Shown here piece after piece: positions 1 to 64,000 of a stretch of 64,000 bases of DNA. The DNA is taken from positions 1 to 64,000 of the forward strand of contig JAEUTI010000005.1 in NCBI GenBank assembly GCA_016788065.1, read 5' to 3'. Source of the stretch: Bacteroidia bacterium. GTDB taxonomy: Bacteria > Bacteroidota > Bacteroidia > AKYH767-A > OLB10. Both the position numbers and the translations under genes were made by a program. Numbering within the stretch: position 1 is the first letter of the stretch; each line of letters opens with the position of its first letter. The notes beneath the pieces were generated by a model. It was not told the origin of the DNA, ran no database searches, and saw nothing but the letters and a program-made list of their open reading frames with translations.

Positions 1-149
1 GCGACGCATTTTAACCGCATTATACGCTTCAACTATTTTCAACCCAACTTTGCAGCTTGATTTTTGAATGTGCTATAAAGGCTTCAAAGCAATTCTGATG
101 AAATTTTAAAATCTGTTTTTGGAGAAAATTAAATGGGAAGAAAGTTTTT

Positions 150-1808
150 TCACAACCTGACGGTGTCTGTCCTGAATCCTTCTCCCGGTCTGTGACCACA
201 TAATAAAAGGAATAAATTTGGATTATTTTTCAGATGATCAAAGGTTGCTTGCCCCTGAGGACCAAAAGTATTATCAGGATTCAAAAAATAATGGCTGGTA
301 ACGATAGCTCTTCTGGAAGGGTATGCCTTTAAAATACTATCTGCCCAATTCAATACTAAAGGATTTGCAGCAGGGTCATATTCAAGATTCACTTCAATAA
401 ATTCATATCCCGATGCAGTGAACAGCGAAAAATGATTATCATAATTTGTACCATAATATCCTCCATAATAACTTCTGCTTCCAAATCGTGCAAATCCAAA
501 AAACTGGTTATAGAAAGTTGTATTCCCATTTGGATTACCGATACCGGTTTGGTCATGATTGCCTACACCAATCGAGTAAGGAACACCATCAGGCAATCCG
601 GTTGTCAAAGGATTCTCCAGATAACTAAACGCTGTATCAGCTCTTCTCCATTCAACATCATCACCACCATTTTGCCCGTTCTCTGTGCAATCACCTAACT
701 GAGTTGCAAAACAAATGTTTTTCGAAGCAGTATTGGCAACTATCCAGTTAGTCTGGACTTTCAAACCTTCTAATGTTCCTCCTTTAATTTCAGCAGTATA
801 ATGCTGGGTATCGGGAATAGGAATAATAGTAAACCTTGGCGGAGAATTGAATGCAGGCCGTCCATAGTACTTAACGGTTATAGTATCGTTACCTATATCA
901 TTGGTGTGAACTACTAATTGTGTGTTATTGACAGCGACGCAAGTATCACCATTCAATGGTTCAATTACATTCGGGAAATCAGGAACATAATTTATGCTCA
1001 TATTAAATGGAGCACCTGTAGTCCTGTTAAAACCTGTTCCATATAAAATACCGGTGATATTATTTCCTGAAGAATCAACTACTGAATTACCGGAGGCTTC
1101 ATTAAAACCCCAGCAACCAACTAAACCGGGAAGCGGAGAAGAGATCCCGATGTTAATATGAGATTGAATCTCGTGAATACTGCGAGCGTAATTCCAGACT
1201 CTAACCTCATCAATTGTTCCATTAAAAAAACCACCCGGGAGACCATAGGAAGTGATACCGGTAGCAACTCCGGCACGTTGAATACTCTGCGCCTGAGAAT
1301 TTACTCCATAGGCAATTGTAAATTCACGTTGACCATTCAGGTAAAGTGACATTTGATTACTATCAAATGTAATAGCGGTATGATACCATACATTTTGCAT
1401 CAAAACTGTAGTGCCATAAGTTGGATGATTTAATCCCGGATGAAGCATCGTAGTCCCTTCCTCAAAATCGACCACCAACAAATTAGTGACTGAATCTATT
1501 CCTAAAAAATAATTCATATCACGATTATCGCCATCAGATTCTCCACGACCTTTGGTAAGTAATGGTATTGCATAAATCCCACCGGTACCGGTTGCTACAG
1601 GCTTTCCAGGACCAGATATTTTGAACCAGCATTCCACTGAAAACGCTTCCAATCGCAAATTTGAATCGTTGCCAAAAGAAATGTAATCATCGATACCATT
1701 AAAATTAATAGCGTAGTTCTGGCTTTTAATTTCTGAAACTGAGAGAAAAAGAAAGCATACTAACAGTTTGAAAAATATATGAGATTTATTCGTATAAATT
1801 TTGATCAT
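150..1808 (-). CDS. Secreted LamG plus metallophosphoesterase protein, 3'-truncated
   Basis: A signal peptide (about residues 1-30) is followed by a LamG/concanavalin-like domain (about 31-230, with WYHTAITFD and GTIDEVRVWNYARS) and a calcineurin-like phosphoesterase domain (about 285-552). The phosphoesterase shows a DTQHY start, GDCTEN (GDxxxN-like), GNHDQTG, SHYF and a final CGHRPGEG, so most metal-ligand motifs are present. The frame stops about 10 residues after that GH motif, and no T9SS sorting domain follows. Related Bacteroidota proteins normally continue through the end of the phosphoesterase fold to a C-terminal domain. The 150 bp beyond the stop show no continuation in any frame, so I infer a 3' deletion. 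It was probably an extracellular phosphoesterase and is now a possible pseudogene. Confidence 0.75.
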   Translation of the reverse strand: MIKIYTNKSHIFFKLLVCFLFLSVSEIKSQNYAINFNGIDDYISFGNDSNLRLEAFSVECWFKISGPGKPVATGTGGIYAIPLLTKGRGESDGDNRDMNYFLGIDSVTNLLVVDFEEGTTMLHPGLNHPTYGTTVLMQNVWYHTAITFDSNQMSLYLNGQREFTIAYGVNSQAQSIQRAGVATGITSYGLPGGFFNGTIDEVRVWNYARSIHEIQSHINIGISSPLPGLVGCWGFNEASGNSVVDSSGNNITGILYGTGFNRTTGAPFNMSINYVPDFPNVIEPLNGDTCVAVNNTQLVVHTNDIGNDTITVKYYGRPAFNSPPRFTIIPIPDTQHYTAEIKGGTLEGLKVQTNWIVANTASKNICFATQLGDCTENGQNGGDDVEWRRADTAFSYLENPLTTGLPDGVPYSIGVGNHDQTGIGNPNGNTTFYNQFFGFARFGSRSYYGGYYGTNYDNHFSLFTASGYEFIEVNLEYDPAANPLVLNWADSILKAYPSRRAIVTSHYFLNPDNTFGPQGQATFDHLKNNPNLFLLLCGHRPGEGFRTDTVRL

Positions 1809-2039
1809 TCTGTGCAGTTAAGAAAATGTGTTAGCAAAATAAAATACCAAATGAAAAATGCCTTTCAACAACTTAATAGTGTTGAATAAAATCGAAGATT
1901 TCAAGGATAACATTCATCCGGAAAAGTAAATATAAAATATTTTTTTTAGCCATCACAAAACTGATGAAAATTCTTCAGAAAATATTCCTAATAACCCATT
2001 CAAACGATCTTGTATTAAGCTGGTTATTAAGGTAATATA

Positions 2040-2492
2040 TTAGATTTGGCGATTCAGAAAGTCGAACATTTCCTTATGCTTATTCTTGAATACCTGCTTT
2101 ATTACAGGATGCACCGGGAAAATACTTTTTATAGTAATATGTTCATTTATTCTTGTATTTTCTTTATGTTCATTAATTTGAAAACTCAGACTGATAGCAA
2201 CTACATTCATAACCACAGCCTGCATATAAATTTCCCTGGAGGTGGCGTCGCATTGCATGGAAGCCGGATAATTAAATGAAAGTGGTATACCGGCAAAACG
2301 GAGTTTTTCAAAGATTCTCCAGGAACCCTTTTCAAGTTCATTAATTTTGTAAATAACAGGGTGAATCGCTACAAATAAGTCGGGTTGAGAAATGTAATTG
2401 AAAACATCATCCGGTGATTTGCGAACAATAAAAGTCATGTCAAACTTTGTAGTTAATCCGGGAACAAACAATTTATTTCTATTGCTCATCAT
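2040..2492 (-). CDS. SRPBCC-family protein
   Basis: A 150-residue protein without signal peptide or membrane helices. The opening (KFDMTFIVRKSPDDVFNYISQPDLFVAIHPVI) and the closing helix (PVIKQVFKNKHKEMFDFLN) fit the START/polyketide-cyclase-like SRPBCC fold, a hydrophobic-ligand cavity. Length is normal for a single domain. The gene overlaps the end of the upstream GNAT gene by 14 nt, so the two are probably translationally coupled. The ligand cannot be read from sequence. The fold call rests on the N-terminal pattern and is moderately sure. Confidence 0.72.
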   Translation of the reverse strand: MMSNRNKLFVPGLTTKFDMTFIVRKSPDDVFNYISQPDLFVAIHPVIYKINELEKGSWRIFEKLRFAGIPLSFNYPASMQCDATSREIYMQAVVMNVVAISLSFQINEHKENTRINEHITIKSIFPVHPVIKQVFKNKHKEMFDFLNRQI

Positions 2493-3405
2493 CTTCCCAC
2501 AATATGGAAACTAATTTCCATTGACTATTTGCTCTGACAAAATTCAAAAATTTAGTTCCTTTAGTTTCAAAATTCCTGCCATTCAATATCCCTGACTTAA
2601 TATATTGAGAAGTTCTGACAGCAAGGTTGTTTTCAATTTGCAAATGACTTGTAAGTTCCTTCTCCGTAAAATCAGACAACGTGCCATCGGTAAGTATTTT
2701 TTTCCTTGGCGGGATAAAGGAGTCTAATGAAAAGCATTCCGTTGTATTGAATGCATACTTAAAAATTGAAACATATTCGTAACAAAGCTCACGTAATAAA
2801 TCAAGATGAGGACCTTTATTATTTCTGTTATCGAATACAGCATAAAAACGCGATGTTATTAAGTTGATCTTTGCTTCGTCGTCATGACTGATCCTGTTTG
2901 AAAAAAGCAATAAGGTTTCTTTACCTTCATGCATTGGAACTGATTTATTGAATCCGAATCCACTTTTGATTAGCAACTCAATAGATTTCGTATTTGCCGG
3001 GTCGGTAATTGCTAATATCTCATCCAGCTTAAATTTTTCCGATGCAATTTGCAAAACGGCTTTAGATGCTTCCTGACCAAATCCTTTACCTATATACTCT
3101 GGTAAGAATGCAAATCCAATATCACTGGCCGGTAAATCGGCTCGTTTTAATAATCCACACATCCCAATTGGTACTCCACCATCATTCAGTGTTACTTTCC
3201 ATAAACCAAATCCATTGTCATTATAACCTGAATAAATACTTTTATTCAGGTAATTCAATGCATCTTCAGTAGTATTTACGTTTCGGTTTCCAATAAAATC
3301 GAGCCATCCTTTTGAATTCAGGAGCTGGATGATAAATGGCGCATCCTCATCTGAGAATTTTCTGAGTGAAATCCTTTCCGTTTGAACAATGAGGGTATCT
3401 GGCAT
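2479..3405 (-). CDS. GNAT acetyltransferase fused to an NTF2-like domain
   Basis: Residues 1 to about 165 form a RimJ/RimL-type GNAT domain: ERISLRKFSDEDAPFI at the start, then GMCGLLKRADLPASDIGFAFLPEYIGKGFGQEA, where the G-x-G-x-(G/A) acetyl-CoA loop is GKGFGQEA. Residues about 175-308 (KINLITSRFYAVFDNRN to WKLVSILWEDDEQ) look like an NTF2/SnoaL-like domain of the DUF4440 type. The protein is about twice the length of a plain RimJ/RimL enzyme because of this second half. It overlaps the SRPBCC gene downstream and follows the ATP-grasp gene on the same strand. The acetylated substrate is unknown. The fusion is seen directly; the NTF2 assignment is from pattern. Confidence 0.78.
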   Translation of the reverse strand: MPDTLIVQTERISLRKFSDEDAPFIIQLLNSKGWLDFIGNRNVNTTEDALNYLNKSIYSGYNDNGFGLWKVTLNDGGVPIGMCGLLKRADLPASDIGFAFLPEYIGKGFGQEASKAVLQIASEKFKLDEILAITDPANTKSIELLIKSGFGFNKSVPMHEGKETLLLFSNRISHDDEAKINLITSRFYAVFDNRNNKGPHLDLLRELCYEYVSIFKYAFNTTECFSLDSFIPPRKKILTDGTLSDFTEKELTSHLQIENNLAVRTSQYIKSGILNGRNFETKGTKFLNFVRANSQWKLVSILWEDDEQ

Positions 3406-3471
3406 AAATTTGAAGAAAATCTACTCAAAGAAAAGCATTTGAAAATTAAGATGCCGGAATTAAACATAAAA

Positions 3472-4365
3472 TTATGCGATAATCTTCATAATCGCGTCGG
3501 CAAGAACATCGGCTGCAGCCGGATGCTTCCTAAACCAAAGCTCCGGTTCAATTAACTCGAGCTCTGAAAGGCAAAGGTCGCCGGTATTCGACCATATTAA
3601 ATCAACCCTTGCGTATGAAGGAGTAACAGGACAATAACTCACAATTTTCTCCGCAAATTCAATCATGCCCTTATCCGGATTAAATTCATGAAGCGTACCA
3701 CCAAAGTCATCCTGAACCCGGAAGTCCCCGGCTTTTGCTTTCTTTAATACTGCATGCGTGAATTTTCCACCCATCAGCATTAATGCTACTTCGCCTTTTT
3801 CTGTAATCTGGTGTTGATATTCCTGTACTAGCATTGATTCATTTGCAATGAGTTCCTTAAAAATCGATTCCAATTCCACAGCATTAGATTTATCAAAAAG
3901 ATATGTATGCCGCGCAGCACCACTTATTGCCGGTTTTAAAATATACTTATTCCAGTTTTCGTTTTTAATGAGTTCCTGCAAAGTGGTTTCACTCCCGGGT
4001 TCTACAAAAATAGTCGGAGGTATTTTTATTCCTTTGATTTCCAAATCAGCCAGATAATGTTTATCGATATTCCATCGTATCAGCGGCAAAGGATTAATAA
4101 AAGTTGTTTGCTTAGAAGCTTTAGTCATCCATGCATCAAATTCCTCAAACCGGTCGAAATAGTCCCATGTAGTACGAAACATAGCGAATCGTGTTGATGC
4201 CCAGTCGAAGTCGGGATTATCCCAGTTAGTTCTGGTAACATTCAAACCTTTTTTACTCAATGCGTCCGCAACAAAACGATCCTCTGTGATGATATTGTTA
4301 TTGTACCAATCATCTTCTTTCGTTTGAAGATATCTTTTATCGGTAAGCAGTGTGATGTCGAACAA
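3472..4365 (-). CDS. ATP-grasp family protein, RimK/glutathione-synthetase-like
   Basis: A 297-residue soluble protein. The ATP-binding lysine lies in KYILKPAISGAARHTYLF (about 150-167). VQEYQHQITEKGEVALMLMGG matches the phosphate/adenine region. YARVDLIWSNTGDLCLSELELIEPELWF near the C-terminus holds the acidic Mg-binding residues, with E-x-x-x-I-E-P-E-L-W-F at the end. These features fit the prokaryotic glutathione-synthetase ATP-binding domain family, which forms amide or amide-like bonds through acyl-phosphates. The substrate is not deducible. It precedes the GNAT-SRPBCC pair on the same strand with a gap of about 66 nt, so it may be co-transcribed. Confidence 0.8.
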   Translation of the reverse strand: MFDITLLTDKRYLQTKEDDWYNNNIITEDRFVADALSKKGLNVTRTNWDNPDFDWASTRFAMFRTTWDYFDRFEEFDAWMTKASKQTTFINPLPLIRWNIDKHYLADLEIKGIKIPPTIFVEPGSETTLQELIKNENWNKYILKPAISGAARHTYLFDKSNAVELESIFKELIANESMLVQEYQHQITEKGEVALMLMGGKFTHAVLKKAKAGDFRVQDDFGGTLHEFNPDKGMIEFAEKIVSYCPVTPSYARVDLIWSNTGDLCLSELELIEPELWFRKHPAAADVLADAIMKIIA

Positions 4366-4428
4366 GCTAGTGAAATTTAAATCTGAATAATGGAAATTAA
4401 TCTCAAAAAATAATGTTACCAGTGAAAA

Positions 4429-4809
4429 TTACTTTTTGAGTACTTTTCTGGATAATGTCCTGTCAATAGATGTTAATGTTAAGGTATAAATACCCGGAGC
4501 TAAATTGGCAATATCTAATTGAAAGTTTCCCACTACTTCGTTCTTTTGAAATGAGAAACTCTGCACTGTTTGACCCAAAGCATTGGTAACAATTCCAAAA
4601 TATACTCCGGAAATATTATTGTCAATTTGAATCGTAACTTTATCATTTACAGGATTAGGATACACCAACAACTGATTTACGTCTCCCTCATTTTCGGAAA
4701 CATTAAGTGGTGCTGCAGTCTTCCACAATTCAAAATTTTGTGCATTCGCCGCATTAAAAAAATACAATTCATTCAATGTTGGGAAAGAGTGCATGTAAGA
4801 TGGTTCCAA
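4429..4809 (-). pseudogene. 3' fragment of an ELWxxDGT/T9SS gene split by an IS
   Basis: This is the C-terminal remnant of the gene whose 5' part lies at 6195-7685. It keeps the last ELW repeat (FELWKTAAPL) and a full T9SS sorting domain (VYPNPVNDKVTIQ, then PGIYTLTLTSIDRTLSRKVLKK). The same frame stays open upstream to the IS edge and encodes another repeat with ELWTSDGTNAGT. The nominal Met start at 4809 is internal and has no signal peptide, so a product made from it could not be exported. Joining it to the 5' part after removing the IS and one 9-bp duplication restores one 647-codon frame. Confidence 0.88.
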
Positions 4810-4898
4810 AAATGATTGCAGTAATGCAGTGCCGGCATTGGTTCCGTCACTTGTCCATAATTCTTCATTAGTACCAGTAGTGCTGAATATGATGTAAT

Positions 4899-4907
4899 AT
4901 CTGTTAT
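4899..4907. repeat. Left 9-bp target-site duplication of the IS
   Basis: ATCTGTTAT lies directly outside the left inverted repeat and is identical to the copy at 6212-6220. In the host gene it falls within the sequence for an N-N-R-Y-Y-I stretch. Confidence 0.93.
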
Positions 4908-4926
4908 CAGTAGTGTCCTGTTAAAT
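4908..4926. repeat. Left terminal inverted repeat of the IS
   Basis: This 19-bp end reads CAGTAGTGTCCTGTTAAAT and contains the transposase stop codon (TAA on the minus strand). It pairs perfectly with 6193-6211. Confidence 0.93.
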
Positions 4927-6093
4927 TAGACTCAATTTCAATTGATTATAATCTTGTTCTTTTGTTTCTTGATTTACAGATTCTGCAAATAACTGATTTA
5001 AAGGTGTTTTGTCTAATAATGAAACACTTAAAATTTGTAGGATTTCATATGTGCTTCGATCATTAGCAATTCTGTTTCGGATTATCGCAACCAGAGTGTA
5101 TGTGATAATTGCAATGTAAACTTGTGTCTTCACTGCATTTTCTGATTGTCCCCAAAAGGATTTTATTTTTAGATGTTGTTTTATCCATTTGAAGAACAAT
5201 TCTACCTTCCAGCGATTTTTATATAGAGCAGCAATAGTTGTTGCTTTCAATTTGAAGTTGTTGGTTAAGAACACAAGCGTTCTGTTTTGCTCGGAATCAT
5301 GATATTTTATTCTGCGAAGTTTCTTCGGATAATCTCTAGCAGGATAAAAGCTTGATAGCTTAACAATCTGATCACACTTAACTCCTAATTTTTTATCCAC
5401 TTCCATGGAAGCTATCCGAATTAAATTTGAGTTGCTTTTTGTACGAGTTACAAAAAAGGAACCACAGGAATCTAAGACGAACAAACGCTTAAAATTTAGG
5501 TATGCTCGATCCATTATGTAATACGCACCTCTTTCATAGGTTATATGGTCCATACCATGAACTTCATGGACATCACCTGGTGTAATGAGTATAAATGAAG
5601 GTATAGATGTTTTGATATCATAAAGTGTGTGAATTTTAACAGCTCCTTTATTTTGTCGAAATGCAGCCCACCAAAATACGGATAAACAGAGATCAATTAC
5701 TGTAGCATCCAGTGCATAAATGTTACTCTTAATGCCCAGATTGAAATCACTATCTTTAAGGGATTCGGATCTTGCAATATTTATAACTTCATATGCAAAA
5801 TCTTCGAATATTCTATAATCTCGCTTCTCATTTGCATTGGCCAAATTTGATCTGGAAACATTCTTCCCAAACCCTAGATGATAATACTTGGAAGAATGTG
5901 CTTCAATACAAACAAGAAGATCTCGTAAGCTATCACGATTGCTTATTTGACCAAACATCATACTCAAGAGTTGATTCCAACATTTAAAGTGACGCAGATA
6001 TTTATTGCCCGAATAACGAGCAACACATTTGTCAAATATCCGTGAAGGAAGATGATCTGCAATTTGAGCGAAAACATATTTACCTGCATTCAT
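4921..6093 (-). CDS. IS4-family transposase (DDE)
   Basis: A 390-residue transposase. An N-terminal helical region of DUF4372 type (FAQIADHLPSRIFDKCV, about 8-85) precedes an RNase-H-like DDE domain. The candidate catalytic residues are D129 (YALDATVIDL), D195 (YIMDRAYLNF) and E298, within the IS4 signature Y291-x2-R294-x3-E298-x6-K305 (YKNRWKVELFFKWIK). The length is full for the family and there is no frameshift, so the enzyme should be active in cut-and-paste transposition. The start codon lies in one arm of a perfect hairpin (6091-6115), which may limit translation from transcripts reading in from outside. Confidence 0.96.
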   Translation of the reverse strand: MNAGKYVFAQIADHLPSRIFDKCVARYSGNKYLRHFKCWNQLLSMMFGQISNRDSLRDLLVCIEAHSSKYYHLGFGKNVSRSNLANANEKRDYRIFEDFAYEVINIARSESLKDSDFNLGIKSNIYALDATVIDLCLSVFWWAAFRQNKGAVKIHTLYDIKTSIPSFILITPGDVHEVHGMDHITYERGAYYIMDRAYLNFKRLFVLDSCGSFFVTRTKSNSNLIRIASMEVDKKLGVKCDQIVKLSSFYPARDYPKKLRRIKYHDSEQNRTLVFLTNNFKLKATTIAALYKNRWKVELFFKWIKQHLKIKSFWGQSENAVKTQVYIAIITYTLVAIIRNRIANDRSTYEILQILSVSLLDKTPLNQLFAESVNQETKEQDYNQLKLSLI

Positions 6094-6115
6094 AACTTTT
6101 TAGTGAAAAGTTATG
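6091..6115 (-). promoter_or_regulatory. Hairpin over the transposase start codon
   Basis: CATAACTTTT (6091-6100) and AAAAGTTATG (6106-6115) form a perfect 10-bp inverted repeat with a 5-nt loop. The ATG of the transposase is in the 3' arm of the RNA hairpin. In IS10 and IS50 similar structures block translation of transcripts entering from outside the element. The same role here is an inference. Confidence 0.6.
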
Positions 6116-6192
6116 AATAAAATTCAAATCGTCACCGCCTTAAAACACAATCAATATACTGTAAATCAATAATTTCAAAGAACAATTAAAAT

Positions 6193-6211
6193 ATTTAACA
6201 GGACACTACTG
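6193..6211. repeat. Right terminal inverted repeat of the IS
   Basis: This 19-bp end is the exact reverse complement of 4908-4926. The interrupted host gene reads into it and stops at 6195. Confidence 0.93.
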
Positions 6212-7685
6212 ATCTGTTATTATAAAAAAACATTTCATCAATATTATCCAATGTTCCCAAATTCTTAATTAAAGTAGTTCCAGCAATTGATCCGTTGGAT
6301 TTCCACAATTCGAGATTGCCTGATGCAGATAATTCATAAAAGAAGGCTTCCGGGAATCCTGTAAAATGATGAAAATAATATGAACTATTGAATGAATGGA
6401 GGTTAATTGTGCCATTCATTGTACCATCAGTTACCCATAAATGATAGTTACTGGCAGATGCAGCTAAAATAAAGTAAAACTTATTATCAGTAATTGTAGA
6501 AGTAATGATGTTTCCATAATTACCAAGCTGCTTAACAATTGAAGTTCCGCTTGGCGTACCATTTGTTTTCCATAATTGCATAACACCGGTATTGTCCTTT
6601 TTAAAAAACCACGTATCAATGCTGCTTCCCGTGTTCACCACATTGTAGAGTGTATATCCGTTTGTAAGGAATACGGTTCCGGCCGCAGTACCATCGCTGA
6701 CATACAAGGATGTTCCGGAAGGTGAAGTAGGTGTGTAATAATAAATATTCCCAACTTCAACCATTTGTTCAATAAATAATTGAGAGCCAAAATTACCAAT
6801 CAGAGGTGTTGTGCCGGTTGCGAGTTCAAGCTTTCTCAAATTTACAATGCCCTGAGCAGTTCGTTCAAAAAAATAGAGATCATTGCTTGCCTGATAAAAA
6901 TGAAAATTAAATATTTCAGGGGATATCCCTTCTAAATTAGTACCTGCATTAGTTCCATCAGAAACATACAAGAATGTAGACCCGGTTGCTTCTTTTATTG
7001 TAAAGTAACATACAGTATCTCTGACGGCCAAATTATTACAAATAGTACTAGTTCCGAGTGTTTCCACCAAAGTAGTGCCTGCTACGGTACCATCCGACTT
7101 CCACAGTGAAACAATATCGCTTGAATTTCCCTGCAGGAAAAACATTTGATTACTTGTTGGCAATTTGAACGGTTTCAGAACAAAATCAAAATTCAAAATA
7201 AAAATGGTGCCTGCTACAGTGCCATCGCTGGCCCATAATTTTCCACTTCCGCTATTTCCATAGGAGATGTATGTCATTTTTCCATTTGCTTCCGGCCAGA
7301 CAGCACTTTTGTTGTAAGTGCCGAATGAAATAATCATGGTAGTTCCGGCTACAGTGCCATTGGTTTTCCACAATTGCATTTGTCCGGCTGCACTATATTC
7401 GATGAAAAACAAATCTGAACTTCCCGGAATTGAATGAAATTTGCCGGGGTTTTCAAATGTCGCGAGAAAAGATGTTCCAAAAGCAGTTCCGTCGCTGACC
7501 CAAAGTTGTTCAGTAGTACCGGTTGTCCCAAGAACATAATAGTTTTTAGTCCCAAAACTAAAAACGGTGTCGGGTTGATCAAAACTTCCCAGGTTTTCAA
7601 CCAGTGTAACCTGAGCATGGGCTGGTTTCAGACAAATAAATAAAGTGACAATAACAAGTGCTATACTACAAATGGCATGTTTCAT
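6195..7685 (-). pseudogene. ELWxxDGT repeat protein, 5' part, interrupted by an IS
   Basis: A signal peptide (MKHAICSIALVIVTLFICLKPAHAQ) is followed by many about 40-50-residue repeats carrying (Q/E/H)LWxx(D/N)GTxxGT, such as QLWVSDGTAFGT, QLWKTNGTVAGT and ELWKSNGSIAGT. This is the ELWxxDGT repeat family, secreted and probably beta-propeller-like. Codons up to NNR belong to the host gene; the last few residues and the stop come from the IS end. The ancestral gene ran on through 4429 with two more repeats and a T9SS sorting domain. As it stands the product lacks that domain and could not be secreted by T9SS. Confidence 0.88.
6212..6220. repeat. Right 9-bp target-site duplication of the IS
   Basis: ATCTGTTAT directly follows the right inverted repeat and matches 4899-4907 exactly. 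Confidence 0.93.
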
Positions 7686-7708
7686 CTGGAAGAGGATTTT
7701 AAACCTTT

Positions 7709-7741
7709 CAAATATACAAAATTTCCAAAACCTGCTCCAAA
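7709..7741 (-). promoter_or_regulatory. Promoter of the ELWxxDGT gene
   Basis: Read on the minus strand, TATATTTG (7709-7716) matches the Bacteroidota -7 consensus TAnnTTTG. TTTG (7738-7741) lies 21 nt upstream at the -33 position. The start codon at 7685 follows after a short leader. Confidence 0.6.
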
Positions 7742-7876
7742 TAATAAACGTTCGTCAGGTCTGACTTAATATTTGCCAGCAGGAATTTAGCCGATATGCA
7801 GGTTACTTCACAAAACAAATGAGTTGATAGACGGAGATACTGGATCGGGAGTTTATCAAACCCAGATTAAATGGAG

Positions 7877-9448
7877 TTAATACTTTACAAGTCGGAAACT
7901 TTCCCTTGCATCTATACAATGGAGTAAATATAAACCTGCAGATAAATCTGATCCATCAATTAAATTTAGTCCACTATTCAATTCAAAAGTTCTGACTAAT
8001 GTGCCTGTTGCACTGTACAACTTTGCAGTAACAGATTTTGTAACACTAATCTGAAATGAATCATCAAACGGATTTGAAAGAATACTTATCTCATTCAGGT
8101 TTGTTACTTCATCAATAGTAGTCGGGTTTAATACGGGCTTAATCATTAAAAGTCCAATATCTTCATTAATTGCAGAACTTAATACAATGGTTCCTGTTAA
8201 GAAAATATTGCCAGTATTAGTCACTAGAAAAGAATTGGAAAATTCATCTGTCGCGCCTGTTACAAAATTCTTAGTATAATATCCGGTACCATTAAAAGTT
8301 AAATCCAGTACTCCCGATGAATCGATGCGTGTAATCAAATAATCAAATCCATTGGAACCAATTTCAGCAGCTCCTGAAACCAATATTTTATTATCTTCTA
8401 CCACTTTAAGTTCTGTTGCTTCAGCATTTCCAAAACCTATCGAAACATTTACTTTGCCGTTAGTACCAAACGATGGGTCAGGCAATCCACTACTTAAATA
8501 TCTTGCAACTCCAATGCTGGTATTCGAAGATTGCACAGTAGCAACAATAATAATTCGTTCCTGATCATCCAGATCAAGTCCGTAAACATATGAATTGCTT
8601 CCAAAATTAACAGTTGTATATCCGGTTCCATTAAAACTATTATCAAGAGTTCCGGTTGAATCAATTTTCATAATCATGGAATTACCTGCGGCAGCGCCAC
8701 CAAAGACTATTTTATTATCAGAAAGAACTCTAACACCTGTTCCAAATTCGGCTAAGCCGGTTGGATTGTACAACTTCTTCCCATCGAAATCAAAGGATGT
8801 ATCCAGTTGGCCATTATCTTTAACCTTAACCACAAAAAAATCATTATCCAGTGGAGTGCCTCCGGTTCTGGTTACACCGGTTATGTATATATTCCCCTGG
8901 CTGTCGAAATCAAAATCACTACCCATATCCGGTTGTGTACCACCTCCGGTAAGATCAACGAAAAGTACACCGTTGCCATTGAATGTATTGTCTAATACTC
9001 CATTGGTGTCGAGTCGGCAGATCATGAGATCCTGACTAGTACCTGCTGTAGACCTGCCAGTATTTAAAATTACGATTCGTCCGTTAGCATCAATCTTCAA
9101 CGTAGGAGCCTGTCCACCGATCGACCCTTGATTTCCCATACTGATAAAAGCTTTACCATCTCCGCTAAATGTTGAATCGAACGAATAATCCTGATAAATT
9201 CGGGAGACACATAATTCAAATGAACCCGTACCTTGATTCTTGCTGAGACCAACAAAAACTAATTTTTGATCCTGTTGGATATCACATCCAAACCCCCTGT
9301 CAATGTTGTTGAAAAAATTGGAAATCGCCAAACCGTTTCCGTTAAACACAGAATCAGCAATGTAGGTTTGAGCATTTGAAATCCTAAAAGTCAGGAGCGA
9401 AAGAGATAAAATTAAAAGAATAATTTTTAGATTAACTGGATTTTTCAT
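7877..9448 (-). CDS. Delta-60 repeat protein with T9SS sorting domain
   Basis: A 523-residue secreted protein. The signal peptide (about 1-27, ending SNAQ) is followed by delta-60 repeats, each of about 55-60 residues with the pattern LDxTFNGxG (LDNTFNGNGV, LDTSFDFDGK, LDNSFNGTGY, LDLTFNGTGY). These repeats are expected to form a propeller-like solenoid. The C-terminal T9SS type A domain (about 450-523) has the NPFDDSFQISV turn and LYSATGTLVRTFELNSG, and ends in ESFRLVKY. It has its own -7 box (TACTTTTG, 9471-9478). Its extracellular role is not known; such repeat proteins are thought to be surface structural or binding proteins. Confidence 0.88.
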   Translation of the reverse strand: MKNPVNLKIILLILSLSLLTFRISNAQTYIADSVFNGNGLAISNFFNNIDRGFGCDIQQDQKLVFVGLSKNQGTGSFELCVSRIYQDYSFDSTFSGDGKAFISMGNQGSIGGQAPTLKIDANGRIVILNTGRSTAGTSQDLMICRLDTNGVLDNTFNGNGVLFVDLTGGGTQPDMGSDFDFDSQGNIYITGVTRTGGTPLDNDFFVVKVKDNGQLDTSFDFDGKKLYNPTGLAEFGTGVRVLSDNKIVFGGAAAGNSMIMKIDSTGTLDNSFNGTGYTTVNFGSNSYVYGLDLDDQERIIIVATVQSSNTSIGVARYLSSGLPDPSFGTNGKVNVSIGFGNAEATELKVVEDNKILVSGAAEIGSNGFDYLITRIDSSGVLDLTFNGTGYYTKNFVTGATDEFSNSFLVTNTGNIFLTGTIVLSSAINEDIGLLMIKPVLNPTTIDEVTNLNEISILSNPFDDSFQISVTKSVTAKLYSATGTLVRTFELNSGLNLIDGSDLSAGLYLLHCIDARESFRLVKY

Positions 9449-9470
9449 TGGGCTTTTCTATTTAGTTTCA

Positions 9471-9478
9471 AAAGTAAA
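9471..9478 (-). promoter_or_regulatory. -7 box for the delta-60 gene
   Basis: TACTTTTG on the minus strand fits TAnnTTTG, 23 nt upstream of the start codon. No clear -33 element is visible. Confidence 0.5.
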
Positions 9479-9587
9479 AGATTAACCACACAAAATTAAT
9501 ACTGGCCCAGGTAAAACAAGTAGAATTATATCTACTAAATATACTTATAAGGCAACCGTAAAAATTAAACTTAAAATTTAACTAAGT

Positions 9588-10976
9588 TTAAACCTGTATC
9601 GTCTTCCACTTTCCCTTCTTGAAGAAATACCAGGCAATAAGAGCAATAGCCGTTTCAGCGACAGGAATAGCAATAAAAGTTCCGGTTGCCTTCATATCGA
9701 AAACTATTGCTAGGGTGTATGCCAAAGGAATTTGGAATAACCAAAAGCCCACAAAATTTATCATGGTTGGTGTTTTAGTATCTCCTGCACCATTCAGAGC
9801 CTGAGTCATCACCATGCCAATACCATAAAAAATAAATCCGGCACCAATAATGTTTAATGCTTCAACACCATAAGCATGAACTCCCGGTTCCGTAGTGAAA
9901 ACAGAAATTATTGGGCCTGCGGCAAAAAGGAATAACAGCATAACAAAAAACATAAAAATTACATTGTATTTCATGGTGATCATCACACTTTGTTCAGCGC
10001 GTTTTATTTCTTTGGCTCCGAGATTTTGACCAACCAATGTAGCAGCCGCATTACTCAATCCCCAAGCAGGAAGAATAAAGAAAACAAGATTCCGCATAGC
10101 AAGTTGATAGCCGGCTGAAGCAGTAGTACCACCGGTTTCAGCTACAATCTTCGACAAAACAATCCAACTACCACTGGCAATTAAAAACTGAAAAGTAGCA
10201 GGCCAGGCAATCGTTATAAGAGACTTAATGACAACCCAATCAATTTTGAAATGACTCTTCAGCAATGTGAGCGAACCTTTACTTCCCGAAAGCTGGTACA
10301 ATTGATACATAACTCCGGTGCTGCGAGCAATTACTGTTGCAATTGCGGCGCCTTCCAAACCATAAAAATGAATTAAAATAGGATCGAGAATTATATTGAC
10401 GATACTTGCCAGCCACAAACTCTTCATAGCGATGGCAGCATTTCCTGCTCCTCTGAAAATTCCATTGATAAGAAAAATGAGAATAATAGAAACAGAACCA
10501 CCAAACATGATTCGGGTAAATCCGGCACCTTCTTTTATTACCTCATCACTTGCGCCCATCAATGATAGAATTTCTTCAGCGAAAACAACACCTGCAATAC
10601 TTATGGCAATTGTTGCAACCAGAGAAACAATGATTGCCTGAGCACCTGCATGCGATGCTGCTTCCGGATTTTTCTCGCCGATTCTGCGTGCTACAATAGC
10701 AGTTGCACCGGTACTTAAACCAATAGCAAGAGAATAAACTAATGTAATCACCGATTCTGTTAAGCCAACAGTAGCAATAGCATTTTCACCAAGCTTACTA
10801 ACAAAAAACATATCGACCACAGCAAATACACTCTCCATACTCAATTCGAGTATCATTGGGATTGCGAGTAAAACAACCGCCTTTGGAATACTTCCTTTGG
10901 TATAATCTACCTCCTTGCCATCAAGGGATTGACGCAAAACTGACCAAAATCTGGTAAGTGAAGATTTAAGAGACAT
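9588..10976 (-). CDS. MATE-family multidrug/Na+ antiporter
   Basis: A 462-residue polytopic membrane protein of standard MATE length, with about 12 hydrophobic segments in two MatE domains (about 30-190 and 255-420). Hallmarks are IPMILELSMESVFAVVDMFFVSKLGENAIATVGL in the first half and AWGLSNAAATLVGQNLGAKEIKRAEQS in the second, the usual P-x-x-x-x-x-x-x-x-x-D-x-x-(F)V and G-Q-N-x-G-A motifs. MATE proteins export cationic or lipophilic compounds in exchange for Na+ or H+. The substrate cannot be told. It is a single gene with a TAGTTTTG -7 box at 10997-11004. Confidence 0.95.
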   Translation of the reverse strand: MSLKSSLTRFWSVLRQSLDGKEVDYTKGSIPKAVVLLAIPMILELSMESVFAVVDMFFVSKLGENAIATVGLTESVITLVYSLAIGLSTGATAIVARRIGEKNPEAASHAGAQAIIVSLVATIAISIAGVVFAEEILSLMGASDEVIKEGAGFTRIMFGGSVSIILIFLINGIFRGAGNAAIAMKSLWLASIVNIILDPILIHFYGLEGAAIATVIARSTGVMYQLYQLSGSKGSLTLLKSHFKIDWVVIKSLITIAWPATFQFLIASGSWIVLSKIVAETGGTTASAGYQLAMRNLVFFILPAWGLSNAAATLVGQNLGAKEIKRAEQSVMITMKYNVIFMFFVMLLFLFAAGPIISVFTTEPGVHAYGVEALNIIGAGFIFYGIGMVMTQALNGAGDTKTPTMINFVGFWLFQIPLAYTLAIVFDMKATGTFIAIPVAETAIALIAWYFFKKGKWKTIQV

Positions 10977-10996
10977 GAACTTTCCGGTAAGAGGGG

Positions 10997-11004
10997 CAAA
11001 ACTA
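10997..11004 (-). promoter_or_regulatory. -7 box for the MATE gene
   Basis: TAGTTTTG on the minus strand fits TAnnTTTG, 21 nt before the start codon. Confidence 0.5.
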
Positions 11005-11050
11005 AGAAAAGTAGCTGAAAAAATGTCTTAAAATATAAATTTACGATTAA

Positions 11051-12397
11051 TTAACTTCTGCGATCCTTTTTATATCGTTTCCCATACTTTATTTTCTTCA
11101 AATCTTCCCGGGTAACTTTAATATTTACTTTCTTATTCTTATCTTTCTTTTCATGATGTGATTTCCCCTTGGCAACATGCTTTGGTCTTTTCACTTCAAT
11201 GATCTTCATATTAATAACCGGTATTTCTGATTGAATAAGCACATCAGAAATTTCAATTTCAGCAGGCATTTTTTTCATGGATATTTTACGACCCATCAAT
11301 TGTTCCACATTTACCTGATTGCTTTTATCGAATTCTGAAATAAAAGTAATAGCAATGCCTTTTTTACCGGCACGACCCGTTCTTCCGATACGATGCATAT
11401 AATTTTCAGCAACAGGAGGAACATCTATATTAATCACATGAGAAACTTCAGCAACATCCATACCTCGTGCCATGATATCGGTTGCAATAAGAATGCGACA
11501 TTTGCCGGATGAAAAATCCTCTACCGTTCTAAACCTGGTATTCTGATTTTTATTTCCATGAATGATCGAAAGATTATCCGGGAATAAAGGTTCCAGTCTT
11601 TCGAATATTTCATCTGCAATAGCCTTTCCGGAAGCAAACACAAGTACTTTCGACATCTTCTCATCTGTAGTCAACAGATGTTGCAGAAAATTCATCTTAG
11701 TATTAAAATTAGGAACCTTATATCCAATTTGAGTAATATTTGAAAGTGGGGTTCCTGTTGGTGCAGCTTCAATTTTTAATGGAGATCTGAAATTTCGGAA
11801 AATAAATGCTTCAACTTCATCAACCAAAGTAGCTGTAAACATCAGACTTTGTCTTTTAACCGGAAGCAGATCAATAATATTTTGAAGTTGCGTTCGAAAA
11901 CCAAGATTCAACATCTCATCAACTTCATCAATTACAATTTTTTTAATGGCACTACTTTTTATGGTTCCATTTAATATTAAATCATTCAAACGACCGGGAG
12001 TAGCTACTACTAAATCGACGCCCTCATTAATCGCTGCCATTTGCGACTTAATATTTGCGCCACCATATGCACCTGTAACTTTAAAATTCATGTAAGTAAT
12101 CAATTTCTCAACTTCACTTACAACCTGGGCTACCAATTCCCTTGTAGGAACAATTACCAACATTTCAGGATATCTCTTGCCTGTAAATTGCCACTGACGA
12201 ATCAGTGGTAACAGATAGGCGAACGTTTTACCGGTTCCTGTTTGAGCAATTCCAAGCACATCACTTCCGGCCATAATTGGCGAAAAAGCCTTCTGTTGAA
12301 TCGTAGTTGGATGGACCAGTTCGAGCTCATCAAGAGCCTTAAGAAGGGGCTTTGTTAAATTTAAATCACTGAATGTCATACTGTTGGCACTATTCAT
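11051..12397 (-). CDS. DEAD-box ATP-dependent RNA helicase
   Basis: A 448-residue superfamily 2 helicase. It shows a Q motif (F9 and TTIQQKAF), Walker A AQTGTGKT (51-58), PTRELVAQV (Ia), TPGRL (Ib), motif II DEVD (VIDEVDEML), motif III as TAT, and HRIGRTGRAGK (VI). The second RecA domain holds DIMARGMDV. A lysine/arginine-rich tail of about 60 residues (VAKGKSHHEKKDKNKKVN and after) probably binds RNA. It resembles RhlE/CshA-type helicases that act in RNA remodelling or ribosome assembly. Motif II is DEVD rather than the commoner DEAD. A second, distinct DEAD-box gene is at 30240-31547. Confidence 0.95.
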   Translation of the reverse strand: MNSANSMTFSDLNLTKPLLKALDELELVHPTTIQQKAFSPIMAGSDVLGIAQTGTGKTFAYLLPLIRQWQFTGKRYPEMLVIVPTRELVAQVVSEVEKLITYMNFKVTGAYGGANIKSQMAAINEGVDLVVATPGRLNDLILNGTIKSSAIKKIVIDEVDEMLNLGFRTQLQNIIDLLPVKRQSLMFTATLVDEVEAFIFRNFRSPLKIEAAPTGTPLSNITQIGYKVPNFNTKMNFLQHLLTTDEKMSKVLVFASGKAIADEIFERLEPLFPDNLSIIHGNKNQNTRFRTVEDFSSGKCRILIATDIMARGMDVAEVSHVINIDVPPVAENYMHRIGRTGRAGKKGIAITFISEFDKSNQVNVEQLMGRKISMKKMPAEIEISDVLIQSEIPVINMKIIEVKRPKHVAKGKSHHEKKDKNKKVNIKVTREDLKKIKYGKRYKKDRRS

Positions 12398-12403
12398 AGC
12401 TTA

Positions 12404-12411
12404 CAAAAGTA
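12404..12411 (-). promoter_or_regulatory. -7 box for the DEAD-box gene
   Basis: TACTTTTG on the minus strand lies only 7 nt from the start codon, so the leader would be extremely short or absent. Translation could alternatively begin at the second Met (residue 7). Confidence 0.4.
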
Positions 12412-12453
12412 CGCTTTTAAAGACTCATTTTCCCGGAATAATGAAAGAAGCCT

Positions 12454-13038
12454 TTAAGAGACGCGAGGTTGGGGCTTCCTGAAAAAAGAAAGCCAAAGCA
12501 TGGTAGCATTAAATGCAAAGAGATATAAAGTCCATGCTACATGCAACCAATCGTGATTGAAGGAAATTAACAGTGTGAGTGACCAGGATGTAAATCCAAA
12601 AATCCAGGAATTCGTTTTTTCAGATTCCGGATCGTTCCATGCTTTCTTGAAAGTTGGAATTGCGAGAATGAAATCTGCAGTGATGGCAAACAGAGTTGTT
12701 GCAACTACATTTTCTGTTGCAAGATAAAAAACCATACATACCGTCCCTGCAATTAAAAATTTCCAGTCGCTTTTTACCAATGAATAATTTTTAAGAATCA
12801 ATCCTATCAAAGCAATAGATGCGCATCCAATGACTGAAATCAGCAGTCCCGTTAAACTATTTTGCCAACCTTTCTCTAAATACAGAGAAACAAAGCCCGC
12901 ACCCATAAGCAATGCCCAACCCGACCAAGAAAGAACGCTTGGTGTTACATTTCTTCTGAACACAGCAATAATGTAAGTTAATTGAGCAATTCCAATTAAA
13001 ATTCCGGCTATTAAAGTAACGATCTGATTAATGGTCAA
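12454..13038 (-). CDS. Multi-pass membrane protein, PQ-loop-like
   Basis: A 194-residue hydrophobic protein with about six predicted helices and no signal peptide. Two similar halves can be seen: helix-AVFRRNVTPSVLSWSGWALL early, and helix-PTFKKAWNDPESEKTNSWIFGFTSW later. In each half a helix is followed by a short basic loop and an S-W or N-S-W helix start. That duplicated layout resembles PQ-loop/SWEET-like transporters, but the canonical Pro-Gln pair is absent, so transport is only a suggestion. A TAACTTTG -7 box lies at 13072-13079. It is probably a monocistronic gene. Confidence 0.7.
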   Translation of the reverse strand: MTINQIVTLIAGILIGIAQLTYIIAVFRRNVTPSVLSWSGWALLMGAGFVSLYLEKGWQNSLTGLLISVIGCASIALIGLILKNYSLVKSDWKFLIAGTVCMVFYLATENVVATTLFAITADFILAIPTFKKAWNDPESEKTNSWIFGFTSWSLTLLISFNHDWLHVAWTLYLFAFNATMLWLSFFRKPQPRVS

Positions 13039-13071
13039 TTTAAAACAGATTGATTAATGAAATAAATTGTT

Positions 13072-13079
13072 CAAAGTTA
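13072..13079 (-). promoter_or_regulatory. -7 box for the membrane-protein gene
   Basis: TAACTTTG on the minus strand fits TAnnTTTG, 34 nt upstream of the start. Confidence 0.5.
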
Positions 13080-13125
13080 CACAAAGCATATCAGTCGGCC
13101 AATAAAATATATATAATACTAAAAG

Positions 13126-13151
13126 GGGTCTTCCAAAAAACTGGAAGACCC
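13126..13151. terminator. 10-bp hairpin between genes, possible terminator
   Basis: GGGTCTTCCA and TGGAAGACCC pair perfectly around a 6-nt loop. On the minus strand a C and then TTTTAGTATT follow it, so it could be a second terminator behind the 13290-15986 gene. It lacks a strong uninterrupted T-run. Confidence 0.45.
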
Positions 13152-13240
13152 ACGGAAAAGTGCACCAAAATCAGAAAACAAATTCAGGTAAAAAATGAAA
13201 TCACACACTTTCATAAACCTGAAATTATTTCAACTGCAAA

Positions 13241-13270
13241 AGGGAATCAGAAAAACACTTCTGATTCCCT
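13241..13270 (-). terminator. Rho-independent terminator of the 898-residue T9SS gene
   Basis: AGGGAATCAGAA and TTCTGATTCCCT form a 12-bp perfect stem with a 6-nt loop. It lies 20 nt past the stop codon of the gene on the minus strand and is followed there by TTTT. Confidence 0.75.
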
Positions 13271-13289
13271 TTAATTTTAATTTTAATAA

Positions 13290-15986
13290 TTAATGTACAG
13301 ATATTCTAGAAGAGTAACGACCATTTGTTGAAATCACATCCAGGAAATAAATTCCAGCGGCTTCCTGTTCCAGATTTAATTCAATCGTGTTTCCGGATTT
13401 CCATTGTACTTTAACTTCTCTTCCGGTTGCATCAATCACTCTCACATGCTCAATCAAATCTTCTGGATTTGACAGTTTAACGCTAAAGATTCCATTATTC
13501 GGATTAGGATAAACCTGCATCGCATTTTCTACAGAAGAAAATTCTATAGCTGATGGGATATCCATGATTCTGTTTCCATCTACCGAATAATCAATACAAT
13601 TAGTGATGACTGTTCCTGTTTGGATTTCTTTTTTATGAGCAGTAACAGTCCATACATCATTTTTAGGATCCAATGTAACTGCTATGGTGCTTTTGCCGCT
13701 GCTGCTTGTCATTACAGGAGCTTTGAAGCAGCAACTAGTTGCCAGTGGGTTTAAGTCATTAACTTTAGAAATAAAGATATCTTCATCAGTGCTGCTAATA
13801 CCATATTTACCTGTTATAGCAACATGATTCGCACCCAAAGGGCTAACGTTATAAAATGCATTCGAATTCGCATTAGTTAAAGCGATTTGCCACATGTTAG
13901 TAAGGTGATCGAGTTGACCGGGGTTAATTCTGACTTTAATGGCAAGACCTTTGGTTGGAGTAGTAGTAGGAGTTGTGGTTTGATAGTCACCCACAATTAC
14001 CATATTTCCATCTGTAGTAACTTGACCCTTGTATGCTTGCTCAATGGATGTAGAGTTAACAGCAAACGTTCTGCTTGGGCCGGTAGGAGCCAATGTGGTT
14101 TTGTTGACTTCCAGAAGATAGATGTCCTGATTAGTTGTTGTACCCCAGGTTGATGTTCTGCCAATCAGGTATACATTGTTGCCAATTTCCTCCAGGCCAA
14201 AGGCATAGTCATTGCCATTGCCATTACTACGGAAGGGAGTGGCTCCGGGGGCAGGTGTAAGATTATCCTGAATCTTGAAACAGAAAATATCTTCATTTCC
14301 GGCAGCGATGTAACGTGCTGTAACTATGTATTCAAATACACCGGACACCTTTTTAATTCCGGTACCCATTTCATTTGCTCCTGCTCCAAAAACTTTGTAG
14401 GTATTTAATGTTACCAATGAACCCAATGAAGCAGCCGTTGTGTTTATTTTTAGTGCAAACACATCATCATTCGTTACAGAAACATGATTTGTTTGCCCTA
14501 CAATAATTAGAGTTACAGCACCTGTTGGCGACGATGCGAGGACACCTTCAATACCAGCTTCATTTCTTGTTCCTCCATATCTGTTTGCCCAATCAAGAGT
14601 ATATGTTGTTGAATTAATTCTTGCAACAAATACATCCTTATCTCCTGTTGTGTTATTGCGTGATTCTCCGATCACAAAATATGCATCCGAACCAATTACT
14701 ATTGAATAGGCCACATCAGTAAATAAAGTTGCTGTTGAATTATCACCAATACGCTTTCTACTTCCTGGAACAATATTATAATTCGCATCGAATTTTGCAA
14801 AATACAGATCTCTGTCGGTGGAAGATTCATTCATACTACCAACCACTACAAATCCGCCATCTGCAGTTTGCTCAATGGCGGCTCCTGTATCCAAAAATCC
14901 AACACGCTGAATATATTTACAGAACTGGTTAACGAGACAGTTAGGATTAACGGTTATTAATTGGGAAGCGGTACCGATACAACCTGAGGGATTTGTTACC
15001 GTAACACTGTAGGTAGTATTAGTGGTTGGATAAACAGTTGTACTTGAAGAAATGGATCCATCAGACCAAAGATATTGGCACCCAATGCATCCACCCATTA
15101 AACCTAAATTAACAGGATCGCCCGGACATGGGTTGGGTGGTCCGAATAAAATTGAAACAGCTGGAGCTGCAGGTACATCAACCAGAGAGTTATCATTTAA
15201 TGTCAAATTGCATGCGGCAATATTCATACTAATACTATAGTTACGATCAACATTCGTAGAAACTGTAGGATTTGGAATATTTGCATTACTCAAACCTGCT
15301 GAAGGAGTCCATGTATAAGAAGCGATATCGGAAGGAAGCCAACAATTGGGTTGGATAACTGTTGGAGCATTGCAGTTCATGGTATAATTAGGAACATTCA
15401 AACCAACCGGAAAAATTCGAATATTGTCGAGGTAAATCCAGCCACTAATTGGGTTAATGTTTTGCGTGTAAATTAGCAAATCGGTAAAATTTGCATTAGC
15501 GGTAAAACAAAAGGTTGCTTCGACCCAATTTGTACTGGAAATATTTGTTATTGTCACTATATTTTGTCCTGCAGGTATTAATATGCCACCTGAAGGCAAA
15601 CCGGATCCTGCTATATTAAAAAGATGGAAATTCAAAAAATCTACATTATTTGCCGTTTCCAATCCTCTCTGATACCAGAATTTAAGAACATACTGGTTTC
15701 CTGATGTAATTGCAACAGGTGTCATTATGGCTTCGCTTAAATTATTCATACACCAAAATTTAGCATAAGTTGTTGGATCGGGTGTGGCGATTGCATTAGA
15801 AGCTTCTGGTGTCCCCCACGCTTCCGACCAACCTGCAACCAGACCTTGACCAAACTCATCGTTTCCTGCTAAATTAGTACAATCAAGACTACCATTGGTA
15901 ATCAAGTTCGAACATTGTTGACTAAATCCCTTATTGACTGTCGCAAGAAGGAACATCATTATTCCTAAGGCATATTTCCATTTCAT
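13290..15986 (-). CDS. Large secreted protein with T9SS sorting domain
   Basis: 898 residues. The signal peptide (about 1-22, ending GFSQ) is followed by a jelly-roll-like N-terminal region that opens CSNLITNGSLDC and reads WIYLDNIRIFPVG near residue 190. Next come an immunoglobulin-like segment with SGCIGTASQLITVNPNC, and a long region (about 355-760) of repeats such as GFVVVGSMNESSTDRDLYFAKFD and DVFVARIN, typical of propeller-like proteins. The T9SS domain (VYPNPNNGIFSVKL to YSSRISVH) closes the protein. Cysteines are frequent for a bacterial protein, as expected for an exported one. A perfect 20-bp palindrome lies in its upstream region. The function beyond surface or secreted location is unknown. 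Confidence 0.85.
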   Translation of the reverse strand: MKWKYALGIMMFLLATVNKGFSQQCSNLITNGSLDCTNLAGNDEFGQGLVAGWSEAWGTPEASNAIATPDPTTYAKFWCMNNLSEAIMTPVAITSGNQYVLKFWYQRGLETANNVDFLNFHLFNIAGSGLPSGGILIPAGQNIVTITNISSTNWVEATFCFTANANFTDLLIYTQNINPISGWIYLDNIRIFPVGLNVPNYTMNCNAPTVIQPNCWLPSDIASYTWTPSAGLSNANIPNPTVSTNVDRNYSISMNIAACNLTLNDNSLVDVPAAPAVSILFGPPNPCPGDPVNLGLMGGCIGCQYLWSDGSISSSTTVYPTTNTTYSVTVTNPSGCIGTASQLITVNPNCLVNQFCKYIQRVGFLDTGAAIEQTADGGFVVVGSMNESSTDRDLYFAKFDANYNIVPGSRKRIGDNSTATLFTDVAYSIVIGSDAYFVIGESRNNTTGDKDVFVARINSTTYTLDWANRYGGTRNEAGIEGVLASSPTGAVTLIIVGQTNHVSVTNDDVFALKINTTAASLGSLVTLNTYKVFGAGANEMGTGIKKVSGVFEYIVTARYIAAGNEDIFCFKIQDNLTPAPGATPFRSNGNGNDYAFGLEEIGNNVYLIGRTSTWGTTTNQDIYLLEVNKTTLAPTGPSRTFAVNSTSIEQAYKGQVTTDGNMVIVGDYQTTTPTTTPTKGLAIKVRINPGQLDHLTNMWQIALTNANSNAFYNVSPLGANHVAITGKYGISSTDEDIFISKVNDLNPLATSCCFKAPVMTSSSGKSTIAVTLDPKNDVWTVTAHKKEIQTGTVITNCIDYSVDGNRIMDIPSAIEFSSVENAMQVYPNPNNGIFSVKLSNPEDLIEHVRVIDATGREVKVQWKSGNTIELNLEQEAAGIYFLDVISTNGRYSSRISVH

Positions 15987-15990
15987 GATT

Positions 15991-15998
15991 CAAAGATT
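15991..15998 (-). promoter_or_regulatory. Weak -7 box for the 898-residue T9SS gene
   Basis: AATCTTTG on the minus strand differs from TAnnTTTG only at the first base. It is 5 nt from the start codon, so a further upstream promoter is as likely. Confidence 0.3.
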
Positions 15999-16046
15999 TT
16001 AATTTTTACCTACTCTGTCCGCTTTTCGGCTTCCGCGTGCTTTTAG

Positions 16047-16066
16047 CAATTCAAATGTTTGAATTG
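16047..16066. promoter_or_regulatory. Perfect 20-bp palindrome upstream of the T9SS gene
   Basis: CAATTCAAA and TTTGAATTG form 9-bp perfect arms around TG. The site is 61 nt upstream of the minus-strand start at 15986. Its symmetry and position suggest an operator for a dimeric regulator. It has no T-run and is weak in GC, so it is not a terminator. Confidence 0.5.
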
Positions 16067-16593
16067 TTACTTGGAATGGCTACTTAGAATTCACCATCGG
16101 TACGTTTCAGTTTATAAGTGTGCTGAAAATGGGGAAAAGTGTGTAGCCTGATTTTAAATAGCTGTCCAACTTAATGCTTTATATCACAAACATTTTTATC
16201 CAAGAATAAATTCGGAACAATTGAACAGAAATTGTGGAATTAAATAGTTTTCAACAACCTTACATTTTTAACTACAGGAAAACCCTGAGACAAAATGTCA
16301 TAAAATTCAGAAAAAAGATGTCATTAAAAAATGTAACCAACTTACTGACAAGAAATTGATGCAATTACTAAACCATTGTTAATAACCCAAGATCTTCATT
16401 TTTCGGATTAACCAATGAAACAAAATTCCCCACTTCATTTTTTTCTGATATACATTTGAATTACAATTTACCCTATTCACAATTTAAAGTCTCCCCCCTG
16501 GCTTTACTTTTCGTGAAGGATAAGCCGGTTATTCAATTTATTGTAGTTGCACTTTTTTTAAAAAATGAATGCTCATCTTAAAACTGAAATAAA
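16067..16593. other. Divergent intergenic region
   Basis: This AT-rich stretch lies between the divergent genes at 15986 and 16594. No convincing small gene is seen on either strand. CTGAAAATGGGGAAAAG at 16123-16139 loosely resembles the CTGAA(C/T)GGG motif found upstream of 44006 and 45156. TAGTTGC about 45 nt before 16594 is a poor -7 candidate for the plus-strand gene. Confidence 0.5.
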
Positions 16594-18387
16594 ATGAAAA
16601 CAAAAAAAAGAATGCCCTCTCCTAACAGCGTTATGAGTGGATTGCGAAAATCATTTTTGGGAATAATGACCTTACTCCTTTTCTCAAACACACAGGTAAA
16701 TGCACAATGTTCAACTTTGCCAGGAACTGTAACATTACCTCTTGGAACCGTCAACTGGAATGTTGGAACATCCAGAGTGAAAAGTGTAATTGTTCCAAAC
16801 GGATGTACGCTGAATATTACAGCACCGCAAAACATGTCGCCGGGAATAACAATAACCATTAACATAGGTGGCACAGTAAATCTAAATTCGGGCGGTGTAT
16901 TACAAGCCTGCAATGTATCATGGGGTGGAATCATAGTCAATGGAAATGCTGCTGCTGCACAGGCAGGAACCAATCAGGGAAGGATTAATATTAATGGCAC
17001 AGGCACTATTAAACATGCTAACCTTGCTGTAGATGTTGATGGTGGAGGTGTAATAATCACCAACGGTGGATTTTTTATTGACAACAAAGAAGCTGTTTCT
17101 ATGGATCCTTATAGTATTGCTACACCGCCAAGTGTGACAAATAATGCTTCGAAGTTTTATAATACTAAGTTCGAATGGACAGTTATGTTTCCCGGAACAT
17201 CAACATTTACCCGCCATGTGAATTTAAAGCAGGTTTATAACATACATTTTGGTGGTTGTATTTTTGATAATACATTTACCGGAAATCAGAATCCTTCTAT
17301 CAGAGGAATTGGAATAGAAAGTATGGAAGCTTCCATATTTTGTCATCGCTTAACACCAGCAACTGTTAATGGTTGTAAAGCATATATTGGGCCCCGAACT
17401 ACTTTTACAAACCTACTCACAGCGATAGATGCAAGGTCCAATGTAACCAATACTCCATCAAGAAGTTCTCGTATATGGCAATGTGATTTCATCAACAATG
17501 ATCATGATATATTCCTTGATAAAGAACCATCATTTAGAATTGATCAGAATAATTTTACTTATTATGAGCCAAATGCATTGTTTTCTCCAGGACAGACAAC
17601 CTTCATTGAAATTAACCAGTTACAAACCGGTGTTTACCCTTCAACAGGCATCAGTTATAACATTTATAACAATACTTTCAATACTTTTAATTCAATTATG
17701 ACCGAATTTATGCGTGTAAATAATACCCATAGCGGATTAAGAGTATATAAAAATACTTTCACAAACAGTTTACCTGTTAATATTGCAAATATTTTTGGTG
17801 TTGTTGCGTTTGGGACAAATACCGGAATGAACCTAACTTGTAATAATTTCTCTGGATTTTATACAACTGTACTCCAGCTTTCGGGAAATTCTCCTGCCTC
17901 ATTTGGCTCATCAACTTTAGCAGCAGGCAATGTCTTCCCGGGATGTGCAAATGCCATTTCACATATCACCAATTTTGGAACTGCTTCAACTTACTTCTTT
18001 GGCACAGGTGCCGGTCAAAATCCTTCAGGCTGTGTATCTGGCACACTCACATTAACTGCATTAACTTTACCAGGGCAACAAAACACCTGTCCGGATGATC
18101 TTTGCACAGTTCCGCCAAGATATACTGCAAATGAAACACCACTTCCACTCAACATAGCGGTCTATCCAAATCCAGCATCTCAAAATATTACATTCTCTGC
18201 AAACGAAGATGTTGTTTATCGCTCCTTAACTGTTTTTGATGTTTCCGGTAAGATTGTTCTTGAAAAAGCTCCGGATTCGGAACAAACGCTGATCGTAGAT
18301 ATTTCAGCTCTTCAAAAGGGTATTTATTTCTATGAAATAATTACTATTGATGATGAAAGAGTGACCGGTAAATTTATTAAACAATAA
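16594..18387 (+). CDS. Secreted right-handed beta-helix protein with T9SS domain
   Basis: 597 residues. A signal-peptide-like N-terminus extended to about residue 38 (ends QVNAQ) is followed by a Gly/Asn-rich solenoid. NGCTLNITAPQNMSPG, GGTVNLNSGGVLQAC and SWGGIIVNGNAAAA are typical of parallel beta-helix proteins. The middle (about 190-450) reads as successive rungs such as NIYNNTFNTFNSI and GLRVYKNTFTNSL. The C-terminal T9SS type A domain begins VYPNPASQNITFS and ends DERVTGKFIKQ. Beta-helix proteins include polysaccharide lyases and adhesins, but no catalytic signature can be recognised here. It shares a bidirectional terminator with the convergent gene. Confidence 0.85.
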   Translation: MKTKKRMPSPNSVMSGLRKSFLGIMTLLLFSNTQVNAQCSTLPGTVTLPLGTVNWNVGTSRVKSVIVPNGCTLNITAPQNMSPGITITINIGGTVNLNSGGVLQACNVSWGGIIVNGNAAAAQAGTNQGRININGTGTIKHANLAVDVDGGGVIITNGGFFIDNKEAVSMDPYSIATPPSVTNNASKFYNTKFEWTVMFPGTSTFTRHVNLKQVYNIHFGGCIFDNTFTGNQNPSIRGIGIESMEASIFCHRLTPATVNGCKAYIGPRTTFTNLLTAIDARSNVTNTPSRSSRIWQCDFINNDHDIFLDKEPSFRIDQNNFTYYEPNALFSPGQTTFIEINQLQTGVYPSTGISYNIYNNTFNTFNSIMTEFMRVNNTHSGLRVYKNTFTNSLPVNIANIFGVVAFGTNTGMNLTCNNFSGFYTTVLQLSGNSPASFGSSTLAAGNVFPGCANAISHITNFGTASTYFFGTGAGQNPSGCVSGTLTLTALTLPGQQNTCPDDLCTVPPRYTANETPLPLNIAVYPNPASQNITFSANEDVVYRSLTVFDVSGKIVLEKAPDSEQTLIVDISALQKGIYFYEIITIDDERVTGKFIKQ

Positions 18388-18400
18388 GACCTTCAAAATA

Positions 18401-18433
18401 AAAAGCGCCCTGATTTTGAATCAGGGCGCTTTT
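18401..18433. terminator. Bidirectional terminator between convergent T9SS genes
   Basis: AAAAGCGCCCTGATT and its reverse complement form a 15-bp perfect stem around TTG, giving a T-run on both strands. It serves the gene ending at 18387 (+) and the one ending at 18448 (-). Confidence 0.9.
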
Positions 18434-18447
18434 ATTATACTTTAATT

Positions 18448-20019
18448 TTAATGTGCCACTACAAACTTTATTCTCTTCAAAGTATCGTTTGTGTTAACTT
18501 CAGCAAAATATATTCCTTCATTCAGTTTTGAAACAGCAATTGAAACACTTCCGGAATTGTTTTCGATAATTTCCGGCTTTATAAATCTTCCGGTTATATC
18601 ATAAATTGCCGTAACTGTTAGTTCTGAATTTTTATCGTGACTAATAGTTACCACATCCGAAGCTGGCGAAGGAAACACATTAGTATTTAATTTTTCCATA
18701 TCGTCTTCAAATCCTACGCCCAGACAAGCATCTGATAATGTTGTAAATGATGCGATACCTAAAGATGGTGTTGCAGATGTAACAGAAAATGCAGCAGCTG
18801 TAGCCTGAAGGGGATTGATTACAGGAATTATGGCTGATGCAGTCATTGGATATGAATTATCTGCACACATATCGAACTGCGTATTGGTTTTAATCATTGC
18901 GGCATAACCACTTCTGCTTCCGGCAGTGATTATATCCCCAGCAGCAGTGAGTTGCACATCATAAACTGTTTCGTAGGTATTATTTGAAACAATGATTTTT
19001 GACCAGTTCAAATTTCCGGTTGAGCCATCCGCATTCAAAACAATAACATGTGTTTGTCCACCTGAAACATTCTGATTCGCTTCTCCTGTCGCAAGTATAC
19101 TTCCATCAGGTAAAATCACAAGTGAGTATGCTTGTTCCGCCTGCAACTGACTACCTGAATATTTATTCGACCAAAGTATGTTTCCGTTATTATCCATTTC
19201 AAGCAACATCACAGCATATGGGTCGATGTTATTGATGTACCTTCCGCAAAGAACCAAATTGCCATTCTGTCTTTCTTTCATATCATAAACAAAATAACCA
19301 AGACCCGGATCAGATAGCCACTTACTCCATATCACATTGAGGTTGGTATCGAGTTTAACCAGTCCGGCAGTTTCAATTGAAGTCCCGTTATCAGCATAGC
19401 CGCAAATCAAAATACCGTTTCCGCTAGTGGAGATTATATCGAGTGCACTGAAGCTGGTACCCAGACTAACGAGTTTCTGATCTACCAAATTACCTGAAGC
19501 ATCAACTTTGATCACACAAACATTATTTATAAAGGTGGACGTATTGCTTGCGGTTCCAACCATATAATAATTTCCGGCAGCATCCTGGCAAACAGATCGA
19601 CTGTTGAATGAATATCCTGCTGATGAAAAAGATTTGATCCATGAAATATTACCCACAATATCTGATTTGAAAAGAGTGAGCTGTCCGGCGAAGGTAGCTG
19701 CATCTATCAGTTCAGCAGCATATGCAAGCTTCCCGTCGATGGTAGGGATCACACCTGATATGCGGTTATATCCTGCAACCGGATAAGTAACAATTTGTTG
19801 CACCACTCCTGTTGCAGAAGTTCTGGCAATAAGAAAATGACTGTCAAAGCTAAGTGCTGAAGATCCTCCGGCAAATACGTACCCGGTGGGTGCAGGACTG
19901 CATGTATAAAACAAAGAACCAGCAATACCGGCATCATCAAATTGTTTGTAGAAATCAGTTTGTGCCCATGAAGACACGGATAAACTGGTTAGTAAGAGTA
20001 GAAGGTAGATGTTTTTCAT
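18448..20019 (-). CDS. Secreted propeller-like protein with T9SS domain
   Basis: 523 residues. The signal peptide (ending SSWAQ, about 20) is followed by repeats of the kind GNISWIKSFSSAGYSFNSRSV, GNLVLCGRYINNIDPYAVMLLEMD and GSILATGEANQNVSGGQTHVIVLN. These match the PQQ/kelch-like or SBBP-type beta-propeller proteins common as T9SS cargo. The T9SS type A domain (VFPSPASDVVTISHD to LKRIKFVVAH) is intact, with the turn FPSPA in place of YPNP. Its promoter carries a CAATACCC palindrome shared with three other promoters in the window. The ligand and role are unknown. Confidence 0.85.
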   Translation of the reverse strand: MKNIYLLLLLTSLSVSSWAQTDFYKQFDDAGIAGSLFYTCSPAPTGYVFAGGSSALSFDSHFLIARTSATGVVQQIVTYPVAGYNRISGVIPTIDGKLAYAAELIDAATFAGQLTLFKSDIVGNISWIKSFSSAGYSFNSRSVCQDAAGNYYMVGTASNTSTFINNVCVIKVDASGNLVDQKLVSLGTSFSALDIISTSGNGILICGYADNGTSIETAGLVKLDTNLNVIWSKWLSDPGLGYFVYDMKERQNGNLVLCGRYINNIDPYAVMLLEMDNNGNILWSNKYSGSQLQAEQAYSLVILPDGSILATGEANQNVSGGQTHVIVLNADGSTGNLNWSKIIVSNNTYETVYDVQLTAAGDIITAGSRSGYAAMIKTNTQFDMCADNSYPMTASAIIPVINPLQATAAAFSVTSATPSLGIASFTTLSDACLGVGFEDDMEKLNTNVFPSPASDVVTISHDKNSELTVTAIYDITGRFIKPEIIENNSGSVSIAVSKLNEGIYFAEVNTNDTLKRIKFVVAH

Positions 20020-20032
20020 TTTGTTTTTTTGT

Positions 20033-20083
20033 CAAAGGTATGGCGGTGGTAAAGCCTGCACAATACCCGTAGGAAGGTAAAAC
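20033..20083 (-). promoter_or_regulatory. Promoter with shared palindromic operator (site D)
   Basis: On the minus strand the -7 box TACCTTTG is at 20033-20040, and the operator-like element is at 20061-20083. Plus-strand reading of that element gives CAATACCCG, then GGTAAAAC. The near edge of the CAATACCC half-site is 20 nt from the -7 box, where a -33 TTG is expected. This spacing is the same at 53.6, 53.9 and 59.1 kb. The distal arm is the poorest match of the four. Confidence 0.6.
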
Positions 20084-20087
20084 AGTA

Positions 20088-20103
20088 TCCGTACTGGTAC
20101 GGA
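20088..20103. promoter_or_regulatory. Second palindrome upstream of the T9SS gene
   Basis: TCCGTAC-TG-GTACGGA is a perfect 7-bp-arm palindrome lying 4 nt beyond the site D element. It may be a second, upstream operator. No other copy was seen in the window. Confidence 0.45.
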
Positions 20104-20282
20104 ATATAACCTGTTAACTACAATGTATTATTTTGTAAATCAATCACTTGACTACATTCTGTTTCCGTAGATGTCTGCGATTTTGTCAATTTAATTGCGA
20201 ACAATTTAACTCTTTATCGAGTTTGCATCTTGTTATACTGATATTTTGCTCTATATTTATTGCCATCCTTTAAACTACTTGT

Positions 20283-21923
20283 ATGAAAAAACTATTATTC
20301 GCTTTACTGGCTTTGCCATTTATAATTTGTGATGCAAAAGCACAATGCACCGAAACACCTGTTACCCGGGTTATGATTATAGGCGATAGTTGGGCGCAAT
20401 TTTTGGGATCCGATAACACCATTAACACTACATTTCAAAAATGGGGGCATTCCAATTACAAATTTTTCACCAATGCTACCCTTGCACAAAATGGAACGCA
20501 GACAACCGACTTTGTTGATCCTGCACGTTTGGCCGAAATTCAAAATCAATTGACTTTAAATCCAGATATTGATCTTGTGCATTTAAGTTTAGGTGGGAAT
20601 GATGTTTTAGGAAACTGGAATATTAATTACACACCATCACAAACCGATTCACTTCTCGATTCTGTTTATGCACGATTGGTTTATATTATTGATTTTATTA
20701 AAACAGCAAAACCGGGAGTGCGTATTTTATGGAGCGGTTATACTTATCCGAATTTTGGAGAAATCATTGGTGAACTTGCACCCTTCCAAAGCACACATCC
20801 ATTTTATGCTACCTGGCAGGGAATGGGTTTCCCTGATTTCACTCAATTAAATAATATTCTGAACAGCTATTCGGTAACAATGGATACGCTTGCGGCAAAT
20901 GATCCTCAAGTGGACTTTGTTAGAGCAACCGGACTCATGCAATATGCTTATGGGCAAAACACAGCTTTAAGTGTACCGCCCGGAGGAACTTATGCACCAT
21001 TGACAGCGCCGTTACCTGATGGTTTTCCAACTTATCCTTCACCAAAAGCGTCGATGAGAAATTATATTATTTTCAGAGATTGCTTTCATCTTACTCCGGA
21101 AGGATACAGCGTTTTTCTCGATTATCACACACAAAAATTCTATCATAAAATTTTGATGGATGATCAGTATATTCTTTCTGAAGGTGGAACCAGAGATGGA
21201 TCGGTATCGGATGCCGGAACTGTTTCATCGCAGCTACAGCTGGGAAATAGTGGTACCGAAGATTTTGCTACGGTGCTTTCATTTAATACAACGGCAATGC
21301 CTGATACAGGCATTTCAAAAGCAAGCATTTTTCTTCGTCGTGCATCTCTTAGCGGAGCAAATCCTTCAACAGGAAATTTGCAGGTTCGTATAGTGAATGG
21401 TGTATTCAGTGCTTCGGTTGATGTGGAAGCATCTGATTACACTTCACCCGGAGATGCAACCGATACTCCATGCCAGTTCGGGTCAACAACCGATAACGGC
21501 CATTGGATTCGTTTAGAACTTCCTGCCTCCCTGTTGCCTTACATTACGAATGATACTTTAACACAATTTATTATTTCAGCATCCGGCGCAACCGGTCTGG
21601 TAACCTTTACAGATGCAACTGATCCCGATTTTGCACCTGTTCTGAACTTAACCTACGGTCCAGTTTCTGTAGGTCTGGCAGACAATGCAGCAGTAGATAA
21701 ATCCGTTACCATGTACCCTAATCCTACTAATGGTATTGTCATGATGGATACTAACGGTCAGCGAATATTGGAAATTTCTGTTTATAACACTACCGGGCAG
21801 TTACTAGCTAATCCGGATGTATACTCCAATTCAATTGATCTGTCTTCATTCAGTTCAGGAATTTACATGGTAAAAATTACTACTACCGAAAATGTGATTA
21901 CAAAAAGAATCATAAAAAAATAA
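20283..21923 (+). CDS. Secreted SGNH/GDSL hydrolase with T9SS domain
   Basis: 546 residues. The signal peptide ends near residue 20 (DAKAQ). The SGNH hydrolase domain (about 28-290) has block I MIIGDSW with S36 as likely nucleophile, block III GGND (104-107), and block V D266-C-F-H269. The oxyanion glycine before block III is probably in LAQNG. Such enzymes hydrolyse esters of lipids, sugars or polymers. Residues about 300-460 form a DNRLRE-like jelly roll. The T9SS type A domain (MYPNPTNGIVMMDT to NVITKRIIKK) is intact. It is followed by a strong terminator. The substrate is unknown. Confidence 0.88.
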   Translation: MKKLLFALLALPFIICDAKAQCTETPVTRVMIIGDSWAQFLGSDNTINTTFQKWGHSNYKFFTNATLAQNGTQTTDFVDPARLAEIQNQLTLNPDIDLVHLSLGGNDVLGNWNINYTPSQTDSLLDSVYARLVYIIDFIKTAKPGVRILWSGYTYPNFGEIIGELAPFQSTHPFYATWQGMGFPDFTQLNNILNSYSVTMDTLAANDPQVDFVRATGLMQYAYGQNTALSVPPGGTYAPLTAPLPDGFPTYPSPKASMRNYIIFRDCFHLTPEGYSVFLDYHTQKFYHKILMDDQYILSEGGTRDGSVSDAGTVSSQLQLGNSGTEDFATVLSFNTTAMPDTGISKASIFLRRASLSGANPSTGNLQVRIVNGVFSASVDVEASDYTSPGDATDTPCQFGSTTDNGHWIRLELPASLLPYITNDTLTQFIISASGATGLVTFTDATDPDFAPVLNLTYGPVSVGLADNAAVDKSVTMYPNPTNGIVMMDTNGQRILEISVYNTTGQLLANPDVYSNSIDLSSFSSGIYMVKITTTENVITKRIIKK

Positions 21924-21938
21924 TCTGTTAGCAAACAT

Positions 21939-21972
21939 AAAAAGCCCCGACAAAATTTTGTCGGGGCTTTTT
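21939..21972. terminator. Bidirectional terminator
   Basis: AAAAAGCCCCGACAAAA and its exact reverse complement give a near-continuous 17-bp palindrome with T-runs on both sides. It ends both the SGNH gene (+) and the TIGR03643-type gene (-). Confidence 0.9.
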
Positions 21973-21973
21973 A

Positions 21974-22348
21974 TTAAGTTATTTTATTTCCTGATATAGA
22001 CCTTTGTCTGTTTGCTTTAAACCTTGCTATCTCCGGATTTCTTTTCGAATGGTGTTTGGTATTTCCTTTCTCAACACGCTTTCTCCATAAAATGTAACTT
22101 TTGAAACGTAATTGTCTTTTCATTAGTGACCTGACCTCATCTTCTTTTAACCCAAACTGAACCCGGATGGCTTCAAATGGAGTGCGATCTTCCCAGGCCA
22201 TTTCAATAATACGGTCGATGCTTTCCGGCGTCAATGGTTCTTTAGCTTGTGCAGGTACAACTTCGTCGGGTTCCATGTATGCTGCCGGAGAAGGTAATCC
22301 GCTATAATAACAATGGTCGCTGGCAGGGATTGAATCGGTTGCATTCAT
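21974..22348 (-). CDS. TIGR03643/DUF2805 family protein
   Basis: 124 residues, soluble and basic at the C-terminus. The core IDRIIEMAWEDRTPFEAIRVQFGLKEDEVRSLMKRQL followed by SYILWRKRVEKGNTKHHSKRN is the conserved block of the TIGR03643 family. That family has an HTH-like pattern and an unknown function. Here it carries an N-terminal extension of about 40 residues (up to EPLTPES) that is less conserved, so a later start cannot be excluded. The stop lies 2 nt beyond the terminator hairpin. Confidence 0.85.
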   Translation of the reverse strand: MNATDSIPASDHCYYSGLPSPAAYMEPDEVVPAQAKEPLTPESIDRIIEMAWEDRTPFEAIRVQFGLKEDEVRSLMKRQLRFKSYILWRKRVEKGNTKHHSKRNPEIARFKANRQRSISGNKIT

Positions 22349-22430
22349 GGGTTCTGGAATTGAGATACTAAAAACATCTGAGCCCCATTAAAAGTTTTTC
22401 CAAAATAAGATTGACCACTGACTCTTTTAA

Positions 22431-22467
22431 AAAGGCAAAAAAAATCCGGAAGCGCAGACCTCCGGAT
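22431..22467 (-). terminator. Terminator of the transglutaminase-like operon
   Basis: ATCCGGA (22444-22450) and TCCGGAT (22461-22467) form the stem, and the minus strand continues into an eight-T run. It lies 23 nt past the stop of the 22490-23113 gene. Confidence 0.75.
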
Positions 22468-22489
22468 CACTAAAAAAACACACTGAGTA

Positions 22490-23113
22490 CTAAGATTCTT
22501 TAGATTTCTTAAAGCCAAGAAATGCTGCTATGACCATGAGACCGATGCCGCCGTATTGCATCAATTTTCCGGAGGTGCTGCTTCCGGGCATATCGAAAAC
22601 AAAATGAGCCTTACCAAATGAATCTTTGGTTTGGGTAATATCGGAAGCTGATTCAGGGAAAATAATTTTTTGGGTAGTCTGCACTAACTGACCACCGGCT
22701 GATGATTCCGAAATCATCATATAAGTATGATCATTAATTTTTGTTACATCTGGGTCTTTCGAATCGAGATCGATTGAGTACTTGCCGTTAGTTGTCATCT
22801 TACACATTCCATAAGCATTAAAAGTAAGTGAGTAACTACGGTTCATGGCATCTTCTTTATATTCGAAATCTGAAAGAAAATATCCCGGCAGTGCGCGTTC
22901 CAATTCTCTTTTCAACAATGACTGATTGGTTCCGGTTGTTTTCTTAAACATATCCCATTGTGATGCATTCATTTTAGTTGAATAAGAAACTTTAGCATCG
23001 CCACTTTCCTCTAATGTAAAATCAATAGAAACTTTAAAGGGTTTTATTTCCTGTGCGAATGCTGTTGTAAACAAGCAGCAAACGAATACAACTATTTTTA
23101 TGTATGATTTCAT
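22490..23113 (-). CDS. Secreted protein anchored by a C-terminal helix
   Basis: 207 residues. A signal peptide (ending TTAFAQ) leads a domain of about 150 residues with mixed beta pattern (KPFKVSIDFTLEESGDAKVSYSTKMNASQWDMFKK). A single C-terminal membrane helix (GGIGLMVIAAFLGFKK) and a short basic tail end the protein. This topology places the domain in the periplasm or on the outer face of the inner membrane. I do not recognise the family. It is the last gene of a three-gene operon, 28 nt after the transglutaminase-like gene, so the two probably work together at the envelope. Confidence 0.75.
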   Translation of the reverse strand: MKSYIKIVVFVCCLFTTAFAQEIKPFKVSIDFTLEESGDAKVSYSTKMNASQWDMFKKTTGTNQSLLKRELERALPGYFLSDFEYKEDAMNRSYSLTFNAYGMCKMTTNGKYSIDLDSKDPDVTKINDHTYMMISESSAGGQLVQTTQKIIFPESASDITQTKDSFGKAHFVFDMPGSSTSGKLMQYGGIGLMVIAAFLGFKKSKES

Positions 23114-23141
23114 GTTATTCCTTTTTAATTAACTCTATTGA

Positions 23142-24815
23142 TTAACGAATTGAAGATTTTACCTGATTGAGAATATTGTTGTAATGTTCACCACCGGCGC
23201 CGGCACCCATAATAACACCTGCAACACCACCACCTGCACGTTTCATAAATGCCTGCCATTGGAAGGAACCATTGCTGCTATAAGTTATGCCATTAAATAT
23301 TTCATAACCACCTGCACTTCCTGCCGGTTGAAACTGAACTTCTTGTCCTGTAGGATATAATTGTTGTTGTATGATTTGCATCGCCTGATTTGGACTTGCA
23401 GCACCCTGAACCTGATATACCTGAATTGATGCAAGGTTATCTGCAGGTTGGAAAGAATGAATCAATTGTGGTAAATATTGCGCGGCAGGATTATTTCTGC
23501 GTGACCATTGTGCTGGATAATTAAAACTTACATTTCCTGAATAAGCTGCCATGCCGCCTGAGTTTCCTCCGCCACCGCCTTCATTTCCACCTCCTGTATT
23601 TCCGCCTCCAGTATTACCACCGCCGCCGTTGTTTGCGAAACTGGTTTGTACATCATTTGCCAATGCACCATTCTCCCAGCCTGCTGCAATCTTTTCAACT
23701 TTCTCACGCAAGAACTGATCATCTTTCAATTCCATTGGAGTAATTTGTTGTGCAATCATATCCCGAATATTAATCAAGCTGTAACGCTCATCACCCATTT
23801 GAGCCGCTTGAATAAATTCTTCCAGTTGCTTCATTCCTTTTTGTATTGCTGCCTGAGCATCCTGACGACCACCCATTCCTTCACCACCAATCATTGTTGC
23901 TTCAATAGCATAATATTGTCCCTGAAAAACAATTCCAGGATAAGCATGGCCCGGAATTAAAAATATGACAGGATCAAGTCCCGCAGCCATTAATACACTA
24001 GCATATAAAATAGATAATTCTATACATAACCCTGTATTACCGGTAACAACCTCGCGAGGCAATCGCAAGCTTTGCACCATAGATTGAAGGTCATCAAATT
24101 TAGAAGGCACACCCGATGTTCCACTGTAAACCATCCCGCTAAGGTAAGTTGCCTGATAAACACCCATTAATAAGCGAACGGCTTCTTTTGGATCGTTGGT
24201 TACAGCTGCTGTTTCACCTTTCAGAACCTTCTGCTGCATTTGTTGTGTATAATACTTGATAATAGGATCTTCAGGAGTAACATAGCAAGCTATTAACGGA
24301 TCATTATCAAACATATCCCGATAACTTCTGATCTCTTCGGGATTTACGCAGGTATATAAAAATTCATTTCTGCCTTTCATCTCAAAGCCAAACTCTTCTT
24401 CACGATCACCACCTGATGTAGCTAATTTAATTTTTGTTTTTTCTTTCGAAGATGTTGTCTTATTGATAATGTCATCATTAAAAACCGGATAACATGCTAC
24501 TACTACCGATTGCCCCGGATTGAGTACATTTATTTTTCCAATCTCCGTTTCTTCTATGAATTTAGGTATCTCATACATAGCTCTGATGTTGCGCACAGGA
24601 CGAGATCCTTTGTTGGTGATCAGCATCTTGAATAAAAAATACCTTCCCGAAAGTGCATCCGGATTTGCATACACCTTGTAACATGCAGGCATTACAACGG
24701 GTGTGTTTTCAATTTTAACTTCCAGATCATCGACACTTCCGGAAGTGAATGATGTGAATGCAAACATTCCTGCTCCACAGATAAATAAAATGATTGGTAA
24801 TAAATATTTTTTCAT
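23142..24815 (-). CDS. Secreted transglutaminase-like protein with Gly-rich linker
   Basis: 557 residues with an N-terminal signal or anchor segment. A beta domain (about 28-155) is followed by a transglutaminase-like fold whose likely triad is C264 (GNTGLCIELS), H290 (IPGHAYPG) and E305 (YYAIEATM). The spacing fits bacterial transglutaminase-like cysteine peptidases, with Glu in the acidic position where Asp is usual. A Gly/Asn linker of about 30 residues (about 393-425) leads to a C-terminal domain of about 130 residues opening with VSFNYPAQWSRRNNP, similar in layout to PsbP/DUF1795-type domains. It may cleave or cross-link an envelope protein. It is the middle gene of the operon. Confidence 0.8.
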   Translation of the reverse strand: MKKYLLPIILFICGAGMFAFTSFTSGSVDDLEVKIENTPVVMPACYKVYANPDALSGRYFLFKMLITNKGSRPVRNIRAMYEIPKFIEETEIGKINVLNPGQSVVVACYPVFNDDIINKTTSSKEKTKIKLATSGGDREEEFGFEMKGRNEFLYTCVNPEEIRSYRDMFDNDPLIACYVTPEDPIIKYYTQQMQQKVLKGETAAVTNDPKEAVRLLMGVYQATYLSGMVYSGTSGVPSKFDDLQSMVQSLRLPREVVTGNTGLCIELSILYASVLMAAGLDPVIFLIPGHAYPGIVFQGQYYAIEATMIGGEGMGGRQDAQAAIQKGMKQLEEFIQAAQMGDERYSLINIRDMIAQQITPMELKDDQFLREKVEKIAAGWENGALANDVQTSFANNGGGGNTGGGNTGGGNEGGGGGNSGGMAAYSGNVSFNYPAQWSRRNNPAAQYLPQLIHSFQPADNLASIQVYQVQGAASPNQAMQIIQQQLYPTGQEVQFQPAGSAGGYEIFNGITYSSNGSFQWQAFMKRAGGGVAGVIMGAGAGGEHYNNILNQVKSSIR

Positions 24816-24833
24816 AATAAAAGGATTTGAAGA

Positions 24834-25388
24834 CTACTTAATTTCATTAAATACTACTAACTGATATCGCTCAAGCTTTTCATGCAATTCTTTTTTCATT
24901 TGCTCCTGCTTTTCTTTCTTAGCACCATGTATAAATTTAATGGTCCCTAGAGCAGCATCAAAACAAGATGATACATTTATGATTGGAACTATTGGTCCAT
25001 TGTTTCTGGCTACGGATGAATTATTCCCACCATCATTGTAGTAATAAGTATTAAATTTATTTACAGCACTTAAGGCGTCGTCAATTTTAGTCTTTAACCG
25101 ATCTTCTTTAATTTCATACGACTTATCATCAATAGCCATGGTTGTTTCCAATTTATAAAACTCAATCCACCCATCAAATTCGGCACGTGCACTGTTATAC
25201 AATTTAATTGCATCGGCATAGCGTGGTTCTTCTGCTTTCCAAAATTGCTTTATAAACCTGGCATTATCTTCCGATTCTGTTTTTGCTTTCTTACAAATCG
25301 ATAGCAACTCATTTAATGACGACTCGGGCTGGGCAATTAATTCAGATGTGAATGCTATAAATAAAAGCATCAAGGTTAGGGTTCTCAT
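24834..25388 (-). CDS. Secreted helical protein, first gene of the transglutaminase-like operon
   Basis: 184 residues. A cleavable signal peptide (ending ELIAQ) is followed by a mostly helical, charged sequence rich in Lys and Glu (LLSICKKAKTESEDNARFIKQFWKAEEPRYADAIKLY). It ends in a long amphipathic helix (KKEKQEQMKKELHEKLERYQLVVF) that could form a coiled coil. No family was recognised. The stop is 18 nt before the start of the transglutaminase-like gene, so the three genes form one transcription unit. Confidence 0.72.
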   Translation of the reverse strand: MRTLTLMLLFIAFTSELIAQPESSLNELLSICKKAKTESEDNARFIKQFWKAEEPRYADAIKLYNSARAEFDGWIEFYKLETTMAIDDKSYEIKEDRLKTKIDDALSAVNKFNTYYYNDGGNNSSVARNNGPIVPIINVSSCFDAALGTIKFIHGAKKEKQEQMKKELHEKLERYQLVVFNEIK

Positions 25389-25467
25389 ATTATTAAAATG
25401 AAATTATGACTTTTCTAGAATTAGTTTCCGGATTAACTATTGATAGGTTTTAATACCTGCATCAATC

Positions 25468-25514
25468 ACCAAATTTGGTATAGATACGGTTACGCAGCAA
25501 TAACCAATTGTGGT
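25468..25514. promoter_or_regulatory. Pair of ACCAA..TTGGT palindromes in a divergent intergenic region
   Basis: ACCAAATTTGGT (25468-25479) is a perfect 12-bp palindrome. ACCAATTGTGGT (25503-25514) is a near-copy 35 bp away. Both are preceded by CAAT (CAATCACC, CAATAACC), giving partial likeness to the CAATACACC operators elsewhere in the window. No -7 box sits at the matching distance, so I do not count them with that group. The rest of 25389-25626 shows no gene. Confidence 0.4.
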
Positions 25515-25626
25515 GAATAATGACAATAACGAGGTTACTGAATAGCAAAAATTGCAGTATTCTGGACTAAAAACGATAGCTCAAATAAATTTATTATGCT
25601 AATATTCAATCATTTATAAAATATTT

Positions 25627-25669
25627 ACATACATTAATCAACTATGCATAACATTCTTATGTATGTTTG
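25627..25669 (+). promoter_or_regulatory. PadR gene promoter with flanking inverted repeat
   Basis: The -7 box TATGTTTG lies at 25662-25669. ACATACAT (25627-25634) and ATGTATGT (25659-25666) form a perfect 8-bp inverted repeat 24 nt apart, and its right arm overlaps the -7 box. Dyads of ACAT/ATGT type are known operators for several PadR-family proteins, so autorepression is likely (inference). Confidence 0.6.
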
Positions 25670-25692
25670 CGTTCTACAATTCAAATATTACC

Positions 25693-26028
25693 ATGATCTA
25701 CTCATCAGAACTTATAAAAGGGACGCTAAAAACCATTGTTTTAAAGCTCTTGTCAGATAACAACCGCATGTATGGTTATGAGATAACCCAAAAGGTAAAA
25801 GAACTTACCGGAGATAAAATTCAAATTACAGAAGGTGCCTTGTATCCAACTTTGCATGCTTTGGAATCGGATGGATTGCTTTCTGTTGAAACAGAATTTA
25901 TCGGTAAACGCGTGCGGAAATATTACAGTCTAAGTACCTCCGGGAAACAAAAATCACAGGAAAAGATTAGTGAATTGGCAGACTTCATGAACACCATGAA
26001 ATATTTACTGGATATTAAAACAGCCTAG
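25693..26028 (+). CDS. PadR-family transcriptional regulator
   Basis: 111 residues from the chosen start. The winged-helix PadR domain reads GTLKTIVLKLLSDNNRMYGYEITQKVKELTG, then ITEGALYPTLHALESDGLLS and the wing VRKYYSLSTSGKQ. An earlier in-frame ATG at 25663 lies inside the TATGTTTG promoter box, so it would fall before the transcription start. I therefore use the Met at 25693, which begins MIYSSELIKGT as in other family members. The product is probably a dimeric repressor. The next gene encodes a membrane protein of the kind commonly paired with PadR, 55 nt downstream. Confidence 0.92.
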   Translation: MIYSSELIKGTLKTIVLKLLSDNNRMYGYEITQKVKELTGDKIQITEGALYPTLHALESDGLLSVETEFIGKRVRKYYSLSTSGKQKSQEKISELADFMNTMKYLLDIKTA

Positions 26029-26083
26029 TTGAATAAGTTTCAAATTAGGTACTCTACACATAAGAAAACTCATTGAATAATTT

Positions 26084-27235
26084 ATGTACCGCATAACTGA
26101 TAAGCAAATTGACTTTATTCTCGACGACATTCGTGCACGTGGAATCGGGATGGAGGAATTGCAGAATGATCTGCTTGATCACATATGCTGTATTATTGAA
26201 CAGAAGCTCGAAGCAAACGGGGACTTCGAACAATGTTATTCTGAAACAATCCGGAGTTTCTTTAAGAAGGAATTACGTGAAATTGAAACGGAAACAAAAC
26301 TTCTCCTGAACAATAAAAACTACTACAAGATGAAAAAAATAATGATTGTGAGCGGTATTGTTTCCGCCTTGCTATTAACCATAGGAATTATTCTCAAATT
26401 CCTACACTTACCAGGAGCTGCAATTGGCATAGTAACCGGAATAGTCGGGTTCAGTTTGGTATTCCTTCCATTGATGTTTGCATTGAAAGTAAAGGAAAAG
26501 AAAAATGTTACTGATAAAATTCTGGCCGGTGTGGGAGCAATAGTAGCAATACTCATTAGCATGAGCGTTATGTTTAAACTTCAACATTGGCCTTTTGCAA
26601 ATATGATGGCCATAGTGAGTGTGGGGATGCTATTGCTGGTTTATCTGCCTGTTAACCTGATAACAGGTATAAGAAATCCGGAAACAAAAGTAAATACTAT
26701 TGTAAGCAGCATTTTGATGATTGCCGGTTGCGGACTATTCTTTTCACTTGCCCGATCTCCTCAGGGTTCAGTCAAATATTATAGCATGAATACCGAGTAC
26801 TTTCTGAGAAACGAACAATTGCTACAGACGCAAATTCAAATAGCAGGGACTAATCCTGTTTCAACACCTGCAAATTCTTTGGGAAGAAAGTTAATTGAGA
26901 AGTCGGAGTCAATAAAGCAATTTATCATTGAAAAGGAAACTGGTTATAAATCGATAGATGAAAATTACAAAGCAAATCAAGCCTGGCTTGGAGAAACCTA
27001 TATTCTGCAAATTTTAGAAGGCAATCAAAATGGAGAGCAACAAGTCACTGAATTGAATGCATTGATTTCGGAATATAATAATGAGCTCGCGAAACTGTCA
27101 AAGCGAAGTAATATGGGCATTGATAACGAATTTTCTCAGGACTACTTAAAACAATTAAGAGTAACTGATATGCTGAACAACCTGATTCAAATTGAGCTGA
27201 AGGTGTTGAGCAACGAACAACTGGCATCAAGATAA
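26084..27235 (+). CDS. PadR-linked membrane protein with GldL-like helices
   Basis: 383 residues. The cytoplasmic N-terminus (about 1-75: ELQNDLLDHICCIIEQKL) resembles the small helical domains that accompany PadR regulators. Five or six membrane segments follow (about 85-225). Two of them carry KFLHLPG and KLQHWPF, like the KxxHWPG helix of the gliding/T9SS motor protein GldL. A soluble C-terminal region of about 150 residues is helical. GldL uses such helices in a proton-driven motor, but this protein lacks the rest of a GldL architecture, so motor function is not implied. It is probably co-transcribed with, and sensed through, the PadR gene. Confidence 0.78.
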   Translation: MYRITDKQIDFILDDIRARGIGMEELQNDLLDHICCIIEQKLEANGDFEQCYSETIRSFFKKELREIETETKLLLNNKNYYKMKKIMIVSGIVSALLLTIGIILKFLHLPGAAIGIVTGIVGFSLVFLPLMFALKVKEKKNVTDKILAGVGAIVAILISMSVMFKLQHWPFANMMAIVSVGMLLLVYLPVNLITGIRNPETKVNTIVSSILMIAGCGLFFSLARSPQGSVKYYSMNTEYFLRNEQLLQTQIQIAGTNPVSTPANSLGRKLIEKSESIKQFIIEKETGYKSIDENYKANQAWLGETYILQILEGNQNGEQQVTELNALISEYNNELAKLSKRSNMGIDNEFSQDYLKQLRVTDMLNNLIQIELKVLSNEQLASR

Positions 27236-27284
27236 AAGTTAACCGGGATGCTGTAAAAGTGTCCCGGTCTCTCATTTATTACTT

Positions 27285-28349
27285 TCAATACCTAATGATC
27301 CTGGAGTACCTGGTACCAGCTTTGAGAATATAAAGGCCGGAATCCAGATCACTTAAATCGATCACATTTTCAAACGTTTTCAGATTCAAAGTCCTTACCA
27401 ATGAACCGGTTACATTGTAAATTGCTGCTTCCACCGGAATATTAATATTGATTGTAATTGCAGAAGCTGTTGGATTTGGATAAATGCTCCATTCCAAATC
27501 ATCATTCAAAGTAGACAAGCCCGAAGTGAATGGTACCTGTTCATGACAGCCATCCAAATCTTTATAGGAAATATTGTTGGGTAAGTCGAAAGGAGTACCC
27601 AGGCTCACTGTACTTCCAGAAATAATAACAGGAAACAATTGCCCATTGGTAGTGCCTTGTCCGACATAAAGCTGCTTTCCAAGAAAAACCATTCCGAAAA
27701 TAGTACTCACATTGCTAAACGATGCAGTAGCAGTATAACTATTTATAATAGCACCTGCAGAATTGATAACCGTGAGTTCCGTAGTATTTCCGATAGCCGG
27801 CCCACGGAAAAAATAAATATTTCCGGCAGAATCGACTTCCAGATCGGAAACAGTAAATCGTAAAGTTGTATCCGTAAATATTTTAGTGATGGTACCATTT
27901 GAATTTAAACGGGAAATAAACTGATCGATTATCACAGAGCTGGTAGCAACGTGTTGTAAATAAAGGAAATTTCCATAACCGGCAACGTTGTGGTACAAAT
28001 TAGAATCATTTGCTACTGAAACCCATGAATTGCCGGTATATTTCGCAACTTCATTACTTCCAAGGTGAGTGGCATAAAAAGTGCGGTTCATACTTCCGTT
28101 CATAAAGTCACCGGCAAATCCCAATCCATACATCGAACCGAAAGATGAAGGAGCAATTACACCGATATCAAGAATAATTGTTCCAACCTTTTGTAATCGG
28201 TGCACATCGGCACCCACTACGCCATAAAAAACAGTAGTATCACAATTGATATCTGCCACCGAATCGAGACCACCAAAATTGGTTGAAGTTCCAGCATAAG
28301 TGCTAAGGATAATGAAAGTAAGATAAATTGTGCTAAGAATTTTTCTCAT
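27285..28349 (-). CDS. Secreted propeller-like protein with T9SS domain
   Basis: 354 residues. A signal peptide (about 1-19) leads a domain with repeats such as YGVVGADVHRLQKVG, GYGNFLYLQHVATSSVIIDQFI and DLEVDSAGNIYFFRGPAIGN, which suggest a beta-propeller. The T9SS type A domain reads IYPNPTASAITININ, then ALYNVTGS-like IYNVTGSLVRTLN and ends YSRIIRY. The start is 3 nt after the stop of the upstream T9SS gene (28353), so both are on one mRNA. The function is unknown. Confidence 0.82.
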   Translation of the reverse strand: MRKILSTIYLTFIILSTYAGTSTNFGGLDSVADINCDTTVFYGVVGADVHRLQKVGTIILDIGVIAPSSFGSMYGLGFAGDFMNGSMNRTFYATHLGSNEVAKYTGNSWVSVANDSNLYHNVAGYGNFLYLQHVATSSVIIDQFISRLNSNGTITKIFTDTTLRFTVSDLEVDSAGNIYFFRGPAIGNTTELTVINSAGAIINSYTATASFSNVSTIFGMVFLGKQLYVGQGTTNGQLFPVIISGSTVSLGTPFDLPNNISYKDLDGCHEQVPFTSGLSTLNDDLEWSIYPNPTASAITININIPVEAAIYNVTGSLVRTLNLKTFENVIDLSDLDSGLYILKAGTRYSRIIRY

Positions 28350-28352
28350 TTT

Positions 28353-30197
28353 TTAAAAGATGATAAGTTTTTTGACTATAGAGTGTTCCTTGACCTTTAA
28401 GGATACAAAATATATTCCTTTGCCAAGTTTGCTTATGTCATGAGTGGATGTGTGTGAGCCAGTTGGTTGAAAATCGAAAACAGATTTCAATACCGGTTGC
28501 CCGAGAACATTCACAAAAGAAATTTCAGTGCTTGCTTCCAGCTGCAGATAATATGAAATTGTTACAACCCCATTAGCTGGATTTGGTGATAGGGTAAGGT
28601 TGTTTGTGAAACTTTCTATATCATTAACTCCGGTTGGGCAAAAGTCAATTACGCCTGGGGCGGTATTTGTAAAAATAATGCGACATCCGCTTCCTGATAA
28701 TGAAAAATTAAGAACTGAAAGTAAATACCTTTCCCCGGGAAGCACATTTATCGGTGGCTCATACGATGCAATAGTGCCTGGATAACCGGGAGAAGAGAAT
28801 CCGTTTGTATAGCAACCTGTTGTGCCTGCTGCATTATAATTACATGATGCTACAGTTGCAGATCCGGATTGTATTTGATTGCAAGTGTTGACTAATCCTC
28901 CGGGACCGATTTTCCACACAACAAAATCATAATCGGCTCCAAAACCGGATAAATAATTGTTCGGAACAATATCAAACATCAATTCACCTGCATTTGCAAT
29001 TGTAATTTCATACCATCGCGAAGCGCGCTCGCCGGAACCAACGCAATAACCTGAATCAAAATCACAAATCATTCCATGACTCAGGAAACCGGGATCAGGA
29101 ATATAAATACTATCCGAGCATAATGGAAAAGCAACCACACAATCACTGCCAGGGATTGGATTGAATGAATTACTCCCACTAACGCCACCATCGATTACTT
29201 CAATTTCAAAAGTTCCAGTCGAATTATTGGAGCCATCAACACGAACGTAATAATACAATCCGGCCACCAGATTGTTAGCATTAATTAATGAATAGGGACT
29301 AGTTATAGTCAAACATCCAGGGGCGTTGGAATTGCAGGCAACATAGGTTAATGTCTGACCTGAATCACAAACAACAGGGTTAGTGGTTCCCATAAATAAA
29401 TCCATTTCCGGGTCAATCATTGAACCACTCAATGCGCGGATTTTCACATTACCAGAAGCAGGGGCAATGAAACTGTACCACACAGAATTCATTTCATACT
29501 CATAGAAATTGTTGATACATGTCGGAACAGTGGGTTCATCAAATTTTGCGGTGCAATAATTATCGCCCGAAACCGGAACTCCAAATGTCAGAGGCACAGC
29601 ATTACAAGGCTGATCATTTAAGGCACCAAATGACTGGTAAATAAAAATATTATCTATTGAAGCAGGTGGCTGTGCTCCTTGACTATTATCATTTTGCCAT
29701 GAAAAAATCAATCGGAATGTTTCATTTGCATACAATGAAACCGGAGAACTGGCAATTTGATAGGTTCCGGAATTATAATTCAATTGTAATAATTCAACTG
29801 AATCATTTTGATACACAGACTGACCGGCTATTGGTGTTACACTGGTGGTAGTTTTATAAACTCTTAATGCATCATAATTATTTTGCCCCATACATTTCCA
29901 ATCGAAATCGATTTGAAAACAGGAAGTAAAAGGAGCTACAAAATCGCAGTAAAAATGAACAACAGAAGGTTGATTAACATTGTAATTGTTTGAAGTGCCG
30001 CCATTATCAGAGATGTACATTGACTTAGAACCTCCATTATTTGTTGCCGATCCAATAACCCATTTATTTGTTTGAGTACTATTCACTATGTTGAAAACCG
30101 ATGTTCCTTCAAAATCTTCTTGAAAGGGAAGAACTTGCTGAGCACGAATACAGGAAGTGACGAATACAAATAAAATAAATAATAATCTTCTTTTCAT
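28353..30197 (-). CDS. Large secreted protein with T9SS domain
   Basis: 614 residues from the Met at 30197, which opens a clean signal peptide (MKRRLLFILFVFVTSCIRAQ). An upstream in-frame Met at 30236 would add 13 residues before it and is less likely. The first half is jelly-roll-like (EDFEGTSVFNIVNSTQTNKWVIGSA). The middle (about 190-340) has FDEPTVPTCINNFYEYEMNSVWYSFIAPASGNVKIRAL, like pre-peptidase C-terminal or Ig-like modules that read as adhesion units. The T9SS domain is SPNPANGVVTISYY to SIVKKLIIF. It heads an operon with 27285-28349. No enzymatic motif is seen. Confidence 0.83.
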   Translation of the reverse strand: MKRRLLFILFVFVTSCIRAQQVLPFQEDFEGTSVFNIVNSTQTNKWVIGSATNNGGSKSMYISDNGGTSNNYNVNQPSVVHFYCDFVAPFTSCFQIDFDWKCMGQNNYDALRVYKTTTSVTPIAGQSVYQNDSVELLQLNYNSGTYQIASSPVSLYANETFRLIFSWQNDNSQGAQPPASIDNIFIYQSFGALNDQPCNAVPLTFGVPVSGDNYCTAKFDEPTVPTCINNFYEYEMNSVWYSFIAPASGNVKIRALSGSMIDPEMDLFMGTTNPVVCDSGQTLTYVACNSNAPGCLTITSPYSLINANNLVAGLYYYVRVDGSNNSTGTFEIEVIDGGVSGSNSFNPIPGSDCVVAFPLCSDSIYIPDPGFLSHGMICDFDSGYCVGSGERASRWYEITIANAGELMFDIVPNNYLSGFGADYDFVVWKIGPGGLVNTCNQIQSGSATVASCNYNAAGTTGCYTNGFSSPGYPGTIASYEPPINVLPGERYLLSVLNFSLSGSGCRIIFTNTAPGVIDFCPTGVNDIESFTNNLTLSPNPANGVVTISYYLQLEASTEISFVNVLGQPVLKSVFDFQPTGSHTSTHDISKLGKGIYFVSLKVKEHSIVKKLIIF

Positions 30198-30239
30198 GAT
30201 ATGAAATTTATAATTTTTATATACAACTATTATCAAAAC

Positions 30240-31547
30240 TCAATATGCCAATTCAAATTTTACTTTTCTCGATTTTATTTTTTCATTAAATAGTAATTCC
30301 AGTAACTTTTTAACTTTAACTGACTTAATAGCTGCATAGGCACTATGGTCCAGAATATCAATTTTACCAAGTTCATCTTTGGAGAGTCCTCCTTTCTGCA
30401 AAAGCAGACCTACAATGTCAACTTTATTTATTTTATCTTTTTTCCCTGCTCCAATGTACAACGTGCGCCATTCAGTTGCATCAGGTGCAATGAATTTTCC
30501 GGGCAATTTCTCTTCTTCCGGTTCTGTTTCAAGAAATGGTGGGAGATGGTCTTCCTTATCAAGTAAAAAAATGGCAGTTCCATTTGCGTTCATGCGGGCG
30601 GTGCGACCATTTCTGTGAATCATAATATCTTCCGAAACCGGTAACTGATAGTGAATCACAAATTCAACTTCAGGAATATCGAGTCCGCGTGCTGCCAGAT
30701 CTGTTGCAATAAGTATTCTGTTGCTTCCATTCCTGAATTGTATCAAAGCTTTTTCACGATCAGGCTGCTCCAATGCTCCATGATAAATTCCATGAGCTAC
30801 TTTATAAATTTTTAACTGTTCAGAAATTCTGTTGACAGCTTCACGGTGATTGCAAAATATGATAGCTGGATATTTCCCAATTTTAGTAAGTAACAACATC
30901 AAAGCTTCCAGCTTATCATCGCCTGGAACCTTAACAAACTTCAACTGCAACTTAGATTTTACATCCGGTTGATCCGATGTTGTGGTAATCGTATGCGGAT
31001 TAACCACATTTGCAAAAGAAGGAATCTCTTTCATTGCTGTGGCAGATGTAAGAACTTTCTTATGAAGATGCTTACATTGCTTGATTATGTATTCCATCTC
31101 TTCCTGAAAACCCAGTTCCAGCGATTTATCAAACTCATCCAAAACTAAAAAGTCTAAGGTCTTTAATTGCAAAAATCCTTTCCGCAAATGATGGGATAAG
31201 CGACCCGGAGTACCAACCACCACTGAAGGAACCTGACTCAAACTCTGTTCTTCTATTCGAACAGAATGTCCACCATAACAACAAGTGATTTTAAATCCGG
31301 TACTCATTTTCCGGAATACTTCTTCTATTTGAAGAGCCAGCTCCCGGGAAGGAACTACAATTAATAATTGTGTGGTGGTTTTCTGTGCATTGAGAAGAGG
31401 TGCTAATGGGAGTAAAAAAGCAAGTGTCTTCCCTGATCCGGTTGGTGCAATCAACATTACTTCATTGTGCTCTGAAACAGCACCTACTGCCGCTTTTTGC
31501 ATGGAATTCAATTCTGTGATTCCAAATGCAGCAAGGAAAGGGTTCAT
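30240..31547 (-). CDS. DEAD-box family ATP-dependent helicase
   Basis: 435 residues. Motifs in order: Q-like NSMQKAAVGAV, Walker A APTGSGKT, PSRELALQI, TPGRLSHHL, motif II DEFD (LDEFDKSLELG), TSATAM, DLAARGLDIPE and HRNGRTARM. The last differs from the usual HRxGRTGR by having A for G, and motif II is DEFD. The C-terminal 90 residues (EWRTLYIGAGKKDKINKVDIVGLLLQKGGLSKDELGKIDI) resemble the DbpA RNA-binding fold that targets the ribosome. It is likely to act in ribosome assembly. It lies 42 nt upstream of the T9SS pair on the same strand. Confidence 0.93.
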   Translation of the reverse strand: MNPFLAAFGITELNSMQKAAVGAVSEHNEVMLIAPTGSGKTLAFLLPLAPLLNAQKTTTQLLIVVPSRELALQIEEVFRKMSTGFKITCCYGGHSVRIEEQSLSQVPSVVVGTPGRLSHHLRKGFLQLKTLDFLVLDEFDKSLELGFQEEMEYIIKQCKHLHKKVLTSATAMKEIPSFANVVNPHTITTTSDQPDVKSKLQLKFVKVPGDDKLEALMLLLTKIGKYPAIIFCNHREAVNRISEQLKIYKVAHGIYHGALEQPDREKALIQFRNGSNRILIATDLAARGLDIPEVEFVIHYQLPVSEDIMIHRNGRTARMNANGTAIFLLDKEDHLPPFLETEPEEEKLPGKFIAPDATEWRTLYIGAGKKDKINKVDIVGLLLQKGGLSKDELGKIDILDHSAYAAIKSVKVKKLLELLFNEKIKSRKVKFELAY

Positions 31548-31689
31548 TTTGTGAATTTTGAGTAAAGATAAGTAATTTCGACTGCAATTAAACTCCTATT
31601 TCTATAAGTTTATTATCTGAAATTCAAATAATTAGAATCTATTTCCATTACTTTGCAACTAAATTAATTTTTACATCTCTGACTGTATT

Positions 31690-32631
31690 ATGAAACTACC
31701 CCTGATAAGCCTTTCTGTGCTATTGTTGATTGGCTCTGTATCGCTGAAAGCACAAAATTTAATCTCTAATGGAAGCTTTGAAAATTACACTGGTTGTCCG
31801 GCATCTTTTAGTCAGATAGATTCAGTTGTTGGTTGGACTGTTCCAACGAGTTATGTTTCAACCGATTTCTTTCACACTTGTGCTCCTTTGTCATCTTTGG
31901 TAGGAGTTCCGGTCAATCAGGGAACAGGATATCAATTTCCTCACAGTGGTGATGGGTATTCAGGTCTTTTCATTTACGCTCCGGGACCGGATATAAGAGA
32001 ATATATTTCGACAGAATTGATAACACCATTGGTTGCCAACCAATGCTATCAATTTGAAATGTATATTAATGTTCTGAACGGTGTAAAATATACCAGTGAT
32101 GATATTCAGGTTTTATTCAGTGATACATTAATTTCAGGATTACAGGGTTTTGGTGTGTTAAACTATACACCACAAATTGAAAATACTCCCGGAAATTTTC
32201 CTGACACCCTTAACTGGACATTGGTACAAATGAATTATACTGCCACTGGCGGTGAGAAATTTATTGTTATCGGAAACTTTAAGAACGATGCTAATACCAC
32301 CATTGTTTCATTCTCGCCAAATGCACTTGCTGCAACTTATACTTACATTGATGATGTATCACTGACACTATGCACCGGTATCGAATCGTTGGTTGATGAA
32401 AATAATTTTTTAATTTACTACAATCAAAATGCACAGCACATTCAAATTGAAAACAGCACCGGTAAAACTGCCCGGTTCGAACTTTATAATATGCTTTCAG
32501 GCAAAGTCATCCAAACTTTACTAAATGAAAATGCAGAAATAAATACTTCCGGCATTGCCAATGGAGTGTATGCTTACCGAATAAGTATTCACGATGAAAT
32601 AGTTACTACCGGAAAACTGCTTTTACAATAA
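31690..32631 (+). CDS. Secreted jelly-roll-type protein with T9SS domain
   Basis: 313 residues. After the signal peptide (ending SLKAQ) it opens with NLISNGSFENYTGCP, the common start of a family of secreted Bacteroidota proteins with a single carbohydrate-binding-like beta sandwich. That sandwich runs to about residue 235 (AATYTYIDDVSLTLC). The T9SS-like tail (FLIYYNQNAQHIQIE to VTTGKLLLQ) is a weaker match without the usual YPNP but with the same length and ending. The gene converges on 32636 with a 4-nt gap. The ligand is unknown. Confidence 0.8.
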   Translation: MKLPLISLSVLLLIGSVSLKAQNLISNGSFENYTGCPASFSQIDSVVGWTVPTSYVSTDFFHTCAPLSSLVGVPVNQGTGYQFPHSGDGYSGLFIYAPGPDIREYISTELITPLVANQCYQFEMYINVLNGVKYTSDDIQVLFSDTLISGLQGFGVLNYTPQIENTPGNFPDTLNWTLVQMNYTATGGEKFIVIGNFKNDANTTIVSFSPNALAATYTYIDDVSLTLCTGIESLVDENNFLIYYNQNAQHIQIENSTGKTARFELYNMLSGKVIQTLLNENAEINTSGIANGVYAYRISIHDEIVTTGKLLLQ

Positions 32632-32635
32632 AGAT

Positions 32636-33130
32636 TTAGTTGTTGATCATTGGCCGAAGTCTTTCATCTTTAGATCTTAAATCTAATCCTCCTTCGTAAA
32701 CAGACTTCAGATTGACCAAATAAAATGACCAACCGGAAGAACATCCCAATCTGATAAATTGCTTTGACTTATCATCAAGCGGTATTCCACTTTGTTTCAA
32801 TTCCACGATAGTATGGTCATGTTCCCGACTAAAGGTTACATCTACCAAACAGCTTCCTGCAAAAGTAAATTGCAAATGATCTAAACCATTTGCTTTGGTG
32901 ATTTCTCCCTTTTCCGTTTCTTCATATAAAAACCAATTCCACAGATAAGTCGTTTTAGGCGAAACCGATATATCTAATCCCAATTCCTGATTTTTTTCAT
33001 CAAAAAACCGGGCTTTCTTCAAAAACCATTTCTCTAATTCATTGGAGGAAGTCCATGCATTATACATATCATTTAAGGGCGCTTTTATTGCTATTCTTTT
33101 GGTGAACTGTGTCCAGTCAAAATCTTTCAT
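32636..33130 (-). CDS. AHSA1-type SRPBCC protein
   Basis: 164 residues, no signal peptide. FTKRIAIKAPLNDMYNAWTSSNELEKWFLKKARF at the start and HTIVELKQSGIPLDDKSK with CSSGWSFYLVNLKSVYEGGLDLR toward the end match the AHSA1 (activator of Hsp90 ATPase 1-like) branch of the SRPBCC fold. Bacterial members bind hydrophobic ligands in a central cavity; most have no known partner. It stands alone on its strand. Confidence 0.88.
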   Translation of the reverse strand: MKDFDWTQFTKRIAIKAPLNDMYNAWTSSNELEKWFLKKARFFDEKNQELGLDISVSPKTTYLWNWFLYEETEKGEITKANGLDHLQFTFAGSCLVDVTFSREHDHTIVELKQSGIPLDDKSKQFIRLGCSSGWSFYLVNLKSVYEGGLDLRSKDERLRPMINN

Positions 33131-33343
33131 CGGTTTGGAGTTAAAATGATTTAAAATACATCCAAGCTATTTAAATATTTGTTTATTAATTGTTTACGAT
33201 AAAATGCCGTGATATTATGCTGTTAACAGGAAATAGTCGATTTGCTGCTGAATTCTCAATATTTCCAACCAAATACTAGAAACAGGATTCGAAGCTAAGA
33301 AATTGAAAGCAGATTTGCCCTACAAATCTTAAAAACAAATCAA

Positions 33344-34516
33344 ATGAAAACAACGATGAAGTATCTGCTTTTGGCTTCCATATTAATTGGAGCGAATTTC
33401 GAATCAAAAGCACAATGGAGCATTACAGGAAATGCAGGAACAACCAGTGTCAATTTTCTGGGCACAACGGATGCACAACCGATAAGGTTTAAAACACAAA
33501 ATACCCAGCACATGATTATTGATGCGCTAGGAAGAATTGGCATGGGCGTGAGTACACCGGCTTATAAACTTGATATTACAAATTCCTCCATCGTCCGCAC
33601 TCTCAATTTCAGTAACACTACTTCTTCTGCATCTACAACATACGCAGGTTACTCTTCATCAACCAATGCAGGAACCGGTGATGCTGTGGGCATGTATGGA
33701 ATTGGAAAAGGTACTGGGGGAGTCAATTATGGTGTATATGGATCTGCTTCTGATGGCTCGACTAACTATGGAGTTTATGGTAAAATTACAACTTCCACAA
33801 CTACACCTGTAGGTATTGGAACCTATGGCATTTCAACAGGTACCGGGACAACTAACTATGGAATGCTTGCAAATGCAGGAGGTGCTGCAACAACAAACTA
33901 TGGTATATATGCTACAGCTACAGGAGGCACAACCAACTGGGCAGGATACTTTGTACAGAACACTTACTTTGGTGGTGCTATGGGGATAGGCACAAGTACC
34001 ATTGCCGACAGTAAATTTTCCGTACAGCAATCAGGCACCACACTTGCAACTGCAAAATTTCTCAATACCAGTAAAGGACCTAATACAAGCTGGATTCACT
34101 TTGGTACAACCGGAGACTGGTATATTCGTTCAGCATCGAACTCAGGCAAAGTAATTCTTCAGGACCAGAACAGCGCTGCTACAGTTTGCATTGGAGGAGC
34201 AACAGCTGCAACCGGATACAAACTTTCTGTAAAAGGTAAAATTATGTGTGAAGAATTAAAAGTTTTACTTAGTGCATCATGGCCTGATTATGTGTTTGCA
34301 AAAAATTATGAACTAATGTCCTTGTCAGACCTGGAAACATATATAGAAACTGAGAATCATCTTCCCGGAATTCCATCTGCATCAGAAATGGAAGCTGAAG
34401 GTGGAATTGCAGTTGGTGAAATGCAAACTATTCTGGTTAAAAAAATTGAAGAAGCCAATTTATATATCCTGCAATTAAATAAGCGTATTGAAGAACTTGA
34501 ATCCAAATTGAAATAA
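33344..34516 (+). CDS. Tail-fibre-like secreted protein with coiled-coil end
   Basis: 390 residues. The signal peptide ends ESKAQ (about 24). A short beta domain with WSITGNAGTTSVNFLGTTDAQPIRFKT is the typical opening of Bacteroidota tail-fibre-like proteins. Residues about 100-210 are a repeat region of about 20-residue units ending in NYGVYG or NYGIYA, which should form a trimeric beta fibre. The C-terminus (LSDLETYIETENHLPGIPSASEM to RIEELESKLK) ends in a coiled coil. There is no T9SS domain and no S74 chaperone, unlike 51681-53567. It is probably a surface fibre or adhesin. Confidence 0.82.
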   Translation: MKTTMKYLLLASILIGANFESKAQWSITGNAGTTSVNFLGTTDAQPIRFKTQNTQHMIIDALGRIGMGVSTPAYKLDITNSSIVRTLNFSNTTSSASTTYAGYSSSTNAGTGDAVGMYGIGKGTGGVNYGVYGSASDGSTNYGVYGKITTSTTTPVGIGTYGISTGTGTTNYGMLANAGGAATTNYGIYATATGGTTNWAGYFVQNTYFGGAMGIGTSTIADSKFSVQQSGTTLATAKFLNTSKGPNTSWIHFGTTGDWYIRSASNSGKVILQDQNSAATVCIGGATAATGYKLSVKGKIMCEELKVLLSASWPDYVFAKNYELMSLSDLETYIETENHLPGIPSASEMEAEGGIAVGEMQTILVKKIEEANLYILQLNKRIEELESKLK

Positions 34517-34551
34517 TCAACTATTCTTTTACATCTTTAATACTATCTACA

Positions 34552-36816
34552 ATGAATAAAAGAATAAAATTTCTGATCAAACGATATTTCGTTTTGATCA
34601 GCGGATGTTTCCTTGTTGCTTCTGCTTCAGCACAGCAAACCAGAGAAGCATTTATGGAACTGGAAGCTAAACCAATCGAAGAAAAAGGTTGGATTGATTT
34701 CCGGGAATCCAACACACTCAATCCTCAAACGCTATTCGCAGAGCATGGAAATAAATTTGGTCTCACAGCACTTGATGAAATGCGACAATACCGAGTGCAT
34801 ACGGATGAGATTGGCCATACTCACTTCCGATTTCAGCAATACCACAACGGATTAAAAATTATCGGAGCTGAAACCATCCTGCATCATAACGGATTGTATC
34901 TGAAAAGTATGAATGGTGACATAGCTGAAAATCTGAATATGAACATTCAACCTCTGATTTCATCAGAAAAAGGATTGCAATTATCAAAAGATGCCATGAA
35001 TGCGCTGTCATATGTTTGGGAAAATCCTGATGTAGCTGCGAAACTAACTCAGATTTCTAAAGGTGAGAAAAACTTTGAAAAACCTACAGGAGAGCTCGTA
35101 ATATGCCGTAAAAACTGGGATGCCGAATTTACTGAGGAAAACCTGGTTCTTGCATACTGTTACCGGATGATGGTTCTGCCGGTTGATCAGTCAAAAGATG
35201 TTTATGTTGATGCAATTACAGGAGAAATTATTAAACAAATTCCACTTGCAACAAACTGCAATAATAACACCGGCAATACAACCTGGTATGGAAGTAAAAG
35301 TTTCAATGCAGGATATTATGGGTGGCCAAACAATGCTTGGCTGCTTGAATCTCATTGTCCGGGAGAAGCCACCATGCGTTCTTTAAGAGGAGACCCATTG
35401 TTGATTTATAATTATGGTGATGCCGATGGTTCATGGACGGATGCAAATGGTGTTAACGGATATAATCAGCGTGCAGGAGTTACCACCTATTGGGCAATTC
35501 ATCAAGCATATGACTACTACCAGGATTTTCACTCTCGTCTCAGTTACGATAATTCCAACGGTCAACTCGATTGCTTTAGTGAAATAACCGGCGGTCTTTG
35601 GTTATCGTCTGCTGAAAATGCCAGCTGGAACACAGTAACACATCATATGAGCTTTGGTGCGGGCAACACATCTAGTCCAACCGATGATTGGAATACCTTG
35701 GATATAGTAGGTCACGAAATGACTCATGGTGTTCATCAATGGGCAATAGGAAATAACTATTCCGGACAACCCGGTGCTTTAGATGAATCCTTTGCAGATA
35801 TTTTTGGTGTTTGCATCGAATCATATGCAAAAGGCACAGCATTGCCTGATTGGCTCATGGGTAACGATAGAGCACCTGCAATTAGAAGTATGGCTGATCC
35901 GAATTTAAATGGTTGTGCTGATACCTATTTTGGAACGTGGTGGGTAGATCCTTCCAGTTCATTTGATAATGGTGGTGTTCACTTCAATAGTGGGATTCAG
36001 AATTTTTGGTTCTACTTGCTGGTCATGGGAGGCTCCGGCACAAATGATCATGGGAATAATTACAGTGTGGGATCTATTGGATTGAATGCTGCAAGAAATA
36101 TTGCTTATCGAAATATGGAGGTTTACCTGACTACATCTTCAGGATTTGTCGATGCACGTGAGGGTTCATTACGTGCAGCACAGGACTTATTCGGATGGTG
36201 CTCAAATGAAATGCTCCAGGTAGGCAAAGCATGGCATGCTGTAGGTGTCTCAACTTACAGCCCTGACTGGAATTATCTGACTCCTTGCGGTAATGTTCCG
36301 GCCGGAGCAGTGTATCGGGGCATAGATAAATTGAGAACCTCAACAACATGTACAACAACATTACCATCCGGTTCCAATGCCATATTTTCTTCAGGCTTTG
36401 GTGGTATTACCTTGTCACCTGGCTTTACTGCAGCATCAGGATGTGCCTTTACAGCTGCCATCGACTACTGTAATGAAGGAGCATACAACCGTACTGCTAA
36501 CCCGGAAGAAACAGAACAACAAATAGAAAGAACTCCATTAAAATCCGAGATTGAAATACTTCATGTTTATCCTAACCCTGCATCTGATAAGGTTTATATA
36601 ACCTTTGAATCGCGTGCTGATCTTTCTGAGCTCCAATTTAGTCTCACCGATGTTTCAGGAAGAAATTTAAAGGCTACTTTAAATGAAGAAAAGTCAACCG
36701 GTAATTTAAAGCAAATAGTTGTGGATGTATCCGGGTTACCGGGAGGTCTCTACATGCTTTTTATAAGGAATAAACAGTTTTCAGCAAGTTCCAAAATTGT
36801 AATAAATAATCAATAA
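34552..36816 (+). CDS. Secreted M4 (thermolysin-like) metallopeptidase with T9SS domain
   Basis: 754 residues. The signal peptide ends ASAQQ. An FTP/PepSY-type propeptide (about 40-230) carries RVHTDEIGHTHFRFQQYHNGLKIIGAE. The catalytic M4 domain has the zinc motif H388-E389-M-T-H392 and the third ligand E412 in GALDESFAD. The expected active-site His lies in DHGNNYSVGSIG. After the catalytic domain a 3-coathanger-stack-like segment (SSGFGGITLSPGFTAASGCAF) leads to the T9SS type A domain (VYPNPASDKVYITFE). It should be exported as a zymogen and digest proteins outside the cell. It sits 35 nt after the tail-fibre-like gene. A stem-loop terminator follows. Confidence 0.95.
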   Translation: MNKRIKFLIKRYFVLISGCFLVASASAQQTREAFMELEAKPIEEKGWIDFRESNTLNPQTLFAEHGNKFGLTALDEMRQYRVHTDEIGHTHFRFQQYHNGLKIIGAETILHHNGLYLKSMNGDIAENLNMNIQPLISSEKGLQLSKDAMNALSYVWENPDVAAKLTQISKGEKNFEKPTGELVICRKNWDAEFTEENLVLAYCYRMMVLPVDQSKDVYVDAITGEIIKQIPLATNCNNNTGNTTWYGSKSFNAGYYGWPNNAWLLESHCPGEATMRSLRGDPLLIYNYGDADGSWTDANGVNGYNQRAGVTTYWAIHQAYDYYQDFHSRLSYDNSNGQLDCFSEITGGLWLSSAENASWNTVTHHMSFGAGNTSSPTDDWNTLDIVGHEMTHGVHQWAIGNNYSGQPGALDESFADIFGVCIESYAKGTALPDWLMGNDRAPAIRSMADPNLNGCADTYFGTWWVDPSSSFDNGGVHFNSGIQNFWFYLLVMGGSGTNDHGNNYSVGSIGLNAARNIAYRNMEVYLTTSSGFVDAREGSLRAAQDLFGWCSNEMLQVGKAWHAVGVSTYSPDWNYLTPCGNVPAGAVYRGIDKLRTSTTCTTTLPSGSNAIFSSGFGGITLSPGFTAASGCAFTAAIDYCNEGAYNRTANPEETEQQIERTPLKSEIEILHVYPNPASDKVYITFESRADLSELQFSLTDVSGRNLKATLNEEKSTGNLKQIVVDVSGLPGGLYMLFIRNKQFSASSKIVINNQ

Positions 36817-36821
36817 TCACT

Positions 36822-36863
36822 AAAAATGAGGAGCTCTGATCTATTTCAGAACTCCTCATTTTT
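36822..36863 (+). terminator. Terminator of the M4 peptidase gene
   Basis: AAAAATGAGGAG-C-TCTGA pairs with its near-complement 36847-36863 (one mismatch over 18 bp) and ends in a TTTTT run. Confidence 0.85.
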
Positions 36864-36902
36864 GAGTAAAATAAATACTTTTTTATTTTCAAATGTAACT
36901 TG

Positions 36903-36910
36903 TATATTTG
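36903..36910 (+). promoter_or_regulatory. -7 box for the LytS-type kinase gene
   Basis: TATATTTG matches TAnnTTTG, 13 nt upstream of the ATG at 36924. The leader would be only a few nt. Confidence 0.55.
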
Positions 36911-36923
36911 ATGATATAATCTC

Positions 36924-39221
36924 ATGCCAATGTTAAGGTACACCATTAAATCAATATTTATTCTAAGCTTCTTTGTGCTTTGGCAAAACCGTTGCCTTGG
37001 ACAATCAGCTAACTGGAATGATACTTTACAAACTATATTAACTGCAAAAATATCTGACAGTATTAAAGTATCTCAAATTGAAGCAAAAACAATCTTTTTG
37101 GTTACCAATGCCCGCCCTGAAGCAAAAGATTACTTGAAAGCTATGGAGGGATTACTTGCTAATAGCAAAAACGCTTACTTACTATCCAAACTTTATTATA
37201 CCAAAGCAATTGTTTGGAACTTTACTGTTTCTAAAAATGAAATTTTTAATTACATTGACTCATGTATTTACTTTGCCGAAAAAGTAGATTACCAACAGTT
37301 CAAGGTAAGAGGGGCCAGAATGAAAGGGCAGTACCTGGAAAGGTTTGAAAACTATGCTGAAGCTGAAACAATTCTGCTTAAGGCTTATGAAGAATGTAAA
37401 AAATTAAATGTCCCATTTGAAACATATCGTACTTTATTGGCATTAGCAAATCTTTATGAAAGACAGCTTGACAATAACACTTCCTTAAAATATGCATTAC
37501 TTGCAGCTGAAATTCCTGATAAAAGTAGTTTCTCAAGCACTTTAGGAACTTTGTATTTGCGGATTGCCAGAGGTTTTGCAAGAGTAGGAGATGTTCAAAA
37601 AGCAGAACAATACAACGAACTAACAATTAAATATAGTACAGCTTATCAACAGGCAATACTTCCAGAAGTTTATTCATACGTTGGAAATTATTACCAGACT
37701 GCATCCAAAAATGAACTTGCGAAGTCCTATTATCTTAAATGTGATTCTGTTATGAAAGCCCAAAATAATTTTTCTGAGGCAGGTTCAGCTTATTCAAATT
37801 TAGCAACACTTTATACGATAGATAATAATTTGGATACTGCTCAGATATATTTTGAAAAATGTATCAGTTTTTCAGAAGAAAGAAAATTCAGATATCTGGG
37901 AAGGATCTACCTGAATTACTCTACATTTCTCTTAAAGTTAAACCAGGATTCTCTGGCTTTAGTATATGCCGAAAAAGCCCTGGAAACGACAAAATTGAAC
38001 GGTGATACCGAATCGCTTTCAGAAGCAATCCAAGCGAAAGCAGATGCTCAGATCAAACTCAAAGCATTCTTGTCCGGAATCAACAGTCTGAAAGAGAGTA
38101 TTATTGTCAAAGATAGTCTATACCAAATTAGCCAACAGGCCACTCTTGCGGATTTGCTGACCAAATACGAAACTGAAAAAAAGGAAACAGAAATATTAAA
38201 GCTGAACAGCGATAAAAAAATTCAACAGCTGCAACTTGAAAAACAGAAAGCATTGCTGAATGGAAACATGTTAGCTGCCAGACAAAAACAACAAGAGATT
38301 GATTTGTTAAATCAGAAGCAACAAATACAGGAATTGAAGCTGGCTAAACAAAAAGAAGCACTCACACTTAAAGAGCTTGAAGCTGAAACCAACTCCAGAA
38401 AACTTCAGATTTCACAACAGGAAAAGCAACTTAAAGAAGCCGAACTCTCTCAACAAATATTCTCGAAAAACTTAATTCTTTGGGGGGCTATAATTGCAAT
38501 TGCTTTTATTTTTCTGCTATTTAATCAGTACCGCATAAATACACATCGAAAAAATGATAAAGAGAAATATTTGCTTCAAAATCAATTGAGTGAAATGAGG
38601 CTCGAAGCACTACGATCTCAAATGAATCCGCATTTCATTTTTAATGCCCTAAATTCCATTAACAGGTATATTATAAGAAACAGTAAAGAAACCGCTAGCG
38701 AATATCTGATCAAATTTTCTAAACTTATGAGAATGATCCTGGAGAATTCTAAGTCAACTTCTGTTACTTTAGAAAATGAATTGCAAGCACTTCAACTTTA
38801 TGTGGAACTTGAAGCGCTCCGATTCGATAATAAATTTGACTTTAATATTTCTATTGATCCTGCAATCAATAAAAGCAGTGTTGCCATTCCACCACTCATC
38901 TTTCAGCCATTTGTAGAGAATGCAATCTGGCATGGATTGATGAACAAGCGGGAGCGTGGCGCTATTTCAATCAAGGTAAATCAAAAGCAAAACAATAAAT
39001 TATTGGTTGTTATCGAAGATAATGGCGTTGGACGCCAAAAAGCAACTGAATTTAATAGCAGGACACATGATGGCAAACCTTTCGGAATGCAAATCACAAA
39101 AGACAGACTCAATGCCTTTAATAAAAGTGAAAATAATTTGAAAATAATTGATTTGTTTGACTCCCAAAATAATTCCGCAGGAACCCGTGTTGAAATAGAA
39201 TTAACTACTTTAGCGGCCTGA
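36924..39221 (+). CDS. LytS-family sensor histidine kinase with TPR sensor
   Basis: 765 residues. A signal/anchor segment leads about 350 residues of TPR repeats (for example AEAETILLKAYEECKKL, SSAFSTLGTLYLRIARGFARVGDVQKAEQY). A long coiled coil of Gln/Lys/Leu (about 415-515) follows, then one membrane helix (LILWGAIIAIAFIFLLF, about 518-535) and the His_kinase domain, with phospho-acceptor H570 in QMNPHFIFN. The HATPase has QPFVENAIWHG (N box) and EDNGVGR (G1). This TPR-periplasm, membrane helix and LytS core layout is widespread in Bacteroidota. The response regulator starts 2 nt after its stop. The signal sensed is unknown. Confidence 0.95.
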   Translation: MPMLRYTIKSIFILSFFVLWQNRCLGQSANWNDTLQTILTAKISDSIKVSQIEAKTIFLVTNARPEAKDYLKAMEGLLANSKNAYLLSKLYYTKAIVWNFTVSKNEIFNYIDSCIYFAEKVDYQQFKVRGARMKGQYLERFENYAEAETILLKAYEECKKLNVPFETYRTLLALANLYERQLDNNTSLKYALLAAEIPDKSSFSSTLGTLYLRIARGFARVGDVQKAEQYNELTIKYSTAYQQAILPEVYSYVGNYYQTASKNELAKSYYLKCDSVMKAQNNFSEAGSAYSNLATLYTIDNNLDTAQIYFEKCISFSEERKFRYLGRIYLNYSTFLLKLNQDSLALVYAEKALETTKLNGDTESLSEAIQAKADAQIKLKAFLSGINSLKESIIVKDSLYQISQQATLADLLTKYETEKKETEILKLNSDKKIQQLQLEKQKALLNGNMLAARQKQQEIDLLNQKQQIQELKLAKQKEALTLKELEAETNSRKLQISQQEKQLKEAELSQQIFSKNLILWGAIIAIAFIFLLFNQYRINTHRKNDKEKYLLQNQLSEMRLEALRSQMNPHFIFNALNSINRYIIRNSKETASEYLIKFSKLMRMILENSKSTSVTLENELQALQLYVELEALRFDNKFDFNISIDPAINKSSVAIPPLIFQPFVENAIWHGLMNKRERGAISIKVNQKQNNKLLVVIEDNGVGRQKATEFNSRTHDGKPFGMQITKDRLNAFNKSENNLKIIDLFDSQNNSAGTRVEIELTTLAA

Positions 39222-39223
39222 TT

Positions 39224-39970
39224 ATGTTAAAAGCAATATTAGTTGATGACGAAGTAAGCTGTACCGATGTATTGCATTGGCAACTTGACACTTATTGTCC
39301 TTCGATTCAGGTTTTATGTGAATGTAATTCGCCGGAAGATGCCATCGAAAAAATTACTGCACTGAAACCGGATGTGGTCTTCCTCGATATTGAAATGCCC
39401 GGGATGAATGCTTTTGAGATGTTAAATGTTCTTAAACCTTTTAATTTCGAAGTAATTTTCACCACAGCTTACAATCAATTTGCCGTGAGGGCATTCAAAG
39501 AAAATGCTACCGACTATCTGCTGAAACCAATTGAAAAAAGCGATCTGATTCTTGCCGTAGAAAAATTACTCACCAAAGATCAGATTCATTCCAGAGAAAA
39601 AATGGAAGCTCTCCTTCACTTGTTTAAAGATCAAATGAAGGTTAATAAAAAAATTGCACTTCCTACTCAGGATGGTATGACTTTTTTAAATGTTGATCAG
39701 ATTGTACGAGTTGAAAGTGAAAGTAATTATAGCTTCGTCCATTTAGCTTCCGGGGAAAATGTTTGCATTACCAAAACTCTCAAACAAATTGAAGAAACTT
39801 TAGAAGGCCAACCTTTTTATCGCGTACACCAATCTCATCTTGTAAATCTGAATCATATTGTAAAGTACATTAAAGATGCAGGTGGCTATCTGGTGATGAG
39901 CGATAAAACCAGCATCACAGTTGCCCGTCAAAGAAAAGATGGCTTTATGGAGCTATTTTCGAAGCTCTGA
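39224..39970 (+). CDS. LytTR-family response regulator
   Basis: 248 residues. The receiver domain (1-125) has the acidic pocket D8/D9/E10, phospho-acceptor D55 (VVFLDIEMPG), T-x-A-Y at about 81-84 and the conserved lysine in YLLKPIEK. The LytTR DNA-binding domain (about 150-248) reads IVRVESESNYSFVHLASGENVCITKTLKQIEE, then FYRVHQSHLVNLNHI. It is the cognate of the kinase 2 nt upstream. LytTR proteins bind paired AC(C/A)GTTNAG-type sites. A single such match (AAAGTTGAG, near 39994) lies just after this gene, too little to name a target. Confidence 0.95.
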   Translation: MLKAILVDDEVSCTDVLHWQLDTYCPSIQVLCECNSPEDAIEKITALKPDVVFLDIEMPGMNAFEMLNVLKPFNFEVIFTTAYNQFAVRAFKENATDYLLKPIEKSDLILAVEKLLTKDQIHSREKMEALLHLFKDQMKVNKKIALPTQDGMTFLNVDQIVRVESESNYSFVHLASGENVCITKTLKQIEETLEGQPFYRVHQSHLVNLNHIVKYIKDAGGYLVMSDKTSITVARQRKDGFMELFSKL

Positions 39971-40105
39971 TAAATCAGTCTAACGTTATCCTAAAGTTGA
40001 GCTAAAAAGCTGTTTTCCAAGAAGTTGGTTCAATATTTTATGCTTTAATCACACTAAAAGACTGATTTTCAGCCTTCTGTTTTAGTGAAGTTGTCCGATT
40101 ATTTG

Positions 40106-40113
40106 TATATTTG
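40106..40113 (+). promoter_or_regulatory. -7 box for the CotH-family gene
   Basis: TATATTTG, 18 nt upstream of the start codon. The surrounding TTGTATATTTGAT is identical to that in front of the LytS gene. Confidence 0.55.
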
Positions 40114-40131
40114 ATCAACTAGCCAGATAAA

Positions 40132-42579
40132 ATGACCAGGTTTATAGTTTTTCTATTTGCAATTTTGCTTACATGTGGTCATGTGAGTTTTTCACAAATT
40201 GTTCTCAATGAAATCTGTTCATTCAATGCAGGCAACATTTCAGATGATGATGGGGATAAGTCTGATTGGATCGAATTATTGAATGAAGGTAGTTCCGCAG
40301 TGAACCTGGAAAACTATTCCATAACTATTGATAATGAAGCAACCTGGAAGTTTCCTCCAATAGTTTTAAATCTACAAGAATATCTCATACTGTTTGCCTC
40401 CGGAAAAAATCGGACATCAGGGGTACTACATACCAACTTTAAATTATCCAGAACCGGTGCTAAACTTACCTTACGTGATTCCTATGGCACAATAGCCGAT
40501 CATCTCGCTGTTCCTGCACTTCAGGCCAATCATTCCTATGGAAGAACTAGTGATGGAGTTGCAAATTTCATAGGGATATTTCGTGTAGCTACACCAGCAT
40601 CCATAAATTTATTTTCTGAGCTATATTTTAGCTATGCCCCCACTCCTGTATTTTCAATTGCTCCAGGAATTTATCAAAACGCACAACTTCTGACTTTGTC
40701 GGCAACATCCAATAATTCTATTTACTATACAACTGATGGTAGTGAGCCCAATTCGCAATCCATTTTATACTCTAGTCCTATTGAAATTAATTCATCAACA
40801 GTAATCAAAGCAAAATCTTTCAGCAACAATACCTCTATTCTTCCTTCTGATCCTGTTGGGAATACATACCTTGTTAATTACCAACAAACACTTCCCATAC
40901 TTTCCATTTCAACTGAGCCGGCAAATTTCTTTGATTGGAATACCGGTATCTATGTATCAGGTCCTAATGCAAGTCCGGTTTATCCTTATTATGGCTCCAA
41001 CTTCTGGCAGGATTGGGAAATTCCAGCTCTTGTAGAATATTTCGAGACCGATGGCACGAGAAAAATATCACAACAAGTGGGAGTGTCAATTCATGGGGGC
41101 TCGTCAAATAGAAGTAAAGCAATGAAATCTCTCAGGTTAACGAACCGTGATTCATACGGCGAGGATGATTTCAGCTACAAATTTTTTGAAAAGAAATCAT
41201 TAGACCATTTTAAGATAATTGTATTACGTAATTCAAGTGGCGACTTCAACAAAACACATTTCCGCGATGGCACTTTACATGATTTAATGATTGGTAAAGT
41301 TAATATTGATCTGATTGCCTATAAACCTTCTGCAGTATTTATAAATGGCGCATATTTTGGCGTTCACAACATTCGGGAAAAAATAAGTAAGCACTATATC
41401 GAAGAAAATTTCGGTGTGGACAAAGATAATATTGATTTGCTGGAAGAAGATTCAACTGTTATTGAAGGTGATTTTACAGTATTCAATCAAATGCATTCTT
41501 TCATTACCACAAATAATATGGAAGATCAATCCAACTATACAACAGCCTCTAAAATGATGGATGTTGCCAGTTTGACCGATTACTATGTGGCAGAAACATT
41601 TCTTTCAAATATTGACTGGCCTTATAATAATGTGAAGTTTTGGAGGGAAAAGAGCCCGGAGGCAAAATGGCGCTATATTCTGAATGATCTGGATATTGCA
41701 CTTGGCAATAATGGATGGGCTCCGGCTAATTTTGATATTCTTGGCAGAATTATGGGAAGCTATGGAGATAACAACCGGCATGTACAGATTTTCCGGAGTT
41801 TGCTTGCCAATAAGGGGTTCAAAAATTATTTTATAAACCGGTATGCCGATTTGGTTAACACTATTTTTAGTTCAGAATATTTAGAACAACACATTCTGAA
41901 TACAAGAGATCGCATCGCATCAGAAATGCCTTTGCATTTTTCCAAATGGGGAAACGATATGTCGAATTGGGATCATGAAATCTTTCAGGTAGCCATGCCA
42001 CATGTTTATCAAAGACCCTCATTTGCTATGGAGCAAGTGAAAGCCGTATTCGGATTACATGCTATTAATCCGGTGACTTTGGATGTCTGGCCATCCCAAG
42101 CCGGAATAATTGAAATCAACACCATAGTTCCGGAATCATATCCATGGACCGGTAATTACTTTGATGGGAACGAAATTCAAGTAACTGCTAATCCGAAAGA
42201 TGGATTTGAATTTAAACGATGGATTTCTGATGAAATACTTTTGGCAAGTCCATTTTCACCAACCATAACTGTAAATCCTGACAAAGCAAACAAAATAACT
42301 GCAGTTTATACTACCAAAGGAAACGATTCCGCTATTTCCCTATTCCCAAATCCGGTTGTTTCAACTTTACAAATTGGATTTGTTAGTGAGATTTCTGGAA
42401 ATTCAAAAATTCAGTTCTTTGCTGCTGATGGAAAATTAATTATTGAAAAATTGGAGTCGATCTATTCTGATGAAATAAAGTTGGTTGAAGTCAATTGCAA
42501 TTCGCTTCCTAAAGGCTCATACATGGTCAAAGTAATTACTCCTGATTCGGTGCATTCCAATAGGTTTATTAAATTATAA
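40132..42579 (+). CDS. Secreted CotH-kinase-family protein with LTD and T9SS domains
   Basis: 815 residues. The signal peptide ends HVSFSQ. A lamin-tail domain (about 22-130: LNEICSFNAGNISDDDGDKSDWIELLNEG) is followed by a chitobiase-C-terminal-like domain (about 178-245: PVFSIAPGIYQNAQLLTLS). The CotH kinase domain follows (about 315-620) with VSIHGGSSNRSKAMKSLRL, RNSSGDFNKTHFRDG and NDLDIALGN. CotH proteins of spores are atypical kinases that phosphorylate coat proteins; the Bacteroidota versions are secreted and their substrate is unknown. A small beta domain (FEFKRWISDE) and a T9SS domain (LFPNPVVSTLQIGF to HSNRFIKL) close the protein. Confidence 0.92.
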   Translation: MTRFIVFLFAILLTCGHVSFSQIVLNEICSFNAGNISDDDGDKSDWIELLNEGSSAVNLENYSITIDNEATWKFPPIVLNLQEYLILFASGKNRTSGVLHTNFKLSRTGAKLTLRDSYGTIADHLAVPALQANHSYGRTSDGVANFIGIFRVATPASINLFSELYFSYAPTPVFSIAPGIYQNAQLLTLSATSNNSIYYTTDGSEPNSQSILYSSPIEINSSTVIKAKSFSNNTSILPSDPVGNTYLVNYQQTLPILSISTEPANFFDWNTGIYVSGPNASPVYPYYGSNFWQDWEIPALVEYFETDGTRKISQQVGVSIHGGSSNRSKAMKSLRLTNRDSYGEDDFSYKFFEKKSLDHFKIIVLRNSSGDFNKTHFRDGTLHDLMIGKVNIDLIAYKPSAVFINGAYFGVHNIREKISKHYIEENFGVDKDNIDLLEEDSTVIEGDFTVFNQMHSFITTNNMEDQSNYTTASKMMDVASLTDYYVAETFLSNIDWPYNNVKFWREKSPEAKWRYILNDLDIALGNNGWAPANFDILGRIMGSYGDNNRHVQIFRSLLANKGFKNYFINRYADLVNTIFSSEYLEQHILNTRDRIASEMPLHFSKWGNDMSNWDHEIFQVAMPHVYQRPSFAMEQVKAVFGLHAINPVTLDVWPSQAGIIEINTIVPESYPWTGNYFDGNEIQVTANPKDGFEFKRWISDEILLASPFSPTITVNPDKANKITAVYTTKGNDSAISLFPNPVVSTLQIGFVSEISGNSKIQFFAADGKLIIEKLESIYSDEIKLVEVNCNSLPKGSYMVKVITPDSVHSNRFIKL

Positions 42580-42637
42580 TCAGGTTATCTTTTAAACCTT
42601 GCAACTTTAACACATCCCTTTTACTTCACACGTAAAT

Positions 42638-43276
42638 ATGAGTGATAAAACTATAGAAGCAGTAGCTGTCTTTAACAAACTTGCAACTTTGTATGCTCAA
42701 AAATATATGGATGTCAGTGGCTACAGTGAATCCCTGGAAAAGTTGGGGGAACTATTGCATGCCAGTGAAGGAACTGTACTGGAACTAGGATGCGGGCCGG
42801 GAAATATCACTCGCTTTATGTTGGATCGATTCCCACACTTAAAAATCACAGGTATTGATCTTGCTCCGGATATGATTGCAATTGCGAAATCGCTTAATCC
42901 GGAAGCAACTTTTGAAGTTATGGATTGCAGAGAGATAAATAAAATTGATTCAAAATTTGATGCGGTACTCTGTGGCTTTTGTCTGCCTTATTTATCCAGG
43001 CAGGAAGCTATTCAATTGATAACCGACAGTGCAGTCAAATTAAATGCAAAAGGGGTAATTTACATCAGCACCATGGAAGATAATAATTCCAAATCTGGCT
43101 ATGTTTCCGGAAGTACTGGTGACAAGATATTTATGAATTACCATGAATGTAGCTATCTTACAGAGGCCCTACGCAATGAAAATTTTGAAGTGGTTTATGA
43201 AAAACATTTACCACTTGCTGCAGATCCAGAAAATATCACTAAAGATCTGGTATTAATTGCAAAGAAAATTGCCTGA
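42638..43276 (+). CDS. Class I SAM-dependent methyltransferase
   Basis: 212 residues, soluble. Motif I VLELGCGPGNITRFML, the acidic end of strand 2 in KITGIDLAPDMIAIAK, the DCREI-type motif II and FDAVLCGFCLPYLS (motif III) are all in the usual positions of the Methyltransf_25 fold. Residues 1-30 contain VAVFNKLATLYAQKYMD, often seen in small-molecule methyltransferases. The substrate is not deducible. The gene stands alone and the downstream 310 bp hold a hairpin and a gene remnant. Confidence 0.92.
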   Translation: MSDKTIEAVAVFNKLATLYAQKYMDVSGYSESLEKLGELLHASEGTVLELGCGPGNITRFMLDRFPHLKITGIDLAPDMIAIAKSLNPEATFEVMDCREINKIDSKFDAVLCGFCLPYLSRQEAIQLITDSAVKLNAKGVIYISTMEDNNSKSGYVSGSTGDKIFMNYHECSYLTEALRNENFEVVYEKHLPLAADPENITKDLVLIAKKIA

Positions 43277-43316
43277 CTACAACAACTCCATTTCTGGTTG
43301 AACCATTAAGGAAAAC

Positions 43317-43478
43317 CTATTGGAGAATAACCTGATCAAGCTCTTTCTTAGCTTTTGACCACAATTCAAGCATTTGGTAGAACTTATTTTTGACGTCATC
43401 AAGTTGCAAACCTTTACGGCTTTGTTGTTTCAATTTATTTGTAAATCGTCCAAAATAAATTATCCTATCAACTAGGAA
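43317..43478 (-). pseudogene. Possible remnant of a small gene
   Basis: On the minus strand 53 sense codons stay open between an in-frame TGA (43479-43481) and a TAG (43317-43319). The product reads like a real protein (RIIYFGRFTNKLKQQSRKG, then DDVKNKFYQMLELWSKAKKELDQ), amphipathic, with normal composition. There is no ATG near its beginning and a hairpin lies directly upstream, so it looks like the 3' end of a lost gene. It could also be a short gene with a TTG start. The family was not recognised. Confidence 0.35.
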
Positions 43479-43484
43479 TCAATA

Positions 43485-43512
43485 AAAAAGCTGTCTTTTG
43501 CGACAGCTTTTT
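43485..43512. terminator. Bidirectional hairpin terminator
   Basis: AAAAAGCTGTC and GACAGCTTTTT pair perfectly around TTTTGC and have T-runs on both strands. It is the likely end of the methyltransferase transcript on the plus strand and of the lipocalin-like transcript on the minus strand. Confidence 0.75.
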
Positions 43513-43589
43513 CCCATTCCCTTAATCAACTATACATAACAACTATTATCATTTCATTCTATATTGCCGCAACAACAATATGCCCTAAA

Positions 43590-44006
43590 TTAATTCTTAC
43601 TAAACGTCAAATAATCGGTCCCGCCATTTCCCCCACTAACATCTTCCAGTTGCAATGTTGTTGTTGTTTGCTGGACAATATGCCAGTCGTCATTTAGTTC
43701 ATTAAATGGTGCGGTTGAAAATGTTAAATACAATTTCGACTGACTATCATCGCTTCCGGTCGACCAGGTTCCGGAAACAGTAGAACCGGATTTGGTTGCA
43801 GTAACTACACCGCCACTTTTAAACTCAAATGAATAACCGGTATAATGATTGGTTTCATTGTTCCCGCTATCGATGTAAGAGGTAACCTTCCATATTCCCT
43901 GGATCATCCCACTAGTGGAAGGGGTGCTTGAGTCATCTTTTTTGCAGGATGTGAATCCAGTTAAAATAAATAAACCGAATGCAAGTAAATAAGAGGACAT
44001 TTTCAT
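43590..44006 (-). CDS. Lipocalin-like lipoprotein
   Basis: 138 residues. A lipobox LTGFTSC places the lipidated cysteine at residue 21, followed by KKDDSS, typical of Bacteroidota surface lipoproteins. The mature part (about 30-138) begins GMIQGIWKVTSYIDSG and reads YSFEFKSGGVVTATKSGSTVSGTWSTG, the pattern of the lipocalin-like DUF of the phylum, a small beta barrel. It should sit in the outer membrane, possibly exposed. A shared CTGAATGGG motif lies 70 nt upstream of its start. Confidence 0.85.
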   Translation of the reverse strand: MKMSSYLLAFGLFILTGFTSCKKDDSSTPSTSGMIQGIWKVTSYIDSGNNETNHYTGYSFEFKSGGVVTATKSGSTVSGTWSTGSDDSQSKLYLTFSTAPFNELNDDWHIVQQTTTTLQLEDVSGGNGGTDYLTFSKN

Positions 44007-44034
44007 AGTACCAAGTTTTAATATTATATTGATG

Positions 44035-44042
44035 CAAAACTA
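44035..44042 (-). promoter_or_regulatory. -7 box for the lipocalin-like gene
   Basis: TAGTTTTG on the minus strand fits TAnnTTTG, 28 nt upstream of the start. Confidence 0.5.
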
Positions 44043-44075
44043 ATACGTACAATTCTTCCCGGGTAATATAAATTA

Positions 44076-44093
44076 CTGAATGGGAAAAAATGA
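44076..44093 (-). promoter_or_regulatory. CTGAAYGGG motif, copy upstream of the lipocalin-like gene
   Basis: Plus-strand reading CTGAATGGGAAAAAATGA. It starts 70 nt before the start codon at 44006. Nearly the same sequence lies 71 nt before the start at 45156. Confidence 0.45.
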
Positions 44094-44180
44094 TAGCTGA
44101 GATGGATTAATTCACAATAGAGTTATGACATCAATCCACATTAAGATCATTTCAGCAGACTATAATTAATTATAAAACGA

Positions 44181-44204
44181 AAAGCCGCCCTTTCAGGCGG
44201 CTTT
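44181..44204 (-). terminator. Terminator of the FN3/T9SS gene
   Basis: AAAGCCGCC and GGCGGCTTT form a 9-bp stem around a 6-nt loop, and the minus strand continues TTTT. It lies 23 nt past the stop at 44227. Confidence 0.8.
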
Positions 44205-44226
44205 GAACTCGATCATGAAATCAAGT

Positions 44227-45156
44227 TTACTTAACAACTAAAACTCTTGAAGGTACATTCCGTTGATTAGTCTTAATCATTACCAAATAAAGACCGGCAT
44301 TCAACACTTGAGTATCTATAGCAATTGCATCATCTTGTTCATCAACAGAAACATTTCTGCTTAAAAGTAGCTTACCGCTTGAATCCAACAATTGAATGCT
44401 TTCCAGCACTTCCGATTCAAATCGCTCCAGTTTTATATTCACATTCTCTGAAGCAGGATTTGGGTAAACAACTACACCCGCAGAATTATTATCATTCATA
44501 ATTCTTGCATCGTTAATACTAGCTAATGCTGTTGTGGTGAAATTAGTCCATGCTGTCCAGTTACTTTTTATTCCCCCACAAATTTTTCTAACTTTAAACT
44601 TATAATTCTTCAATGGTAATAAACCGGTTACACTCACACTATTAGTAGTAGAAATTAAAACCGTATTAAAAGGTACATTATTTCCGGAAGCATTTTGCAC
44701 TTCAATATTATATCTTGTAAGCGGTCCGGTGCTGGTTAGCCAGTTTAAGGTTGCTCCGCTGCCGTTAGGAGTCGCAGATAATCCGGTTGGGATTCCACAT
44801 TGTGTTTGTCCACTCCCTGAAGTGAATAAGTAATAAGCACTCCATCCTGATTTATCTCCGGAACAAATGGTTCTCACTTTATACTTATAATTTGCTCCTG
44901 CCGTTAATCCGGAAATTGTATAAGTATTGGTAACCGTATTCGCAGTTGCCAAGAACGGAACATTGTTCCCCGTAGCATTTTGAATCTCTAAACGGTAAGA
45001 AACAGCACCTGAAACTACTGGCCAGTTTAATACAGAACTGGTGGTGCTTGCTACAGTCATTGTAAGACCAGTTGGTGTTGGGCATTGAGCCGAAGCCTGA
45101 TGCGACACTGCTACTATCATTGTAATAGCTAATGCAAATTGAGTAATTTTTCTCAT
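44227..45156 (-). CDS. Secreted two-FN3-domain protein with T9SS domain
   Basis: 309 residues. After the signal peptide (ending ASAQC) come two fibronectin type III domains (about 25-112 and 118-210), each with the pattern PTGLT..., VSYRLEIQNATGNNVPF, YKYKVRTICSGDKSGWSAYYLFT. The two are close copies of each other. The T9SS domain (VYPNPASENVNIKLE to NVPSRVLVVK) is intact. FN3 pairs in T9SS cargo are usually adhesive or spacer modules. Two CTGAACGGG motifs lie upstream at 45227 and 45335. Confidence 0.87.
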   Translation of the reverse strand: MRKITQFALAITMIVAVSHQASAQCPTPTGLTMTVASTTSSVLNWPVVSGAVSYRLEIQNATGNNVPFLATANTVTNTYTISGLTAGANYKYKVRTICSGDKSGWSAYYLFTSGSGQTQCGIPTGLSATPNGSGATLNWLTSTGPLTRYNIEVQNASGNNVPFNTVLISTTNSVSVTGLLPLKNYKFKVRKICGGIKSNWTAWTNFTTTALASINDARIMNDNNSAGVVVYPNPASENVNIKLERFESEVLESIQLLDSSGKLLLSRNVSVDEQDDAIAIDTQVLNAGLYLVMIKTNQRNVPSRVLVVK

Positions 45157-45226
45157 AGTTTTATTTTTTGTTGGTTTTTGTAGTACGAAGAAAAAACCTT
45201 AATGCATTTTCAAAAAATAAAATCAT

Positions 45227-45244
45227 CTGAACGGGAAAAATTGA
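45227..45244 (-). promoter_or_regulatory. CTGAAYGGG motif, proximal copy upstream of the FN3 gene
   Basis: Plus-strand CTGAACGGGAAAAATTGA, 71 nt before the start codon, the same distance as the copy at 44076 from its gene. Confidence 0.45.
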
Positions 45245-45334
45245 TCTCTGAATAAGTTACTATTTAACTTGCAATAAGATTCCAGTTAATCTTAAAAATA
45301 TTAGAAGGGCACGCCGAAAGCATAAAATCAGATA

Positions 45335-45352
45335 CTGAACGGGTAAAAATGA
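45335..45352 (-). promoter_or_regulatory. CTGAAYGGG motif, distal copy upstream of the FN3 gene
   Basis: Plus-strand CTGAACGGGTAAAAATGA, 108 bp beyond the proximal copy. Confidence 0.4.
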
Positions 45353-45492
45353 GCGTCAGAGAGGAAACGGTTGGGTTATAAGTCAAAGAACCCTGCAATC
45401 TAATAGAATAGCTATTATAAATGTATCATTACAAGTGCTTCTCCATATGGGGAAGATCTGGTAATATATATAAAGAGTATGATATCCTAAGC
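45353..45492. other. Remainder of the intergenic region before the FN3 gene
   Basis: No gene is seen here on either strand. Apart from the two CTGAAYGGG motifs, the whole gap 45157-45492 shows no palindrome or hairpin of note. Confidence 0.5.
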
Positions 45493-47097
45493 CTATTTCT
45501 TTATCACCTCTTCAGTCACAAAATATTTATTATCGAATACAAATGTTACATACAATTTTTGTGAAGGTAATTTTTTGTTGAGGGCAATTGATGTTTGCTG
45601 CTTGCCTACACTTTTAATACCTAATTCAACCTGACTGACGAGTTCTCCTTTTGATGTAGTAATAAAATAATTTACAGTAACAGGTTTGGAAAGTTCATAA
45701 GCTGCACTAAACTGTGTATCGGTTGGATTAGGATACAGTACTACTTTGTAAGGATTCGAACTTTTAATCATGGCAATGCCAGATGTAGTATTCTTAATTA
45801 ACCGTACTGCATAAATCGAGTTATCGGCACTGGTTGATGTTGTAGCATTGATCGTAAAAGCATTGTTTATGGGACTTTCAATTCCACCATAAATATATCC
45901 GATTAATGTAGTGTCTTGTGTGAATGCATCAAGCTGAACAATTTCAGGATCATAATGAGGTGCACTATATTCGGCAATAAATTCGGCGCTTGACCCTTTT
46001 AATGCAGGCATTTCAATTGGCAACAGAAATTCCTGCAAAGTACTGTCAGCATTTCGGGTAACCATGCTTATTGTTTTCACAAAAGGGACTGTATTATCCT
46101 GCAGTAATGTTCCATTCTGATAATAATACTGACTCATCCCACCAAAGAATATACTGTGCATTTTATTTAAGGCAGCATCATACAAACTTACTTTTGCACT
46201 ATGATAGTTACTCAGATATTGATTGAATGAAGTAACAGGAAATACTCCATTAGATGAAATGTCGACAGGATATAAAAATGGCATATCAATAGTCGCCTGG
46301 AAAACACCGCTTGAAATAGTATAACCACGGCTTCCATCAGGAAAAACCTGGGGTAATAAATTATAATCTCTCCTTCTTAAATGTACCGGATCGGTGATAG
46401 CAGAAAAATTATTGAAACTTAATTGGCTTCCGCTGTTATTAACCTGAAATTTACGAACCTGATTGGTGTAAGTCTGCACATAAGTTGCATGTCCCATCGG
46501 ATTATATCGTCCATCGAATTTCTGACCGCCAACTAAATAAATGGTATCATCAATTTTCCCTAATTGTCCACCACATACAGCAAAAACAGAATCACTTATT
46601 TGTTTAACATATTGCTGGAAGGATGTGCCATTCACTATCGCATCAATTACCGAAGAGACCTGAATGGTTGTTAAATTTGAAAACGTAATATGATCAGCAG
46701 CAGTTGCAGAATATGCATATCCTCCAATCAGATATAAAGTATCATTATCCTGAAAATAATTCATGTTGGTAGCCTGTAACTGCTCTGCAATTGGTGTTGG
46801 CAATGAGTTAAGTGATGCCGACCAAAATTGCTGCGTCTGTATATCAATCACCATTAAATCGGTGTTATTCTGAGTTACAGGAAAGGAATTAAATGGTTGC
46901 CGTGCATGAATTCCATCTTTACGACCGCCAACAATTAGCCATTTGCCATTGTGTTGCGCATGTGCGAATGAATGTAATCCCGGTAATCCTGTAATGGTTA
47001 CAGGTTCGAGTGATACAGAATAGTCGAATGCTGTTTGAGCAGAAACACTGAATAGGGAAGTTAGCCCTAAAATGATTGATAATAGATTGATTTTCAT
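45493..47097 (-). CDS. Secreted kelch-like protein with T9SS-type end
   Basis: 534 residues. The signal peptide ends FSVSAQ (about 20). Kelch-like blades occur in SFAHAQHNGKWLIVGGRKDG, DTLYLIGGYAYSA, DTIYLVGGQKFDGRYNPM and IFFGGMSQYYY, each with the paired glycines of a beta-propeller. The C-terminal domain (LYPNPTDTQFSAAYEL to YFVTEEVIKK) fits the T9SS type A pattern. The propeller probably binds a protein or glycan outside the cell. A TACCTTTG -7 box is at 47117-47124. Confidence 0.85.
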   Translation of the reverse strand: MKINLLSIILGLTSLFSVSAQTAFDYSVSLEPVTITGLPGLHSFAHAQHNGKWLIVGGRKDGIHARQPFNSFPVTQNNTDLMVIDIQTQQFWSASLNSLPTPIAEQLQATNMNYFQDNDTLYLIGGYAYSATAADHITFSNLTTIQVSSVIDAIVNGTSFQQYVKQISDSVFAVCGGQLGKIDDTIYLVGGQKFDGRYNPMGHATYVQTYTNQVRKFQVNNSGSQLSFNNFSAITDPVHLRRRDYNLLPQVFPDGSRGYTISSGVFQATIDMPFLYPVDISSNGVFPVTSFNQYLSNYHSAKVSLYDAALNKMHSIFFGGMSQYYYQNGTLLQDNTVPFVKTISMVTRNADSTLQEFLLPIEMPALKGSSAEFIAEYSAPHYDPEIVQLDAFTQDTTLIGYIYGGIESPINNAFTINATTSTSADNSIYAVRLIKNTTSGIAMIKSSNPYKVVLYPNPTDTQFSAAYELSKPVTVNYFITTSKGELVSQVELGIKSVGKQQTSIALNKKLPSQKLYVTFVFDNKYFVTEEVIKK

Positions 47098-47116
47098 TTT
47101 TATACAGATTATACAT

Positions 47117-47124
47117 CAAAGGTA
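47117..47124 (-). promoter_or_regulatory. -7 box for the kelch-like gene
   Basis: TACCTTTG on the minus strand. It is also one arm of an inverted repeat (AAAGGTA-TTCAC-TACCTTT, 47118-47136), which could be an operator overlapping the promoter. Confidence 0.5.
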
Positions 47125-47187
47125 TTCACTACCTTTATCTTTAAAAGTAACCTGAGTCACATAACCTCAAATGCTGACTAAAATCAT

Positions 47188-47880
47188 CTAATTTTTCTTC
47201 AATTGCTTCAATAGATCCTCCAAATAATCTGTTTGTAGTTCCTGAATTTCCAAAAGTTTCTTATTCTGGTGAATCAACAGGTGGTCCATTTTCTCATTCA
47301 GCAACTGTATCTCCAGCTCAGCCTTTAAATTAATTTTATAATCGTGCTCACTTCTTTGCCGGTCTTTTTGTTCCTGGCGATTTTGACTCATCATAATAAC
47401 CGGCGCTTGTATAGCTGCAATGCAGGACAGAATCAGATTTAATAATATAAATGGAAAAGGATCGAATGCTTTGGTAGCAAGTAACCAGATGTTAGTGAAC
47501 ATCCAAATAAGAATAAAGGAAAAAAATGCAATTATGAACGACCAACTTCCACCAAAAGCTGCTATTTTATCCGCAATGCGCTGTCCGAAGGTTGCATTCG
47601 AATCAATTTCTGTTTGAAGATTTTCTGAAAGAATAGCATTCGTTTGAATGGCATTCATTACATCGCTATCGATCTTAATTAGCTCTCCCCGTTCTTGAAC
47701 TATTAATTGTGTGAGATATTTTCTCCGATACTGATTCAATTGCTCCAGTGAGATAAAATCTTTTTCACTAAAATTTGGATAGTCGGATTTTATAAGATCG
47801 AATACACCTTTACGAATATCAAATCCGGCAACGGCTTCACCATCCCGAATTGAATCTTGATTTATGAAGGAAGTAAGCAT
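47188..47880 (-). CDS. DUF1003 family membrane protein
   Basis: 230 residues. A soluble N-terminus of about 90 residues leads to two closely spaced membrane helices (FGGSWSFIIAFFSFILIWMFTNIW and FPFILLNLILSCIAAIQAPVIMM). These are followed by SQNRQEQKDRQRSEHDYKINLKAELEI, the DUF1003 signature. A coiled-coil tail (LLNEKMDHLLIHQNKKLLEIQE) ends it. The function of the family is unknown. The stop lies about 90 nt before the kelch-like gene. Confidence 0.92.
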   Translation of the reverse strand: MLTSFINQDSIRDGEAVAGFDIRKGVFDLIKSDYPNFSEKDFISLEQLNQYRRKYLTQLIVQERGELIKIDSDVMNAIQTNAILSENLQTEIDSNATFGQRIADKIAAFGGSWSFIIAFFSFILIWMFTNIWLLATKAFDPFPFILLNLILSCIAAIQAPVIMMSQNRQEQKDRQRSEHDYKINLKAELEIQLLNEKMDHLLIHQNKKLLEIQELQTDYLEDLLKQLKKN

Positions 47881-47985
47881 AAAGAATATATTTGAGTTAA
47901 AAATACTTATGCTAAATTACTCATTTAAACAATAAATCTCCTCCCAGGGAATAAAAAAGCACTTTAAAATGATTCCGAAACATTC

Positions 47986-49833
47986 TTAGTCTCTGGTACC
48001 AATTACATCACCATACAAATCATCTAATCCCAATTTAGTAATCCTTGACAAAATCGAACCCTTTGTTCTTCCAAAATGGTCTGCCATCTTCTTCAACTCC
48101 CATCCCTGACAATAACAAACCGTAAGTTCTTCATCCAATTCAATTGTCCAGGGACGGTAGGCATCTTTATGCTTTTCTCTAATTTTATCGAAGCCATTCC
48201 CTTTCGGTTTACCTGCCGCCTGATGCGCTAGTGCGATTTCAAAATCTTCGCGCATCAGCTTCATGATCTGCTTATCGGTAATTTCGGGCGCTTTTAATAC
48301 TTCTATCTGAACAGAGTCGGGAAATCCTTTAGGAACCATCTGTTCATGTATCTTTATCTTGTTTTTTGACCGTGTAACTGCTACATACAGCAAATTAATT
48401 TCTTCCATTACTTTCGGAATCATCAGCTGCTGCGTTCCCATTTCTTTGACAAACTTTTCAATTTTCTCTTCAGTAATGAAATCATTTACCAGATCAATTG
48501 TGTCATATTCCATGCCTTTGCACCGGTGCACTGTCGAGAAAATTAATTGCGCCTTATGTTTGTCAGCATTTTCTACATGTTTCGACTTAATATTTTTCAG
48601 AATTCCCGGAATTTCATTGCCATATTCTTTAACAATTTCTACCATCATTCCCAGTTGTTTATCCTCTGTTTTCTCAATGTAAGTTTCCAGATCATTCATG
48701 GAATTCATACCACTGATCATCTTATCACGAATCATATTTCGCTTGCCGTTATAAAGATTTAGTACATCATACAATGATGCCCCTTCATCAGCATAAGTAT
48801 AGGAATTAATATTCCCCTCAAAATAAATATGTTTGAGTTTTTTATCTTCAGTTACATATTCAATAGCCTTCAGCAATAACCCCAGGTTTGATCTGGCAAT
48901 AACCGCTTTGGTTTTAAGATCGTTGTTTCCTCCGCAACCTTTTATCGTCACCTGAGGAGCAGGAACAATTTGGTTTTTGTATGCTAAGATTCTCATGGCA
49001 AGATCTGCTACAGTCTGGCTGAACCGGAAACTGGAGGTAAGATGATATGTTTCATAGGCAGCTTGTTCCAATGAATTCACAGCAAAACGCCACCCATAAA
49101 TTTGCTGATGTGTATCCCCAACAATAACTTGAATTGCCGGCTGTTTCATAACAACATCCAACATTGCTGCAGAGGCATCCTGTGCTTCATCAAAAAGAAT
49201 ATAATCGTAGGGGAGAACCGGACTCTTCAGCTGAAATTTCTTCAAATAAAAATCATGGGTAATTTCAATTTCGCCCGATTCCATCATAGCCAAAAATCGG
49301 CGGGCATGCGTTTCAATGTAGTTATATGTGGAGCTGACAAACTTTTTAACTTTACTGTCAAGAATTGTGTCGCGATAATCGAGATCCTTTATTTTATCTT
49401 TATCACTATTACAAAAATAAGCGACAAACTTGTTGATGTGATTCGCAAAAATAAATTCTCCATGAGGTTCGCCATTATTCTGCAATCCTAAGATATCTAC
49501 AACTTCGTGAATCTGATATCCGGTTGCTTTTACTTTATAATGTGAACCAATAACTACGGATTTGTAAGCCAGTGAATGGGCTGTCTCAATCTTTACATGA
49601 TCCAGTCCCTGTTTTTTAAACTTGGCAATTGCCTCAACTTTTACCGATTTATTAAAGGCAAGGTACAAAATCCTGCTTCCAGGTGGCCGGGAACGGGCAT
49701 ACTCAATAATGGTAGTGGTTTTTCCCGAACCTGCAACTGCATTAATTCGGATGTTGCCCTTTGACTGAATAATTAATTCCTGTTCCGGCGTTAATGACAG
49801 GGTTTTGGATTCTGGAAAGGTTTGTGATGACAT
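47986..49833 (-). CDS. UvrD/Rep-type superfamily 1 helicase with C-terminal HTH
   Basis: 615 residues. Walker A is AVAGSGKTT (GSGKT 35-39), motif Ia follows, motif II is FDEAQD (about 215), motif III VGDTHQQIYGWR, motif V STVHRCKGMEYDTI and motif VI LYVAVTRSKNKI. This is the ordered set of a UvrD-family 3'-5' helicase acting in repair or recombination. It lacks the RecB-type nuclease domain. Residues about 565-610 (WTIELDEELTVCYCQGWELKKMADHFGRTKGSILSRITKLGL) read as a Myb/homeodomain-like helix-turn-helix, seen at the ends of some bacterial helicases. It stands alone. Confidence 0.92.
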   Translation of the reverse strand: MSSQTFPESKTLSLTPEQELIIQSKGNIRINAVAGSGKTTTIIEYARSRPPGSRILYLAFNKSVKVEAIAKFKKQGLDHVKIETAHSLAYKSVVIGSHYKVKATGYQIHEVVDILGLQNNGEPHGEFIFANHINKFVAYFCNSDKDKIKDLDYRDTILDSKVKKFVSSTYNYIETHARRFLAMMESGEIEITHDFYLKKFQLKSPVLPYDYILFDEAQDASAAMLDVVMKQPAIQVIVGDTHQQIYGWRFAVNSLEQAAYETYHLTSSFRFSQTVADLAMRILAYKNQIVPAPQVTIKGCGGNNDLKTKAVIARSNLGLLLKAIEYVTEDKKLKHIYFEGNINSYTYADEGASLYDVLNLYNGKRNMIRDKMISGMNSMNDLETYIEKTEDKQLGMMVEIVKEYGNEIPGILKNIKSKHVENADKHKAQLIFSTVHRCKGMEYDTIDLVNDFITEEKIEKFVKEMGTQQLMIPKVMEEINLLYVAVTRSKNKIKIHEQMVPKGFPDSVQIEVLKAPEITDKQIMKLMREDFEIALAHQAAGKPKGNGFDKIREKHKDAYRPWTIELDEELTVCYCQGWELKKMADHFGRTKGSILSRITKLGLDDLYGDVIGTRD

Positions 49834-50062
49834 AAATGAAAAATTTGGTTAAAAGTGAACAAAAAGTTTAATTCTGTGCAAAAATAATCAAATTTTCGAA
49901 TTTTTAATTCTGTCTTTAGTATCGCCTGCCTATTATACGCTTAAACTGTTATTTTCAGCAATATCACATGAACTTGCTAATAAATATGGTAATAAGAATA
50001 TTAAATCCGGCCTTGCCAACCATGCAAAATGCATATTACTTATTTTCTTCCGACGTTCTCCT

Positions 50063-50093
50063 CCAAAAAAAAGCGCACCGAAAAAGTACGCTT
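50063..50093 (-). terminator. Terminator of the 50127-53567 operon
   Basis: AAGCGCAC and GTACGCTT form an 8-bp stem with one mismatch around CGAAAAA. On the minus strand it continues into a T-run (reverse of 50063-50072). It lies 34 nt past the stop at 50127. Confidence 0.7.
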
Positions 50094-50126
50094 CCTTGTT
50101 AAAATTTGGATTTAATTACTCTCCCC

Positions 50127-51662
50127 TTACTGAAATATTAATTTATGTGTATCCGTTTGTCCATCAAGTGTGGTTGTTCTTGCAAAATAAATTCCGGAAG
50201 CAATATTACCACGCTGAATCTGAAAAGCGGATGCACTTTTCTTATCACTTTTCAAGTCGTAAACCATTACAAGTCTTCCATCTGCTGAATACAGTGAAAA
50301 ATATAAATCCGAATCAGATGTGCTCTCTACATTAATAAAATCATTTACAATAGTTGGGTATATATTAATATTGTTGTCGCCGTGCAATCTAACCGCAATA
50401 ATATTTGACCATGTTTGTGTTCCATCAAAATCTGTTTGCTTCAGTCGGTAATATGAAACTCCTGAATATGGTGATTGATCATAAAAATAATACTCGCTTA
50501 TCGCTGATGTTGTTCCTGATCCGTCAACCATTCCAATCGGTTCAAATGATACTCCATCCTTACTGCGTTCAATAGTAAAGAAGTCATTATTAATTTCACT
50601 TGCTGTTACCCAATCACACCTGACTCGTTTATTTTCCTCCGGTTTTGCTGTAAAGGTTAATAATTCAACAGGAAGCGGTGAAGCATCCAACGCTACGGTC
50701 CATGTTCCGTGATTTAATCCTGTAACACCCGGAACCCTGACTGACTGAGCAGTAGGATTCGTTTGACCGGCAAATGGAATGTTCCAGGAAATCTGAGGAT
50801 CATTCCAGTTTTGTCCTCTTGGATTGACAATACCATTAGCAGGATTTTCTGAACTCGGCCAACTGAAAAGAAACTCCGCAACTGGATTTGCAGAAGATTC
50901 AATATGCCAGTACCTGTTCACCATATTTGCACTGTTATCTGTACCTGCATTGTTTCTGATATGATTTACAGCTACCGGTGTAGTTGGCAGGGGTGTATTC
51001 GCTGCAGTTGTTCCATAGGTACTCATTCTGACATCATTAGCAGGACCTGTTACAACAAAGTAGGTAAATGGAAATTGAACACCTGCCAGGTTTCCAAAAG
51101 GAACCGTATGACTGCTTGTGTTGCTTCCCATCTTCCATAATAAAACACTTTGATTGAGGATGGATTCTGAAACAATTACCCCCGTTGAATAATTAATACC
51201 TGTTGGGAGAGGATTAGTGAGTGTAAGGGTTCGGTTATTAAGTAATAACATTGAATTTCCTACTGACAGTATTCCGGAAGGGTTAACATACGATCCTCCA
51301 ACAACAATATTTGTCGCCAGAGATTTGGACCCGGTATTGGTCAATGTGAGATTGTTAAACGTAATTGGTGTTAATCCTACTATTGTCTGTGCTACTGTTC
51401 CATTCAGAACAACTGTGCCCTGAGAAGTTCCAAAAACATCGTTTGAGGAGATACAAGTCATGTTTCCGGATATTTCTATAGTTCCGGAATTGTCAATAGT
51501 TGCTGTAAACTTGTTATAAAAATCTCCTTTGATGGTAAGAACGGTTCCGGAAGTGATGGTAATGTTATCCTGATTAAAAAATGACACCTGACTCATCAGG
51601 CAATTGGTATTACCGAACAGCAAGAGCAAAGAAATCCAAATTGAAACAATAATGCGATTCAT
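50127..51662 (-). CDS. Large secreted T9SS protein
   Basis: 511 residues. A signal-like N-terminus (ending NCLMSQ) leads a beta-rich region with GTVLTIKGDFYNKFTATIDNSGTIEISGN and GTVVLNGTVAQTIVGLTPITFNNLTLTNTGSK, typical of stacked-repeat secreted proteins. A middle Ig-like block with ASEINNDFFTIERSKDGVSFEPIGMV follows. That block (about 345-425) is the fibronectin-like module that often precedes T9SS domains. The sorting domain is IYPTIVNDFINVEST to TDTHKLIFQ, in which YPTI replaces YPNP. Its start is 18 nt after the tail-fibre gene, so both form one operon. Confidence 0.83.
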   Translation of the reverse strand: MNRIIVSIWISLLLLFGNTNCLMSQVSFFNQDNITITSGTVLTIKGDFYNKFTATIDNSGTIEISGNMTCISSNDVFGTSQGTVVLNGTVAQTIVGLTPITFNNLTLTNTGSKSLATNIVVGGSYVNPSGILSVGNSMLLLNNRTLTLTNPLPTGINYSTGVIVSESILNQSVLLWKMGSNTSSHTVPFGNLAGVQFPFTYFVVTGPANDVRMSTYGTTAANTPLPTTPVAVNHIRNNAGTDNSANMVNRYWHIESSANPVAEFLFSWPSSENPANGIVNPRGQNWNDPQISWNIPFAGQTNPTAQSVRVPGVTGLNHGTWTVALDASPLPVELLTFTAKPEENKRVRCDWVTASEINNDFFTIERSKDGVSFEPIGMVDGSGTTSAISEYYFYDQSPYSGVSYYRLKQTDFDGTQTWSNIIAVRLHGDNNINIYPTIVNDFINVESTSDSDLYFSLYSADGRLVMVYDLKSDKKSASAFQIQRGNIASGIYFARTTTLDGQTDTHKLIFQ

Positions 51663-51680
51663 CTTAAAATGATTTTAATA

Positions 51681-53567
51681 TTATTCCTGTTGAGCTTCTT
51701 GTTCGAGTTTCCTTTTCTCCATTTCACGGTCTTCTTCTGTTGTTCTTATCACCGATGGTTTTCTAACCACTTTATTCAAAAGTTCATTTCGCTCAGTTTC
51801 CGTATATGTTTTAGACGTTCTAAGATTTTCAGAAGCAACTTTCCCGGCAGCAATCCAATTTACTGACAAATTTGAAACATCATCAGTAGCCACAACGGTA
51901 AAACCTGATGCCGACACTTCTTTAACAAACACGGATACCAATGCGTTTACCGGAGAAATAGTTACTACCGGAATGGAACTTCCTGAAATCGCCGCCGCAA
52001 AGTCTTCTGAAAAGGGAATGAAAGTTTCACGTCCTGTGATTGTGCTTTGGCCGAAATCAGTCACGTTTTTTGAAACATTCTTTAGCTTCTCAAATTTTTC
52101 ATCCAGCTCCTTTACAGCATTTACAAGGATATAAGTCAATGCTCCATTATTCACATCAAAATAAGTTTCTCGGGTATCAAGATCCCTGGGATTCGGAGTA
52201 TATTCAAATGTACTAACCATATAAGGAGTTGCCTCTTTTAATTCCTGAGCTATAACCCCAACAAAGTATTCATCTTTAGGGGTTGAAGCCTTTCCATTGT
52301 ATTTATAGTATACAGGCTTAATTTTGGTTAATGTTTCTAAACCATCTTTGAAGGGTTTTATGTCTGATTTCAATCGTTCATCAGAAATAACAGTCCATGT
52401 GCTGGTTCCGGGTTTTCCTGCATCATCAAATGCCAATTGCAAATCGCGGGTTCCATTGTTTGAGAGATTAATTGAAAATTGAGCCGAATTCACACCATTA
52501 TTAAAGTCGGTAGTATTGGAGAAATCTTTAAAATATTCGATACTTCCTATTTGACAAATTGTGCCCAACGCTCCGTTATTTCGTGCACGGAATACAATGG
52601 TATCAGCGCCACTAAAACTAAATACATCTAGTTGTGCAAATGGATTTGTTACATTGATTCCAACCTGCCCGTTTGCTTTAATTCTTGCGCGGTTAACATT
52701 ATTTGTTCTGAAAACAAAATCCACCAGATCTGTTGTTCCTGCAAAATTCGTTGTTGCAATTGTACCAGTATTTCCAGTGGTTTCCCATCCTGTTCCATCA
52801 CCTAATAGTGGTCGCCAGATGGTTCCATCGAAATACATAAATTGATTTGTCACAGTTTCAAATACCAATAACCCTGTAGCTGGTGCCACTATTGCCAGAC
52901 GTTGTGCAGAAGTCAGACGAGGAATCAATACTCCTTTGGCAGTTGCGGAAATATCCAATACAGCAGATGCATTTGGTGCGGCATTATTTATTCCAACCGC
53001 AATATCATCACGCACAAATAACATAGATGCTAAAACTGAATTTCGAATGTTTAAGGATGATGAAGCGTTTGTTGAACCAGTACCCGTAACCACTAATTTT
53101 GAAACCGGGACTGCTGTACCAATTCCTACATTTCCCGTTGACAGAATCCGCATTCGTTCAGTACCGGTGGTTCGCATTACGAAATCTACAGCATCGGTTG
53201 TCCCAATAAAGTTTGTTGTCGCAACCGTTCCTGCATTCCCAATGGTTAACCAACTATCGTTTGTTCCTGTATCTCTGAAACGATTCCATGCAGCACCGTT
53301 CCAATAGTAATAGCCTGGTGTGACATTATTAGGAAAGACTCCGGCAGTAGCAGAATTATAAACCATTAGTGAAGTTGCCGGTGCAGTAATTGGAGCTGCA
53401 ACTATTCTTGAGGTTAGTGCCACACGTGGAACTAATAACCCGCGAACCGGGTCTGTTAAATCTAATAAGGCACTTGGATCAGGGGTTGAATTATTGACTC
53501 CAATTCCTTGGGAATATCCGGCAATAGTAATCCAAATGAATAATGTTGTGAGCAGAACTTTTTTCAT
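51681..53567 (-). CDS. Tail-fibre-like protein with S74 intramolecular chaperone
   Basis: 628 residues from the Met at 53567 (MKKVLLTTLFIWITIAGYSQ, a clear signal peptide). The frame is open 48 codons further up to 53711, but that stretch includes the promoter and has no signal peptide, so I reject it. The body has four beta-fibre blocks with NAAPNASAVLDISATAKGVLIPRLTSAQ and ATTNFAGTTDLVDFVFRTNNVNRARI, like phage tail fibres. The S74 autoproteolytic chaperone domain is ISDERLKSDIKPFKDGLETLTKIKPVYYKYNG with FVGVIAQELKEATPYMVS. A cytoplasm-like C-terminal extension of about 120 residues follows. It is probably a surface fibre. Its promoter carries operator site C. Confidence 0.88.
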   Translation of the reverse strand: MKKVLLTTLFIWITIAGYSQGIGVNNSTPDPSALLDLTDPVRGLLVPRVALTSRIVAAPITAPATSLMVYNSATAGVFPNNVTPGYYYWNGAAWNRFRDTGTNDSWLTIGNAGTVATTNFIGTTDAVDFVMRTTGTERMRILSTGNVGIGTAVPVSKLVVTGTGSTNASSSLNIRNSVLASMLFVRDDIAVGINNAAPNASAVLDISATAKGVLIPRLTSAQRLAIVAPATGLLVFETVTNQFMYFDGTIWRPLLGDGTGWETTGNTGTIATTNFAGTTDLVDFVFRTNNVNRARIKANGQVGINVTNPFAQLDVFSFSGADTIVFRARNNGALGTICQIGSIEYFKDFSNTTDFNNGVNSAQFSINLSNNGTRDLQLAFDDAGKPGTSTWTVISDERLKSDIKPFKDGLETLTKIKPVYYKYNGKASTPKDEYFVGVIAQELKEATPYMVSTFEYTPNPRDLDTRETYFDVNNGALTYILVNAVKELDEKFEKLKNVSKNVTDFGQSTITGRETFIPFSEDFAAAISGSSIPVVTISPVNALVSVFVKEVSASGFTVVATDDVSNLSVNWIAAGKVASENLRTSKTYTETERNELLNKVVRKPSVIRTTEEDREMEKRKLEQEAQQE

Positions 53568-53593
53568 TGTTAGTAAGGGGGGATTATAAGTTT

Positions 53594-53644
53594 CAAATTT
53601 AAACCTGCTGGCATGGCGAGTCAATACCCGAATTGGGGTATTTG
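53594..53644 (-). promoter_or_regulatory. Promoter with palindromic operator (site C)
   Basis: The -7 box TAAATTTG (53594-53601) is exact. The operator is 53622-53644 (plus strand CAATACCCGAATT, then GGGGTATTTG), a palindrome with arms CAATACCC and GGGTATTTG. The near edge is 20 nt from the -7 box, overlapping the expected -33 position. This is the strongest symmetry of the four sites. Confidence 0.68.
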
Positions 53645-53720
53645 CTATCAACAAAATCACTAATACTAGTGATTTTGTTGTGCTATTCATCAAATTATCG
53701 CCTTTTGACATTTGTCACAT

Positions 53721-53912
53721 TCACTTAATGATTGAATTTTCCAGTCCATATCGAATCAGCAATGCCGTATTCTTTAGTCCCAGTTTTCGCAAAATATTTT
53801 TACGATGGGTGCTTACGGTCTTATGACTTATATCCAACTTCTCTCCAATCTCACGGTCAGTCATGCCGTCTGCAATCAATTGCGTTACTTCAATTTCTCT
53901 GGGTGATAACAT
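53721..53912 (-). CDS. Solo LuxR/NarL-type DNA-binding protein, receiver-less
   Basis: 63 residues, consisting only of the LuxR-type HTH (LSPREIEVTQLIADGMTDREIGEKLDISHKTVSTHRKNILRKLG). An in-frame TAA is two codons upstream, so no receiver domain is lost by a wrong start. By hand, 27 of 61 aligned residues match the HTH of the response regulator encoded 190 nt upstream, including the recognition helix TVxTHRKN. A receiver-less copy could compete for the same sites or act as an unregulated activator. Its promoter carries operator site B. It lies between the two-component operon and the tail-fibre operon. Confidence 0.85.
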   Translation of the reverse strand: MLSPREIEVTQLIADGMTDREIGEKLDISHKTVSTHRKNILRKLGLKNTALLIRYGLENSIIK

Positions 53913-53934
53913 AAGTTAAAATAATTTGCTGCTA

Positions 53935-53985
53935 CAAAAATGCTGCGATTTAAAAACAGGGACAATACACCAAAAACGGTAATTG
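53935..53985 (-). promoter_or_regulatory. Promoter with palindromic operator (site B)
   Basis: The -7 box is CATTTTTG (53935-53942, one mismatch). The operator is 53963-53985 (plus strand CAATACACC, then CGGTAATTG). The near edge is again 20 nt from the -7 box. Autoregulation of the solo HTH gene is possible. Confidence 0.6.
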
Positions 53986-54099
53986 CAAAAAATAAAAGCT
54001 ACCGTTTAATTCTGAAGTAAAAAGACAAATTTGTGCACCATCAATAAACCCGGAAAATAATTTCGGTTTGCCTGATAGAAATATTTTATCGTTAATTTC

Positions 54100-54756
54100 C
54101 TAAATCAGTTTATTATCAAAAGCAAACTTAACCAATGCCGCGGTGTTGGGAACTTTTAGCTTAGCCAGCATGTTTTTACGATGGGTATTAACTGTTCGAT
54201 CCGATAAAAATAAGGTTTCAGCTATCTGGCCATCTGTTAACCCTTCAGAAATTAATTTCAGAATTTGTCGCTCCCTTTCCGTAATTATACTCTCTGAAAA
54301 ACGAATATAGGCTGTTTTCGATTTGTCTGAATTAACGGAATCTCCAAACAAATGCGATAAGGAAGGAGTGATGTAAGTGTTGTTCTTTAAAACGGCTTTA
54401 AAGGCATGAATTAAATCTTCGGGACCTGAATTTTTAAGTACATATGCATCTGCACCGGCTTTTAGTGCTTTACCTACCATCGAAGGATTATCAAGCATGC
54501 TTACTATAATAATTTTTACATCCTTACAAACCATCTTGATCTCTTTGGTCGCCTCAATGCCATCAATTAATGGCATATTGATATCCATCAAAACTATATC
54601 ATACTCTCCATGCCTGCATTTCTCAATAGCTTCCTTACCATTAAGAGCAGTTCCACTTACATCCAGATATACCTCATCCTGAAGAATATGCCTGATTCCT
54701 TCAATAAATAAACGGTGATCATCTGCCACCAGTAATTTATACTTTTGTTGTTGCAT
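54100..54756 (-). CDS. NarL/FixJ-family response regulator
   Basis: 218 residues from the Met at 54756 (an ATG at 54774 would add six residues and overlap the kinase gene further). The receiver (about 1-115) has the acidic pair in VADDHRLF, phospho-acceptor D58 (VLMDINMPLIDG), the conserved S/T in IIIVSML and K in YVLKNSG. The LuxR-type HTH (about 150-215) reads ITERERQILKLISEGLTDGQIAETLFLSDRTVNTHRKN. It is the cognate of the overlapping HisKA_3 kinase. I infer that it binds the CAATAC(A/C)C palindromes nearby. It overlaps the end of the kinase gene by 20 nt. Confidence 0.94.
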   Translation of the reverse strand: MQQQKYKLLVADDHRLFIEGIRHILQDEVYLDVSGTALNGKEAIEKCRHGEYDIVLMDINMPLIDGIEATKEIKMVCKDVKIIIVSMLDNPSMVGKALKAGADAYVLKNSGPEDLIHAFKAVLKNNTYITPSLSHLFGDSVNSDKSKTAYIRFSESIITERERQILKLISEGLTDGQIAETLFLSDRTVNTHRKNMLAKLKVPNTAALVKFAFDNKLI

Positions 54757-56626
54757 AGCTGACAGGTATTTCAATTATTGCTCTGAATCCATTCTCGGGC
54801 CGGGTATCCCATTCAACAAAACCACCCATTGCAGATGCCCGGCTTTCAACATTGCTCAATCCGTAACCTCTTTTTATTTTTTGTATGTCGAAGCCTTTCC
54901 CATCATCTTCATATAACACCACAAATGAATCATCCCTTACCAATAATTCCAGAGTAACTTTACTTGCTCCGGCATATTTCAAAGTGTTATTAATCAACTC
55001 CTGTGTTATTCTGAAAACTGTGTGTTCCAGTTTGTATTCCAGTCGCTTCTCTATACCATGATGTGATAACGAAAAATTTATCAGTTGTAAATGATTTACC
55101 TTGTTAACCAGTTCTTCCGTTGCAACTATTATTCCTTTGTCTTGCAAGGTAGAAACCTGTAAATCATCCATGATCCTTCGCAGGTCTGTAATTGATCCAT
55201 CTATTAACGAAAGTGAATTGTCAATTATAGTTTTGGTATCTTCATTTTTATCATTCGCCTTGATCTTGCTAAGATACAGTTTTGCCGTCGACAACTGAGC
55301 ACCCAAATCATCGTGCAACTCAGAACTGATACGTTTACGTTCATTCAACAATGCTTCCTGAGATTGTATGGTGCGCTTTAACTTATATCGATTGAAGAAT
55401 AGTCCGAAAAATACAATTATTACAACTATTCCTGAAATGAGTACCAGCTGCATCATGCTTTTCCTATCAAGCTGCTGCTGCTGAATTTCTTTATCCTTAT
55501 TCAGCAACTGAATTTGATTCTCTTTCTTCTCCGTTTCATATTGTGTTTGCATCTCTGCAATTGCTTCTGCTTTAGAAATGCTAAATACCGAATCGTTGTA
55601 TGATATGTATTGCTGTTGATATTTATAGGCTTCTCTAAAATCACCTTTTGCAACATATTGTACAGCCAGCTCCATAGCATTCTTTGCCGACAATTGGATA
55701 TCTCCAATAGCTTCCGAATGCATCAGACTCTGCTTGAGGTAATATACAGCACTATCGGGCTTATTCATCTTCCCAAATAAAATCCCCAAATTACCATAAT
55801 CAATTGCAGCTGCCGGCACATCTTCCTCTTCCAAATGGTAGAACAATGACTGCTTCATGTAGTAAACTGCACTATCATAAACATCCATACTCATAAAAGT
55901 AGTTGCAAGATCGCCGATAGCATAATACCGGTTTCGGTCATCTTCTAAAATAGTAGCAATGGCAATGGCTCTGCGATAAATTGGCAATGCTGATGTATAT
56001 TCTTTCTTAGCATACCAAATTCCCCCTTCGTTGATTAAACATTTCAAGACACCGGTTGAATCTTCCTCTTCTTCATATAGCGCTCTTGCCTGATGGTTAA
56101 ATTTCAAAGCCAATTCAAAATCACGGTTCTTTTCATATGCAATTCCAATATTCATGGAATACATTGCCTGAGCAGATTTTAATTTTAATGATTCAGCAGA
56201 TTTTAAAGCTTTCATTAAATAAAAAGAGGCCGAGTCATACTCCGCCATCTTACTAAATACCATTCCTATATTATTGTAAACCCGGGCAATCAGATCCTGA
56301 TCACCAATTTGCAAACGATATGTTAAACTCTTTTTGTAGTCTGCAATCGCCTGCTGATAATTGCCCGCATCTTTAGCTATGATTCCCAGCCGCACATAAC
56401 CATCGCCAAGCCCTTGCAAATAGTTAACCGGTGTCGATAATTCTATGGCCTTCCTGGCCAGCAATTCAGCTGTATCGGGATTCTCTTTCAACAATGCAAA
56501 ACTTTCAGCATTTAAATTATTGATAAATGCTGTATCCGCTTTACCCGATTGTGCAGCAATATTACCGGCATATAAAAGTATAGCCAAGAAAAGTAATCGC
56601 AACAACCTCTTGATTTCAGAACTCAT
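54737..56626 (-). CDS. HisKA_3 sensor histidine kinase with TPR sensor
   Basis: 629 residues. A signal/anchor segment (ending NIAAQS) leads about 300 residues of TPR repeats (AIADYKKSLTYRLQIGDQDLIARVYNNIGMVFSKM and similar). A coiled coil and one membrane helix (MMQLVLISGIVVIIVFFGLFF) follow. The HisKA_3 domain has SELHDDLGAQLSTAKLYL with phospho-acceptor H438. The HATPase shows QELINNTLKYAGAS and EDDGKGFD, then GYGLSNVESRASAMGG. The layout matches NarX-type kinases with a periplasmic TPR sensor. It pairs with the response regulator that overlaps its end. Promoter not identified. Confidence 0.95.
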   Translation of the reverse strand: MSSEIKRLLRLLFLAILLYAGNIAAQSGKADTAFINNLNAESFALLKENPDTAELLARKAIELSTPVNYLQGLGDGYVRLGIIAKDAGNYQQAIADYKKSLTYRLQIGDQDLIARVYNNIGMVFSKMAEYDSASFYLMKALKSAESLKLKSAQAMYSMNIGIAYEKNRDFELALKFNHQARALYEEEEDSTGVLKCLINEGGIWYAKKEYTSALPIYRRAIAIATILEDDRNRYYAIGDLATTFMSMDVYDSAVYYMKQSLFYHLEEEDVPAAAIDYGNLGILFGKMNKPDSAVYYLKQSLMHSEAIGDIQLSAKNAMELAVQYVAKGDFREAYKYQQQYISYNDSVFSISKAEAIAEMQTQYETEKKENQIQLLNKDKEIQQQQLDRKSMMQLVLISGIVVIIVFFGLFFNRYKLKRTIQSQEALLNERKRISSELHDDLGAQLSTAKLYLSKIKANDKNEDTKTIIDNSLSLIDGSITDLRRIMDDLQVSTLQDKGIIVATEELVNKVNHLQLINFSLSHHGIEKRLEYKLEHTVFRITQELINNTLKYAGASKVTLELLVRDDSFVVLYEDDGKGFDIQKIKRGYGLSNVESRASAMGGFVEWDTRPENGFRAIIEIPVSYATTKV

Positions 56627-56740
56627 ATATGTGTTTCAGCCTACTAATATAAATGATTTTTTGCTATTCGTGTGTTGTCTGAATTATATTTCTGGTCAAA
56701 TTAAAGTGGATTCTATTCTTACTCAGGTAATCAATCACCA

Positions 56741-57004
56741 TCCTTCGATCCGCCAGCCGGCGGACTCAGGGCGACGCTTGCCACTTGCCACTCTTTGACT
56801 ATGCTCAGGGCAGCGCTTACAATTCGTCACTTGCCACTTGTCCCTTGCCACTTGTCACCCATCGGCTTCGCTCAGGGCGGCGCTTGCCACTTGTCACTTG
56901 CCACCCATCGGCTTCGCTCAGGGCGGCGCTTGTCACTTGCCACTTGTCACTTGCCACTTGCCACTTGTCACCCATCGACTTCGCTCAGGGCAGCGCTTGC
57001 CACT
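56741..57004. repeat. Compound tandem repeat array (26-bp core plus heptamers)
   Basis: Three good and two diverged copies of a core of about 26 bp (CCCATCGGCTTCGCTCAGGG plus C(G/A)GCGC; best at 56858-56883, 56904-56929 and 56971-56996, diverged at 56741-56777 and 56792-56816) alternate with runs of a heptamer, CACTTGC or CACTTGT. Core and heptamer runs abut directly. All three forward frames stay open here, giving chance peptides like LRSGRRL, so no gene is implied. Core-like sequences of this type (GCTTCGCTCAGG) are dispersed in many Bacteroidota. A second copy of the core is at 62264-62290. Confidence 0.85.
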
Positions 57005-57040
57005 AATGTGCACTTACATTTTTTTACTTAAGCACACCCA

Positions 57041-57074
57041 TCATCAAATCATCAAATCATCAAATTATCAAATC
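57041..57074. repeat. Octamer tandem repeat TCATCAAA
   Basis: Three exact copies of TCATCAAA and one TTATCAAA, then TC, ending 10 nt before the stop codon of the 57084 gene. Upstream, TTTTTTACT and AGCACA link it to the 26-bp array. The same order occurs at 62264-62399. Confidence 0.8.
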
Positions 57075-57083
57075 AATCGTAAT

Positions 57084-57752
57084 TTATCCTTCACCTGAAG
57101 CATCACCTTCTGAACCATGTGTGGTTCCGTGACCTTTTCGATCGACATTGCCATCTGAATCCAATATAATTACCTCAACAATTATATTCTCAAGTACCGG
57201 GTCATAACCTGTTTCGGAATTCAAAATCTGATTGTGGTCATAAAATCCTCCACTTCCATCACCTGTGATTTTATACGTCAGAATGACACGTGCCTCATAA
57301 GTATCAAAATTCTCAGGAAGCTCAACCCTTTCTAACTTGACATCCATTGGAATATCAGTAGCAATGTTTACTTGCACCTCATCTGTACTGTTAACTTTTA
57401 GAAAGGTATAGGGCACAGGGTATGGAGCATTTCCTTCGGTTGAAAAATCACCATCCAAAGGTTTCACTGTATGAAAGCCAAGTAATCTTCCATTCTCATC
57501 ATGTAATCTGACGGTGGTTTTTTCCATAGCACGCATTTCATCATTCATTCGAATCTGCATTGGAAAATCTCGTTGTACTCCATCTTCATCGTCAATGAAA
57601 TAATCGAGGAAAACAGTGTCTTCATTATATGAAATTATTGGTGACTCCTCTGTAAATCCATGGTTTTCTTCTATCTTGTAGATGAATTTTATAATTGGTT
57701 CACTTTCGCTTTTGTCAACCCATACATAGGGCTTATTGGGAATTAAGTTCAT
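57084..57752 (-). CDS. Uncharacterised partner of the subtilase
   Basis: 222 residues, acidic, no signal peptide or membrane helix. It begins MNLIPNKPYVWVDKSESEP and contains two beta-rich blocks (about 45-120, with RDFPMQIRMNDEMRAMEKTTVRLHDENGR; and 125-190, with VEVIILDSDGNVDRKG). It ends in a Gly/Ser/Glu-rich tail (HGSEGDASGEG). I do not recognise a family. The start is 10 nt after the stop of the S8 peptidase gene, so the pair is probably one operon. A role as substrate, inhibitor or chaperone of the peptidase is possible but not shown. Confidence 0.75.
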   Translation of the reverse strand: MNLIPNKPYVWVDKSESEPIIKFIYKIEENHGFTEESPIISYNEDTVFLDYFIDDEDGVQRDFPMQIRMNDEMRAMEKTTVRLHDENGRLLGFHTVKPLDGDFSTEGNAPYPVPYTFLKVNSTDEVQVNIATDIPMDVKLERVELPENFDTYEARVILTYKITGDGSGGFYDHNQILNSETGYDPVLENIIVEVIILDSDGNVDRKGHGTTHGSEGDASGEG

Positions 57753-57762
57753 GGCAGGCAGG

Positions 57763-58932
57763 TTATATTAAATTTAAAGATTTGTAAATATTTAATCTGG
57801 TGTATCGCATCTTGTCGTAAGAACGATTTGCCGGAGCCAATTCATTGGTTACCGGATTTAGAGGGCCAACGTTCTGAAATACGTCACATCCATCATGAAG
57901 AGCATCCTTCAGTTTTTCCAATGGCATCAGTTGTTTGGTATTCATCATCCACTTTTGCTGCATCAATATTATTGCACCTGATAGAATAGCTGCTGATACA
58001 CTTGTTCCGGATGTGATAGAATATACAGCATCCGGATCATTAGAATTGTTTAGTGAAACTGAACATGCTCCGGGAGCAAAAATTAATTTTTCATTTACCC
58101 CCTTAAACATTCCTAAAACATCATGCAGAAATGGTGACCGGTACCGCTGAGAAAATGTTGTAATTGCATTTGTTGGTAGATTTTTAAACTGATAATTAAA
58201 GTGTGCTCCCGCCGCAATTACATCCGGATGAAATGCAGGATATCCCAGTCCATCTTCTCTAACAAACTCAAATGCATTGCCTGCAGAAACTACTACCGGT
58301 ATATTCCGTTCCTTTAATTTACGAATCGACTCAAAAATTCTATGCTTTCCAAATTTTGATTTATTAACCTGTGCATCCAATCCGTTAAATGAAATATTCA
58401 CCACACCAATTTTTGCATTGGATCCTGTTCCTTCATCCAGCAACTGATGTACTTTTTGTAGCGCAAGATAAATTGATTTCCACGTGGCTGAACCCGACTT
58501 TTCATTCGTGACTTTTATGGAAATTATTTCTGCATCAGGTGCGATGCCTATGCAAGAAATTTTCGAATCTTTTGCAGCAATAATTCCTGCCATGTGCGTA
58601 CCATGTCCATAATTATCATTTACATCACTCTCGTTTCCATTGGTCGATAACCGGAGTTTTATGTTTCTCCTTAGCATCTGATGCTCAAAAATTCCCGAAT
58701 CTATGATTACCACACTAATTCCTTTACCCGTTAATTCAGGATGATGCTTTCTGACACTATCCAACATCGTTTGCTCTTCGGTAAGAGTATCACTTGTTAT
58801 GTTATGTATTGGTATTGGTTTCTGTAATGCCGGTAATCCCTTTGGCATGGTATACCTATTAGCATATTTCCCTCTGTACAATGGCTTTAATTCACTGTAC
58901 ATTTTGCCGTTAAACTTTAAAAATGGACCCAT
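57763..58932 (-). CDS. Subtilisin-like (S8) serine peptidase without signal peptide
   Basis: 389 residues. The catalytic triad reads D78 (VVIIDSGIF), H110 (GHGTHMAGII) and S311 (SGTSVSAAIL), with the oxyanion-hole N219 (SAGNAFEF). All S8 key residues are present, so activity is expected. The first 70 residues hold a short pro-like region but no signal peptide, Tat motif or lipobox, and no sorting domain follows. The enzyme is therefore predicted to be cytoplasmic, unlike most subtilases. A second uncharacterised gene follows 10 nt later. Its leader has two promoters, one carrying operator site A. Confidence 0.9.
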   Translation of the reverse strand: MGPFLKFNGKMYSELKPLYRGKYANRYTMPKGLPALQKPIPIHNITSDTLTEEQTMLDSVRKHHPELTGKGISVVIIDSGIFEHQMLRRNIKLRLSTNGNESDVNDNYGHGTHMAGIIAAKDSKISCIGIAPDAEIISIKVTNEKSGSATWKSIYLALQKVHQLLDEGTGSNAKIGVVNISFNGLDAQVNKSKFGKHRIFESIRKLKERNIPVVVSAGNAFEFVREDGLGYPAFHPDVIAAGAHFNYQFKNLPTNAITTFSQRYRSPFLHDVLGMFKGVNEKLIFAPGACSVSLNNSNDPDAVYSITSGTSVSAAILSGAIILMQQKWMMNTKQLMPLEKLKDALHDGCDVFQNVGPLNPVTNELAPANRSYDKMRYTRLNIYKSLNLI

Positions 58933-58998
58933 AATAAATTGATTTAGATTAAATTAGACAGATTTTCGGATATTCATGCAGCAGATGCTCATCCTGAA

Positions 58999-59006
58999 CA
59001 AACATA
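58999..59006 (-). promoter_or_regulatory. Proximal -7 box for the S8 operon
   Basis: TATGTTTG on the minus strand is an exact -7 match 67 nt before the start codon. No palindrome lies at its -33 position. Confidence 0.5.
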
Positions 59007-59071
59007 ATAATTAGTTTAATCGTACCCTAATTAAGTTATATGCACAAGTTTGTATCATGCTATTTCCTTCG

Positions 59072-59123
59072 CAAATCTCCCAACTTGCAAAAAAGTGGGC
59101 AATACACCAAAAGGGGTATATTG
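59072..59123 (-). promoter_or_regulatory. Distal promoter of the S8 operon with palindromic operator (site A)
   Basis: The -7 box is GAGATTTG (59072-59079, one mismatch). The operator is 59100-59123 (plus strand CAATACACC, then GGGGTATATTG), the longest of the four with arms of 8 bp and GGGC/GCCC extensions beyond. The near edge is 20 nt from the -7 box. A transcript from here would have a leader of about 130 nt with only two short reading frames (15 and 18 codons). Confidence 0.58.
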
Positions 59124-59237
59124 CCCATCTATCAAAACCTACAGTTTGAAATCAGCAACACGGCAATATTGCTGGAGTTGTAGTATAGCCCAATAATTAA
59201 AAAGCCGTTCTTTTGACACACACATTATTAAAGGCAC
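59124..59237. other. Spacer between the S8 operator and the PKD gene
   Basis: Rest of the gap 58933-59237. AAAAGCCGTTCTTTT (59200-59214) is a short imperfect hairpin past the PKD gene stop on the minus strand, too weak to call a terminator. No gene is seen. Confidence 0.4.
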
Positions 59238-61853
59238 TCACCTGATAAGCGCCAGCGTTCCATTTCGAGAATGTGTATTTCCATAAATATCTTTAACCTT
59301 TGCAAACCAGGTATAAATTCCTTCCTGCATTTGACCTTTGTTGTCATATCCGTCCCATACAGGATTCACTTGCGAGCTATTAAATAATATCTCGCCCCAG
59401 CGATTGCAGATATAAAATTCCAGTTCACTAACTGCAACTCCCGTTACACCATAAAAATCGTTTATGCCATCGCCGTTAGGTGTGAATGCATTCGGAAACC
59501 AGATGGCAAATTCCTCCAGAATTTCAACCGGCTTAATTGTTACTGCACTACATCCATCCCCTGAAACAGTTCTCAATTCGGTATAATATATACCTTTGCC
59601 GGGAAATTTATGTTTGGGATTTTCTTCCTCTGAAATAGCTCCATCCCCAAAATTCCAATACCTGCTTACCGAATTACCTGAACGATCAATAAATTGTACA
59701 TCCGGCATGATCGCTGTTCCCGGTTGTAATGTATATGTAAAATCAGGATCGGGTAATGGGAATGCAGTTATTTCATTCTGACGAATCAGCGTGTCTCTGC
59801 AACCATACGAAGAGGTACTGATTAATTGAACCGGATAAGTTCCTGCTGTGAATGTGGTCATTGGAATTTCTTCGGTCGAGACTACTCCATTCCCAAAATC
59901 CCATTCATAGGTAGTTATGTTTCCACTTGGGCTTGTAGATGTTGGAGTAAAATCAACTGCTAAAGGTTCACATCCTGCATTTAGAGAAGCAGTAAAATCT
60001 GAAACCGGCAATTCCCAAACGGATACTTGCCTTGTAATAGAATCAATACAATTTAAATCAGATGTTACTATGAGCTGAACATCATATAATCCCGGAGCAG
60101 CATAGGTGTGCCATGAAGCTGCATAACCATTTTGAATTGAACCATCTCCAAATCGCCATTCACGTTGCAAAATGTATCCTGTACTGACTTCGCTTTGATC
60201 CAGAAAAACCGCTGGTGACTGATCACAGGCTGAGTGAGATTCAAAATCTACTTCTGGCAAGTCAGGAACAATCACATCCATGTTTTGTACTGTTGCAACT
60301 CCATTCCACGAATACATCGTTATAGTAACCGGATAAGTGCCAGGCTGAGGAAAAGTATGCATCGGACTAACAGTAGTGTCAGGCATACTGCCATCATTAA
60401 AATTCCATACAACAGAAAACACAGGACCACAGCTGATATCAAATAAAGTTGAAAAAATAACTTCCGTCGTTTCACAATTTGACTGATAAGTTACGTTTGC
60501 TGCAGGTTCAATTCGCGGAAGTAAAAGCTTTTGCATGGAGTCACGGCACCCATGATCCGATTCCACATACAAAGTAACCTCAAATGGTCCAGGTGTTGTG
60601 AAAATATGTTGAGCATTGGAAGTATATAGATTGGAAGTGGTATCACCAAAATCCCAAATGTATTGTTGCAGTGTTCCGGAAATAATTGATGAGGTGCTAC
60701 TGAAATAAGAATTATCATCAATGCAACCCGGAACGAAAGTAAAATCAACAACAGGTGCAGGCCATATATAAATATTCCTTTCCAGTGTGTCGCTGCAATT
60801 CGAATTGAACACAATCAATTTCACAGTATAATTCCCGGGAGCATTATAAATATGAACCGGATGCTGGTCGCTTGAAGTATTGCCATCACCAAACTCCCAA
60901 AGCCATTGCTGAATTGGTGTTCCTGTCAATACATAACTTGAATCAATAAAACGGGCTTCATTCATACAAGCAACAACTTCATAGAAACTGGCATTCAGGT
61001 TAGTAGGCATAATGGTTGTATTCAATGTAACCTGACAACCGGTAACTGAAGTCATTGTCACTGAATAAGTACTTCCCAAAACAGGATTTATTAAGGTCAC
61101 ATCAGGTAATGTATCACCATTACTCCATAGGTAACTTGCAAATCCTACCGGTGCATGCAATGAAATTGTGTTAGCTCCCGGACATAAATCACTTGAAATG
61201 GTAAAGGGACTGCAAAAGCAATCTATATAAGCATAACCAAAATGTCCGCCAACTCCACAATCGGCGGTAGTAAACTCGATGGTTATTTGTTGACCTACGT
61301 AGGCAGATAGTTCTATTCCAACAGTTGTCCACGGTTTTATTCGTAAATCCCCAATACTGACAAATCCCGGAATCGTTCCACTTGCAACAACATCATAGCT
61401 GCCACAGTTAACCGGATCATTATTCTGATCAAAAACACGAATTGAAAAACGGGGTTGCTCACTTGGTCCGTGTCCCGGATCTTCAAGAACTACTGCATAG
61501 CGATAAATAAACAATGCCTGATCAGGTGTTACTAAAAAAGTATAGGAAAGTCGTTCAGCCTGCGCGCCAACATTGGAATTACCTAATCGTGCACTAAACT
61601 GGCCACCTGGAGCCACCAAAGGAATTAATCCCTGAGATTGCGGATCAAATCCCGGGCCCGAAACAATTGTGTGCCTTCCGCTTACAATTCCATTCATGGT
61701 TGTATTTACGGGACAACAATTGCCGATCATTCCGGTCCAGTTGCTGAAATTATTTAATTCAAAATCTGAATTTGTACAGGAGCTGACTGTTTGAGCAGTG
61801 CTGGTTGTTGCAGCTAATAACAAGAGCAAACACACATGATAATATCGCTTCAT
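59238..61853 (-). CDS. Large secreted PKD-domain protein with type B T9SS sorting domain
   Basis: 871 residues from the Met at 61853 (MKRYYHVCLLLLLAATTSTAQ, a good signal peptide); an upstream Met at 61892 is rejected because it gives none. An N-terminal jelly-roll domain (about 20-215) leads to six or seven PKD repeats, each with the W(E/D)FGDG...(V)HIY motif (WLWEFGDGNTSSDQHPVHIY, YEWDFGNGVVSTEE, RYWNFGDGAISEEENPKHKF). The C-terminal about 90 residues (WFPNAFTPNGDGINDFYGVTG to EGIYTWFAKVKDIYGN and LALIR) are the CHU_C/gliding-associated type B sorting domain. It should be exported by T9SS and attached at the surface, probably as an adhesin. Confidence 0.92.
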   Translation of the reverse strand: MKRYYHVCLLLLLAATTSTAQTVSSCTNSDFELNNFSNWTGMIGNCCPVNTTMNGIVSGRHTIVSGPGFDPQSQGLIPLVAPGGQFSARLGNSNVGAQAERLSYTFLVTPDQALFIYRYAVVLEDPGHGPSEQPRFSIRVFDQNNDPVNCGSYDVVASGTIPGFVSIGDLRIKPWTTVGIELSAYVGQQITIEFTTADCGVGGHFGYAYIDCFCSPFTISSDLCPGANTISLHAPVGFASYLWSNGDTLPDVTLINPVLGSTYSVTMTSVTGCQVTLNTTIMPTNLNASFYEVVACMNEARFIDSSYVLTGTPIQQWLWEFGDGNTSSDQHPVHIYNAPGNYTVKLIVFNSNCSDTLERNIYIWPAPVVDFTFVPGCIDDNSYFSSTSSIISGTLQQYIWDFGDTTSNLYTSNAQHIFTTPGPFEVTLYVESDHGCRDSMQKLLLPRIEPAANVTYQSNCETTEVIFSTLFDISCGPVFSVVWNFNDGSMPDTTVSPMHTFPQPGTYPVTITMYSWNGVATVQNMDVIVPDLPEVDFESHSACDQSPAVFLDQSEVSTGYILQREWRFGDGSIQNGYAASWHTYAAPGLYDVQLIVTSDLNCIDSITRQVSVWELPVSDFTASLNAGCEPLAVDFTPTSTSPSGNITTYEWDFGNGVVSTEEIPMTTFTAGTYPVQLISTSSYGCRDTLIRQNEITAFPLPDPDFTYTLQPGTAIMPDVQFIDRSGNSVSRYWNFGDGAISEEENPKHKFPGKGIYYTELRTVSGDGCSAVTIKPVEILEEFAIWFPNAFTPNGDGINDFYGVTGVAVSELEFYICNRWGEILFNSSQVNPVWDGYDNKGQMQEGIYTWFAKVKDIYGNTHSRNGTLALIR

Positions 61854-61892
61854 AATATCCGGTTTTAGGTCACAAAAAACTCTAAATCCCAA

Positions 61893-62134
61893 TTACCCTT
61901 CGTAGTGATAATCAGGAAAACCATTTTTATGATACGCGCATCTAAAATGTGAAATGAAAGTAAATAAAAAAATAACTCCGTGTAAATTATTTGATCAACT
62001 ACTCTTTTCTGTTTGTGAATAGAGTTATTTGGTAGGTGATGAAATAAAGTTAAGATTATTAATTAACAGTATTGATTTATTAATCAGTTTTCGGTTGCTA
62101 AACGAATTTATTGCAAACATAATTTCATTCACCT
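61893..62134. other. Intergenic AT-rich region before the PKD gene
   Basis: Nothing gene-like was found. It holds the upstream region of the PKD gene (start 61853). No -7 box of TAnnTTTG type was convincing here. Confidence 0.5.
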
Positions 62135-62293
62135 ATGAATAAATTGTATTGGTCACATGGGGACTCCATTTCACCTAAGAAAAACGAATACAACTTACTC
62201 TCCACTGAACCAGAACTAAAGCACGATTCAGGACACGAAACAGAACAGTTAGATTATTGGTCACCCATTCGACTGCGCTCAGGGCGGCGCTGA
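62135..62293 (+). CDS. Possible 52-residue open reading frame
   Basis: An ATG-started frame of 52 codons with a normal polar composition (MNKLYWSHGDSISPKK, later HETEQLDYW). Its last residues (SPIRLRSGRR) are encoded by the dispersed 26-bp core repeat, so the end is not selected as protein. No -7 box or other support was seen. It is more likely chance than a gene. Confidence 0.2.
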   Translation: MNKLYWSHGDSISPKKNEYNLLSTEPELKHDSGHETEQLDYWSPIRLRSGRR

Positions 62294-62399
62294 TTACTGT
62301 TTAATGATCACTGTTCAATTGCCACTCAGGTTCAGAAACACTTTTTTACTCAGGAACAAAAAATCAGCACATAAGCACATCATCAAATCAGCAAATCAT
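62264..62399. repeat. Second copy of the compound repeat block
   Basis: Core copy CCCATTCGACTGCGCTCAGG plus GCGGCGC (62264-62290). It is followed by TGATTACTG and TGATCACTG units (62291-62319), TTGCCACT, TTTTTTACTCA (62342-62352), AGCACATAAGCACA and then octamers TCATCAAA and TCAGCAAA (62380-62395). It ends 6 nt before the stop of the nitroreductase gene. The module order matches 56741-57074. Confidence 0.75.
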
Positions 62400-62405
62400 T
62401 TGCAG

Positions 62406-63071
62406 TCAGTACTTAACACAAACTTCACTTAGTCCCTTTCTTTGTATATCTGGAACTAAGGTCTCTTTTTCAGGATATCCAACCGGAATCAACAAAAAAG
62501 GCTTTTCATTTTCAGGTCGCTTTAAAATTGTATTTAAAAAATTCATCGGACTTGGTGTATGTGTTAGTGCAACTAATCCACAATAATGAATTGCTTCCAA
62601 TAACATTCCACATGCAATTCCTACCGATTCCGTAACATAATAGTTCGAAGTTTTTTGACCGTTTTCTAAGTTATAGGATTTTCTGAATACCGCAATCAAA
62701 AGAGGAGCCGTTTCCAGAAATGGCTTCTGCCAATTGGTTCCCAGATGCGCGAGATCCTTCACCCATTCATCTTTCATCCTGCCATGGTAGCTTAAATATT
62801 CTTCCTCTTCCGCAGCTACTCGTATTTGAGCCTTTATTTCCTGATTGGTCACCACACAAAATATCCAGGGCTGCTTATTGGCCCCCGATGGTGCTGTTGA
62901 TGCCGATAAAATTATATGGTCAATGGCTTCCATTGGAACAGGGTCGGGAGAAAAATTTCTTACTGTCCTTCGGGTATTTAAGTACCGGTAATGTTCCTCA
63001 CTTCGCTTAATGGTCTCCTGATCTGAATACCGGACATGATGATAAGGTATAAAGGAATAATTTTCTTCCAT
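62406..63071 (-). CDS. Iodotyrosine-deiodinase-like nitroreductase
   Basis: 221 residues of the FMN-dependent nitroreductase fold (opens RRTVRNFSPDPVPMEAIDHI). An insertion EEEEYLSYHGRMKDEWVKDL...TNWQK (88-116) aligns with the active-site lid of iodotyrosine deiodinase. E91, Y95 and K116 sit exactly where the human enzyme has the zwitterion-binding E157, Y161 and K182. THTPSPMNFL (171-180) covers the loop that holds the FMN-interacting threonine. The family reductively removes iodine or bromine from halotyrosines, and a homologue has been studied from Haliscomenobacter. Deiodinase activity is therefore a good hypothesis, but other ligands are possible. It is a single gene with its own -7 box. 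Confidence 0.9.
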   Translation of the reverse strand: MEENYSFIPYHHVRYSDQETIKRSEEHYRYLNTRRTVRNFSPDPVPMEAIDHIILSASTAPSGANKQPWIFCVVTNQEIKAQIRVAAEEEEYLSYHGRMKDEWVKDLAHLGTNWQKPFLETAPLLIAVFRKSYNLENGQKTSNYYVTESVGIACGMLLEAIHYCGLVALTHTPSPMNFLNTILKRPENEKPFLLIPVGYPEKETLVPDIQRKGLSEVCVKY

Positions 63072-63087
63072 AACTGGTAATTTTAAT

Positions 63088-63095
63088 CAAATATA
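63088..63095 (-). promoter_or_regulatory. -7 box for the nitroreductase gene
   Basis: TATATTTG on the minus strand fits TAnnTTTG, 17 nt upstream of the start. Confidence 0.55.
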
Positions 63096-63181
63096 GTATT
63101 GTATGTTCAGAAATTTAAATTTTACTCAAGAATTAGCTTCTGTTCTGTTAAAAGCCTTTTGTAATAGCATAAATATTTTCC

Positions 63182-63189
63182 TTCCTTTG
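63182..63189 (+). promoter_or_regulatory. -7-like box for the BNR/Ycf48-like gene
   Basis: TTCCTTTG differs from TAnnTTTG only at the second base. It lies right before an ATG at 63191, so that ATG would be at the transcription start; the Met at 63215 is the better start. Confidence 0.4.
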
Positions 63190-63214
63190 CATGGAATCTA
63201 ATAACCCCGTTACT

Positions 63215-64000
63215 ATGTTAAAATCATTCTCGCTGTGTTCACTCTTCTTGCTCGTTCTTTCATCTTCCATCGCTCAGGTTTCTGAAGTGATTAAATTCGA
63301 ATGTGCCGATTCAACCGATTTCCGCGGACTTTCAATCATCGATGATAAGTTTTTTTGGATGAGTGGTCAGCATGGCACTGTTTGCAGGAGTTTTGATGGT
63401 GGTACAAGTATCGCCTGCATGACCGTTCCCGGTTGTGAAATGATGGATTTTCGCTCTGTTTATGGCTTCGATCAGAATAAAGTAATCGTGGCAAACATAG
63501 GCTCTCCGGCTAAAATGATGCTTACTGAAGATAAAGGTACCACCTGGAATGAAGTTTATAGTAACGATCATCCCGATGCCTTTATCGATGGCATCGACTT
63601 CTGGAATGATCAGGTTGGAATTGCTTACGGTGATCCTATTGATGGCAAAATGTTATTGCTGATTACTCTCGATGGCGGTAAAACCTGGAAGGATTTACCA
63701 TTCGACTCCCGACCAAATCTGGAGCCGGGTGAAGGGTCATTCGCTGCCAGCGGAACTGCCATTCGTTGCTATGGTGACGGCAAAGTTCATATAGCCACAG
63801 CCGGCAAAGTGTCGCGCTTGTTTACATCCGACGATCTGGGAGGCTTCTGGCAACAAAAAGCAGTGCCTATTATTCAAGGTGAACCTTCTACCGGAATTTT
63901 TTCGTTCGACTTTCTAAATGATAACCAATGGGTTTTTGTCGGAGGTGATTATACTAAGGAAGATGGAACCATCGATCATATTTTTTTAACTGCTAATCAG
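63215..64000 (+). CDS. Secreted BNR/Ycf48-like propeller protein, partial
   Basis: 262 codons, open to the window edge with no stop. From the Met at 63215 the signal peptide reads MLKSFSLCSLFLLVLSSSIAQ. An upstream ATG at 63191 adds eight residues (MESNNPVT) ahead of it and is less likely. The mature part has sialidase/BNR-like or Ycf48-like blades: CRSFDGGTSIACMTVPGC, LTEDKGTTWNEV, LITLDGGKTWKDL, TSDDLGGFWQQ. Each has the S/T-x-D-x-G-x-(T/S)-W Asp-box. Such proteins are common extracellular propellers in Bacteroidota, sometimes annotated as oxidoreductases without evidence. Its 3' end is outside the window. Confidence 0.88.
   Translation, partial: MLKSFSLCSLFLLVLSSSIAQVSEVIKFECADSTDFRGLSIIDDKFFWMSGQHGTVCRSFDGGTSIACMTVPGCEMMDFRSVYGFDQNKVIVANIGSPAKMMLTEDKGTTWNEVYSNDHPDAFIDGIDFWNDQVGIAYGDPIDGKMLLLITLDGGKTWKDLPFDSRPNLEPGEGSFAASGTAIRCYGDGKVHIATAGKVSRLFTSDDLGGFWQQKAVPIIQGEPSTGIFSFDFLNDNQWVFVGGDYTKEDGTIDHIFLTANQ

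Follow-up and report, generated by a model that had tools for sequence, protein, structure and literature searches.

Genes of the locus

The window is the whole stretch of DNA analysed, 64,000 nucleotides of contig JAEUTI010000005.1 of a Bacteroidia bacterium. Near its end lies a gene for an S8 subtilase without export signals, predicted to be cytoplasmic (57763..58932, minus strand), which encodes 389 aa with a net charge of +11 and a pI of 9.35. It is followed after 10 nt by a gene for an acidic protein of 222 aa (57084..57752, minus strand), here called the partner. The subtilase matches PF00082 (Peptidase_S8) in Pfam over residues 69-327 with an E-value of 4.9e-29, and the domain score of 102 bits against a curated cut-off of 21.8, together with the D/H/S triad, assigns it to family S8. 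D78, H110 and S311 align with the triad of solved subtilisins (phmmer, intracellular serine protease); the top PDB match is an intracellular protease, with extracellular proteases almost tied. In the S8 consensus GTSMAxP a proline usually follows the active serine; the residue at that position is alanine in this subtilase. Ahead of the domain there is only an N-terminal segment of 68 aa, in which Pfam recognises no propeptide domain. The structure model of the subtilase (pLDDT 36) is too poor to judge. A dN/dS of 0.093 relative to the sister genome indicates purifying selection.

The N-terminus of the subtilase is not hydrophobic, and neither is that of the partner, the maximum KD(12) being 0.22 and 0.19, respectively, versus 2.3-2.9 for four neighbours. 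In-frame stop codons occur 8 codons 5' of the annotated start of the subtilase and 6 codons 5' of that of the partner, so that a longer form with a missed signal peptide does not exist for either. Pfam found no T9SS sorting domain on the subtilase or the partner; the upstream PKD gene carries CHU_C. The complete triad without signal peptide or sorting domain, and the intracellular location that the initial annotation had derived from it, are both supported by these features.

With a net charge of -26 and a pI of 4.33 the partner is the most acidic of the 45 proteins of the window. The best Pfam matches have E-values of only 0.21 and 0.28, and there are none in NCBIfam or PADLOC (E ≤ 1) or in PHROGs (0.1); PF12690 (BsuPI/IPI) gave no match at E ≤ 1. 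The description of an acidic protein of no known family directly after the subtilase is thus confirmed. The dN/dS of 0.079 relative to the sister genome indicates purifying selection and therefore a real protein. Seven of the 222 residues differ in the sister, all inside residues 20-131, and the Gly/Asp-rich tail (residues 205-222) is identical. The structure model consists mostly of strands at low confidence (pLDDT 43, pTM 0.43), and fold searches with it yielded no solid match (best Foldseek E-value 0.04, best VIA Z 4.5). Repeats (CTCAGGGCGGCGCTTGCCACT and longer) at 56765-57004, 3' of the partner, vary in length relative to the sister; a similar piece seems to be present near 62280.

A two-component system lies further along the same strand. 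It comprises a TPR sensor histidine kinase (54737..56626, minus strand) with HisKA_3 and HATPase_c domains, in which the N-terminus is hydrophobic and a membrane segment lies around residue 394, and a NarL-type response regulator with REC and GerE domains (54100..54774, minus strand), the proposed ligand of site A described below, whose best solved relative is NarL (4.3e-29). A stand-alone GerE protein of 63 aa (53721..53912, minus strand; PF00196, 1.4e-19) has a site A of its own. The next gene encodes an S74-domain protein and is annotated at 51681-53711 (minus strand); it very likely starts at 53567 (MKKVLL...), since a third site lies between the two positions and the frame in the sister begins at the equivalent ATG. 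Elsewhere in the window, the Rfam cis-regulatory motif DUF805b at 16007-16039 (minus strand; 39.7 bits, gathering score 35.6) is the only Rfam match at threshold.

Site A and the subtilase promoter

Site A (59103..59118, minus strand) has the sequence TACCCCT-TT-TGGTGTA and lies in the subtilase promoter. The shared operator plus promoter extends over 59118-59072 (minus strand) and consists of TACCCCTTTTGGTGTATTG (59118-59100), 24 nt and TTTG. Site A directly abuts the Bacteroidota -33 TTG, and the predicted promoter core (59072..59102, minus strand) contains this TTG at 59102-59100, the 24 nt and the TTTG at 59075-59072; the -7 box (GAGATTTG) is imperfect. The predicted +1 is at about 59067, which gives a leader of 135 nt. 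A second -7 box (TATGTTTG; 58999..59006, minus strand), with a leader of about 62 nt, is kept in the sister and has no -33 TTG. Two promoters had been proposed, one of them with the operator and a leader of about 130 nt, close to the 135 nt given here. Upstream of the second -7 box (58999-59030, minus strand) is an inverted repeat, TAATTAG...CTAATTA, perhaps another operator.

NarL binds preferentially to inverted heptamers with 2 bp between them, and site A resembles its engineered 7-2-7 site TACCCCTAAAGGGGTA, as given in an excerpt of the literature (PMC4549865). With the flavobacterial -7 box placed at -12 to -5, as in the available part of a second source (PMC9723704), the centre of the 7-2-7 repeat falls at about -43.5, beside the -33 TTG. 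Inverted heptamers of the form TAC.... 2 bp apart occur at three sites in this genome (G000) and at two in G030, a genome of another family, and the operator can now be assigned by sequence to a known class, NarL-type 7-2-7.

Of the 305 intergenic nt that separate the PKD gene from the subtilase, 7 differ in the sister, against a dS of 0.18-0.42 in the surrounding genes, so that selection probably acts on more than the operator. Rfam gave nothing at gathering score in this stretch, matches being at chance level only. From the PKD gene to site A, at 59130-59200 (minus strand), almost every one of about 70 nt agrees with the sister; the segment has no Rfam match and is possibly a small RNA or a further operator. 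None of 200 shuffles folds as well as the stretch 59085-59200 (z -3.69), mostly through the contribution of the hairpin around site A.

This hairpin (59096..59127, minus strand; 32 nt) has a 13-bp stem and a 6-nt loop, is followed by CTTTTTT, and stands at the right place and on the right strand for an intrinsic terminator of the PKD gene. That site A is a mere terminator with letters shared by chance is nevertheless very improbable: repeats of this type, again 24 nt from TTTG, stand ahead of non-orthologous genes both in G030 and in the window, and controls are near zero. On this recurrence of repeat and spacing we reject termination as the sole function, although hairpin and T-run may in addition end transcription of the PKD gene.

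Further copies of the site in the genome and the order

A copy of site A with a promoter, TACCGTTTTTGGTGTATTG-N24-TTTG, precedes the stand-alone GerE gene (53935..53981, minus strand), and a third site, TACCCCAATTCGGGTATTG-N24-TTTG (53594..53640, minus strand), precedes the likely start of the S74-domain gene and has an equivalent in the sister. The third site was found with a weight matrix that was built on four sites and ignores the 24-nt spacing to TTTG; its score was 15.8 versus 15.4 for the best of five shuffled windows, and the spacing still matches. The degenerate form TACNNNNNTTNGNGTATTG-N24-TTTG, written after these sites had been seen, occurs in exact form three times in the 4.26-Mb genome, always at this locus and before the subtilase, GerE and S74-domain genes, and not once in the reversed control; two further sites have one mismatch. 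The spacing from TTG over 24 nt to TTTG is identical at all exact sites in G000, G001 and G030.

A scan of the order with at most one mismatch gave 32 matches (10 exact) in 16 of 42 genomes, versus 2 control matches. A GerE/REC gene is present within the 3-kb locus in 15 of 30 loci (of the 32 matches), and in 9 of 22 (7 of 20 distinct places) when the eight discovery loci are left out; two of the six source sequences of the HTH search profile come from these site loci. The figure for control loci is 0 of 24, although these controls were unmatched and had been fetched for other reasons. As 13 of these 22 loci lack a GerE/REC gene nearby, part of the one-mismatch set is due to chance or differently placed. 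In G030 a kinase-regulator pair adjoins a stand-alone GerE gene with one site on either side, the second of them ahead of the following gene. In G005 and G012 two sites about 280 nt apart flank a stand-alone GerE gene, and in G019, G016, G034 and contig C24 of this genome the site follows a kinase-regulator pair. The genes 3' of such sites are mostly secreted or surface-bound in appearance.

The inner palindrome pairs are only partial, with a mean of 2.1 of 4 in the 12 sites that we assigned to a regulator-linked group versus 1.0 in 13 others. The narrow pattern TTTTGGTGTATTG, followed by TTTG after 23-25 nt, was at chance level in 345 genomes of the class, with two single matches besides the two own sites versus three in the control; the stray matches are in G003 (inside a coding frame) and G617 (L045). 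The half-site variant therefore appears to differ from system to system.

Two of the one-mismatch sites of this genome are described separately. One, TACCTTCCTACGGGTATTG-N24-TTTG at 20033-20079 (minus strand), is just 5' of a T9SS-sorted gene (18448-20019); no GerE/REC gene was found inside its locus, and G001 has a similar site (C141). At the other (L076; G000:C24:36154-36200) a second kinase-regulator pair is followed by the site and then by a gene with beta-propeller repeats.

Distribution of the pair

Close relatives of the pair were found solely in one other searched genome of the genus, with 95% and 97% identity. In this sister genome (public as MAG KLAP29, L009) subtilase and partner have the same gene order. 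At 1e-20 the subtilase has matches in 2 of 100 relatives, both in the genus, and in none of 22 other listed genomes of the family; at 1e-12 it has matches in 8 of 394 genomes of the phylum, its own included, the best other being 1.2e-16. Three of the seven other subtilases of the phylum were inspected by eye. L034 (518 aa) has no obvious export signal, and L038 and L039 start like lipoproteins; no partner-like gene was seen beside any of the three, and a search with the partner gave no match there.

The partner has no matches in plasmids, phages or viral contigs. For the subtilase there was no match in viral contigs, and 36 phage records all had less than 60% identity. The plasmid relatives examined are from Agrobacterium, Pseudoalteromonas, Paenibacillus and Acinetobacter, and the Acinetobacter protein resembles an ordinary secreted subtilase. 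Four weak matches of the partner among 149 relatives (0.003-0.008), three of which (L003, L004, L006) we take to be translation factor IF-2, were treated as chance, as were nine more, mostly of the same residues, in frames of 878-1013 aa. Neither a pair homologue with a signal peptide nor a partner without its subtilase, the two refuting cases named in the initial annotation, came to light, which is a weak test with a pair known only from two genomes of one genus. Literature searches aimed at the operator and at the protease pair found neither the site nor the pair in print.

Regulation of the pair and role of the partner

The pair is quite probably regulated by the adjacent system via site A, and the adjacent TPR histidine kinase and NarL-type regulator are the most likely controlling system, because the exact sites occur only at this locus and the same device stands beside NarL-type kinase-regulator genes elsewhere. 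Control by a shared operator, as initially suggested, is supported by the site scans of the genome. A position near -43.5, beside the -33 element, is usual for an activator, and we infer activation rather than repression. The kinase would sense something at the envelope and phosphorylate the regulator, which, perhaps with the stand-alone GerE protein, would bind the 7-2-7 repeat near -43.5 and recruit RNA polymerase at three promoters, those of the subtilase, the GerE gene and the S74 gene. Subtilase and partner would be co-transcribed as a two-gene operon, the outcome being a burst of cytoplasmic protease, and the acidic partner, translated from that mRNA, would most likely bind the basic protease and keep it inactive or limit it, as a cognate inhibitor. 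This whole explanation is put forward tentatively, above all in respect of the inhibitor.

That the partner is a cognate inhibitor is a first guess based on the charges (pI 4.33 versus 9.35), the protease-first order with 10 nt between the genes, and a precedent in Bacteroides, where C10 proteases are described, in the portion of the source available (PMC3462683), as having genes for staphostatin-like inhibitors 4-5 bp downstream, transcriptionally coupled. The charge complementarity is weak evidence, acidic proteins being common, and the searches turned up neither a functionally characterised homologue nor a solid fold match, which counts against the guess. Added support comes from the low-confidence partner model (pLDDT 43), mostly strands; IPI of B. 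subtilis is an all-beta inhibitor of intracellular subtilisin, although its inhibitor role there is unsettled, according to extracts of a paper that also calls intracellular peptidase inhibitors rare (PMC3901451). The parallels with Bacteroides and B. subtilis are analogies.

Among the roles considered for the partner the order is inhibitor, substrate, adaptor. As a substrate it would be cut by the subtilase, for example to free the Gly/Asp-rich tail as the active product; the dedicated adjacent pair and the tail identical in the sister fit this, yet the whole protein is conserved and not just the tail, there is no export signal, and the reading appears rather unlikely. The initial suggestion of peptide maturation found nothing beyond proximity in its favour, as none of the six Pfam-scanned neighbours (54100-63071) is peptide-modifying. 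An adaptor that delivers substrates to the subtilase, or a folding helper that matures it, is less probable still: the short N-terminal segment of 68 aa without a propeptide domain would leave room for help in trans, but nothing supports it directly and a signal-less relative in Microvirga (L041) instead adjoins a trypsin-like gene.

Two further readings were considered. A toxin-like or defence module, whose protease would be freed in the cell under stress, is suggested by the use of subtilases, trypsins or CHAT proteases in conflict systems, by PADLOC matches of the subtilase ('subtilase' 8.5e-15, IetS 8e-7), by distant relatives next to CHAT, trypsin and nuclease genes (Agrobacterium) or a trypsin gene (Microvirga), and by the patchy occurrence in one genus only. 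Generic subtilase similarity accounts for the PADLOC matches, however, and the controlling two-component system is shared with a surface-protein-like gene. In the IetAS defence system an IetA-type AAA ATPase adjoins the subtilase, but Pfam found no such ATPase, and no mobile or defence genes, among the neighbours at 54100-63071; we regard the defence reading as improbable. That the subtilase reaches the outside through lysis, vesicles or a similarly uncommon path and acts there would agree with the mostly secreted or surface-bound appearance of the other genes 3' of such sites, but with no export signal on either protein it is most improbable.

If the partner is an inhibitor, it may be the founding member of a new family of proteins that inhibit intracellular subtilases, and the pair would be a lockable cytoplasmic protease released by an envelope-sensing two-component system, a switch for programmed proteolysis run by an order-wide cassette (histidine kinase, NarL-type response regulator, stand-alone GerE gene and 7-2-7 sites at a fixed place) with different targets. 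This wider proposal is speculative and, as a whole, doubtful. Intracellular proteases need restraint and few intracellular inhibitors are known, so that a dedicated pair governed by a single identifiable switch offers a clean test. In the wider view, links between regulators and their targets could be read directly from the genomes of the order by means of NarL-type 7-2-7 sites that keep a constant distance to the Bacteroidota promoter and adjoin kinase-regulator and stand-alone GerE genes.

Comparison with known systems

Like Isp1 and IPI (BsuPI, PF12690) of Bacillus, the pair combines a signal-less subtilase with a separate, possibly all-beta candidate inhibitor. The partner differs from IPI in having no PF12690 match and in being encoded adjacently, longer and very acidic; the fold of the BsuPI/IPI family is Ig-like and all-beta, and the partner model, although mostly strands, is too weak for a fold comparison. 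Bacillus-type intracellular subtilisins have no signal peptide, as found here, and their short N-terminal extension carries a LIPY/F motif; on reading residues 1-68 of the subtilase this motif was absent. The closest plasmid protein by E-value among the matches listed is an S8 peptidase of Microvirga sp. VF16 plasmid pMVF16-4 (WP_203447528; 2e-23, 28.9% identity), which is likewise signal-less, has 381 aa and shares the short N-terminal pattern S.L.PL(F/Y)...P..KP. Its neighbour, in contrast, is a trypsin-like protease, and a homologue of the partner is absent from the plasmid collection.

The layout of a protease gene directly adjoined by a small partner gene is shared with the C10/staphostatin-like pairs of Bacteroides (btp/bti, bfp/bfi), as reported in sections of PMC3462683. 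It is also that of staphopain-staphostatin and SpeB-Spi. The proteases of all these pairs are of the cysteine type and have leader peptides, whereas the protease here is a predicted cytoplasmic serine protease, and the partner is longer than their inhibitors and matches no known inhibitor family.

The regulatory part is comparable to NarX/NarQ-NarL of E. coli, with which it shares the REC-GerE regulator, the inverted heptamers 2 bp apart and the TACCCCT half-site. The place of the site upstream of the start is similar to that of the NarL sites of napF and yeaR, so far as these are covered in the excerpted text of PMC4549865. It differs in that the kinase is a TPR kinase and not a nitrate sensor, that the promoter is of the Bacteroidota type, that an extra stand-alone GerE gene is present, and that it is predicted to control a protease pair and an S74-domain protein.
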